From the NCBI GenBank assembly GCA_949127865.1, contig CASBQR010000117.1:1-40552 (forward strand): a DNA stretch of 40,552 nucleotides. Direction: 5' to 3'. The notes below the pieces were generated by a model, which ran no database searches, had not been told where the DNA came from, and worked only from the letters and a program-made list of their open reading frames with translations. Positions 1 through 40,552 of this stretch are shown in pieces. Numbering within the stretch: the first letter of the stretch is position 1; every line of letters starts with the position of its first letter. This DNA comes from Synechococcales cyanobacterium PMM_0082 (GTDB lineage Bacteria > Cyanobacteriota > Cyanobacteriia > Pseudanabaenales > Pseudanabaenaceae). The translations under genes and the position numbers were made by a program.

Positions 1-1335
1 GAATTAGACACTTCTACTAGTAACCATTTTCTCACCATTAACTGTTTCAAATTAAAGTCGGGATTAAATGGAAAAATATCGATTCCAGGGGATAAATCCA
101 TTTCCCATCGAGCTTTGATGCTGGGAGCCTTAGCATCAGGTACCACTACAATTCGGGGCTTACTCCTCGGTGAAGATCCTCGCAGTACGGCTAAGTGCTT
201 TCAGGCAATGGGGGCAGAAATTTCTGAACTTAATTCGGATCTAGTTACCGTCCAAGGCATTGGCTTAGGTAATCTCCGTGAACCGTTGGATATTCTGGAC
301 GCAGGTAATTCAGGAACAACTTTACGCCTAATGCTAGGAGTATTAGCTGGTCACGATCGCCGCTTTTTTGCTGTGACTGGGGATAAATCTTTGCGATCGC
401 GTCCTATGCTCAGGGTAGTTAAACCATTGAGAGAAATGGGCGCACAAATTTGGGGACGAGAAGATGGGGGTAAAGCGCCCTTGGCTATTTTAGGTAAAAA
501 TTTAAGCCCAATTCATTACCACTCTCCGATCGCCTCTGCCCAAGTCAAGTCCTGTATTTTATTGGCAGGGTTAATGATTGATGGCGAAACCATAGTCACA
601 GAACCAGAACGTTCTAGGGATCACAGCGAACGGATGTTATCGGCATTTGGCGCAACGGTGGAGGTGGATAGTAATACGGTTTGTCTAAAGGGGCGATCGC
701 AATTACATGGACAAGAAGTTATAGTGCCGGGGGATATTAGTTCGGCTGCCTATTGGTTGGTGGCGGGAGCGATCGTGCCTAATTCTGATCTGCTAATTTT
801 GAATGTGGGTGTTAATCCTACCCGTACAGGCATTTTAGAAGTTCTCATAGAAATGGGCGCAGATATTACCCTTGAAAATCCTAGGGAAATAACGGGAGAA
901 CCTGTAGCAGATTTGAGAGTAAGGTCGAGTCAGTTAAAAGCCTGTGCGATCGGTGGCGCAATTATTCCACGCTTAATTGATGAAATTCCGATCTTGGCGG
1001 TAGCGGCATCTTTGGCAGAAGGCACTACGATTATTCGGGATGCGGCGGAACTGCGGGTAAAAGAGAGCGATCGCATTACCATCACCGCTAAATGTCTAAA
1101 TCAAATGGGGGGAAGTATTACCGAATTACCCGATGGCATGGAGATTAAAGGTGGTTGCTCCCTAATTGGGGCTGAGGTTGATAGTTGTGATGATCATCGG
1201 ATTGCTATGAGTATGGCGATCGCCGCTTTGATCGCTAAGGGGCAAACTGTAATTAGTCATGCCGAAGCGGTAGCAATTTCCTATCCATCGTTTATTCCTA
1301 CCTTACAAAAAATCTATGGCGATGACCAAATTTAG
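1..1335 (+). CDS. aroA: 3-phosphoshikimate 1-carboxyvinyltransferase (EPSP synthase), 5' truncated
   Basis: Sixth step of the shikimate pathway: transfers enolpyruvate from PEP to shikimate-3-phosphate. The reading frame is open from base 1. The family's N-terminal signature [16 protein letters not shown] spans the first in-frame ATG at 115, so that ATG is internal and the true start lies at or before the window edge. Further family blocks are [24 protein letters not shown], the RVKESDR loop and a C-terminal [10 protein letters not shown]. Only a few N-terminal residues should be missing. The stop codon overlaps the end of the convergent acetyltransferase gene by four bases. Confidence 0.95.
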
Positions 1336-1814
1336 CTCAAGTCCATAATCATTTCGTAGGTTGAAACATCAAATCCATGGCTTTTAAATAATTTTTGAGC
1401 AAATTCATTTTGAGCTGCAACTTGAAGCATTAAAGTTTTTGCACCTAGTTTTTTGGCAATATCTATGGAGGCATCTAATAATAATTTTCCTGCCCCAAAT
1501 CCTCTAGCTGTTTCATCAATAAAAATATCGTGAAGCCAAGCCGACTCTGGGGCTATGTCAACCAGACTACTTTCCTCTATCCTGACAAAAGAATACCCAA
1601 CTATTTCTTGCTGAAGCTCTACAACTAAAACAACTGCTTTAGGGTTAGTAAATTCTTCTTGGAAAAACTTATAAAGCTGTTCTTCATGATTATCTAATTC
1701 TGCGAACCGTAATGAATTAAAGTTTTGATGCTGTTTGATCAGCTTCATCCCATAGTTGATAATACTTTGGTGGTCATTTATAGTTGCTTGTCTAATTATT
1801 GGCGTTGTGTTCAT
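1332..1814 (-). CDS. GNAT-family N-acetyltransferase
   Basis: A 160-residue single-domain GNAT protein that should use acetyl-CoA to acetylate an amine on an unknown small molecule or protein. The acetyl-CoA-binding motif A is visible as [13 protein letters not shown] (Arg-x-x-Gly-x-Gly/Ala type), preceded by the beta-4 strand AWLHDIFID and followed by the motif-B segment [13 protein letters not shown]. Family length is normal. It lies tail to tail with aroA, sharing four bases, and is transcribed alone from the 1815-1917 intergenic region. The substrate cannot be read from the sequence. Confidence 0.85.
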
Positions 1815-1917
1815 TTATATCTATTTACATCTAGAAATTGGTAATTTCCTCAGTTTAAGTAGCGAGCAAAGTAACATATTAATTGGCTGCTTCCGCCTAA
1901 ATCTTTATTAAGAGTTA

Positions 1918-2214
1918 ATGACAAAAGAATCCTTATTCGGCTTATCTCTATTTCCATATTTACTATTTTTATGGTTTATTACCAAATCAGGAAAGCTACC
2001 AAAGCTAGCACTATGGGGATTTTACGGCACTTTAATCTTTGTCGCCGTCACAATCCCTGCGGGAATTTATGCTCAGAGTGTTTACGGCACATCGCTTGCT
2101 AATGTCGATTGGATTCACGGTGGCGCTGAGGCATTTTTAACAATTACTAATATCTTCTTGGTGGTGGGTCTTAAATCTGGGATAGATCGAGCTTTAGCTA
2201 AAACTCAGGACTAG
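1918..2214 (+). CDS. DUF3593-type small membrane protein
   Basis: A 98-residue protein that I recognise as the cyanobacterial/plastid DUF3593 family, function unknown. Three hydrophobic segments are visible, at about residues 8-22, 30-52 and 70-86. Between the second and third lies a loop with VDWIHGGAEAFL, which looks like the conserved core. The start is ATG with a weak AAGAG five bases upstream. It is monocistronic and converges with the AI-2E-type transporter gene eight bases downstream. Confidence 0.75.
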   Translation: MTKESLFGLSLFPYLLFLWFITKSGKLPKLALWGFYGTLIFVAVTIPAGIYAQSVYGTSLANVDWIHGGAEAFLTITNIFLVVGLKSGIDRALAKTQD

Positions 2215-2221
2215 TTAATTT

Positions 2222-3346
2222 CTAACTTAGGGTTTCTTGGGGATTGGCAGCAAAACTTTTCAGGTTATCAACAGTTGTTTTAATAGAACTAGCGACAGGC
2301 ACAGCAATCACTAATCCTAGCGATCCAGCAATTTGAAAGCCAATAAATAGAGATATCAAGATCCATACAGGATTTAATCCCGTTAGATTGCCTAAGATTC
2401 TAGGGGCAATTATATTGGCAATAATTTGATCAATGACGACTACTGTTACTAAAACCTTTACCCCTAACCAGAAATTTTGCAATACTAATACAAACGAAAT
2501 TAAGCTAACAGTTAATGCTCCACCAAAGGGAATTAAGCCCATAACGCCGATCGCCAAGCCAAATAAAATACTAAAAGGCACATTCATCGTGATAAAAGCC
2601 AAGGTTACAGAAATTCCGCTTAGTGATGCCAACGTCGCTTGTCCGATGTAGTAATTTTGAAAATTTTGGCGTAGGGATTTTTGCACCTGTCCGCCCCAAG
2701 TGGTAGGAAACCATTGAAAAATACCTGCCCAGATGCGATTACCGTAGGATAGTAAATAATAGGTTAGTACCAAAATTAATAAAAGATTAATGGCACTGCC
2801 TGCTGTATCTAGGGCAAACCCTAAAACTTTACCCGTAAGGGCTTGCAACTGCCCTGAGAGCCTATCTGTAAGCTGAAGAGCTAGCCCCCGCACATTTACA
2901 TCGATATTTTGTTCTTGATACCAAAGCTGAAGGGCAATTAATTGCTGATTCCCCGACTCGATTAAACTGGGTAGCCCCTTTACTAATTCATTAAGTTGAG
3001 TCAAGGCGATGGGAACTAGTACCACTAGCACCGCAGCTAAAACTGAAACTGCTAGTAAAAACACGCCTAAAACCGCCATGCCTCGCTTGATCTTGAGATT
3101 AAAGGTTACAAACTCTACAGCATAATTTAATAAAAATGCCAAAATTGATGCGGCAATGAGAATACTAAATATAGGTTGAAAAAATCGAAAAAATTCTAAT
3201 CCTAACCAGCCATTAACTATGATTAAAGGGAAAGTTAATCCTACAAGTAATCTCCGAACTAGGCGATTAGAAGGATGATCCTGATTTTGAGCATGATCGG
3301 AAAAATTTTCAGCGATCGCCTTGATTGGTTCTAACCCCGTCGTCAT
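2222..3346 (-). CDS. AI-2E family transporter (PerM/YdiK-like) membrane protein
   Basis: A 374-residue polytopic inner-membrane protein of the AI-2E exporter superfamily (formerly DUF20/UPF0118). Two N-terminal helices (about residues 30-75) and a third at about 85-115 are followed by an amphipathic cytoplasmic stretch. After that come the C-terminal helices with the family blocks GLAIGVMGLIPFGGALT and VVIDQIIANIIAPRILG. Members export small molecules or ions, and the substrate here is unknown. It is divergent from the ABC-2 permease, with 83 bases between the starts holding both promoters. Quorum-sensing involvement should not be inferred from the family name. Confidence 0.85.
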   Translation of the reverse strand: MTTGLEPIKAIAENFSDHAQNQDHPSNRLVRRLLVGLTFPLIIVNGWLGLEFFRFFQPIFSILIAASILAFLLNYAVEFVTFNLKIKRGMAVLGVFLLAVSVLAAVLVVLVPIALTQLNELVKGLPSLIESGNQQLIALQLWYQEQNIDVNVRGLALQLTDRLSGQLQALTGKVLGFALDTAGSAINLLLILVLTYYLLSYGNRIWAGIFQWFPTTWGGQVQKSLRQNFQNYYIGQATLASLSGISVTLAFITMNVPFSILFGLAIGVMGLIPFGGALTVSLISFVLVLQNFWLGVKVLVTVVVIDQIIANIIAPRILGNLTGLNPVWILISLFIGFQIAGSLGLVIAVPVASSIKTTVDNLKSFAANPQETLS

Positions 3347-3429
3347 AAAAATACCTTGTGAAAATGTAGGAATTGGTATAGCTAAATGCTTAAAATCTAT
3401 CTTAAGTAAACTACAAATTGTACTGAATT

Positions 3430-4203
3430 ATGAATTTAGGTCGGATTAGCGTCATTGCTTTCAATGTTTTTCGTGAAACTCTACGCGAACAGGTACTATA
3501 CCTAATTTTATTATTCACTTTAATCTTAGTGGCTGCGGTCAATCTTCTGCCCCAACTTTCTGCCAGTGGCGAGAAAAAAATAATTTTGGACGTGGGTATT
3601 GCTGCCATTGAAATAGTTGGATTAATTGTGGCAGTATTTGTGGGAACTGCACTGGTTAATAAAGAAATCGACAAGCGCACAATATTTGTCCTGATTGCTA
3701 AGCCCATGAGTCGAGCTGAATTTATTCTAGGAAAACATCTGGGAATTACTTCAGTTTTGGCTCTTTTGGTTGGGGCAATGTCAGCAATTTTTATTGTGGT
3801 GATGACTTTAGGGCGAATTCCTGTACCTATTTCCGCAATTTTAGTTGCTAACTTTTATATATTTTGGCAGTTAATGCTTTTAGGAGCGATCGCTATTTTA
3901 TTTGGTACTTTTACTAGCTCCTTATTGGCATCATTATTAACTTTTGCCACTTATGTCATGGGCAATTTTACTAAAGATTTATTAGCTCTAGGTGAAATTT
4001 CTAGAAGTGAAAGCCTCCAAACTGTTACCCGCATAATTTATTTAATTCTGCCCGATCTGTCTCGTGCCAACCTTAAAAATGAAGCAGTGTATGGACTTCT
4101 GCCATCATTGCCTGATTTATTTACTAATGGTGTTTATATTTTGAGCTATACGTTACTAGTTTTAGCGATCGCCATTTTAATCTTTGCGAGAAAACAGTTT
4201 TAA
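3430..4203 (+). CDS. ABC-2 type transporter permease subunit
   Basis: A 257-residue protein with about six membrane helices. It begins with the amphipathic N-terminal segment typical of ABC-2 permeases (ISVIAFNVFRETLREQ). The conserved cytoplasmic segment KEIDKRTIFVLIAKPMSRAEF is the coupling region of the NatB/YhaP-like class, and a C-terminal helix ends in the basic tail FARKQF. No ATPase gene is adjacent, so its partner must be encoded elsewhere. The substrate is unknown. Confidence 0.82.
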   Translation: MNLGRISVIAFNVFRETLREQVLYLILLFTLILVAAVNLLPQLSASGEKKIILDVGIAAIEIVGLIVAVFVGTALVNKEIDKRTIFVLIAKPMSRAEFILGKHLGITSVLALLVGAMSAIFIVVMTLGRIPVPISAILVANFYIFWQLMLLGAIAILFGTFTSSLLASLLTFATYVMGNFTKDLLALGEISRSESLQTVTRIIYLILPDLSRANLKNEAVYGLLPSLPDLFTNGVYILSYTLLVLAIAILIFARKQF

Positions 4204-4225
4204 CTAATTTTTTAACTAACTGGAG

Positions 4226-4759
4226 TTAGAGCCAGTGATCAACTAAGCCATTGGGTGGAGTAATTTCAATATATTGTTGTTCGATATTCACGACAGGGGC
4301 GATCGCTTCCACAAAGGGAATTAATACTGTCTCTTGGTTTTCATTTTGCACTTCTAGTAAATCATTGCCGCCGGGTAATACATCTGTAATCACGCCTATA
4401 TTCTTGCCCGTGGCTTGATGGATAACTTTACAGCCAATTAAATCCGTAACGTGATACTCATTTGTTGATAATTTGGGGCGATCGCTTTCTTGTACCATTA
4501 ACAAATTCCCCCGCAAAGCCTCTGCTGCATCACAGGTATCTATGCCTCCTAACTTCACCACATAAAGGCTAATCTTACCCGGCACATTACGACCACGAAT
4601 TAAATCTATAGGTTCGGGCGTGGCAGTCTCAAACTTAGCAATCCAGCGTTTCCCCGCCCGTTCAAATCGCTCTGGAAAATCTGAATAGGAAAGTACCCTA
4701 ACTTCTCCTTTTAGCCCTTGAGTTGAGACAATTTTGCCAATTACGATCCATTCATTCAT
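4226..4759 (-). CDS. rimM: Ribosome maturation factor RimM
   Basis: Assists late 30S assembly by binding ribosomal protein S19. At 177 residues it has normal length. The N-terminal RimM barrel starts IGKIVSTQGLKGEVRVLSYSD, and the C-terminal PRC barrel contains YHVTDLIGCKVIH and LLEVQNENQETVLIPFVEAI. It is the last gene before a convergent junction with the ABC permease, 22 bases away, and sits 69 bases downstream of the aldolase-like gene on the same strand. It may be co-transcribed with that operon, but the gap also allows its own promoter. Confidence 0.93.
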   Translation of the reverse strand: MNEWIVIGKIVSTQGLKGEVRVLSYSDFPERFERAGKRWIAKFETATPEPIDLIRGRNVPGKISLYVVKLGGIDTCDAAEALRGNLLMVQESDRPKLSTNEYHVTDLIGCKVIHQATGKNIGVITDVLPGGNDLLEVQNENQETVLIPFVEAIAPVVNIEQQYIEITPPNGLVDHWL

Positions 4760-4828
4760 GCTTTATTAACCTTAACCTTAAGTATTGATATGCTCGCTAA
4801 ATATCTCGTAAAAGGACTTTAGAAATAG

Positions 4829-5485
4829 TTACCCTGCATCTGAGAGAAATTTATTATATACCCTTAAAATTGCTAATCCTGCTTGATTAAGGTTTTGTCC
4901 AAAAGCAAAAATACCATCCTCATGACCCGCCATCACAAAAATATTGTGGGCAAAAATATCTTCTATAGGTTCATAAATTCGGGCAATTTCCCTAGCCATT
5001 TCTAGGGTGCCATACTCTACATCAGCAATGGTAGCAAGATAATTAATTTCTAAAAGCCTTTGCCAAATCTCAGGAGAATGGATGTGGAAAATCGTTTTGA
5101 TTTTAGGATTTAGGGCATAGATGGCACTATGGGTTGGAGCCTCACTGCTGGGAAGCTTAGAACCTTTCACAATCAGACTATGATGATCGGGGTTATAGCT
5201 CACCACTTGGGGATAGTCACAAACTTCCAGATTTGGTAAATGCCCTGTTTGGGTCGCCGTAATAAAAAAACTCTGATCTTGACTCCGTACACTCAAATTC
5301 CCGTAGCCCACCCCATTAGGATATTGCCCAATTAGTTGTAATTGATAAAGTTGCGATCGCCAAGCTTCTAGCTCTTTAAATTCTATAAATTCCGCAGAAC
5401 CAGCAGAGATCATCGTCTCTAATTTGTACTTAATCACCCCATCTTGAGGATGCAAAGGATTATTTGCGATTATGGCGTTGCTCAT
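4829..5485 (-). CDS. Class II aldolase/adducin family protein
   Basis: A 218-residue class II aldolase fold, as in zinc-dependent fuculose-phosphate aldolase and MtnB. The expected elements are present: GVGYGNLSVR near the N-terminus, a serine/glutamate block SSEAPTHSAIY, the zinc pair FHIHS and a third histidine in VMAGHEDGI. The substrate cannot be assigned. The chosen start at 5485 overlaps the upstream ydcF-like gene by 26 bases and has AGGGA about nine bases before it. An internal ATG at 5413 is a possible shorter start. The overlap suggests translational coupling. Confidence 0.8.
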   Translation of the reverse strand: MSNAIIANNPLHPQDGVIKYKLETMISAGSAEFIEFKELEAWRSQLYQLQLIGQYPNGVGYGNLSVRSQDQSFFITATQTGHLPNLEVCDYPQVVSYNPDHHSLIVKGSKLPSSEAPTHSAIYALNPKIKTIFHIHSPEIWQRLLEINYLATIADVEYGTLEMAREIARIYEPIEDIFAHNIFVMAGHEDGIFAFGQNLNQAGLAILRVYNKFLSDAG

Positions 5486-6047
5486 TTAGTGTCATCCCTG
5501 TAAAAAGCCACAGTACCGATCTTGCCCCATCCCGAACCGACTTTTTAGCTGGCTCTTTTTCTTTATTTTGATTTTCGGCATAGTAACCCATGTTTGCAGG
5601 AATTGGTACAGGATGCATTTTAATGCCTCGACTCCCTAAGACTACACTGCCAATCACTTGGGCTCTAGGCATATGGAAAGTATCCGTAATCACATACACA
5701 TCGGTAATTTGCCGAGCTTGGAATTCATCAACTAGGGTAGTAAAATTGGTGACGGTATCTACAGCCCGATAATCTAAAACATAGCGATCACTACTAATTC
5801 CCGCTCTAGCAAAAACTTCGTCACTATATTCCTTGGGGCTACCCGAAGACACCCAAATTGGCACATTCGGATTTTTAAGGGCAAATGCCGCACCATACAT
5901 TTCACGATTGGGAGCCCCACCTAGAATTAAAATAGCTTTATTGACTTTGCGAAATCCACCGATCAAAAATCCACCTACTAAAACCATTAGTAATCCTGAG
6001 ACTACAATTGTAGTTTTATTAGCTTTAGTTTTACTAGTCTTCATCAC
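5460..6047 (-). CDS. YdcF family (DUF218) membrane-anchored protein
   Basis: A 195-residue protein with one N-terminal membrane anchor (about residues 13-31). The DUF218/YdcF domain follows, with the strand-loop AILILGGAPN, DTVTNFTTLVDEF and the YVITDTFHMPRA block. The homologues SanA and ElyC act at the envelope, in barrier function or undecaprenyl-phosphate metabolism. Its ATG overlaps the lpxA stop codon (ATGA), so the two are translationally coupled. That places an envelope role in context. The exact function is unknown. Confidence 0.8.
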   Translation of the reverse strand: MMKTSKTKANKTTIVVSGLLMVLVGGFLIGGFRKVNKAILILGGAPNREMYGAAFALKNPNVPIWVSSGSPKEYSDEVFARAGISSDRYVLDYRAVDTVTNFTTLVDEFQARQITDVYVITDTFHMPRAQVIGSVVLGSRGIKMHPVPIPANMGYYAENQNKEKEPAKKSVRDGARSVLWLFTGMTLNEQRHNRK

Positions 6048-6847
6048 TTTCTACCCGGAATTGGTCCCCTTCGTCCATCCCCTAGAGATGCCTGTAAAAA
6101 TGTGCGTAAATGCTGAACATGGGCATCATCAGTTAAGTTTTCCAACTTGGCGATCGCATCTGCTAGCGTTAACCCTTGGCGATAGAGAATACGGTGGGCA
6201 GTTTCCATTAATTTAAGAGTTTCGGGTGAAAACCCCGCCCTTTCCATACCAATGCGATTAATAACCCTAACTCGACTGGGATTACCCTCAATCAACATAT
6301 AAGGCGGTACATCTCGATCAATGCGACTCATGCCGCCGACCATTGCCAATTTACCAATGTGAGTAAATTGATGAATCCCCACAATCCCGCCAATCCGAGC
6401 AGAGGATTCAATCACCACATGACCAGCTAATGCCACAGAATTGGTAATGACCACATGATTACCAATTATGCAGTTGTGGGCGACATGGACGTATGCCATT
6501 AGTAAATTAGAGTTGCCAATTACCGTAGCTTCCCCTCCCCCTGTAGCCCGATTAATCGTCACATATTCCCGAATCCGATTGTCATTACCAATAATGACTT
6601 GACTAGTGGAGCCGTCATACTTGAGATCTTGGGGTTCTAAGCCGATCGCTGCCCCTGGAAAAATTTGATTGCGATCGCCAATCACGGTACAACCATCAAT
6701 TACCACATGGGCGCTAATAATGGAATCAGCGCCAATTTTCACTTTTGCCCCAATTACAGCATATGCCCCAACTTGAACCGTAGGGTGCACCTGAGCATCG
6801 GGATGAACTATGGCAGTAGGATGAATCAACTGAGGTAAAACCAGCAT
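6044..6847 (-). CDS. lpxA: Acyl-ACP--UDP-N-acetylglucosamine O-acyltransferase
   Basis: First enzyme of lipid A synthesis: transfers a 3-hydroxyacyl chain from ACP to UDP-GlcNAc. The 267-residue protein shows the left-handed beta-helix of hexapeptide repeats over residues 10-185. The catalytic base is His124 in VHVAHNCIIG (equivalent to E. coli His125). The FTHIGKLAMVGGMSRIDRDVP block and a C-terminal helical domain complete the fold. It follows fabZ with a nine-base gap on the same strand. Neither lpxC nor lpxB is adjacent, although both commonly flank fabZ-lpxA in cyanobacteria. Confidence 0.95.
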   Translation of the reverse strand: MLVLPQLIHPTAIVHPDAQVHPTVQVGAYAVIGAKVKIGADSIISAHVVIDGCTVIGDRNQIFPGAAIGLEPQDLKYDGSTSQVIIGNDNRIREYVTINRATGGGEATVIGNSNLLMAYVHVAHNCIIGNHVVITNSVALAGHVVIESSARIGGIVGIHQFTHIGKLAMVGGMSRIDRDVPPYMLIEGNPSRVRVINRIGMERAGFSPETLKLMETAHRILYRQGLTLADAIAKLENLTDDAHVQHLRTFLQASLGDGRRGPIPGRK

Positions 6848-6856
6848 AAAGATTTA

Positions 6857-7312
6857 CTAACTATCTACTAAAGAAAACATCAATTCTCCTTCAGCTACTA
6901 ACTTCCCGCTTACTTCAGCGCGTGCCTGCATTTTACCAAACCGTTTGCGTTTAACAACGATCAGTTCCGTAGTCATCACTAATTGATCGCCCGGGGTCAC
7001 AGGTCGGCGAAATCTGACCTTATCAATGCCTGCAAATAGAGAAAGTTGCCCCGCCGCTTCAGGTAATTGAGTTAGCACAATGCCGCCCACCTGTGCCATT
7101 GCCTCAACTATTAATACCCCCGGCATAATCGGTCGATTGGGAAAATGCCCTTGAAAAAATAATTCATTCATAGTTACATTTTTAATACCCGTAGCAGATT
7201 TGCCAGGGACATAGCTAATAATTCGATCTACCAGTAAGAAAGGGTATCGGTGGGGCAGAAGTTTTTGAATTTCTTCAATTAAAATTATGTTTTCTGTAGG
7301 AGCTTCAATCAA
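6857..7312 (-). CDS. fabZ: 3-hydroxyacyl-ACP dehydratase FabZ
   Basis: Dehydrates 3-hydroxyacyl-ACP in fatty acid elongation and shares its substrate pool with LpxA next door. It is a 151-residue hot-dog fold protein. The catalytic pair is His56 in [12 protein letters not shown] and Glu70 in VLIVEAMAQ, both intact. It starts the fabZ-lpxA-ydcF-aldolase minus-strand operon and is divergent from hom, with 184 bases between the starts. Confidence 0.96.
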
Positions 7313-7496
7313 AGTAAGTATGTGTTTTTGGGATGAATTAAGTTATTAAACAAAAGTTTTATCACAATATTTCCCAACTTCTCATACAACTTCCGACAAA
7401 TATGAGATTAAATCTAAGAAATTACCCTTTAAGCCAAGGTAAATCCTATAGAGTCCCTTAAAAGTATTAAGATATTCACAAGTCAGTCTATGGATA

Positions 7497-8792
7497 ATGT
7501 TTGTGAGTTATAAAGTTGGCATTTTGGGCATGGGAACCGTCGGTACTGGAGTTGCCAAAATTCTCCTAGATCCCGTTGGTCGTCATTTCATCCTTGGTGC
7601 AGTAGAAATTTACCGAGTTGGGGTGCGATCGCTTACCAGAAAAAGAGAAATTGATCTAGATCCCAGCATTTATACAGACAACTTAGAAGCAATTGTTACT
7701 GATCCCAATATTGATATAGTTGTGGAACTGCTCGGCGGGATTGAACCTGCCCGTAGCCTAATTTTGCAAGCGATCGCCCACGGCAAGCATATAGTCACCG
7801 CCAATAAAGCCGTATTAGCCCGTCATGGGGATGAAATTTTTACCGCAGCCAAAGCCAAAGGCGTATATGTCATGCTCGAAGCCTCAGTCGCTGGGGGGAT
7901 TCCGATTATTCAAATCCTAAAGCAGGCTCTATGCGCCAATAAAATTACTGCGGTTACAGGCATTATTAATGGCACCACTAACTATATTCTGACGCGGATG
8001 TCCGCCAGCCCTAATGAGAGTTTTGAGGAAATCTTAGCCGATGCTCAAGCCTTGGGCTACGCTGAAGCCGATCCCACTGCCGATGTCGATGGTTACGATG
8101 CTGCGGATAAGATTGCAATTTTAGCAAGTCTGGCATTTGGCGATCGCATTAAATTAGAGCAAATTTACCGTGAAGGTATTCGCCATGTCACCAGTACCGA
8201 TGTCGCTCGTGCTGCCGAATTAGGGTTTGTAATTAAACTCTTAGCGATCGCCCGCAATTACGAAAACAAAGGGCTAGAAATCAGAGTTCATCCTACCTTA
8301 GTTCCGAAAGATCACCCCCTAGCCAGTATAAATGGTGTAACTAATGCCATTACTGTGGTTGGCGATCCCATCGGGGAAGTTGTATTTTCGGGCGCAGGCG
8401 CAGGGATGGGAGCGACCGCCAGTGCTGTTGTTGCCGATATTATTAACATATTGTCATCAGTCAAGGCAAATCCTCAAAACCTCAACCAACTCATGGGATG
8501 CTCCCATCAACACTATGCCACTGTTAACCCCATTTCCGCATCAACCTCCCAATACTATTTGAGACTTTTAGCCTTTGATCAAGTGGGAGTAATCGGCGAT
8601 CTTGGACACTGCTTTGGCAAACATCAAGTTAATTTAGAAACAATTCTACAAAAACATCACGACCAAGGATTAGCCGAAATTATAGTTGTCACTAAAACTG
8701 TAAGCGAACTTAACCTCCAAGCAGCCTTAACTGAAATTAAAACCCTATCAGCATTGCATAGTGTCCCCAGCGTTTTACGGCTCTTGTTCTAG
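7497..8792 (+). CDS. hom: Homoserine dehydrogenase
   Basis: Reduces aspartate semialdehyde to homoserine, the branch point to threonine and methionine. At 431 residues it has typical monofunctional length. The NAD(P)-binding glycine motif GILGMGTVGTGVAK lies at the N-terminus and the homoserine dehydrogenase signature ADPTADVDGYDAADKIAIL is present. The C-terminal ACT domain (from YYLRLLAFDQVGVIGDL) implies feedback control by threonine. The ATG at 7497 has no clear Shine-Dalgarno. A GTG at 7503 is an equally plausible start two codons later. Confidence 0.95.
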   Translation: MFVSYKVGILGMGTVGTGVAKILLDPVGRHFILGAVEIYRVGVRSLTRKREIDLDPSIYTDNLEAIVTDPNIDIVVELLGGIEPARSLILQAIAHGKHIVTANKAVLARHGDEIFTAAKAKGVYVMLEASVAGGIPIIQILKQALCANKITAVTGIINGTTNYILTRMSASPNESFEEILADAQALGYAEADPTADVDGYDAADKIAILASLAFGDRIKLEQIYREGIRHVTSTDVARAAELGFVIKLLAIARNYENKGLEIRVHPTLVPKDHPLASINGVTNAITVVGDPIGEVVFSGAGAGMGATASAVVADIINILSSVKANPQNLNQLMGCSHQHYATVNPISASTSQYYLRLLAFDQVGVIGDLGHCFGKHQVNLETILQKHHDQGLAEIIVVTKTVSELNLQAALTEIKTLSALHSVPSVLRLLF

Positions 8793-8840
8793 AGAGTATT
8801 AATTTTAGTTGCATAATCATACTTACTCCCAGAAACCTCA

Positions 8841-8868
8841 TTAACATTACATCTCTAGCTGTTATACT
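8841..8868 (+). promoter_or_regulatory. Predicted sigma-70-type promoter of trxA
   Basis: TTAACA at 8841-8846 and TATACT at 8863-8868 are separated by 16 bases, about 75 bases before the trxA start. This is the best -35/-10 pair in the hom-trxA gap. It is seen by eye only; no transcription start data were available. Confidence 0.5.
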
Positions 8869-8943
8869 AATCGAGCAGTTTTTATAGACTGAAAATTTAA
8901 ATTAGTTATACAACATTTATATATTTATAGGAGTAAGGAAGCT

Positions 8944-9273
8944 ATGTCATCAGCGGTTGCAGTTACAGATTCTAGCTTTGAACAGGATGTAATTTCTAGC
9001 GATATACCTGTACTAGTTGACTTCTGGGCGCCTTGGTGCGGTCCTTGCCGCGTGGTTGCTACAGTTGTAGATGAAATCGCCAGCCAATACGAAGGTAAAG
9101 TCAAAGTAGTTAAACTCAATACCGATGAAAATCCAGGTATTGCTACTCAGTATGGTATTCGTAGCATTCCTACACTGATGCTATTCAAAGGTGGACAAAA
9201 AGTGGATTCTGTAGTTGGTGCAGTTCCTAAAACCACGATCGCCAATACTATCGAAAAGCATTTAGCTGAGTAA
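8944..9273 (+). CDS. trxA: Thioredoxin (m-type)
   Basis: Small disulfide reductase that carries electrons from ferredoxin- or NADPH-thioredoxin reductase to Calvin-cycle and other targets. It is 109 residues long. The active site WCGPC (Cys32, Cys35) is followed by Arg, as in m-type thioredoxins, and the cis-proline is in [10 protein letters not shown]. An AGGAG lies ten bases before the ATG. pyrR follows after 34 bases and is probably co-transcribed. Confidence 0.96.
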
Positions 9274-9307
9274 TTGATTCTTCTAAGATATTTAACTCTC
9301 TCAACCC

Positions 9308-9844
9308 GTGTCTCAAGTCATTCAAATCCTCTCTCCTGAAGAAGTTCGGCGCACCGTTAATCGTCTGGCATCCCAGATTGTCGAAAGTTGCGCTGATTTG
9401 TCTGGCTTGGTTCTATTGGGAATTCGCACCCGAGGTGTACCTTTAGCCAAGACCATTGCGAAGCAGATAAATATTTTGGAAAATGTAGAAGTGCCAACAG
9501 GGGCGATCGACATTACCTTTTATCGAGACGATCTAGACCAGATTGGCTTAAGGGCTCCGGGTAAAACCGATATTCCTTTAGACCTTAATCATAAAACTGT
9601 TGTTCTAATTGATGATGTAATTTATAGCGGTAGAACCATTGGCGCATCTTTAAGTGCAATTCATGACTACGGTCGTCCTCAATGTATACGTTTAGCGGTT
9701 TTAGTAGATCGTGGACATCGAGAATTACCCATTCATGCCGACTTTATTGGTAAAGTTTTACCAAGTTCCAAGGATGAACAAGTTAAAGTTTTTCTCCAAG
9801 ATCCAGATGGGCGAGATGGGGTTGAGTTAATTAAGCCCAAGTAG
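9308..9844 (+). CDS. pyrR: Bifunctional pyrimidine operon regulator / uracil phosphoribosyltransferase
   Basis: A 178-residue type I phosphoribosyltransferase of the PyrR family. The PRPP-binding loop is [14 protein letters not shown], and [10 protein letters not shown] and [11 protein letters not shown] are PyrR signatures. In Gram-positive bacteria PyrR binds pyr mRNA leaders. In cyanobacteria the enzymatic UPRTase activity is the safer assignment. No pyr leader or pyr biosynthesis gene is next to it. The start is GTG, 34 bases after trxA, without a strong Shine-Dalgarno. Confidence 0.93.
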
Positions 9845-9860
9845 TCTTAGATTGTTTAAC

Positions 9861-10000
9861 GCGATGTGTAACTACAACCAACCCTTATCCCCCCAGCCCC
9901 CTCACCCAAAGCAGGAGAAGGGGAGCAAGAAATCATCAAAGTCCCTCTCTTTCTGGGAAAGGGATCTAGGGTGAGGGCAATCAAAAAAGTCGCACATCGC
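9861..10000. repeat. MITE-like palindromic intergenic repeat
   Basis: A 140-base nested inverted repeat in the pyrR-downstream gap. The outer arms are GCGATGTG (9861-9868) and CACATCGC (9993-10000). The inner arms are GCCCCCTCACCC (9896-9907) and GGGTGAGGGC (9969-9978), with a further partly complementary core (GGAGAAGGGGA against TCCCTCTCTTTCT). It is C-rich on one side and G-rich on the other, unlike the AT-rich surroundings, and has no ORF. Elements of this composition are common dispersed repeats in cyanobacterial intergenic DNA. No clear target-site duplication is seen. Confidence 0.65.
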
Positions 10001-10140
10001 ATATTATTCATAACTTGAATCAAAACCAGATTCAGTGACTCTCTGGCTGCATGAGTTAGTTATATTTTATGGTATAGTGAAATACATATATCTTTTGGTT
10101 ATTAGTGAAACCTTAAATTAAGATTACTAGAGAAACGATC

Positions 10141-10362
10141 ATGTCAGATAATCTACCCCCCGATGCGGAAAAAAGCCGTAAGCCCTTTGAGCTAGACCCT
10201 GCGCTCTTGGCAGAATTATCTGAGGTCACTAACAACCCAACCGAAGTTATTGATGTAGCCATCAGACAATGGTTACAGAGACGAGCCATTAAAGAAGCTG
10301 ATAATTCACGCCCTCTGACTATGAATCCAATGGTTCCGCCTAGAGGCGAGTGGAATGATTAA
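10141..10362 (+). CDS. Small RHH-like hypothetical protein
   Basis: A 73-residue soluble protein that I cannot name. Residues 16-49 (FELDPALLAELSEV followed by NPTEVIDVAIRQWLQRR) read as a strand followed by two helices, the pattern of ribbon-helix-helix DNA-binding domains. The proline-rich tail NPMVPPRGEW is unusual for that fold. It sits 68 bases upstream of zds on the same strand. It may be co-transcribed, but no functional link is proven. Autoregulation or an antitoxin-like role is speculation. Confidence 0.6.
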   Translation: MSDNLPPDAEKSRKPFELDPALLAELSEVTNNPTEVIDVAIRQWLQRRAIKEADNSRPLTMNPMVPPRGEWND

Positions 10363-10430
10363 ATACTAGTTTCGTATAGATTAGACTAGTAAAGTTAAAG
10401 ATCATTTTATTTTTGGTGCAGCTTTAGGGT

Positions 10431-11816
10431 ATGAAGGTAGCAATTATTGGGGCAGGTCTAGCAGGGATGTCTACGGCAATTGAGCTGTGCGATCGCGGAC
10501 ATGAAGTAGAAATATTTGAATCGCGTCCCTTTGTGGGGGGAAAGGTTGGAAGCTGGCTCGATCCCGACGGTAACCATATTGAAATGGGGCTTCATGTATT
10601 TTTTGGTTGCTACTATAATCTTTTTGCCTTAATGGAAAAGGTGGGGGCATTTCAGCACTTACTCCTAAAAGAACATACCCATACTTTCATTCAAAAAGAT
10701 GCTAAAACTGGGGCTTTAGATTTTCGGAACTTTGGTGGTGCGCCTTGGCATGGATTAAAGGCATTTTTTACGACCGATCAACTTTCGATCCCAGATAAAA
10801 TTCAAAATGCGATCGCCATCGGTACTAGTCCTGTAGTTAGAGCTTTAGTGGACTTTAATGGGGCTATGAAAAGTATCCGTAATCTAGATGGCATTAGCTT
10901 TAAGGATTGGTTTCTGTCCCACGGTGGCTCCCAAGCTAGTATCGATAATATGTGGGATGCGATCGCCTATGGCTTAGGATTTATCGACTGTGAACATATT
11001 TCGGCAAGGTGTATGTTGACGATCTTTCAATTCTTTGCGACTAAAACTGAAGCATCAGTTCTAAGAATGTTAGAAGGTTCACCAGATCAGTTCTTACACA
11101 AGCCTATTGTGAATTACCTAGAAAGCAAAGGCGGTAAAATTCATCTGAAGCAGGGAGTTCGAGAAATCCTCTTTGAAGGTGAAGGTGAGAATACTAAAGT
11201 TACGGGGTTTTTGGTCGGAGATGAAATTATCACCGCCGATGTTTATGTATGTGCTGCTGCGGTTCCCGCTACCCAACGTTTAATTCCAGAGAAATGGCGC
11301 ACTTGGTCACAGTTTGACAATATCTATAAACTTGATACTGTGCCAGTTGTAACGGTACAATTACGATTTGATGGCTGGATTGACGATATAGAAATGGATA
11401 ATTTGCTCTATGCCGTTAAAGTGGATTTCTCGACCTTTGCTGATCTTGCGGTCACTAGTCCCACTAATTATAAAAAAGCTGGGGAAGGTTCGCTTTTACA
11501 ATTGGTTCTGACTCCTGGTGATCCGTTTATCAAGCAAAGTAATGAAGCGATCGCTCAGCACACACTGAAACAAGTTCATGAAATTTTACCTTCCAGTCGT
11601 AACCTCAATATGACTTGGTACAGTGTCGTTAAATTAGCGCAGTCTCTATATCGTGAAGCTCCAGGTATGGATGTCTATCGTCCCGCCCAAGCTACACCTA
11701 TTCCTAATTTCTTTCTAACAGGTAGCTATACTATGCAGGATTACATTGACAGTATGGAAGGTGCAACAATTTCAGGAAAGCTCTGTAGTAAGGCGATTTT
11801 AGATACTATTGCCTAA
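10431..11816 (+). CDS. zds: 9,9'-di-cis-zeta-carotene desaturase
   Basis: FAD-dependent desaturase converting zeta-carotene to lycopene in the plant-type carotenoid pathway (also called crtQ). It is 461 residues long. The N-terminal dinucleotide-binding motif is [19 protein letters not shown]. The ZDS-specific block [16 protein letters not shown] and the [17 protein letters not shown] segment separate it from phytoene desaturase. The C-terminal FAD block [19 protein letters not shown] is intact. ATG start with no strong Shine-Dalgarno. Confidence 0.93.
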
Positions 11817-11903
11817 TTTTGGTTTGAATTTGACAGAATATAGTTTGAACTTTGGTAAAATTTCACATACTTGAGGAAGTCTGCGAGATATTTAGGATTA
11901 CTT

Positions 11904-12593
11904 ATGACTTTAATTGAATGCGTAGTTTGTGGCATAAGCACCGACAAAGTAATTAATCAAAAATGCACTTCATGTATAGAGCTTGAAATTGAAAATCTGG
12001 TTAATCAAATTCAAAAGATTGAAGATAGCCAAAAACTTCAATTAATTGAACCTAATAAAGTTAAAACTAGCAATATTGCCTACAGGGAATCGAACATAAA
12101 ACTTGATTTAACTACTTCCAGAGTTGAAGAAAAACTTTCTGTAAAAATTTCTCAAAATAATCATGATGACGCTTTTGTAGCCATAGGAGTTGGCACGGCA
12201 GCAGGGGTAGCCACATCAGCAACAATAGGTGGAATGGGGTTACTTGTAGCTGGGACTGGCGTAGGTATAGGTCTAGCTCCAATTGCAGCAGTAGGCGCAA
12301 TTACAGGTACAGCAATACATACAGCTAAAAAAGCTATAGAAGAAAAAGATGGTTACGCATTAGGGGCTGTAGTAGCTGGAGCAGGCGTAGGTGCTGGAGT
12401 CTCATCGGTGGTCGGTGGAATGGGTTTAGCAGTCGCTGGTACTGCTGTGGGAATTGGCATGGCTCCCGTTGCGGCAGTAGGAGCAGTTATAGGGTTAGCT
12501 GGTTATGGTATTTTTAAGCTTTTTGGTGGTCAAAGTAATGGTAAAAAGAAAAAGAGAAAAGCCAACAGAATTAAGAAAATTAGTAAATGGTAG
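11904..12593 (+). CDS. Zinc-ribbon / glycine-zipper membrane protein, unknown function
   Basis: A 229-residue protein of unknown function. Residues 6-24 carry two Cys-x-x-Cys pairs (Cys6/9, Cys21/24), like a small zinc ribbon. A charged, probably helical linker covers residues 25-90. Two very similar Gly/Ala-rich hydrophobic modules follow (the first near GGMGLLVAGTGVGIGLAP, the second near GGMGLAVAGTAVGIGMAP), an internal duplication of glycine-zipper type that should insert in membranes. The tail is strongly basic (GKKKKRKANRIKK). I chose ATG 11904, which has TAGGA just upstream, over an in-frame TTG at 11871. Its 3' end overlaps the nuclease-like gene by 56 bases in another frame. Confidence 0.7.
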   Translation: MTLIECVVCGISTDKVINQKCTSCIELEIENLVNQIQKIEDSQKLQLIEPNKVKTSNIAYRESNIKLDLTTSRVEEKLSVKISQNNHDDAFVAIGVGTAAGVATSATIGGMGLLVAGTGVGIGLAPIAAVGAITGTAIHTAKKAIEEKDGYALGAVVAGAGVGAGVSSVVGGMGLAVAGTAVGIGMAPVAAVGAVIGLAGYGIFKLFGGQSNGKKKKRKANRIKKISKW

Positions 12594-12942
12594 TATTAGA
12601 GATGCCATCAATTTTTTTAGAGGAACTCCTGAGCCACCTAAAATTACTCAGCCACCCGAAGGATCTGAAGCTTGGTATAGAGATAAATTGGCTAATGAAT
12701 TAAAGGGTAAAGTAGAAGTTCAAACACCAGTTGGCAGAATTGATATTTTGACTTCCAGAGAAGTTATTGAAGTCAAGAACGTAAAAAGATGGCTTCATGC
12801 AAAAGGACAAGTCAAGGGTTACGGTCATTATTACCCCGAACATAAACTCAGGATTCATCTATTTGGGGCAATGACTGAGAGTAAGCTTAAAACTATTAAA
12901 GAGCATTGCGAGGCTGAAGGAATAGCTTTGAGTTGGGAATAA
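12538..12942 (+). CDS. PD-(D/E)XK nuclease-like protein
   Basis: A 134-residue protein with the core of a restriction-endonuclease-like fold. Glu54 lies in LANEL, Asp69 in GRIDILT, Glu78-x-Lys80 in EVIEVKN, and Gln91 heads QVKGYGHYYPEHKLRIHLFG. The spacing fits the E...D...ExK...Q pattern of PD-(D/E)XK enzymes. Substrate unknown. The start at 12538 lies inside the glycine-zipper gene, in the +1 frame relative to it. A further in-frame ATG at 12505 would only add hydrophobic residues. The overlap falls in an A-rich tract, so a frameshifted single protein is possible. Confidence 0.72.
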   Translation: MVKRKREKPTELRKLVNGSIRDAINFFRGTPEPPKITQPPEGSEAWYRDKLANELKGKVEVQTPVGRIDILTSREVIEVKNVKRWLHAKGQVKGYGHYYPEHKLRIHLFGAMTESKLKTIKEHCEAEGIALSWE

Positions 12943-12993
12943 AACATCCAAACTGAGACAAATTTTTCAAAGATTACATCAAAGTTATGACGG

Positions 12994-13500
12994 CTAAGAC
13001 CGAATAGCTTTAAAAAATACAATAGGTTTATGATCTATCAGCCTTTGCTCAAATTCTTTCATGCCGATTCTTTCTGCAACTTTCCTTGAGCTTACATTAG
13101 GGCGATCGCAGCTTGCCACAAGATAATGAAAGTCAAGATCCTTAAAAGCATATTCCAATATCCTAGACGCAGCTTCGGTAGCATAGCCGTTTTTAGTTGC
13201 TTCAGGTAGCAAAGCATAAACTAACTGAGGCTGCTCTTCATCAAAAAAATACCACAAACCTACAAATCCAATTATTTCCTGTTGATTTTTTGTCTGGATA
13301 AACCAAAGACCAAATTTTTCTTCTGCAAAGAGCTTTTGACTCTCAGCAATCATCTTTTGCACTGGTTCTAATGGCAAAATTTCTGTATCAAATAAATATT
13401 CTGTAATATAGGGATTAATGATAATGCCATACAGAGTATACGAATCGCTCTCTAAGACTGGTTTTAGGAGTAATCTAGTCGTTTCAAGGCTTATTAACAT
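12994..13500 (-). CDS. GNAT-family N-acetyltransferase (RimJ/RimL-like)
   Basis: A 168-residue acetyltransferase of the RimJ/RimL branch. The N-terminus LISLETTRLLLKPV matches the usual LETERLLLRP opening, which is why I prefer ATG 13500 over the longer ATG at 13554. The latter would add an unlike 18-residue leader and lies only 11 bases from the divergent gene. Other motifs are EIIGFVGLWYF, KNGYATEAASRILEYAF (acetyl-CoA loop) and the C-terminal SSRKVAERIGM. Substrate unknown. Confidence 0.82.
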   Translation of the reverse strand: MLISLETTRLLLKPVLESDSYTLYGIIINPYITEYLFDTEILPLEPVQKMIAESQKLFAEEKFGLWFIQTKNQQEIIGFVGLWYFFDEEQPQLVYALLPEATKNGYATEAASRILEYAFKDLDFHYLVASCDRPNVSSRKVAERIGMKEFEQRLIDHKPIVFFKAIRS

Positions 13501-13565
13501 AAAATCTAAAAAGTTCCCTCTAGCGGATCTAGCTTGGCACAAGAAATCATACATCAGGAAAATCT

Positions 13566-13937
13566 ATGAATCGTCGAGGATTGCTATTAACTTTAGGATT
13601 TACAGGACTATTGGGATCTTTTTGGACAAAACCTGTTAATGCTAATTTACCAAAAGGAAAGCTTTCTGCTCAAGATCTTCTCGGTATAGTACCAACAGGT
13701 TGGAAGATAGTTGATGGCAAAAAACTGAGTAGAGAATTTAAATTTAATAATTTTGTGGAGGCGTTTGGATTTATGACTGAAGTGGCGATCGCTGCCGAAA
13801 AAATGGATCATCATCCTGAATGGTTAAATATCTATAACCGTGTATCTATAGATTTAACTACCCATGATGTAGGGGGGATTTCAGCATTAGATATTGATCT
13901 GGCAAGCAAAATTAATGCTTTGGGATCAATCACTTAG
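13566..13937 (+). CDS. Pterin-4a-carbinolamine dehydratase-like protein with export signal
   Basis: A 123-residue protein. Residues 30-120 match pterin-4-alpha-carbinolamine dehydratase (DCoH/PhhB), with the signature [19 protein letters not shown] and the following [10 protein letters not shown]. The cytosolic enzyme dehydrates 4a-hydroxytetrahydropterin. Residues 1-28 form a signal peptide: a twin arginine (NRRGLLL), a hydrophobic core and a likely cleavage near VNAN. This implies Tat or Sec export to the periplasm or thylakoid lumen, unexpected for a pterin-recycling enzyme. No aromatic amino acid hydroxylase gene lies nearby. Confidence 0.82.
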
Positions 13938-14132
13938 ATAAATCAGCAATATGAACTACTACTCCTAAACTAACTAAATCTGGCAATATTAGCCTTACCT
14001 ATAGAATGTCTGACTACAGGTCTTTAACAAAAGGTTTACAGATACTATCATGTGTTACCGTGCCTTACGATTTGCGATCGCAGGAACCGAGTAAGATAGG
14101 AATATTAAACATTAGGCTATCTAGCTTAGGCT

Positions 14133-16892
14133 ATGCTTCAAGCCATGGAAGAGTTTTTAGAACATATTGACTACGGGATTTTTGTCATCGCCGTATCACC
14201 TCAATTACATTTTATTTCTGCTAACTCAAATTGTTTGCACTTCTTAAATTCACAAATTAATTCACAAATACTTAGTTCTAAGGGTATACGTGGACTAAAA
14301 CCTGAAGAAATTCTACCAATAGAGTCGGCTCAGAGATTAATCAAAAATTGCGATCGCGCGATCTGTACCGAGCAGAAAGTTGAATATGAAGAAATCTTAA
14401 AATTTCCCGAACAGTCCATAGTGATTTCTGTACATTTATCGCCCTATAAAAATCCAGAAGGAAAAGTTGAAAAAATTATTGGCACTATCCATGATTTAAG
14501 CCAAAACAGACTAGCAAAGTTAAATCAGGAGATGTTTGCCTGTTTAGCGGGTGGTGACTCTGATGCCGTCATCATTGTTGATCGAGATGGCATAGTCAGG
14601 TTTGTGAATCATCCTGCCGAAATTCTATTTAATCGAGATGCAGATGAGTTAGTAGGTGAGCAATTTGGGTTGCCGATTGTCACTGGAGAACTCACAGAAG
14701 TGGATGTTTTAAGACGGGATGGACATTCTACCCCTGCGGAGATGAGAGTCTCTGAAACCCAAGGTGCGGATAAGATTGTTTATATTGTTGCCAGTCTGAA
14801 AGATATTAGTGTGCGTAAACTAGCAGAGGCATCTTTGCGCTTGCGGGATCGTGCTCTTGCTGCTAGTAGTAATGGGATTTTGATTGTTGACGCTATTCAA
14901 TTAGATAACCCCATTATTTACGTTAATCCCAGTTTTGAAAGAATTACAGGCTATAGAGCTAATGAAGTAATTGGTGGAAATTGTCGATTTCTGCAAGGTA
15001 GCGATCGCACCCAAGAGGGCTTAAAAATAATTCGAGAAGCAATCCAAAAAGGGCAGCCCTGTTATACGGTTTTACGCAACTATCGCAAAGATGGAACCCT
15101 ATTTTGGGTGGAACTATGGATTTCTCCTGTGCATAATGAGTTGGGCGAGTTAACTAACTTTATCGGCATCCAAAATGATATTACTTCTAGGTTTTTAGAT
15201 GAGAAGGAACGCCAAGAAAGTGAAGAGGTATTAAGAACAGTTTTAGCTGCGGTTAAAGAGGGAATCACCTTTAGTGATGAGCAAGGTAAATTTATCATCT
15301 TTAATCACGAGATGGAGGAGCTTACAGGGTATTCTCTGAAAGAGGCAAATGCCTGTGGGAATTTTATTAACTTAATTCATCCGCAAGATCAAGGGAGAGC
15401 GATCGCCGAAATATATAAACTGCATCAATTTCAGTCACCCATAGAATCCGAGGTAAAAATTTGTACAAAGGCAGGAATAGTTAAAAATGTTTTAGTTTCT
15501 ACTTCTATGGTTTCGCATAGGGATAAAACCATGTACTTAAGTGCCTATCGTGATATTACTGAACGGAAAAAAGCAGAAGAAAAACTCCGACAAACTACAG
15601 AAAGAGAAAGATTAATCGGATCGATCGCCCTGCGGATTAGAAAATTTATTGATCTAACGGAGATTTTACAAAATACGGTAGAGGAGGTACGGGAATTTTT
15701 GCAAAGCGATCGGGTCTTGATCTATCAATTTATCTGTCAATTTGCAGAAGAAGGCGAAGGTAAAATTGTGGTTGAGTCAGTGCAGAAAGAATTCTTGAGC
15801 ACCCTTGACAAAGAGATTAATGATGATTGCTTTACCGAAGACTATCTTTTCAATTATCCCCAAGGTAAGGTCACAGTTACTAATAATACTGATGATCTGA
15901 ACCTCGATCCCTGTTATACCAAATTTTTAAAAAGGTTTGCCGTAAAAGCTAATTTAGTTGTACCTATTACTTCGGGCGAGAGAGTTTGGGGGTTATTAAT
16001 TGCCCATCAATGTAGTGAAACTAGAATATGGAAGGAAGATGAAATTAACTTATTGATTGAACTAGCTGAGCAAGTGGCGATCGGAATCAGACAAGCGGAA
16101 CTCCTAAATAGAGTCCAGACCTTAAATATGGATTTAGAACGCCAAGTAGAAGAACGAACTTCTAAACTGCAACAAGCTCTAGCCAAGGAAAAGGAATTAG
16201 GAGAAATGAAGTCCCGTTTTGTCTCTATGGCATCCCATGAACTGCGGACACCCCTTGCGATCATTCAAGCATCTAGCGATTTACTAAAGCACTATAACCA
16301 TAAACTTAGTGACCAAAAGCGACTAGAAAAGCTGGATAAGATTCAACTAGAAGTTAGAAACATGACGGAGTTGCTAGAAGATGTCCTCACCATTGGCAAG
16401 ATTGAATTAGGTAAATTACGGATTAATCGCATACCTTTAGATGTAGAAATATTTTGCCAAGAATGTATAGAAGAGTTTAATTCGGCAATTAGTCCTAGCG
16501 ATCGCATTAAGTTTAAAACTCAAAATCGAGGAGGGGGCAAACCTGTTAGCACCTTGATTGATCCTAAATTACTACGTCAGGTAATTATTAACTTTTTGTC
16601 TAATGGCATCAAATACTCTGCAACTAGTCCTAAAGAGGTGAATGTGAATTTATTGTATGATGCTGAAAGCTTTGATTTGGAATTTATCGATCACGGTATT
16701 GGTATTCCTAGGGAAGATCAAGATCGGATATTTGAGTCTTTCCATCGCGCTCATAATGTGGGAAATATCCCAGGAACTGGTTTAGGGCTAGCGATCGCCA
16801 AGGCATCAGTGGAAATGCACAAAGGTAAAATTAAATTAGTTAGTGAAGTTAATGTCGGCACTACCGTTACAATTACAATTCCTTATCAGTAA
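14133..16892 (+). CDS. Multi-sensor histidine kinase with LOV-like and cyanobacteriochrome-like GAF domains
   Basis: A 919-residue soluble sensor kinase. The order is PAS (about 5-130), PAS (about 132-230), LOV-like PAS (about 235-355, GGNCRFLQG with Cys284), PAS (about 365-480), GAF (about 495-665), coiled coil, HisKA (SHELRTP, His702) and HATPase (DHGIGIP, GTGLGLAIA). The LOV-like domain keeps NYRKDGT and FIGIQNDIT, but Val replaces the usual Asn after FW. The GAF domain keeps a DXCF motif (DDCF, Cys566) and a second cysteine exactly 28 residues later (Cys594, DPCY where CH is usual), then VKANLVVPI and WGLLIAHQC. There is no receiver domain. The next gene supplies it with no gap. Flavin and bilin binding are inferred from motifs. 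Confidence 0.9.
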   Translation: MLQAMEEFLEHIDYGIFVIAVSPQLHFISANSNCLHFLNSQINSQILSSKGIRGLKPEEILPIESAQRLIKNCDRAICTEQKVEYEEILKFPEQSIVISVHLSPYKNPEGKVEKIIGTIHDLSQNRLAKLNQEMFACLAGGDSDAVIIVDRDGIVRFVNHPAEILFNRDADELVGEQFGLPIVTGELTEVDVLRRDGHSTPAEMRVSETQGADKIVYIVASLKDISVRKLAEASLRLRDRALAASSNGILIVDAIQLDNPIIYVNPSFERITGYRANEVIGGNCRFLQGSDRTQEGLKIIREAIQKGQPCYTVLRNYRKDGTLFWVELWISPVHNELGELTNFIGIQNDITSRFLDEKERQESEEVLRTVLAAVKEGITFSDEQGKFIIFNHEMEELTGYSLKEANACGNFINLIHPQDQGRAIAEIYKLHQFQSPIESEVKICTKAGIVKNVLVSTSMVSHRDKTMYLSAYRDITERKKAEEKLRQTTERERLIGSIALRIRKFIDLTEILQNTVEEVREFLQSDRVLIYQFICQFAEEGEGKIVVESVQKEFLSTLDKEINDDCFTEDYLFNYPQGKVTVTNNTDDLNLDPCYTKFLKRFAVKANLVVPITSGERVWGLLIAHQCSETRIWKEDEINLLIELAEQVAIGIRQAELLNRVQTLNMDLERQVEERTSKLQQALAKEKELGEMKSRFVSMASHELRTPLAIIQASSDLLKHYNHKLSDQKRLEKLDKIQLEVRNMTELLEDVLTIGKIELGKLRINRIPLDVEIFCQECIEEFNSAISPSDRIKFKTQNRGGGKPVSTLIDPKLLRQVIINFLSNGIKYSATSPKEVNVNLLYDAESFDLEFIDHGIGIPREDQDRIFESFHRAHNVGNIPGTGLGLAIAKASVEMHKGKIKLVSEVNVGTTVTITIPYQ

Positions 16893-16940
16893 GTGGTTCA
16901 CACAGCTCCATTGGCTAGCAAAATGACTAAGGCAAGCAAA

Positions 16941-18698
16941 ATGACTAAAATTTTAGTAATTGAAGACACTGAATCCTTACTAGAGGAAATCGCTGAAACT
17001 TTGAATTTAGAAGGTTTTGAAGTGCAATGTGCTAAAAATGGGGCGATCGGTGTGGAAATTGCTAAAGCATATCTACCTGATTTAATTATTTGTGATGTGA
17101 TGATGCCAGAACTCGATGGCTATAAAACCTTAGAAGCTTTACAAAATTATCCATCTACAGCCACAACTCCTTTTATCTTTCTAACTGCCAAAGCCGATCG
17201 CTCAGATATGCGCCACGGTATGGAACTAGGAGCAGATGACTATTTAACGAAACCTTTTACTACAGGGGAATTACTCGGAGCGATCGCCGCACAAGTAAAA
17301 AAAATTCAAGTAAAAAAAATCCAAATTGTAGAAGCCCAGAATGATACGCGCATGGAAACCGCCGTGCAAGAAGCAATCAGCAAACATGAATATCAAATTC
17401 AAGAATTAAAAAATACTAACGATCCTCTCACCAATCTGCCTAATCGCATTTCATTTCAGCAATATCTTCAAGAATCTATCAGCTATGCCCAAGTTAACCA
17501 TTGCTCCCTAGCTTTAGCTTTTATTGATATAGATGACTTTAATATTGTTAATAACTCCCTAGGGCATAAAATTGGCGATGTTTTATTTAAAGCCATTGCC
17601 GAACGACTACGCAGACACGCCTCTCCCTGCGATCCTTTGGCTCGAATGCAAGGGGATCAGTTTGGCTTGATTTTGATGCAGCCACCTGAACATCTAAAAC
17701 ACACCGTTCAGGAAATTTTAGAAGTTCTATCTAAGCCCTACAGCATATTTGGACATGAGATCTTTATTACTGCTTGTTTGGGGATTACCATTTATCCCCA
17801 AGATCATTTTGAGGCTGCTAATTTAATTAAAAATGCCGATATGGCTCTCTATTACGCCAAATCCCAAGGTCGGAATAATTATAAATTCTATAGCTCTAAC
17901 TTAAATTTGCGCTTGTCCGAACAAATGGCGATCGAAAATAGCCTACGCCGAGCCATCGATCGCAAAGAGTTTCGTCTGTATTATCAACCAATAGTTAATG
18001 CCCTAACCCAAAAAATTATTGGCATAGAAGCTCTAATGCGCTGGCAACATCCAGATTTAGGCATTGTTTTACCCGAAAAGTTTATCCCCCTTGCCGAGAC
18101 TACGGGGATGATTTCGCAACTTACAGAATGGGTGCTGGAGCAAGCTTGTAGACAGCTAAAACTTTGGCATTCATTAGAGCCACAATTCTCAGAATTATAC
18201 ATAGCCGTAAATCTATCTGCCTATAATTTCAAGCACGATAATCTCTTTGCCATGATTTCGGGGGTAATTACATCTGTTGATATTCCCTATAGCCAAGTAG
18301 AACTAGAAATTACGGAAGGTATAGTTATGAAAAACACTAGCCCCACCATTGAGGTGTTATCGGCACTACGCAAACTGGGAATTAAAATTGCGATCGATGA
18401 TTTTGGGGTCGGGTACTCTTCCTTAAGTTACCTTAAGCATTTGCCTGTGGATAAACTCAAAATCGATAAATGTTTCGTGCAAGATATATTAGTGGATAAA
18501 CATGATGCTGTAATTACTGGAGCAATTATTGAACTCGCCCATAGCCTTAATTTGATTGTGATCGCTGAAGGCGTAGAAACTATAGAGCAGGCTAAATTCC
18601 TCCAAGAACGGCAGTGTGAACTGATGCAAGGCTTTTTATTTAGCCCACCCCTACCTGCTGAACAACTTACTCAGCTTTTATTAAGCAAAAAGTTTTGA
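16941..18698 (+). CDS. Response regulator with degenerate GGDEF and EAL domains
   Basis: A 585-residue regulator. The receiver domain (residues 1-120) has phospho-acceptor Asp52 in ICDVMMPELDG and Lys in YLTKPF. The GGDEF domain (about 160-320) has its active site changed to MQGDQF, so cyclase activity is doubtful. The EAL domain (about 335-580) keeps IEALMRW, VNLSAYNF, ITEGIVMKN, DDFGVGYSSLSYL and IAEGVET, so c-di-GMP phosphodiesterase activity is likely. I chose ATG 16941 (AAGG eight bases upstream). The frame is open from GTG 16893, right after the kinase stop, and the stretch between carries a tandem SKMTKA/SKMTK repeat. It is the cognate output of the upstream kinase by position. Confidence 0.88.
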   Translation: MTKILVIEDTESLLEEIAETLNLEGFEVQCAKNGAIGVEIAKAYLPDLIICDVMMPELDGYKTLEALQNYPSTATTPFIFLTAKADRSDMRHGMELGADDYLTKPFTTGELLGAIAAQVKKIQVKKIQIVEAQNDTRMETAVQEAISKHEYQIQELKNTNDPLTNLPNRISFQQYLQESISYAQVNHCSLALAFIDIDDFNIVNNSLGHKIGDVLFKAIAERLRRHASPCDPLARMQGDQFGLILMQPPEHLKHTVQEILEVLSKPYSIFGHEIFITACLGITIYPQDHFEAANLIKNADMALYYAKSQGRNNYKFYSSNLNLRLSEQMAIENSLRRAIDRKEFRLYYQPIVNALTQKIIGIEALMRWQHPDLGIVLPEKFIPLAETTGMISQLTEWVLEQACRQLKLWHSLEPQFSELYIAVNLSAYNFKHDNLFAMISGVITSVDIPYSQVELEITEGIVMKNTSPTIEVLSALRKLGIKIAIDDFGVGYSSLSYLKHLPVDKLKIDKCFVQDILVDKHDAVITGAIIELAHSLNLIVIAEGVETIEQAKFLQERQCELMQGFLFSPPLPAEQLTQLLLSKKF

Positions 18699-18931
18699 GC
18701 AAAATTTACCTATTAGATTAAACTCTAATATCTAGACTTACACCAAATTACGATCAAACGTGTCACAGATAAAAAGTTTAAAACTATTACGAAGAACCTC
18801 TCTATATGCTCCTCTTTTGTGGGGGACTTGAAACCAGATTGCTGTAATATTCACAATCTATAGTCATAAGTATCCAAGATTTTGGAAGTATAATTGTCAT
18901 TGAGTTCAAGTAATTCGAGGAGCTTGTCAAA

Positions 18932-19426
18932 ATGATTGAAATGAAGGTAGCAGGCATTGCAGTTGATGCTGTCAGTCATAATCCTATTGTCTTGCTTCGT
19001 GATGGTACTCAACGACGAGCGTTACCAATTTGGATTGGCGAGTCTGAAGCAAAAGCGATCGTGATGGCTCTTGATCCAAAGTCGGCGGTGCGTCCCATGA
19101 CCCATGATTTATTTGTAAGCTTATTTGGGGCATTGTCTGTAAAACTAGAAAGAGTGGTGATCCACTCCCTCAAAAATAGTACGTTCTATGCCGTCTTAAC
19201 GATTAAAGTTGGCGAAGTTAAAAAAGAAATTGATGCCCGTCCTAGTGATGCGATCGCTATTGCCCTAAGAGCAGGCTGTCCAATTTGGGTGATGGAAGAA
19301 GTGGTAGTAGAAGCCTCAATCCCCGTAGATCAAGCTGCAGATGAAGCCGATCGCCGAGCATTTCGGAATTTTTTAGATGATATTGCCCCTTCGGATTTTG
19401 TAGAAAAATCTAGTGGTAATTCCTAA
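18932..19426 (+). CDS. Bifunctional nuclease family protein (DUF151)
   Basis: A 164-residue protein of the BFN/DUF151 family, with plant members described as having DNase and RNase activity. Typical blocks are LPIWIGESEAKAI, RPMTHDLF, ARPSDAIAIALRAGCPIW and a short C-terminal extension. An AGGAG lies nine bases before the ATG and a TATAAT box at 18889-18894. The stop is seven bases from the convergent rplI end. The physiological substrate is unknown. Confidence 0.9.
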   Translation: MIEMKVAGIAVDAVSHNPIVLLRDGTQRRALPIWIGESEAKAIVMALDPKSAVRPMTHDLFVSLFGALSVKLERVVIHSLKNSTFYAVLTIKVGEVKKEIDARPSDAIAIALRAGCPIWVMEEVVVEASIPVDQAADEADRRAFRNFLDDIAPSDFVEKSSGNS

Positions 19427-19433
19427 CTAACTT

Positions 19434-19895
19434 CTACTCTGGCACAACTTGAACTGTGACCGTAGCCGTAACTTCAGCATGTAATTTAATATCGACATCG
19501 TAGGTACCAATTTGCTTGATGTCTGGCACTGTGATTTCACGGCGATCAATTTCTAAAGTCGATTTTGCCAAAATTAACTGAGCAACTTCGCGATCAGTGA
19601 CGCTACCAAAGATTGAGTTATTCTCACCTACAGCTTTTTTGATAATTAAGTTGCCAATGACGCTAAGAGTAGCTTTACGAGCTTCGGCTTCTTCCCGAAT
19701 AGCAATCAAGCGTTGACGTTCTTTTTCCTTACGTCTTTCTACTTCTTTGGTAATCCCTACAGTGGCACGAACAGCCATACCATTGGGCAAAAGATAATTT
19801 TGGGCATACCCAGGGGCTACGTTAACTAGTTCTCCTAACTTGCCGAGCTTGACTACATCCTTGATTAACATTAGTTGTACATTGCTTTTTGCCAT
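19434..19895 (-). CDS. rplI: 50S ribosomal protein L9
   Basis: A 153-residue L9 protein that binds 23S rRNA and protrudes from the L1 side of the 50S subunit. The N-terminal domain carries MLIKDVVKLGKLGELVNVAPGY in slightly extended form and NYLLPNGMAVRAT. The long charged connecting helix and the C-terminal domain with NNSIFGSVTDREV follow. AAAGGA sits seven bases before the start. It is transcribed alone, divergent from tldD. Confidence 0.97.
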   Translation of the reverse strand: MAKSNVQLMLIKDVVKLGKLGELVNVAPGYAQNYLLPNGMAVRATVGITKEVERRKEKERQRLIAIREEAEARKATLSVIGNLIIKKAVGENNSIFGSVTDREVAQLILAKSTLEIDRREITVPDIKQIGTYDVDIKLHAEVTATVTVQVVPE

Positions 19896-20074
19896 TTTTT
19901 TGTCCTTTTTCTTCTTAAATTATTAGAGCAACCTCTGGATTCAAACAAATCAAATCTCAACTTTGAATCACTAGATCAAGTTTAAGATAGGTTAAATTTT
20001 TTCAGGTCTTTCAGTATATCTAAAATTAGCTTTGCAGTCTAGGATGTGAAGGTGATTAAAATATTTTAGACATT

Positions 20075-21511
20075 ATGCTGGACTCTAATTTGCATTCTAA
20101 TTTTACTGAGAATTTTGCTGGGGCTTGGCACCATGTTTCAGATTTGGCTCTAAATTTAATTGATGCTTTGATCCACAAGTATAAATCTCAAGTTGATTTT
20201 CTGACGATTCGCTTAGAACGGGTTGAGGGTACGGATATTCTATTACGCAGTGGCAAAGTCGAGTCCTTGAGTACGGGGATATCTATCGGCGGGCAGGTGC
20301 GGACATATCACCGTGGAGGCTGGGGTTTGAGCAGTTTTAATAAATTAGATACCCTAGAAGTAAGAATTCAAGAGGCGATCGCTGCGGCGAAATGGGTGGG
20401 TACTGATGAAAATAATTTAGCCCCTGTGGCACCAATTAGGGAGCAAAAGTCTTTAATTATGCCAATTCAAGCAACTTTGTCCCAAAAACGAGATTTATGT
20501 TTTCATTATGACGAGATTTTGCGATCGCAATCCGATCAAATTATTAGTAATTCTGTCAGCTATGGTGATAGTACCCAAGAGGTAATTATTGCTACGTCCG
20601 ATGGTACTTTAATTCAACAGGCTTGGAGTGATTTAGAAATACGGTTTGGTGCCACTGCTAGATCTGGAGATGTGGTGCAAAGTGCTAGGGAAACCATGGG
20701 ATCAAGGTTAAATTTCGCCGATTTAGAAGGCTTGGATATTCAGGTGAAAGCAGCAGCACGGCGGGCGGTGGCGGCTTTGGATTTGCCTGAAGTCAAAGGT
20801 GATACCTATACGGTGGTGATCGATCCAATTTTGGCAGGTTTATTTGTGCATGAGGCTTTTGGGCATTTATCCGAAGCGGATACGATCTATGAAAATCCAG
20901 ACTTGCTCGAAGTTATGACCCTCGGTCGGCGGTTTGGCACTAAGGATTTACAGATTTTTGATGGAGCTGCTGAACTTGGACATCGGGGTAGCTATTTTTA
21001 TGATGATGAAGGTGTACCTGCTACGACTACCCAATTAATTCAAGATGGGGTTTTAGTTGGTCGTCTGCATTCACGAGAAACGGCGGGAAAATTGGGAGAG
21101 TTGCCTACGGGTAATGCTAGATGTTTGGATTATCACTATGCCCCAATTGTGCGGATGACGAATACTTGGATTGGGAGAGGCACAAGACCTGTGGCGGATT
21201 TATTTAATGATATTCCCGTGGGAGTTTATGCGAAAAATTGGCAAGGGGGCATGACCAACGGTGAGATGTTTACTTTTACGGCGGGAGAGGCGTGGATGAT
21301 CCGTAATGGCAAAGTGGCTGAACCTGTAAAAGATGTAACTCTGTCTGGCAATGTCTTTCAAACCTTAGCAGATATTGAAGCGATCGCTAATGACTTTATC
21401 TGGGATGAATCGGGCGGCTGTGGCAAAGGTGGGCAAAATGGTTTGGCAGTGGGCTGTGGCTCTCCTAGTTTGCGGATTCGGGATGTGGTAGTGGGGGGAG
21501 AAGTAGATTAA
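20075..21511 (+). CDS. tldD: TldD family metalloprotease
   Basis: A 478-residue TldD protein, one half of the TldD/TldE (PmbA) protease that trims unfolded peptides and matures some microcins. The zinc-site motif HEAFGH (His259, Glu260, His264) follows DPILAGLFV, and the C-terminal GGQNGLAVGCGSPSLRI block is typical. No tldE is next to it in this window. ATG start in the divergent 179-base gap with rplI. Confidence 0.92.
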   Translation: MLDSNLHSNFTENFAGAWHHVSDLALNLIDALIHKYKSQVDFLTIRLERVEGTDILLRSGKVESLSTGISIGGQVRTYHRGGWGLSSFNKLDTLEVRIQEAIAAAKWVGTDENNLAPVAPIREQKSLIMPIQATLSQKRDLCFHYDEILRSQSDQIISNSVSYGDSTQEVIIATSDGTLIQQAWSDLEIRFGATARSGDVVQSARETMGSRLNFADLEGLDIQVKAAARRAVAALDLPEVKGDTYTVVIDPILAGLFVHEAFGHLSEADTIYENPDLLEVMTLGRRFGTKDLQIFDGAAELGHRGSYFYDDEGVPATTTQLIQDGVLVGRLHSRETAGKLGELPTGNARCLDYHYAPIVRMTNTWIGRGTRPVADLFNDIPVGVYAKNWQGGMTNGEMFTFTAGEAWMIRNGKVAEPVKDVTLSGNVFQTLADIEAIANDFIWDESGGCGKGGQNGLAVGCGSPSLRIRDVVVGGEVD

Positions 21512-21601
21512 TTTAATTTCTTGCGATCGCAACCCTTCAGTTCTAGCATTTTAGGTAAGAGGCAATTCAGAAAATTTTGAGTCAAAATAATTTTTAGAAA
21601 A

Positions 21602-22693
21602 ATGTTAATAAAAAATTTTAAGGATAAATACTGGTCATGCATCGGTTTAGCGATCGCTTTAGTAATCATGATTTTGGGTATCACTAACTATCCTCAGCCT
21701 GTAGAGGCAAAACTTCCAGCTAAAAGTGCCATTAAAGACTCTAGAATTTTATTGCGTAATGCTCTACCCATTAAAAATGAGCTAATTCGAGAAGTGCAAA
21801 CCACCCTAGAGGCACAACCCCGCCAAGCCAATCTCAAACGCTGGGGTTCGATGGCAAAGGATATAAAACGTGTCCAAAATATTCTCAGCGAAAATCAAGA
21901 TAAATTATTGGCAAGCACAACCAGTGAATCCGCAGGCGTTGAAAACCTGAAAAAGCTAAAAGTGGCTCTAGTGCCTTTACAAGATGCGATCGCCAATAAA
22001 GATCGAAATAAAATTAAACCCCAAATCGAGCAAGCACTGGAGTATGTGGGCAATTTAGAAGCCTTAATGGTTACGGGATTCCCGTTTTCAGTCCCAGAGG
22101 CGTACGCTAACCTTCCCCAACTTAAAGGCAGAGCTACGGTCGAACTAGAAACATCCAAAGGCGCAATTACTATAGTTTTAGATGGCTATAATGCCCCTGT
22201 CAATGCGGGACAGTTTGCCGATCTAGTGCAAAGAGGTTTCTATAATGGGCTAACTTTTAATCGGGCAGATGATGACTATTTTCTCCAAGGCGGCGATCCT
22301 GAAGGCGTATCCGATGGATTTGTTGACCCTGCCACAGGCAAAGTGCGGACAGTCCCGATGGAAGTTAAAGTTCCAGATCAAGAAGTCCCATTTTATGGCT
22401 TTACCTTAAGCGATCTAGGACTAGCTCGCACCCTGCCAGTTTTACCTTTCTCGGCATTTGGCACGATCGCCATGGCACACCCTGCGGATGATGTTAATGG
22501 CGGTTCTTCTCAATTTTTCTTGTACTTATTTGAGTCAGACTTAACTCCTGCGGGCTTAAACCTCATTGATGGCAATTACACCGCTTTTGGTTATTTAAAA
22601 GATGGAGTCGAAGTCCTAAGAAAACTTAAACTAGGGGATGAAATTATCTCAGCCCGAATTATTGAAGGCGCAGAAAACCTAGTTCAGCCTTAA
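21602..22693 (+). CDS. Lumenal/periplasmic cyclophilin-type peptidyl-prolyl isomerase (TLP40/CYP38-like)
   Basis: A 363-residue exported protein. Residues 1-36 are a signal peptide (basic start, hydrophobic LALVIMILGI core). Residues 45-165 are an all-helical PsbQ-like domain, and 170-363 are a cyclophilin barrel with QGGDPEG, NGGSSQFFLYLFES and NYTAFGYL. This architecture is that of chloroplast TLP40/CYP38, which supports photosystem II assembly and repair. The cyclophilin active site is partly altered (FNRADDDYF where FHR is usual), so isomerase activity may be weak. It lies 90 bases after tldD and probably has its own promoter. Confidence 0.88.
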   Translation: MLIKNFKDKYWSCIGLAIALVIMILGITNYPQPVEAKLPAKSAIKDSRILLRNALPIKNELIREVQTTLEAQPRQANLKRWGSMAKDIKRVQNILSENQDKLLASTTSESAGVENLKKLKVALVPLQDAIANKDRNKIKPQIEQALEYVGNLEALMVTGFPFSVPEAYANLPQLKGRATVELETSKGAITIVLDGYNAPVNAGQFADLVQRGFYNGLTFNRADDDYFLQGGDPEGVSDGFVDPATGKVRTVPMEVKVPDQEVPFYGFTLSDLGLARTLPVLPFSAFGTIAMAHPADDVNGGSSQFFLYLFESDLTPAGLNLIDGNYTAFGYLKDGVEVLRKLKLGDEIISARIIEGAENLVQP

Positions 22694-22774
22694 AACTAAT
22701 TCAACTTTTACCTCTCTCCGACAAAAATCCCTTATTTGGCGTGCAAATGCCTTATACTCTCAATAGCTAAGGGG

Positions 22775-23521
22775 TTAGTCATTTCTTAAAAAAAGGCTAT
22801 CCTCTTGTAATATTTGTCCAGTTTTAGGATGACGAATTTTATCTAGTGAGCCTATATAGCTAAATCCAAACCCTTTTAATATTTGATAAGTATCTTTAAA
22901 CAGGGCTTGTCCGAGATATAGGCTAACAAAAGATGTTTCAATTAAAATTAATTTTGCTTGTTTTATAGTTTTCTCGCCGCCAAGTAGTACCTTATCTTCA
23001 TAGCCTTGGACATCAATTTTTATAAATAGAGGTTCAGTAATATCTATTGTTTTAACTAATGTGTCTAGTTTTTCAATTTTTACATCAACTACTACAGATT
23101 CTTTGGAAATTGGAAATGCTTTTTTATGTATGTCACTCATTTTTAAAAAGGAAGACGACAAGTCCAGCGAGCTACGTTCAAATGCTAGACTTCCTGACTG
23201 ATTACCTACTCCAATATTAATAGGAGTAAATTTATCTATATATCTATGTTTATTCTTAAGTTTTTCAAAGCAGTCAGATAAAGGCTCAAAGGAGTATATA
23301 TGGGCATCAGGAATAGCAGCATTAATACTCAGGGCAAATTGCCCAGCATTAGCACCTATATCGAGTACAGTTCTAAAATTCATATCGTGAAACCAAGGCT
23401 GATTTAGTTCAAAAAATGTATCCATATTTGCGCCTCGACTCCTTAAAATAAAGAGCTCGGGTCTTTCTAAAAGTCTCATAAAGTTCATTAGTCTTAAGCT
23501 AATGTTAGTAAGTAGGTTCAT
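22775..23521 (-). CDS. FkbM family SAM-dependent methyltransferase
   Basis: A 248-residue class I methyltransferase of the FkbM group. The SAM motif is TVLDIGANAGQFALSI, followed by the acidic turn IYSFEPLSDCF. LFIKIDVQGYEDKVLLGGE is the conserved motif IV block. FkbM enzymes usually O-methylate sugars or polyketides, and the substrate here is unknown. No glycosyltransferase or sugar genes are near. It shares its strand with the PP2C gene but is separated from it by 118 bases. Confidence 0.85.
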   Translation of the reverse strand: MNLLTNISLRLMNFMRLLERPELFILRSRGANMDTFFELNQPWFHDMNFRTVLDIGANAGQFALSINAAIPDAHIYSFEPLSDCFEKLKNKHRYIDKFTPINIGVGNQSGSLAFERSSLDLSSSFLKMSDIHKKAFPISKESVVVDVKIEKLDTLVKTIDITEPLFIKIDVQGYEDKVLLGGEKTIKQAKLILIETSFVSLYLGQALFKDTYQILKGFGFSYIGSLDKIRHPKTGQILQEDSLFLRND

Positions 23522-23639
23522 TCTTTCAAAGGCTATGGTTATAAGTAGGCAAGTGTAAATGACCTAATAGTTTTAAAGGTTCTCTGGATTAGTTTTTAGT
23601 ATTTTGGTAACTAAAAGTGTTAGCTTTACGTTGGCACTT

Positions 23640-25445
23640 CTACTTATTTTGATTGGTTGGTGGATCTGGATTTGTCTGTTTTGGTGTAAATTGCGTAAAA
23701 GCGATCGCTCCTATAATCAAAAACATTCCCAATACCCCCAAGCCAATCAGCCAACCCCAATTCAATTTGGAAGTTGGAGTTAAATCCTTTGTATCCTCTT
23801 CTTCGATATTAGTAATATTGGTAGTTTCTAAGGGTAGATCTTCACCAAAGAAAGCTTGAAATTGGTTAGTATCACTATCCTCATTCGGCTGGGTATTTTC
23901 TATTTCATCGCTATCATCAACATTTACCGCAAGTTGGCATCGCATTAAAGCAATTGTGACGTTATCATGCCCATTGCGTTCATTTGCCTGATCGATTAGT
24001 TTTTGAACAGATTGCCCAAGGGGAAGATTATTGGTCAAAATTGGACGGATATGAAAATCCATCATTTCTTCAATGCGATCGTAATCACTTAACCCATCTG
24101 AACATAGTAAAAGTAAGCAATCTTCATCGAGAGGTAGTCTTTGAATCCGAGGATATAACGCTTCTGAGGAGCGAGTGCCTAGGGCCTGAATTAAAGATCC
24201 CCCATCTACGCGTTGGGCAGCATGGGCAAAAAAGCTATAACCGAGAATTACGTCACGGGTGGAGACATCATCATCGACTGTAACTTGATCGTAGCTTTCC
24301 TCGTGTATCCAATACAGCCGACTATCACCGACATTAACAATATAAACTTCATGGGGGTGAGGAATTACTGCCATGACTAAAGTCGTTCCCATGCGTTGTT
24401 GGGCTTGTCTTTGGTGTTGATCATTAAGAGCAACAATTTGATCATTAGCAGAACGTACAACTTGATCAAGCTTGCCCATAAATTCTTGAGGATTAAATGA
24501 CTCGAGACTATTTTCAATTTTTTTCGCTTCAAGCTCTGTAAATATTGCTTCAAGTTCCTTCTCGATGATATAAATTGCCATCGAACTAGCAACTTCACCT
24601 CCTTCATGTCCACCTAAGCCGTCACAAATAATGGCAAGGCGATCGCACAATACCTTTGTCTGTTGCGATCGCTTTTGACGTTCAGGCGCAGGATAACAGT
24701 TATCTTCGTTGTGATCTCTTCTAGGCCCTTTATCTGTGCCACTAGCAATGCGAATACTGATTGGTAAGCTTTCAGACTGAGTTTGACCAAGCTGATCTAG
24801 GGTGGCGATCGCTTGGACTAAAGTAAATTCACCCCGACTCAAGGCAAAACAAAAATCCGCTAAATCATCACTAATTTCAGGCTTAGCATTCTCTAGCCAA
24901 TCGATCCACAGACTTCCTAAATCCTCAAGTTTGGCTTCATCTTCATCTACCAATAACTCTAAAATCCGCACCCAAGGACCAAATACTCTAATTTTTTCTG
25001 GATCTAATAGGGTGCTAACCATGCCAACATCAAGTAATGGTTGCCAAAGTTGCAGTATTTGCCACATTAAATGGACTTGGCGGATTGCCGATGCTTCGAT
25101 CCAACTTTCTTTAATATCTGGATAGAGTTTCCCTTCGATAGAGATCGGGGCACGATCTAGTAATAGAAATTCTTGAGTATTTTCTCCATCCGTCACTTTG
25201 GCTAAACCATAGGGTCGGGGGATATGTAATGGCAGTCGCGATAGCTTTAAATAAGCAGCAACGTAGGGGGCTACTTCATCGGGAATATCTGGAAACTTAA
25301 AAATCTGAGTATCAGAAATAATTTGAGACTCTACGACCCGATAGCGATCGCCCAAGAGAGTCCCCGCAGGAAAAGCCTCTTCGGACAAACCTACTGCCCA
25401 AAGATATCTCTGACTAATGAAAGTGGATTGATCGTCTTTTACCAT
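23640..25445 (-). CDS. PP2C-family serine/threonine phosphatase with kinase-like N-terminus and C-terminal membrane anchor
   Basis: A 601-residue protein. The PP2C domain (about residues 230-505) has all metal-site motifs: RRDHNEDN, ICDGLGGHEGGEVAS, MGTTLVMAV, VGDSRLYWI, CSDGLSDYD and GHDNVTIALM. The first 220 residues read like a decayed protein kinase (GDRYRVV near the start and a GMVSTLLDPEKIRV segment where the catalytic loop would be) without catalytic residues. An acidic linker leads to one membrane helix near the C-terminus (GWLIGLGVLGMFLIIGAIAF). It should act at the cytoplasmic face of a membrane, dephosphorylating Ser/Thr targets. The target is unknown. Confidence 0.9.
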   Translation of the reverse strand: MVKDDQSTFISQRYLWAVGLSEEAFPAGTLLGDRYRVVESQIISDTQIFKFPDIPDEVAPYVAAYLKLSRLPLHIPRPYGLAKVTDGENTQEFLLLDRAPISIEGKLYPDIKESWIEASAIRQVHLMWQILQLWQPLLDVGMVSTLLDPEKIRVFGPWVRILELLVDEDEAKLEDLGSLWIDWLENAKPEISDDLADFCFALSRGEFTLVQAIATLDQLGQTQSESLPISIRIASGTDKGPRRDHNEDNCYPAPERQKRSQQTKVLCDRLAIICDGLGGHEGGEVASSMAIYIIEKELEAIFTELEAKKIENSLESFNPQEFMGKLDQVVRSANDQIVALNDQHQRQAQQRMGTTLVMAVIPHPHEVYIVNVGDSRLYWIHEESYDQVTVDDDVSTRDVILGYSFFAHAAQRVDGGSLIQALGTRSSEALYPRIQRLPLDEDCLLLLCSDGLSDYDRIEEMMDFHIRPILTNNLPLGQSVQKLIDQANERNGHDNVTIALMRCQLAVNVDDSDEIENTQPNEDSDTNQFQAFFGEDLPLETTNITNIEEEDTKDLTPTSKLNWGWLIGLGVLGMFLIIGAIAFTQFTPKQTNPDPPTNQNK

Positions 25446-25675
25446 GAGTGCTATTCAGCCTGACATAAGATTTTGTAGTTGATCGGGTTCTATTGTCAAT
25501 AATCTCACTCAGCTACTATTTAATAATGTAACCGTTAAGACTCTATACCCTTTTAGCTTAAATATAACCACTGAGATGATCTGAGGCGTAATTTAACCAC
25601 CGTGACTGGGTATATTAAGCTATTATTAACTTATATTAACGATAGTATTAAATCAATCTTTTAGGAAATTAAGTC

Positions 25676-26689
25676 ATGGATAGTCGTGTAGGTGTTTTAC
25701 TTTTGAATTTGGGGGGGCCAGATAAGCTAGAGGACGTTTACCTATTTTTATACAACCTATTCTCTGATCCTGATTTAATTCGCTTGCCCTTTAGCTTTTT
25801 ACAAAAACCTATTGCCTCGTTAATTGCTGCCACTAGGTCGCCAGTGTCCCAAGAAAATTATCGAGCGATTGGTGGCAAATCTCCCCTACGTCAATTAACC
25901 GAAGAACAAGCTGAATCCATTGAAAATGCCCTCCAACGTCGGGGGCTAAATGCCAAAGTTTATGTGGGAATGCGCTATTGGACTCCTTTTACCGAAGAAG
26001 CGATCGCTCAAATTAAAAAAGACGGAATTTCTAAGCTAGTAATTTTACCCCTTTATCCCCAATTTTCCATTAGCACCACTGGTTCTAGTTTGAAATTAAT
26101 CGATAAACTCTGGAAAAAAGATGCCGAGTTAAAAGCCATTGAAAAAATAGTAGTACGGTCTTGGTACGATCGCCCCGGCTACTTAAAGGCAATGACAGAA
26201 CTAATTGAAGCCAAAATCAAAGCCTTTGCTGACCCCGAAAAAGTTCACATCTTTTTTAGTGCCCACGGTGTACCAGAAAAGTATGTAACCGAGTATGGTG
26301 ATCCATACCAAATTGAAATTGAGAACTGCGTAGATCTAGTCATGAAAACCATACGCATAGACTACCAACGGTACAACGCCCATACTTTGGCATATCAAAG
26401 TCGAGTTGGACCTGTGCAGTGGTTACAGCCCTATACCGAAAAAGCGATCGCCCAGTTAGCCAAACGTGGAGTTAACGATATTTTAGTTGTGCCAATTAGT
26501 TTTATCTCCGAACATATTGAAACTCTCCAAGAAATTGACATCGAATACCGTGAAGTCGCAGAAGCAGCAGGAATCCATAATTTTGATCGGGTTCCCGCCC
26601 TTAATAGCCATCCTGTATTTATCAATGATCTAGCTGAACTTATTCTGGAATCCCTTGAAACCTCTGTGACTTTATCAGGAGTCTCTTAG
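25676..26689 (+). CDS. hemH: Ferrochelatase (short form, no CAB-like tail)
   Basis: Inserts Fe2+ into protoporphyrin IX, the last step of heme synthesis. Family blocks are [46 protein letters not shown] and [16 protein letters not shown]. At 337 residues it ends soon after [18 protein letters not shown]. Most cyanobacterial ferrochelatases continue with a linker and a chlorophyll-a/b-binding helix (about 50 more residues), absent here, and no remnant is seen in the next 107 bases. Start ATG with TAGGA upstream. Confidence 0.95.
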
Positions 26690-26796
26690 CCAAGTTCTTC
26701 TAATTGTCTGAATTTCAATTGGGCGATCGCATTTTCTAGCCAAAGATTCAGGTCTCGATCATACAAAGATGTCTTGTGTGTAATTGCTTGAGTTAT
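26686..26796 (-). pseudogene. DUF29 N-terminal remnant
   Basis: A 36-residue open stretch on the minus strand, directly after the rbcR stop codon and ending at a TAA that overlaps the hemH stop. It reads THKTSLYDRDLNLWLENA, then IAQLKFRQLEEL, which matches the N-terminus of DUF29 proteins common in cyanobacteria. There is no ATG, GTG or in-frame start before the conserved part, and the rest of the domain (normally about 100 residues) is missing. I judge it a gene fragment left by rearrangement. Confidence 0.5.
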
Positions 26797-27729
26797 TTAT
26801 GGCAGAGATTTATCTCTAAACATGGGTAAAATCTCTCCACAAAAAGCCTCAGTAGCCTTAGAAAGATAGCGATGGGGATTACGAATTTGGCAAAGCATCC
26901 GCTTAATTTCTACTCCTTCGATCGCTACCCTATGCATAATCCCCATTTGCAATTCCTTCTCGATCGCAGTTAAAGATAAAAAAGCCGCTCCTAGTCCTGC
27001 TTGAACCGCATTTTTAATAGCCTCAATCGAGTTTAATTCCATTTCTATACTTAACTGCCGTAAATCTACTCCACTTTTTGCCAACACTTGATCGATCACC
27101 TTACGAATAGTCGATTGCGAATCTAGGGAAATAAACTTAAGACGGTATAACTCTTCTTTGGGGATTGTGCCCATATTAGCCAGAGGGTGAGAGCTAGGTA
27201 ACACTAAAGCCAACTCATCTTCAGCGTAGGGTGTAATCGTTAACATATCTTGTAATTCGGCTGGAACTTCGCCGCCAATAATTGCCAAATCCACCTGTCC
27301 ATTCGCCACACTCCATGCCGTCCGTCTCGTGGAATGAACGTGAAGTTGCACCGAAACATCAGGATACTTTTTTCTAAACATCCCAATCATTCTTGGCATT
27401 AAATAAGTCCCCGTGGTTTGGCTAGCTCCGACAATTAAAGTGCCACCATTGAGGTTTTGTAAATCTTCCACAGCCCTACAGGTTTCTTGGCATAGGCTTA
27501 AAATGCGATCGCCGTAGGAAAGTAATAATCGCCCAGCTTCAGTTAATTGGGCTCGCCTCCCTCCCCGATCAAACAACGGCACATCCAATTGGCGTTCTAA
27601 ATGCTGCACCTGTAGACTCACGGCGGGTTGAGATACATATAAACTATCCGCCGCCCGTTTAAAACTCCCTTCGGCAGCGATCGCCTTTAGAATGCGGAGT
27701 TGGTCAAGGGTAAAAGGAATATCGATCAT
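26797..27729 (-). CDS. rbcR: LysR-type transcriptional regulator RbcR
   Basis: A 310-residue LysR regulator matching cyanobacterial/plastid RbcR (Ycf30). The N-terminal winged HTH has [20 protein letters not shown] and the helix [20 protein letters not shown]. The effector domain includes [19 protein letters not shown] and [17 protein letters not shown]. RbcR activates rbcLXS and other carbon-fixation genes in response to metabolites. No rbc operon lies in this window. An imperfect 12-base tandem repeat sits just before its start. Confidence 0.88.
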
Positions 27730-27740
27730 AGGTAAAAGGA

Positions 27741-27762
27741 GTTTTATAAATCGTTTTATAAA
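27741..27762. repeat. Tandem GTTTTATAAA repeat upstream of rbcR
   Basis: GTTTTATAAA occurs at 27741-27750 and again at 27753-27762, 12 bases apart and 12 bases ahead of the rbcR start. Spacing of about one helical turn could suit a dimeric regulator or an AT-rich promoter. It does not show the usual LysR T-N11-A dyad clearly. Confidence 0.35.
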
Positions 27763-28184
27763 TTGAAAAGGTTGATTTAAGTTGATTGATCTGAATTGGT
27801 TAGATCTAAATTCAATTTCTAATTAAATTAAGTAAATGATGTTAATCAGGAAATTTAGGTACAAGCCCTAACAATCCTAACTCCGACATTACCTTAGACC
27901 TGTAACTGATTTGAACAAATTAATTTGGATGAATTTATTAAGTAACAATTTGCCAAGATTACTACTTCTCCCCAACTACCAATTTGTAACTGCTAGTCTA
28001 AAGATATTAATTACAACCTAACCTATGGACTGGAGCTTTTAATATTGCCTCATAAATCTTTAGAAATTGAGAACACTTCAGCTTTTATCCACCTTTCATT
28101 CTTCATAACTCCTCAGCTATAGACTAAACTATTAGTAGAAATGAAAAATATAATAAGTATTGATACTCCAAGGAGCAATCAAAG
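27763..28184. other. rbcR-ftsH divergent intergenic region
   Basis: About 420 AT-rich bases with no ORF I can support. A TATAAT box at 28149-28154 lies 30 bases before the ftsH GTG, but no good -35 is seen. AGGAG at 28171-28175 is the ftsH Shine-Dalgarno. The rest may carry regulatory sites for rbcR and a long ftsH leader, but I see no clear dyad or hairpin. Confidence 0.5.
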
Positions 28185-30080
28185 GTGAAGCTTTCTCCTA
28201 CTAAAACCCTTACAATCTCACGCAATAATTCTATGTGGCAACGACTACAAGCATTAACAATCAGTCTGGTGGCTTCATCTAGCATTATTGCATTCGTCCC
28301 TAATTATGCATATTCTCAGAAAGATGGCGCACCTAGCCCCATGAACTACAGTGAGTTCTTAACCAAGGTCAAGGACAAACAGGTTGAAAAAGTTGATATT
28401 GATAGCACTGGTTTAATACTAGAAGCAGAACTTAAGGATAATCGTAAAGTTAGTGTCGATTTGGTAGTACGGGACGGCAACGTTGAATTAATTAAGGCAC
28501 TCAAAGAAAATAAAGTTGATATTGGCGTGAAGCCCATTCGGCAGCCATCCGTATTTTGGCAACTCGCAAGCACCTTATTTTTGCCAGTCTTACTGATTTT
28601 CGTTCTGTTTTTCTTATTTAGAAAGGTAAATAATGCTCCAGGCGGTCCTGCTCAAACCCTAAGCTTTGGTAAATCTAGGGCAAAATTTTCGCCAGAAGCA
28701 AAGACAGGCGTGATTTTCGATGATGTAGCGGGAGTAGATTCTGCCAAAGAAGAACTCCAAGAAGTTGTGACATTTCTCAAACAGCCCGATCGCTTTACTG
28801 CCGTCGGAGCCAAAATCCCCAAAGGCGTATTATTAGTTGGTCCTCCGGGTACAGGTAAAACCATGCTGGCAAAGGCGATCGCTGGTGAAGCAGGGGTGCC
28901 ATTTTTCTCCCTATCAGGATCGGAATTTGTAGAAATGTTTGTGGGCGTGGGTGCCTCACGGGTCAGAGATTTATTTCAAAAAGCCAAGGAAAATGCCCCC
29001 TGTATTGTCTTTATTGATGAAATAGATGCAGTCGGACGGCAGAGAGGTTCTGGTATTGGCGGTGGCAATGACGAACGGGAACAAACCCTAAACCAATTGC
29101 TTACGGAAATGGATGGGTTTCAAGGTAATACAGGTGTAATTATTATTGCTGCCACTAACCGCGCCGATGTTTTAGATGCGGCACTATTGCGCCCTGGTAG
29201 ATTTGATCGCCAAATTACCGTAGATTACCCAAGCTGTAAAGGACGCTTAGAAATTCTCAAGGTTCATGCCCGTAATAAGCGCATTGCCGAGAGTGTTTCC
29301 CTCGATTCGATCGCCCGCCGTACTCCAGGATTTGCAGGCGCAAACTTAGCCAACCTCCTCAATGAAGCGGCAATTTTAACAGCCCGCCGCCGCAAAGAAG
29401 AAATTACCGAATTAGAAATTTCCGATGCCATTGATCGAGTCACCATGGGCATGAGTATGCGCCCCATGCTAGATAGCTCTACCAAACGGTTGATTGCTTA
29501 CCATGAAGTTGGTCATGCTTTATTACAAACCCTGATCAAAGATGCTGACCCCTTAGAAAAAGTGACAATTATCCCTCGATCAGGTGGTGTGGGCGGATTT
29601 TCGCGTAGTGTTCCCAATGAAGAAGAAGGTTTGTATTCACGGAGCTGGATTCTTGCAAATATTACTGTCGCCTTAGGGGGCAGAGTGGTAGAAGAAGTTG
29701 TCTTTGGTAATGCTGAAGTCACTAGCGGTGCGGCTTCAGATATTCAGCAGGTGACAAGGCTCGCAAAATATATGGTGACTCAACTAGGTATGTCAAATCT
29801 AGGCTTAGTTGCCCATGCCGATGAAAATGATCGCAACTGGTGGGACAATCGCCCCGATTACTCTAGTAGAATCGGCATCAAAATAGATCGAGAAGTGCGG
29901 CGCATAATTAAACAGTGTCACGAATTGGCAAAACAAATTATTACGGAAAATCGAAATCTATGCGATCGCCTTGCGGATTTATTAATAGAAACTGAAACAA
30001 TTGATGGTGACGATTTCCTTAAAATAGTCGCTGAATACACAACTGTTCCTGCCAAAACCAGAGAACCTATCAAGTTTTAA
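28185..30080 (+). CDS. ftsH: ATP-dependent zinc metalloprotease FtsH
   Basis: Membrane AAA+ protease. In cyanobacteria FtsH complexes degrade damaged D1 and other membrane or soluble proteins. At 631 residues, it has a hydrophobic leader (about 20-45), a lumenal domain and a second helix (about 125-148). Then come the AAA domain with Walker A GPPGTGKT (219-226), Walker [13 protein letters not shown] and the SRH around RPGRFDRQ, and the protease domain with HEVGH (His440, His444). Start is GTG with AGGAG nine bases upstream. I cannot assign it to a specific paralogue (FtsH1-4). Confidence 0.96.
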
Positions 30081-30185
30081 TGCACTTTTAGTCGTAATCC
30101 TGAATGCGATCGCCAATAAGTCCTATAATTTACACCTACACTTTTCACTATTTTTCATTGAGATTTTAAAGGATACAGAGGACTT

Positions 30186-31223
30186 ATGGGAGGGAACGAT
30201 CGCTTACTTAGGGCAGCTAGAGGTCAAGAACTAGACCGTCCACCAGTATGGATGATGCGGCAGGCTGGACGTTATATGAAGGTATACCGAGACCTACGCC
30301 AGAAATATCCAACTTTTCGCGAGCGTTCCGAAATTCCAGAGCTAGCAGCAGAGATCTCGTTGCAACCCTTTCGGGCATTTCATCCTGACGGGGTGATTAT
30401 GTTTTCTGATATTTTAACGCCATTACCAGGTTTAGGGATTGAGTTTGATATTATTGAAAGCCGAGGACCGATCATTGCCAATCCTATCCGTAGCCAAGCT
30501 CAGATTGACGCTTTAACTGAGCTAGATCCAGATGCGGCGATGCCTTTCATTAAAAAAATTCTAAGCACTATTAAACATGAAGTTGCCGATCAAGCCACAA
30601 TTTTAGGATTTGTCGGAGCACCTTGGACATTAGCTGCCTATGCGATCGAAGGCAAAAGCTCTAAAGACTACACAGTAATTAAGTCTATGGCTTATACGCA
30701 ACCAAAGATGCTCCACAGTTTTTTAGAGAAATTGGCAATAGCGATCGCTAACTATGTCCGCCACCAGATTGACTGCGGGGCGCAAATAGTGCAGATTTTT
30801 GACTCGTGGGCGGGACAGCTCAGTCCGACGGATTATGAAACCTTGGCACTACCCTACGAAAAAATGATCGTAGATTTAGTTAAAACCACCCATCCTGACA
30901 CACCTCTAATTTTGTATATCAATGGTAGTGCGGGCATCTTAGAACGAATGCCTAAATCGGGTGTGGACATGATCAGCTTAGATTGGACAGTGGATATGGC
31001 AGAAGCAAGGGCAAAGCTCGGAAATATGCCAGTTCAGGGTAATCTCGATCCTTGCGTTTTGTTTGGTAGTCAGGCATATATTCGCGATCGCATTTTAGAT
31101 GTAGTGCAGAAAGCGGGTAAAACTGGACATATTATGAATCTGGGACATGGCATTTTATCTACCACTCCTGAAGAAAATGCTCAATTTTTCTTTGAAACCG
31201 TTAAAGGCTTAAGTTTCTCTTGA
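30186..31223 (+). CDS. hemE: Uroporphyrinogen decarboxylase
   Basis: Decarboxylates uroporphyrinogen III to coproporphyrinogen III in heme and chlorophyll synthesis. At 345 residues it has normal length. Signatures are [20 protein letters not shown] near the N-terminus, [28 protein letters not shown] and the C-terminal [17 protein letters not shown] start with AGAGG upstream. It is 105 bases downstream of ftsH. The second tetrapyrrole gene, hemH, is 3.5 kb away. Confidence 0.96.
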
Positions 31224-31248
31224 TCCTTGAAGACGATTTTTGGGCGTA

Positions 31249-31266
31249 TGTGTTATATTAAACACA
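31249..31266. promoter_or_regulatory. Inverted repeat over a possible promoter for the hemE-carB small transcript
   Basis: TGTGTT (31249-31254) and AACACA (31261-31266) form perfect six-base arms around ATATTA. A TATATT -10-like box overlaps the left arm, and TTGAAG (31227-31232) lies upstream at a long spacing of about 21 bases. An operator over a promoter would look like this, but a chance palindrome in AT-rich DNA is possible. Confidence 0.3.
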
Positions 31267-31339
31267 GTTTGAAAGCCCTAGGCTCTAAAGCTAGTAACCC
31301 TTGATATTTAGTCCATATAGGAAACAGGAGGTGATGTCC

Positions 31340-31414
31340 ATGCAAATAGAAGGTAGTAAATGCGTGGGTCATCAGGTTGTAAACTTCACTCTGTGTGCTG
31401 GGGCTGTTCTGTAA
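31340..31414 (+). CDS. Candidate 24-residue micropeptide
   Basis: A short ORF encoding 24 residues (MQIEGSKCVGHQ, then VVNFTLCAGAVL), with two cysteines, a mildly hydrophobic end and no signal I recognise. It is preceded by AGGAGGTGA (31326-31334), a near-perfect complement of the 16S 3' end, eight bases from the ATG counted from the AGGAGG core. This is much better than most real genes here. A second ATG at 31334 overlaps the Shine-Dalgarno and is unlikely. Hairpins and a terminator follow. It could be a leader peptide, a dual-function RNA or an independent micropeptide. Confidence 0.5.
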   Translation: MQIEGSKCVGHQVVNFTLCAGAVL

Positions 31415-31419
31415 TCTAA

Positions 31420-31435
31420 GCTAAAGACGTTTAGC
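31420..31435. other. Hairpin just after the micropeptide stop
   Basis: GCTAAA (31420-31425), loop GACG and TTTAGC (31430-31435) form a perfect six-base-pair stem six bases downstream of the stop codon. A second five-base-pair hairpin (AGTTT/AAACT) sits at 31460-31472. They suggest a structured transcript rather than a decayed gene. Confidence 0.45.
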
Positions 31436-31488
31436 CCATGGTCATAGATTCCTTCCAGCAGTTTGAAAAACTTGATGATCCGACAAGA

Positions 31489-31539
31489 CCGCTCTTAATA
31501 TAGTTACATCTGTAGCTAATTGAGAGCGGATTGTTTTTT
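31489..31539 (+). terminator. Rho-independent terminator between hemE and carB
   Basis: CCGCTCT (31489-31495) pairs with AGAGCGG (31523-31529), followed by TTGTTTTTT. The loop is long (27 bases) and AT-rich. It ends the hemE or micropeptide transcript, facing the convergent carB end 15 bases on. Confidence 0.6.
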
Positions 31540-31554
31540 AAATATAAATGACGA

Positions 31555-34500
31555 CTAAGTATAATCCTGTAAAGCCTGAACCAGAAGTGGTTGAGTTTGT
31601 AAGGAGCGAATGGCAGCGATCGCCGCTTTTGCCCCAGCGAGAGTTGTAATTACAGGAATTTTATAACTTAAGGCACTTCTACGGATTAACTTGCCATCTA
31701 GGTTGGCATCTTCACCGCTAGGAGAATTAATAATGATCTGGACTTGAGAATTTTTAATCACATCACTAATATTAGGGCGACCCTCATGGACTTTTAAGAC
31801 TAGCTCACTTTCAATACCATGGCGGCGTAGAATTTTGTGAGTACCTTCTGTGGCAATAATTTTAAATCCTAATTCCACAAATCCTTCAGCTACTGCGGTT
31901 ACACCTGACTTATCGCGATCGTTAACCGAGATAAATACGGTGCCAGCAAGGGGAACTCTTTCTCCCGCTGCAATTTGAGCTTTAGCAAATGCTCGACCAA
32001 ATTCCGTGTCGATGCCCATGACTTCCCCTGTCGATCGCATTTCAGGTCCAAGAATAATATCTGTACCTGCAAATTTGGCAAAGGGTAGAACGGCCTCCTT
32101 GATTGAAATATGGTTGGGAATAACTTCAGCCCTAAAATCTAATTCTTCAAGGGTTTTACCTGACATAATCTGAGAAGCATAGGAAACCAAAGGAACTCCA
32201 GTGGCTTTACTGACGAAAGGAACAGTGCGGGAGGCACGGGGATTGGCTTCAAGAATAAAAACTTGTTCTTGACTGGGATTATTTGGATTGACTTGCACAG
32301 CGAATTGAATATTCATCAACCCAATCACTTTTAAGTTTTTTGCCAACTTCGTCGTCCATTCTCGAATTATAGTGAGAACTGCTGCAGATAGAGAAAAGGT
32401 GGGAATAGCACAGGCAGAATCTCCAGAATGGATACCTGCTTCTTCGATGTGTTCCATAATACCGCCAATTACGACTTGTCCAGTGGGATCGGCGATCGCG
32501 TCAACATCAACTTCGATCGCTCCTTCGAGAAATTGATCAATGAGAATGGGATGATCAGGTTCAATCAGAATTGCTTTGTGCATATATTCTTCTAAAGCTG
32601 CATCGGAATAGACAACCTCCATGCCCCGCCCACCTAGGACATAACTTGGACGAACTACAACAGGATAATTTACTCTTCTTGCTACTTCTAAAGCTTCTGT
32701 GTAGGAACGAGCTAGACCATTATTTGGTTGCCTTATGCCTAATTCTTGACAAATCGCTTCAAATCTTTCTCGATCTTCGGCTATATCGATTGAATCGGGA
32801 GATGTACCCCAAATTTTAGTTTTAAGAGTGTCTTGATGCTCATTCAAATATTTTTGCAATGAAACTGACAACTTCAAAGGAGTCTGTCCGCCAAACTGAA
32901 TAATCACGCCTTCGGGCTTTTCAGCTTCAATAATATTTAAAACATCTTCGCGGGTGAGTGGTTCAAAATACAGGCGATCGCTCGTATCATAATCAGTGGA
33001 AACTGTCTCAGGATTGGAGTTAACCATAATTGTCTCAAATCCTGCCGCCCTCAGAGAATAACTAGCATGACAGCAACAGTAATCAAATTCGATTCCCTGT
33101 CCGATGCGGTTAGGTCCTCCGCCTAAGATCATCACTTTGCGCTTATCTGAAGGCAAAATTTCCGATTCCTCTTCGTAGGTGGAGTAATGGTAGGGTGTTA
33201 ATGCCTCAAACTCAGCAGCGCAGGTATCTACGGTTTTATATACAGGAACGATGCCGAGGGACTTACGGTAAGTTCTTACTTCGTCTTCGTTGGTGTGGGT
33301 GAGATAGGCAATTTGGCGATCGCTAAATCCCATTCTTTTTACTTCTATTAGCTCAACTTCAGGAATCTCTGTTAGGTTTCTATCCTTAAGAGCTAACTCT
33401 ACATCAGTTAATTCTCGCAATTTTTGTAAGAACCAAGGATCAATATGCGTTAATGTAGCGATCGTACTCACAGATAAACCAGATAGAAAGCCATCTCTCA
33501 CCGAAAAAATGCGATCAGGGTTGGGAGTTCTTAAACTGGTTTTAATTTGCTCCAGCGTCGGTAAGGTTTCATCTTTATCGCCACCAAATCCAAATCTACC
33601 CGTTTCTAAGGATCTTAGGGCTTTTTGGAAAGATTCTTGAAACGTCCGCCCGATCGCCATTGCCTCACCCACAGACTTCATTTGGGTAGTTAAAACTGCT
33701 TGGGAACCAGGGAATTTTTCAAAGGCGAAGCGAGGAATCTTGGTGACAACGTAATCTATAGTCGGTTCAAAACTGGCGGGAGTTTTCTTGGTAATATCAT
33801 TGGGGATCTCATCTAGGGTATATCCCACGGCTAATTTAGCGGCAAACTTGGCGATCGGAAATCCTGTGGCTTTAGAAGCTAGGGCAGAACTGCGGGATAC
33901 CCGAGGATTCATCTCAATCACAACCACATCACCATTCACAGGATTAATGGCAAATTGAATATTTGAGCCACCTGTCTCTACGCCAATTTCACGGATGATT
34001 TTGATGGAGTAATCTCTTAAACGCTGATATTCCTTGTCGGTCAGGGTTTGAGCAGGAGCCACAGTAATGGAGTCACCTGTATGCACTCCCATGGCATCTA
34101 TATTCTCAATGCTGCAAATTATGACAACATTATCTGCTAAGTCCCGCATTACTTCTAATTCGTATTCTTTCCAGCCAATTAAAGACTTTTCAATTAAAAT
34201 CTGAGAATTAGGACTAGCTTCTAATCCAGAGGCAGCGATCATCTCAAATTCTTCTTGGTTATAGGCTATGCCCCCGCCAGTACCACCCATAGTAAAAGCA
34301 GGACGGATAATTAGGGGATAAGTACCAATTTCGGCGGCAATTTGCTTGGACTCTGCCATGGTATGCCCCAAGCCTGAAGGACATACAGCAACTCCAATCC
34401 GTGCCATTGCCTCTTTGAATAATTTGCGATCCTCTGCCATTTCGATCGCAGGTAGTTTTGCCCCAATTAATTCCACCCCATATTTTTCGAGGGTGCCATT

Positions 34501-34812
34501 TTTGGCGAGGGCGACGGCAGTATTTAGGGCTGTTTGTCCACCCATGGTTGGCAACAAAGCATCAGGACGCTCTTTGGCAATAATCTGTGCCACGATCTCT
34601 GGCGTAATTGGTTCTATATAGGTGCGATCGGCGGTGACTGGGTCTGTCATGATCGTCGCAGGATTAGAATTAACCAAAATTACATAGTAGCCCTCATCTC
34701 GTAACGCTTTGCAGGCTTGAGTCCCCGAATAGTCAAATTCACAGGCTTGCCCAATTACAATCGGACCCGCCCCAATTAGTAAAATTTTGTGGATGTCGTT
34801 ACGTCTTGGCAT
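31555..34812 (-). CDS. carB: Carbamoyl-phosphate synthase large subunit
   Basis: Makes carbamoyl phosphate from bicarbonate, ammonia (delivered by CarA) and two ATP, feeding arginine and pyrimidine synthesis. At 1085 residues it is full length. The two homologous ATP-grasp halves start at [22 protein letters not shown] and at [20 protein letters not shown]. An oligomerisation region lies between them, and a C-terminal MGS-like regulatory domain ([17 protein letters not shown]) binds allosteric effectors. carA is not adjacent. argG, which uses the downstream product citrulline, lies 4 kb away. Confidence 0.97.
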
Positions 34813-35004
34813 ATTGAGAGAATATTGTGTGATCAGTTAATGCTAATTCTATAGCTTAGTGGCGATCTCAAAATATACAGTACCTATTGCCACATTTTTT
34901 GTAGATATATTTTGGTAAGCAAGCCTATATTTTTATTTTTTTGCTTCTTTATCAAAATTTTTTAGATAAAAATCCCTAATCGAGAGCTTGAGTATTTACT
35001 TGTT

Positions 35005-35107
35005 AAGTTAGGTAATTCATATAAAAGTTAATAATAAAGACCCAAAAGGGGAACCTCACCCTGCTCCCCTTTTCTATTATCAGTTTACTTATGCTTGCCT
35101 ACTTAAC
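35005..35107. repeat. Duplicated flank, copy A
   Basis: TAGGTAATTCATATAAAAGT near 35009 and ATTATCAGTTTACTTATGCT near 35077 recur in diverged form at 35494-35605. Each copy lies 3' of a small minus-strand envelope/stress gene, which suggests duplication of a gene plus its 3' flank, with divergence. Confidence 0.5.
35044..35073 (-). terminator. Terminator of the DUF5670 gene
   Basis: AAAAGGGGA (35044-35052) and TCCCCTTTT (35065-35073) form a nine-base-pair stem with a 12-base loop. On the minus strand the stem is followed by GGGTCTTTATTATT. It lies 55 bases downstream of the DUF5670 stop and could also work on the plus strand. Confidence 0.6.
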
Positions 35108-35127
35108 AGTGCCTTCATAAATTTCCC

Positions 35128-35283
35128 TTAGATTGCTGAGCGACCAGTGAGTAGGTTGTAAGCAATACCAATCACAGCTAAAACTATGAGTAAGTGAATT
35201 AAGCCGCCGCCTACATTCATTGAAAATCCTAATACCCAAAGGATGAAGAGAACAACAACACCCGTCCAAATTAAATTGACCAT
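35128..35283 (-). CDS. DUF5670 (Lmo0937-type) small membrane protein
   Basis: A 51-residue protein with two hydrophobic helices. The first begins MVNLIWTGVVVLFILWVLGF, and the second runs LIHLLIVLAVIGIAYNLL and ends in TGRSA. The NVGGGLIH turn between them matches the Lmo0937/DUF5670 family, often stress-associated and of unknown function. GGAG lies eight bases before the ATG. It shares its strand with the 114-residue secreted protein and the CsbD-like gene. Confidence 0.75.
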   Translation of the reverse strand: MVNLIWTGVVVLFILWVLGFSMNVGGGLIHLLIVLAVIGIAYNLLTGRSAI

Positions 35284-35704
35284 GATTTTAACTCCATTTG
35301 TTTGATTTATAGACCTATTTTTTCGGAATATTTTATTCCTTTTTCTTTGTCATTTTAGATACAGTGGGTAGCAATTCTGCTAGGATAGCGATCGCCACTC
35401 TTCGGTTACAAAAAACGCTTTTACTCCATTGACTACTTTTGCCAATGGTTTAGTCTGATTCAGTTGATTTTCAGTTTGGACATTTCTAGAAATAAGTAGG
35501 TAATTCAAAGAAAAGTGAATACCTTTACTTACTCGAAATCCCAAAAACTAGAACGAGACATTGCTCTTTACCATTATCAGTTTGCTTAAGATTAGCTACT
35601 TACTTGCACTAGTGTTTACTAGCCCAAAATCTGAGAAGTCTCCCTTTTTATAACAAGTCTTTTCTTATAAATTTGGAAAACTTCTTAATTAAGGTTACTT
35701 ATAT
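35284..35704. other. Intergenic region between the DUF5670 gene and the secreted 114-residue gene
   Basis: About 420 AT-rich bases. They contain copy B of the duplicated flank (35494-35605) and should contain the DUF5670 promoter. A 36-codon open stretch on the minus strand (35333-35443) has no Shine-Dalgarno or recognisable homology, and I do not call it a gene. Confidence 0.5.
35494..35605. repeat. Duplicated flank, copy B
   Basis: TAGGTAATTCAAAGAAAAGT near 35497 and ATTATCAGTTTGCTTAAG near 35573 match copy A at 35005-35107 with substitutions. The central strong hairpin of copy A is not conserved here. Confidence 0.5.
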
Positions 35705-36049
35705 TTACTTAATAGCTTTCTCAATTGCGGTCTGAATTTGATCGACAACCGCAGGCTGAGAATCGTTTGAGAGTTTCATTTTGTTCTGATCGGAACTACC
35801 TTGCACCTCATTCAGCCCTCCTTTTGAACGTTCCTCCACTTCTTCTAAGGTTGCTGGAGCAGAGTTAGCCACATCTTCGGCTTTTTGTTGAATTCGATTT
35901 AACTGTACAGTTCCCTCGGTTGGATCATTCTTTACTGTCTTAGCGATCGCAACATTAGAGATAGAAATGACTAGAATTGCGCTAAACAGAATAACAATAA
36001 AAAAGCGAACTGCATGAATTTTAGATATAAAGTCTTTCATGAATTTCAT
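35705..36049 (-). CDS. Small secreted protein, unknown function
   Basis: A 114-residue protein that I do not recognise. A hydrophobic signal or anchor (residues 14-32, FFIVILFSAILVISI) ends at a likely AIAKT cleavage. The rest is hydrophilic and Gln/Asn/Glu-rich (EDVANSAPATLEEVEERSKG), probably partly helical or disordered. I chose ATG 36049 (GGAG nine bases upstream) over a longer GTG form at 36064. It lies 57 bases downstream of the CsbD-like gene, in the same orientation, and probably shares its transcript and a role in envelope stress. Confidence 0.68.
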   Translation of the reverse strand: MKFMKDFISKIHAVRFFIVILFSAILVISISNVAIAKTVKNDPTEGTVQLNRIQQKAEDVANSAPATLEEVEERSKGGLNEVQGSSDQNKMKLSNDSQPAVVDQIQTAIEKAIK

Positions 36050-36106
36050 ATTGAGTTTCTCCACATATAAATTAATTAATAAGAACGTTTCCTTACTTCG
36101 TCTTAT

Positions 36107-36592
36107 CTACTTAGCAAAGAGTTCTTTAACATTCTGCACAGCGTTACTGGTAGCTTCGCCTACATTATTTTTAGTATCTTCAACGGCATTACCAATGTTA
36201 TTTTTGGTATTTTCAAGGGCATTCTTAGATTGATTTAGGTTACTTCTAGTCCCTTCTTCAACAGAATTTTGCGCTCTAGAAAGTGTTCTTTCAGCTTTAC
36301 TTAAATCCTGTTTTGTTCGACCTTGGATATCTCTACTCAAACCTTCAGCTTGACCAGTTACTTTGCCAAGATTACGTTGAGCTGTTCCTGTAGCTGATTC
36401 AACCTTGCCTTCAGCTTGATTAAAGAAATTGGCAATTACGGATGATGAAGGGGGTTGGAGTGAAGAAGCGATCGCTGCTCCGTTTATAAATGTGCATTGC
36501 CAAACTAGCACTAAGATTAGAAATCCACCTGCGATCGCAGACAAACCATTGTTTATGCGAGAAGTGAATTTAACAATTTGAGAGTTTATCAT
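36107..36592 (-). CDS. CsbD-like / LEA-like envelope stress protein
   Basis: A 161-residue protein with an N-terminal hydrophobic signal or anchor (residues 18-43). A CsbD-like core follows (NQAEGKVESATGTAQRNLGK, then VTGQAEG). The rest is a long amphipathic region of 11-residue-like repeats (ALENTKNNIGNAVEDTKNNV) resembling late-embryogenesis-abundant proteins. CsbD proteins are general-stress proteins of unknown mechanism. Placement outside the cytoplasm is an inference from the leader. It is the first gene of a probable three-gene stress cluster. The start overlaps a 12-base palindrome. Confidence 0.72.
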   Translation of the reverse strand: MINSQIVKFTSRINNGLSAIAGGFLILVLVWQCTFINGAAIASSLQPPSSSVIANFFNQAEGKVESATGTAQRNLGKVTGQAEGLSRDIQGRTKQDLSKAERTLSRAQNSVEEGTRSNLNQSKNALENTKNNIGNAVEDTKNNVGEATSNAVQNVKELFAK

Positions 36593-36603
36593 AGGTATAC
36601 CTA
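36592..36603. promoter_or_regulatory. 12-base perfect palindrome at the CsbD-like gene start
   Basis: TAGGTATACCTA is a perfect palindrome touching the ATG of the CsbD-like gene, where a Shine-Dalgarno would sit. No better ribosome site is seen. It could be an operator or RNA structure occluding initiation, or chance. Confidence 0.25.
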
Positions 36604-36826
36604 GTTAAGGGTTTATTCCTTCTTGTTATACTTTGATTTCCCTAGTTATCGAATCATTCAATAGAGATAAATTAGTGATTTGCCCAGATAGAAAAGTCTA
36701 TCGATCGCAGGATTGAATTACCCGAAGATTAAGAGCTGCAATTGGGTCGTTGAATCATAAAAAATTTTCAGATCATCTTTGTGATTAAGCAAAGCCTAAA
36801 TTTTATAGAAATTAAGCATATCTGAA

Positions 36827-37942
36827 TTAATTAGCTCCCTGAATAGTTAGAATCGGAACAGTAGTCGAAACCATGGCGGCAATTAGCTGATGTTCGTGTA
36901 CCAAAAAAGGTAAATTATGCAAGTCGGAATTTGGATTACAGGCGATCGCCGCTACAGTTTCTAATTCTTTGAGCGTAATATTCCCCAAACCTAGATCCTC
37001 AAGACTCTGAGGTAAGCCAATTTCGCTGTAAAACTTGAGAAGTTGCTGGCGGGCGGTGGCTGCGAGTTGATTTCCTTGAAACTCTTCTAAACGTAATTGC
37101 ACTAAAATTCCAAACGCAACTTTTTCACCATGTAGAGTTCCGTGGGTTTGAGGTAAATGGGTTAAGCCATTGTGGACAGCGTGGGCGGCAACCGTGCGAC
37201 ATTGGGCACCACCAATTCCACCAATTACGCCTGCTAAGCAAACCGTAGCATCAACTACCTCTTGCCAAACTGCACCTGCGGGATTTGCGATCGCCTCGGC
37301 GGATTTTTGAAATAAAATATCCCTTAAAATTCTGGCTTCTTGGACAGCAGCAATTACTAAGGTTTTATCGCTACCACCACTACCGACTGAAGCTTCATAC
37401 CATTTAGCGATCGCATCCCCAATACCAGAAACCAAGGTGCGTTTGGGGGCAGTAGCAATTAGATCGTAATCCACAATTAAAAGTTCTGGACAATGGTTCA
37501 AGGTTACGTCGTAACTAAATGCCCCTTCCTCGGTATAAACATTACTCAAAGCCGTCCAACCTGCACAGGTGGCAGCAGTTGTAGGAATAGTAACTACAGG
37601 TAAATTATGTTTATAGGCAGTGAGTTTTGCCGTATCCAAGACTTTACCCCCGCCTACGCCAATAATTAGATCGGGCTGGATTTTTTTGATTGCTGTCTGT
37701 AAATTTTTGAGATTTATTTCACTGCAATTATGAATGGGGGCAGCATAATGAATTTTTAAGCTGGCTTGCTCAAAGGCTGATGATATAACTTCCCTAGATT
37801 TTTCGCCTGAAATTACTAGGGCTGATTTCCCCGATATGTAATCCGCCAACTTAGAAACTATGCCCTGCCCTCTAATGACTTGACTGGGGGCGATCGCTAA
37901 AATCGGCAAATTTTCAACTACAGCTTTCATATCTACATTCAA
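36827..37942 (-). CDS. Iron-containing / glycerol-dehydrogenase-like alcohol dehydrogenase
   Basis: A 371-residue type III (Fe/Zn) alcohol dehydrogenase of the GldA branch. The NAD-binding loop is IIGVGGGKVLDTAK and the nucleotide block VVTIPTTAATCAGWTALSNV. Metal ligands are Asp176 in SGIGDAIAKW and histidines in the AHAVHNG and LHGEKVAFG blocks. It oxidises a polyol such as glycerol or reduces the matching ketone. The substrate cannot be fixed from sequence. The start is ATG 37942, with an alternative ATG four codons in. It is divergent from thyX. Confidence 0.85.
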   Translation of the reverse strand: MNVDMKAVVENLPILAIAPSQVIRGQGIVSKLADYISGKSALVISGEKSREVISSAFEQASLKIHYAAPIHNCSEINLKNLQTAIKKIQPDLIIGVGGGKVLDTAKLTAYKHNLPVVTIPTTAATCAGWTALSNVYTEEGAFSYDVTLNHCPELLIVDYDLIATAPKRTLVSGIGDAIAKWYEASVGSGGSDKTLVIAAVQEARILRDILFQKSAEAIANPAGAVWQEVVDATVCLAGVIGGIGGAQCRTVAAHAVHNGLTHLPQTHGTLHGEKVAFGILVQLRLEEFQGNQLAATARQQLLKFYSEIGLPQSLEDLGLGNITLKELETVAAIACNPNSDLHNLPFLVHEHQLIAAMVSTTVPILTIQGAN

Positions 37943-38101
37943 AATTTAACGTGTATTCTATTTTACTCATTTAGACTTGAATTTAAGGTGATACTAGCCA
38001 AATCAAGGGGAAGAATGGCATTTAATAGCTTTTGGTTACTGCCTAAATTAATATGGTTAAGGTTAGTATGCTTTCCCTAAAACCCTAAGAAAATAATCCC
38101 T

Positions 38102-38806
38102 ATGTTTTTTGATCCTCTAAATGATGGTAAAAGTTGCATTGAGCTAGTTAGTTCCATGGGTTCAGATTTAGATGTGGTTAATGATGCGAGGGCAAGTTTT
38201 GAAAAAGCCTCTATAGAACTAACGGATAAAGACAGTAAATTAATTAATTACCTGATTAAACATCACCATACCAGCCCATTTCGGGGAGTAGTATTCAAGT
38301 TTAAGGTCAAAGCTCCTCTTTATGTAGGCAGACAGTGGTTTAAGCATATTATTGCCTCTAACCATAATGACGAGCAGCTTGGTTGGAATGAAAAAAGTTT
38401 TCGCTATGTTGCTGCCACCGATGAGGAGGATTTTTATATTCCCAAGGTGTTCAGGGAACAATCTGAAAGTAACAGACAGGCAAGTGGGGGTGAACTCTCA
38501 GAGGATTTAAATGAGCAAGCGATCGCAATTTATACCCAGCAATGTCAAGATAGCTATGCTGCCTACCAAAAACTTTTAAGCTTAGGCGTATCTCGGGAGC
38601 AAGCACGGGGGGTGTTAGTGCCTAGTGTTTATACCTCTTGGGTGTGGACTGTATCTTTACAATCGGTTTTACATTTTGTGGGTTTGCGATCGGGTGAAGG
38701 CGCACAGTCAGAAATTGGGGCATATGCTGAGGCTATTTCTCAGTTAATTAAGCCAATGGTACCAGAGACAATTAAGGCATGGGAAGCTTGTGATACTCAG
38801 TTTTAA
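38102..38806 (+). CDS. thyX: FAD-dependent thymidylate synthase (divergent ThyX)
   Basis: Makes dTMP from dUMP with methylene-tetrahydrofolate and FAD. The 234-residue protein has the ThyX blocks HHHTSPFRGVVFKF and KAPLYVGRQWF. The usual RHRxxSxNExSxRY motif is changed: KHI replaces RHR at residues 81-83, about nine extra residues (HNDEQLGW region) precede NEKSFRY, and the C-terminal AQSEIGAYAEAI has Gly where Arg is usual. Such changes at dUMP/FAD residues suggest a distinct subfamily. No thyA is in the window. ATG start with no clear Shine-Dalgarno. Confidence 0.85.
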   Translation: MFFDPLNDGKSCIELVSSMGSDLDVVNDARASFEKASIELTDKDSKLINYLIKHHHTSPFRGVVFKFKVKAPLYVGRQWFKHIIASNHNDEQLGWNEKSFRYVAATDEEDFYIPKVFREQSESNRQASGGELSEDLNEQAIAIYTQQCQDSYAAYQKLLSLGVSREQARGVLVPSVYTSWVWTVSLQSVLHFVGLRSGEGAQSEIGAYAEAISQLIKPMVPETIKAWEACDTQF

Positions 38807-38998
38807 GTAATTTATCTATTGCCAGCAGATTGATTTCAATAGTTGTGATAAGATTCTCTAGCATTATTTTGGGACAGTAGTTTGATCGATAGTAAAGATC
38901 AATACCAAAGAACAAGCGCAATTGCAGTATTGTTTAGTTGTGATGTGTCTTTCCGTCTGAAAATTATTAAACTTACTTAAATTTGGAGATTTGTAGAT

Positions 38999-40201
38999 AT
39001 GGGTCGCGCCAACAAAGTTGTACTTGCTTATTCAGGTGGTGTTGATACATCTGTTTGTATTCCTTATCTCATGCAAGAATGGGGTGTAAAAGAAGTCATA
39101 ACTTTAGCGGCAGATTTAGGGCAGGGAGATGAACTAGAACCTATTCGCCTTAAAGCCTTGGCATCAGGTGCAACTATATCTTTAGTTCAAGATGTCACCG
39201 CCGAATTTGTCAAAGACTATGCATTTCCTGCCATTCAAGCTAATGCGCTTTACGAAAATCGCTATCCTTTAGCCACAGCTTTAGCCAGACCTTTAATTGC
39301 CAAAATTTTGGTAGAAGCGGCGGCGGAGTATGGTGCCGATGCAGTTGCCCATGGTTGTACTGGTAAAGGGAATGATCAAGTTAGGTTTGATGTGGCGATC
39401 GCTTCCCTGAATCCAAATCTAAAAGTATTAGCTCCAGCTAGAGAATGGGGTATGAGTCGTGAGCAAACCATTGCCTATGGTGAAAAATTTGGGATTCCTT
39501 CCCCAGTTAAAAAATCCTCACCTTACAGTATTGATCGCAATATTCTCGGACGCAGTGTGGAAGCAGGGGTTTTAGAAGATGCTTGGAGTGAACCACCCGA
39601 AGAAGTTTATGATTTTACCAAGGCGATCGCCGACACACCTAACGAACCAACCTATACTGAAATTACCTTCGAGCAAGGCAATCCTGTCGCTGTTGATGGC
39701 AAGGCTTTATCTCCTGTGGAATTAATTACGGAATTAAATGCGATCGCTGGTGGTAATGGCGTGGGACGCATTGACATGGTAGAAAATCGCCTAGTTGGAA
39801 TTAAATCCCGTGAAATTTACGAATCTCCTGCGATGGTAGTTCTGATTCAAGCTCATAGAGATTTAGAAAGTCTAACCCTAACTTCCGATCTAGCCCAATA
39901 CAAACGGGGAATTGAAGATACCTACGCCAAAATGATTTACAACGGCTTGTGGTATAGCCCTCTCAAATCTGCCCTTGATGCATTTATCAAAGATAGTCAA
40001 ACTCAAGTTTCTGGAACAATTAGAGTCAAATTCCATAAGGGTAATGCGATTATTGTCGGTCGCAAGTCGGTAAATTCTCTCTATAACGAAGAACTAGCCA
40101 CCTACACCGATGCCGATCAATTTGATCACAAAGCCGCCGAAGGATTTATCTATATTTGGGGCTTACCGACAAGAGTCTGGTCACAAAAGATCCGTGGATA
40201 A
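38999..40201 (+). CDS. argG: Argininosuccinate synthase
   Basis: Joins citrulline and aspartate using ATP in arginine synthesis. The 400-residue protein starts with [20 protein letters not shown], the PP-loop SGGVDTS. Other signatures are [27 protein letters not shown] and [20 protein letters not shown] before the ATG is the probable Shine-Dalgarno. carB, the supplier of carbamoyl phosphate, is 4 kb upstream on the other strand, without operon linkage. Confidence 0.97.
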
Positions 40202-40321
40202 GATTCATTAAATGTTGGTTTCAGCTTTTTAAGAGTAGATATTTTAAGTAAGACTGAGTTTCAGTAACTACTTCAAAATTTGATTATGGTTAAATATTGG
40301 AACTTACATAAGATAACAATG

Positions 40322-40552
40322 TTAAATTCTTTCATTTAGTCTTTTTGTAAGTTTCTTTAAGTTTCCGACTAGATTTTCTAGCACAACTTGTTTACTCAAG
40401 TCTGAGGTTTCACTATCTGCGATCACTTGTTGTGAACTAATAATTTCTAAACGTATTAGATCGCAAAGGTCTTTTATTTCCAGTAGCTTTGTTTCACGTT
40501 TTGAAGGGTTAAGAAAAGTAATTATTGCTGCAGAAATTGCTGAAATTAAAGA
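40322..40552 (-). CDS. SLATT-like membrane protein, 5' end beyond window
   Basis: An open frame on the minus strand from the window edge to a TAA at 40322, giving the last 76 residues of a protein. The first visible segment is the end of a hydrophobic helix, SLISAISAAIITFLNPSKRE, followed by a helical, charged region (LLEIKDLCDLIRLEIISSQQ) and a basic end. The helix-FLNPS-basic pattern is that of SLATT domains (two-helix membrane effectors of nucleotide-activated conflict systems) and the related DUF4231. The N-terminal helix and any partner gene lie outside the window. It converges with argG over 120 bases. Confidence 0.5.
   Translation of the reverse strand, partial: SLISAISAAIITFLNPSKRETKLLEIKDLCDLIRLEIISSQQVIADSETSDLSKQVVLENLVGNLKKLTKRLNERI

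Follow-up and report, generated by a model that had tools for sequence, protein, structure and literature searches.

The prototype DXCF cyanobacteriochrome is the GAF domain of TePixJ (PDB 3vv4, 4glq and 2m7u), which carries one cysteine in its DXCF motif and one at the canonical position and is coupled to a chemotaxis-protein output. The closest solved sequences and structures to the GAF domain described here are those of the dual sensor histidine kinase 6oap/6oaq/6ob8 and of NpR3784/miRFP670nano (red/green lineage). At the level of the whole circuit, a close described system is CdgK–CdgS of Anabaena PCC 7120 (all2875; PMC9927289), in which a kinase with an FMN-binding, LOV-like PAS domain and a GAF domain shares its operon with an enzyme of c-di-GMP metabolism. 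With these systems we compare a locus in the window, that is, the whole 40,552-nucleotide stretch of DNA that was analyzed. The locus has the following features:

14133–16892, + strand: gene for a multi-sensor histidine kinase of 919 amino acids (open reading frame, Pfam, full-length homologs)
14838–15218, + strand: LOV-type PAS domain, residues 236–362 (best matched in sequence by LOV domains of known structure, E = 7.2e-40)
15651–16088, + strand: GAF domain of cyanobacteriochrome type, residues 507–652 by Pfam limits (Pfam, PDB phmmer, AlphaFold2, Foldseek, tree)
15720–15743, + strand: 12-bp tandem duplication (ATCTATCAATTT twice, one mismatch) coding for IYQF-ICQF (Tandem Repeats Finder)
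15822–15833, + strand: DDCF motif, starting at residue 564, with the second (DXCF) cysteine, Cys566, at nt 15828–15830
15906–15917, + strand: DPCY motif, starting at residue 592, with the canonical bilin-attachment position Cys594 (nt 15912–15914) followed by Tyr595
16206–16409, + strand: HisKA domain, residues 692–759 (Pfam)
16560–16886, + strand: HATPase_c domain, residues 810–918 (Pfam, E = 2.1e-25)
16893–18698, + strand: REC-GGDEF-EAL response regulator (Pfam, alignment of six orthologous regulators)

The domain order of the kinase is PAS–PAS–LOV-type PAS–PAS–DXCF GAF–HisKA–HATPase, and its full-length homologs are 73% identical in the same genus (the orthologue G001) and 39 to 52% identical elsewhere. 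The predicted phospho-acceptor of HisKA, His702 (SHELRTP), is invariant in a three-way kinase alignment. Comparison with G001 revealed purifying selection, with dN/dS values of ∼0.10 for the GAF domain (0.168/1.61), 0.11 for the LOV domain and 0.06 for the kinase core, figures that are rough because synonymous sites are near saturation between the two genes. Elsewhere in the window, a ferrochelatase gene (25676–26689) represents an ordinary heme synthesis context.

A sequence-only reading of this DNA had assigned the GAF domain to the DXCF-type cyanobacteriochromes, and sequence, predicted structure and phylogeny all bear the assignment out. The Pfam GAF match has an E value of 5.5e-21, and the translation of the open reading frame places Cys566 of DDCF exactly 28 residues before Cys594 of DPCY. 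The DPCF-to-ECH spacing of TePixJ, counted on the aligned sequence of the 3vv4 chain, is also 28, confirming the claimed agreement with TePixJ, and the two flanking family blocks that had been named, VKANLVVPI and WGLLIAHQC, are indeed present at residues 604 and 619. Three positions, the Asp and the Cys within DXCF and the canonical Cys, do not vary in a 57-sequence alignment, which was picked among two-cysteine domains and so shows coherence, not frequency; among relatives chosen by similarity only, references included, 77 of 91 two-cysteine rows have the 28-residue spacing. The Pfam match and the invariance of the cysteines in the 57-sequence alignment argue that the DDCF/DPCY pattern did not arise by chance.

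The best PDB sequence matches of the domain in phmmer are all bilin GAFs, namely 6oap (2.2e-35), RcaE, NpR6012g4, miRFP670nano and TePixJ. An AlphaFold2 model built from the 57 sequences (mean pLDDT 82.5, pTM 0.80) likewise returned bilin GAFs as its top Foldseek matches (6ob8, TMq 0.89; TePixJ entries, 0.75 to 0.80) and thus, as judged on the predicted model, has the cyanobacteriochrome GAF fold. Phylogenetic placement came from a maximum-likelihood analysis of 107 GAF domains, few of them non-bilin GAFs, with red/green cyanobacteriochromes as the outgroup. Here the window GAF lies inside a clade holding PPHK, NpR3784, RcaE and TePixJ (100/98), with the same-genus orthologue as its nearest neighbor (100/100), in a tree in which many deep forks are open and the bootstrap had not settled. 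Rather than falling outside the cyanobacteriochrome GAFs, the domain is therefore nested among bilin-binding references. A specific grouping with TePixJ is not recovered among the 107 domains, TePixJ itself being placed, together with two DXC-I paralogs, on a long branch. Given its sequence kinship, the canonical Cys594, the second Cys566 in DDCF and its bilin-binding clade, the view that it is a genuine, ordinary dual-cysteine DXCF cyanobacteriochrome domain is well supported by sequence.

The genome to which the window belongs has heme oxygenase and phycobilisome genes; a bilin reductase was not found in this metagenome-assembled genome (MAG), which is 85% complete. Because of that incompleteness, the phycobilisomes and the ferredoxin-dependent bilin reductase of a same-genus genome, a gap in the MAG is likelier than true absence, and phycocyanobilin is very probably available in the host. 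A lack of bilin in the host was rejected on the strength of the phycobilisome genes and the same-genus reductase.

Upstream of the GAF domain, the LOV-type PAS domain has the LOV adduct cysteine, Cys284 (nt 14982–14984), in GGNCRFLQ, and Cys284, Asn316 and Gln347 stand at the spacings of C450, N482 and Q513 of AsLOV2. The full flavin-contact set of AsLOV2 (N482, N492, Q513) is incomplete, with Val326 (nt 15108–15110) at the place of N492, the second flavin-contacting Asn (PMC9098866). Valine at this position was found only in the window and G001 among 89 LOV rows, the others having Asn (nearly all), His or Gln. Since AsLOV2 N492A still photocycles (time constant 54 s vs. 80 s; PMC3903614), the window LOV domain may, by analogy, still respond to light despite Val326.

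The response regulator gene is annotated from a GTG that abuts the kinase stop codon; a later start, such as the ATG at 16941, is likelier. Its GGDEF motif is degenerate (QGDQF). Its EAL domain (Pfam, 2.8e-76) has the catalytic motifs of a c-di-GMP phosphodiesterase; as judged by eye, all six regulators conserve EAL, DDFG and further motifs, and the predicted net activity of the protein is c-di-GMP hydrolysis. Kinase and REC-GGDEF-EAL genes are adjacent in the window, G001, L044/L045, G029, G008 and G002, which represent several genera of the same family. This adjacency and its conservation in relatives suggest a putative kinase–regulator pairing. The likely circuit couples two light inputs to a c-di-GMP phosphodiesterase through a single kinase.

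Both GAF cysteines are kept in every homolog examined (G001, L044, L045, G029, G008, G002 and G007). Most of the paired relatives have Cys-His; G008 has Cys-Tyr, with a spacing of 30. In the LOV domain, FWN is intact in the LOV-bearing paired relatives except G001. The LOV part of G008 is assigned on the presumption that contigs L046 and L187, which overlap at the end of the former and the start of the latter, hold one gene. The G002 kinase (L184 832–3162) has both GAF cysteines and no LOV domain, and a related kinase in G007 (L189 2615–5362) keeps the GAF cysteines, has lost the LOV cysteine and is followed by a gene other than REC-GGDEF-EAL. Among these kinases, the GAF domain is better preserved than the LOV domain. 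A genome-contig scan with the whole kinase gave mostly LOV relatives. Since the GAF tree by itself does not unite the window with the other similarly built kinases, the case for orthology beyond G001 is made from domain order, gene order and full-length identity. A kinase–regulator family in which LOV is present, altered, cysteine-less or absent offers a test bed for two-sensor c-di-GMP control.

For the locus as a whole, we consider it probable that a bilin-binding, dual-cysteine DXCF GAF and LOV kinase drives the neighboring regulator. In such a system, the GAF domain would most likely attach phycocyanobilin, possibly isomerized to phycoviolobilin, via Cys594. Cys566 would reversibly ligate the bilin C10 in the dark state to give a blue-absorbing form, which light would convert to a longer-wavelength form. 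From its position directly before the HisKA helix, the GAF photochange would set kinase activity jointly with the upstream LOV flavin domain, and the kinase would pass its phosphate to the receiver of REC-GGDEF-EAL, the product of the next gene downstream, leading to c-di-GMP hydrolysis. Counted against this explanation are the missing bilin reductase in the MAG, the low-confidence GAF insert and the Cys-Tyr red/green types lacking detectable photoconversion, both described below, and the distance from TePixJ in the tree.

The sequence-only reading had also singled out the tyrosine that replaces histidine after the canonical cysteine. The substitution is real, but its status as a distinguishing oddity was lost once relatives were counted. 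In a tally of 101 GAFs, comprising the window domain and 100 relatives (similarity-selected domains of related genomes together with paralogs from the window genome), 49 combine DxCF with Cys-His and 31 combine it with Cys-Tyr, so that 31 of 80 DxCF domains have Tyr, a share (∼39%) that is approximate because resemblance to a Cys-Tyr query guided the sampling. On the GAF tree, with that column left out, at least 22 switches between Cys-His and Cys-Tyr are required; shuffled His/Tyr labels gave 31.2 switches on average and never fewer than 25, indicating that the state is partly inherited yet flips often. Cys-Tyr is also documented in NpF2164g5, miRFP670nano (H87Y) and an engineered SPI1085g3 (PMC9378818, PMC6336887). 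The tally, the tree switches and these published proteins rule out Cys-Tyr as a novelty and remove a false lead: far from being a rare marker, this state is repeatedly gained and lost among DXCF cyanobacteriochromes. Two further GAFs of the window genome have Cys-Tyr (L038 5390–5896 and L043 4242–4826), one of DXCF type and the other grouping with red/green cyanobacteriochromes and bearing a long insert. Two other GAF paralogs in that genome (L042 3783–4259, minus strand, and L040 4318–4800) have DPCIP and DACIS, respectively, without the canonical cysteine, and resemble the described DXCIP lineage.

As for the consequence of the tyrosine, in miRFP670nano it stacks on biliverdin, and SPI1085g3 with the His-to-Tyr change showed more biliverdin uptake and fluorescence (PMC9378818, PMC6336887). 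That Tyr595 alters bilin tuning or binding, as had been proposed, is plausible from these precedents, which are single-cysteine red/green types from which a DXCF domain is an extrapolation. Tyr595 is one of the two states that are common in nature at this position, and it probably tunes the chromophore without abolishing its binding. G001, whose GAF domain is 71 to 73% identical, keeps Cys-His (DDCF with LCH), and in these close orthologues nature provides a pair for comparing what the residue does.

The precedents also feed the strongest rival account, in which the GAF domain binds bilin covalently and hardly photoconverts, the tyrosine stacking on the bilin in a locked or fluorescent cyanobacteriochrome, and the kinase responds to light mainly via LOV or the GAF domain reports bilin supply. 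Some Cys-Tyr red/green types combine high fluorescence with undetectable photoconversion, among them the natural Cys-Tyr domain NpF2164g5 and miRFP670nano (PMC9378818), and by analogy with them and with the brighter SPI1085g3 variant, the photocycle of the window GAF could be weak. Yet all of these are single-cysteine domains, and a residue so frequent among DxCF domains, gained in many independent switches, is unlikely to be generally function-destroying. We regard a largely inert photocycle as unlikely, and favor a photoconverting DXCF domain.

Less likely again, and in our view improbable, is that recent damage or degeneration has left the window GAF a cyanobacteriochrome unable to bind bilin. 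What invites this reading is the window-specific 12-bp duplication, which puts ICQF after IYQF where the first sheet strand ends. This four-residue insert, with its extra Cys535, is absent from G001 in both DNA and protein comparisons, and model confidence there is low (about 65 at residues 41–50 of the AlphaFold2 model). The insert may have no effect or may harm the domain; in addition, Asn replaces the Asp of G001 nine residues before Cys594, and Lys replaces its Arg in the QGR motif. Against damage speak the open frame, the retention of both cysteines, a model that folds as a bilin GAF and the strong purifying selection since divergence from G001, a very recent loss being nevertheless compatible with the dN/dS value. 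Separately, we rejected Cys535 as the mark of an insert-Cys cyanobacteriochrome, its origin being a local 12-bp duplication for which no tie to the described insert-Cys loop was found. Finally, that this is an ordinary small-molecule GAF with coincidental cysteines is very improbable: Pfam goes no further than the general GAF family, but the top matches in sequence and in structure are all bilin GAFs and two cysteines at a fixed spacing are the family pattern.

Beyond the DXCF assignment, we suggest tentatively, and with rather less than even confidence, that a single soluble kinase combines the signals of two blue-light sensors of different chemistry, a flavin-cysteine LOV and a dual-cysteine bilin GAF, to set c-di-GMP hydrolysis, that both pockets changed in the window lineage (LOV Asn to Val; GAF His to Tyr, plus the insert), and that sister lineages lost the LOV input. 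If so, two-sensor kinase lineages would form a natural series for swapping one photoreceptor for another.

The kinase–regulator pairs of G001, L044, L045, G029, G008 and G002 share with the window the domain order, the gene order and both GAF cysteines. TePixJ shares the fold, the DXCF and canonical cysteines and their spacing at only 34 to 36% identity; unlike TePixJ, the window domain has Cys-Tyr in place of Cys-His, carries the four-residue insert and belongs to a histidine kinase. The 6oap/NpR3784/miRFP670nano group is alike in the histidine-kinase context of 6oap and the Cys-Tyr of miRFP670nano, but, unlike the window domain, has no cysteine at the DXCF position (DQYF, DRYF). CdgK differs from the window kinase in being membrane-bound and in having CHASE, two REC and one Hpt domain, and we found no report in PMC9927289 of bilin binding by its GAF domain; CdgS makes c-di-GMP, whereas the window regulator is predicted to hydrolyze it. 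CdgK–CdgS is a precedent for a cyanobacterial kinase that combines LOV with GAF and is linked to c-di-GMP (PMC9927289).

Follow-up and report, generated by a model that had tools for sequence, protein, structure and literature searches.

A predicted dual-photosensor histidine kinase and its adjoining putative c-di-GMP phosphodiesterase regulator in Pseudanabaenaceae

The kinase and regulator genes

The window, which is the whole 40,552-nucleotide stretch of contig CASBQR010000117.1 from Synechococcales cyanobacterium PMM_0082 (assembly of 2.7 Mb in 232 contigs, 85% complete), contains adjoining genes for a multi-sensor histidine kinase and a response regulator. The features of the kinase gene, with the evidence for each in brackets, are:

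14133..16892, + strand: multi-sensor histidine kinase, 919 aa, PAS-PAS-LOV-PAS-GAF-HisKA-HATPase, ATG start (ORF, Pfam, orthologues)
14163..14510, + strand: N-terminal PAS (PAS_4), kinase residues 11-126 (Pfam)
14850..15188, + strand: LOV domain, kinase residues 240-352 (Pfam, PDB matches, orthologues, model)
14982..14984, + strand: LOV reactive Cys284 in GGNCRFLQG (orthologue alignment)
15108..15110, + strand: Val326, which replaces a conserved flavin-contact Asn (FWN to FWV), in this genus only (alignment)
15651..16088, + strand: cyanobacteriochrome-type GAF, kinase residues 507-652 (Pfam, PDB matches, model)
15822..15833, + strand: DXCF motif DDCF, residues 564-567, with the second Cys566 (alignment via L117 to TePixJ 3vv4)
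15912..15914, + strand: canonical bilin Cys594, followed by Tyr (PDB match, orthologue alignment)
16206..16409, + strand: HisKA dimerisation/phosphoacceptor domain, with His702 at 16236-16238 (Pfam)
16560..16886, + strand: HATPase_c ATP-binding domain (Pfam)

The features of the regulator gene are:

16941..18698, + strand: REC-GGDEF-EAL response regulator, conserved start ATG 16941 (ORF, Pfam, orthologues)
16950..17285, + strand: receiver domain, phospho-acceptor Asp52 at 17094-17096 (Pfam, alignment)
17418..17879, + strand: GGDEF domain, degenerate QGDQF at 17649-17663, predicted cyclase-dead (Pfam, motif alignment)
17937..18650, + strand: EAL phosphodiesterase domain with intact catalytic motifs (Pfam, motif alignment)

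Pfam matches in the kinase comprise PAS domains, the best of which is PAS_9 at residues 247-351 (2.6e-40), as well as GAF at 507-652 (5.5e-21), HisKA at 692-759 (2.5e-13) and HATPase_c at 810-918 (2.1e-25); three further PAS regions are present besides the LOV domain. An earlier note on this DNA had described a single kinase that carries a LOV-like domain together with a DXCF-type GAF, and both domains were found by Pfam, by PDB sequence matches and by predicted fold, with Cys284, DDCF 564-567, Cys594, His702 and the receiver Asp52 located where that note had placed them. The orthodox two-component features are present, namely the phospho-accepting His702 within HisKA, the HATPase_c domain, Asp52 of the receiver and the motifs that surround them.

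The open frame of the regulator (16893-18698, + strand, GTG, 601 aa) matches Response_reg at residues 20-131, GGDEF at 176-329 and EAL at 349-586 (2.8e-76), all in the numbering of the GTG frame. The earlier note had seen no gap between the kinase stop and the regulator, which holds for this GTG frame only: the orthologues begin MTKIL or MTTIL, corresponding to the ATG at 16941, from which Asp52 is counted and which, as the likely start, lies 48 nt after the kinase stop. Direct abutment of the two genes is thus rejected, since it arises only when the open frame is read from its GTG.

Elsewhere in the window (11871-12942), the overlapping frames 11871-12593 and 12505-12942 may represent one frameshift-split protein or two short genes, and their C-terminal part resembles, by eye, a small nuclease-like domain.

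Conserved adjacency of kinase and regulator

Orthologues of the kinase are present in 34 of 38 Pseudanabaenaceae genomes, including 29 of the 31 of good quality, and among 386 cyanobacterial genomes sampled across the phylum there was no kinase match at E 1e-120 beyond members of the family. Of the 34 kinase-bearing genomes, 33 have the two genes side by side and in the same orientation (the window, G006, G005, 26 genomes of the main genus, G001 and three g3 genomes), and only in G036 are they apart; the gaps range from -4 to 229 nt and are mostly 8-100 nt. A shared genomic neighbourhood was considered as the cause of this adjacency and rejected, since the flanking frames differ between genera and it is therefore the pair itself that is retained. 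Adjacency at this frequency is not due to chance and supports the assignment of the kinase and the regulator as putative cognate partners. The position of the REC-GGDEF-EAL gene behind the kinase is confirmed, and the c-di-GMP output proposed in the earlier note gains comparative backing through a functional link to the predicted phosphodiesterase regulator. Relatives of the regulator with no adjoining kinase, which speak against the two-component reading, were also seen, at L145, L146 and L147 (genomes G033, G036 and G037).

The predicted c-di-GMP output

Within the regulator, the receiver keeps its Asp and switch residues, while the GGDEF motif reads QGDQF (mostly QGDEF in the main genus), so that the GG(D/E)EF cyclase active site is absent from the window regulator. 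All EAL catalytic motifs are present (EAL, N, E, DDFG, K, AEGVE and Q). The combination of a degenerate GGDEF with an intact EAL domain predicts a phosphodiesterase, and breakdown of c-di-GMP is, by these motifs, the likely output of the regulator. The same degeneracy of the GGDEF domain would also suit a GGDEF-EAL region that cooperates with the kinase as a sensor of c-di-GMP or GTP, or as a protein-interaction module, with no phosphodiesterase activity, and the g3 lineage does keep the gene pair while its EAL motifs have decayed; retention of the EAL catalytic residues in the window, in g1, g2 and g4 and in nearly all members of the main genus nevertheless makes this quite improbable.

The window genome contains 7 EAL and 10 GGDEF matches in addition to c-di-GMP receptors (ComFB-type domains and one MshEN match), which together indicate well-developed c-di-GMP signalling. 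ComFB domains are abundant in genomes G000, G005, G006 and G029, with 7 to 11 matches per genome and often two per reading frame.

The LOV domain

The best PDB sequence matches of the LOV region are short LOV proteins (7a6p, 6e-39), and LOV structures are likewise the first matches of its AlphaFold model, which is of moderate confidence (mean pLDDT 74.6). Cys284, Asn316 and Gln347 are kept in all 30 of the distinct LOV-bearing orthologues aligned, and the window kinase also retains Asn247. The second flavin-contact Asn, in contrast, is replaced by Val326 in the window kinase and in its sole same-genus relative, but is Asn in all other orthologues; at the equivalent position in the LOV-like domains of the loci sampled, Asn occurs 58 times, His 9 times and Val and Gln twice each. 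The motif around the reactive cysteine varies to some extent among relatives, with DCGFLQG in the kinases of loci L102 and L107, where Gly stands for the Arg of NCRFLQG, and Lys in several others.

Restriction of Val326 to this genus raises the alternative that one sensor alone responds to light here: the LOV domain could be a weak flavin domain or one that senses redox state, which would leave the GAF as the light input. This reading is considered unlikely. The remaining flavin residues (Cys284, Asn316, Gln347 and Asn247) are retained, other LOV-like domains carry His or Gln at the same position, and the equivalent AsLOV2 variant, N492A, binds FMN and completes its photocycle in 54 s versus 80 s (PMC3903614); the N492Q variant gave too small a yield of protein (PMC3903614). 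The idea that the change from Asn to Val destroys the LOV domain finds no support in the photoactive N492A protein. Given that its flavin residues are kept and that the equivalent AsLOV2 variant cycles, the LOV domain is predicted, by analogy, to be probably photoactive despite Val326.

The GAF domain and bilin supply

Cyanobacteriochromes are the best PDB sequence matches of the GAF domain (6oap, 1.7e-37; RcaE 8k9o; TePixJ 3vv4), and structures of this group are also what its predicted model (pLDDT 82.5) resembles. The DDCF motif aligns, through the relative L117, with the DPCF of TePixJ 3vv4, and Cys594 aligns with the canonical bilin cysteine of the cyanobacteriochromes among the PDB matches. 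Both cysteines occur in most orthologues, including those of the window, its genus mate, g2, g3 and G036. Phycoviolobilin is the usual chromophore of DXCF domains, which typically alternate between a blue- and a green-absorbing state (PMC11284453). Two chemically different photosensor domains are predicted, as the earlier note had proposed, but its description of both as blue/violet sensors is imprecise, since a pair of this kind would read blue light together with the blue/green balance.

The search of the window's own assembly (85% complete) yielded no bilin reductase. The enzyme is, however, present in each of the 12 family genomes tested, including that of the genus mate, and the gap is most simply attributed to the incompleteness of the assembly; absence of a bilin supply is accordingly rejected.

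Three PAS regions in addition to the LOV domain could be taken to indicate an ordinary multi-sensor kinase, in which PAS and GAF domains sense oxygen, redox state or small ligands and the photoreceptor-like residues are inherited but unused. Strong conservation of the LOV cysteine across the family, the retention of the two bilin cysteines by most members and the phototrophic, bilin-synthesising nature of the family make this highly improbable. Dual light sensing by the kinase is likely.

Loss of individual sensors among orthologues

Some lineages have lost the LOV sensor and others the bilin sensor, and none of the kinases seen lacks both. The g3 kinases are without a LOV domain but retain DHCF and the canonical Cys, and the kinase of G036 has lost the LOV motif while its GAF is intact; L117, as in g3, has only the GAF intact. 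Conversely, the LOV domain is kept in the main-genus kinases L106 and L108, where both bilin cysteines are missing, in main-genus L110, where the canonical bilin Cys is missing, and in L090 of genus g4, where the DXCF Cys is missing. Since some orthologues are without the LOV domain or without one or both bilin cysteines, not every member of the family is dual-sensing. The single-sensor reading is favoured by lineages in which only the LOV (L106, L108) or only the GAF (g3, L117) is intact, and in lineages with broken GAF cysteines the LOV domain could, in the reverse of the case considered for the window, be the input.

The g3 kinases, which have no LOV domain, group in the kinase tree with LOV-bearing kinases of the window type (support 93/91, below the mark for strong support), which suggests that the absence of the LOV domain in g3 is a secondary loss, and losses of the bilin cysteines fall on separate branches. 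The pattern fits two partly independent light inputs, as judged from few events in the orthologue sequences. At the g3 loci L128, L129 and L130, the receiver of the regulator is kept while the EAL domain has decayed (AQGIE, LDIAE, EVL in one); sensor and output have thus both changed in one lineage.

Recurrence of the sensor pairing in other cyanobacteria

The earlier note had named no described system with this exact layout and had suggested a genome search. Profiles of the window LOV and GAF were run on the 386-genome sample and intersected by ORF. Among the matches listed, at least five further families of cyanobacteria have kinases that hold both a LOV domain and a DXCF GAF; this is a lower bound, and since the GAF profile was built from DXCF domains, it gives no indication of a preference of LOV for DXCF GAFs. 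These kinases (L171/L180, L181, L182, L183/L184 and L185) resemble that of the window in combining the two domains, with both GAF cysteines, in one kinase, but differ in domain order or kinase core (HisKA_2, HEINNP), and the stretches read around them show no adjoining REC-GGDEF-EAL gene. In a tree based on a short alignment and with a weak backbone, their LOV domains lie in clades separate from the Pseudanabaenaceae LOV (98/94, 82/89), which suggests repeated assembly of such kinases. A sensor layout unique to the window family is accordingly rejected, and the novelty proposed in the earlier note narrows to the linkage with a REC-GGDEF-EAL neighbour, which was found only in Pseudanabaenaceae. 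What is particular to the family is the coupling of the sensor pairing to this regulator. Many other cyanobacterial LOV domains reside in one-component LOV-GGDEF-EAL proteins of the SL2 type.

Proposed mechanism and significance

The interpretation that we favour, and regard as rather probable, is a two-component system in which a c-di-GMP phosphodiesterase is under the control of a soluble histidine kinase with two photosensors. The LOV domain would bind FMN and form an adduct at Cys284 in blue light, while the DXCF GAF would carry a bilin on Cys594, probably phycoviolobilin made from phycocyanobilin, and would interconvert a blue- and a green-absorbing state by way of Cys566. The two responses would travel along the helical spine that runs from LOV through PAS and GAF to the kinase and would set the autophosphorylation of His702, from which the phosphoryl group would pass to Asp52 of the adjoining REC-GGDEF-EAL protein, altering its EAL activity and, consequently, the level of c-di-GMP. 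The domains, the active-site residues, the conserved adjacency and the patterns of conservation and loss are directly observed; from these we infer chromophore binding, cognate phosphotransfer, phosphodiesterase activity and integration of the two inputs. Precedents for the individual steps are provided by CdgK/CdgS (PMC9927289), by the LOV-GGDEF-EAL protein SL2 (PMC8846402) and by the blue/green DXCF GAFs (PMC11284453).

More tentative, with judgement tilted slightly against it, is the wider proposition of a natural dual-chromophore kinase in which a flavin LOV and a blue/green bilin switch gate c-di-GMP breakdown and of which single-sensor lineages exist. If this is true, the combination logic (blue dose versus blue/green ratio) would be readable directly from the lineages that have lost one sensor. 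Among the Pseudanabaenaceae orthologues, kinases with both sensors, with the LOV alone and with the GAF alone are all attached to one type of output. The pair would link light colour to c-di-GMP directly, a circuit of a kind that was not found described for Pseudanabaenaceae in the open-access literature searched, and, although its parts are known, their combination is new and open to testing. Signal integration along the kinase spine has been demonstrated to date with YHF, an engineered LOV and heme-PAS kinase that integrates several sensors in one photoreceptor kinase (PMC6798134); natural photosensor proteins of multiple chemistries are candidates for measuring such integration along the histidine-kinase coiled-coil spine.

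Comparison with known systems

A kinase that combines LOV and cyanobacteriochrome domains was not found described in the open-access literature, a scope outside which most subscription journals lie. The DXCF GAF domains of TePixJ and others (3vv4, 4fof) share with the window GAF the fold, the canonical Cys and the DXCF second Cys, but TePixJ is a chemoreceptor-type protein, whereas the window GAF belongs to a kinase and follows a LOV domain. Control of c-di-GMP by bilin photosensors, as predicted here, is known for Cph2 of Synechocystis, which combines two photosensory modules with a part in which the GGDEF is degenerate and the EAL active, and for SesA of Thermosynechococcus (PMC5812497); these proteins are, however, direct fusions with neither a histidine kinase nor a LOV domain. 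SL2 of Synechococcus elongatus is presented in PMC8846402, citing Cao 2010, as a LOV-GGDEF-EAL protein in which a blue-light LOV controls an EAL phosphodiesterase, and thus shares with the window pair the LOV blue-light input, the phosphodiesterase control and the cyanobacterial host, but in that account it is a single protein with a single sensor and without phosphotransfer.

The nearest known analogue is CdgK/CdgS (All2875/All2874) of Anabaena PCC 7120, a co-transcribed multi-PAS/GAF histidine kinase and receiver-linked cyclase, in which one PAS of CdgK is reported to bind FMN and phosphorylation tunes CdgS (PMC9927289). Both systems place a multi-PAS/GAF kinase beside a receiver-linked c-di-GMP enzyme (PMC9927289). 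CdgK, however, is membrane-anchored, with a CHASE domain and a hybrid relay (REC, Hpt), while the window kinase has neither REC nor Hpt, and CdgS is a cyclase and not an EAL enzyme, in contrast to the EAL phosphodiesterase predicted as the output of the window regulator.
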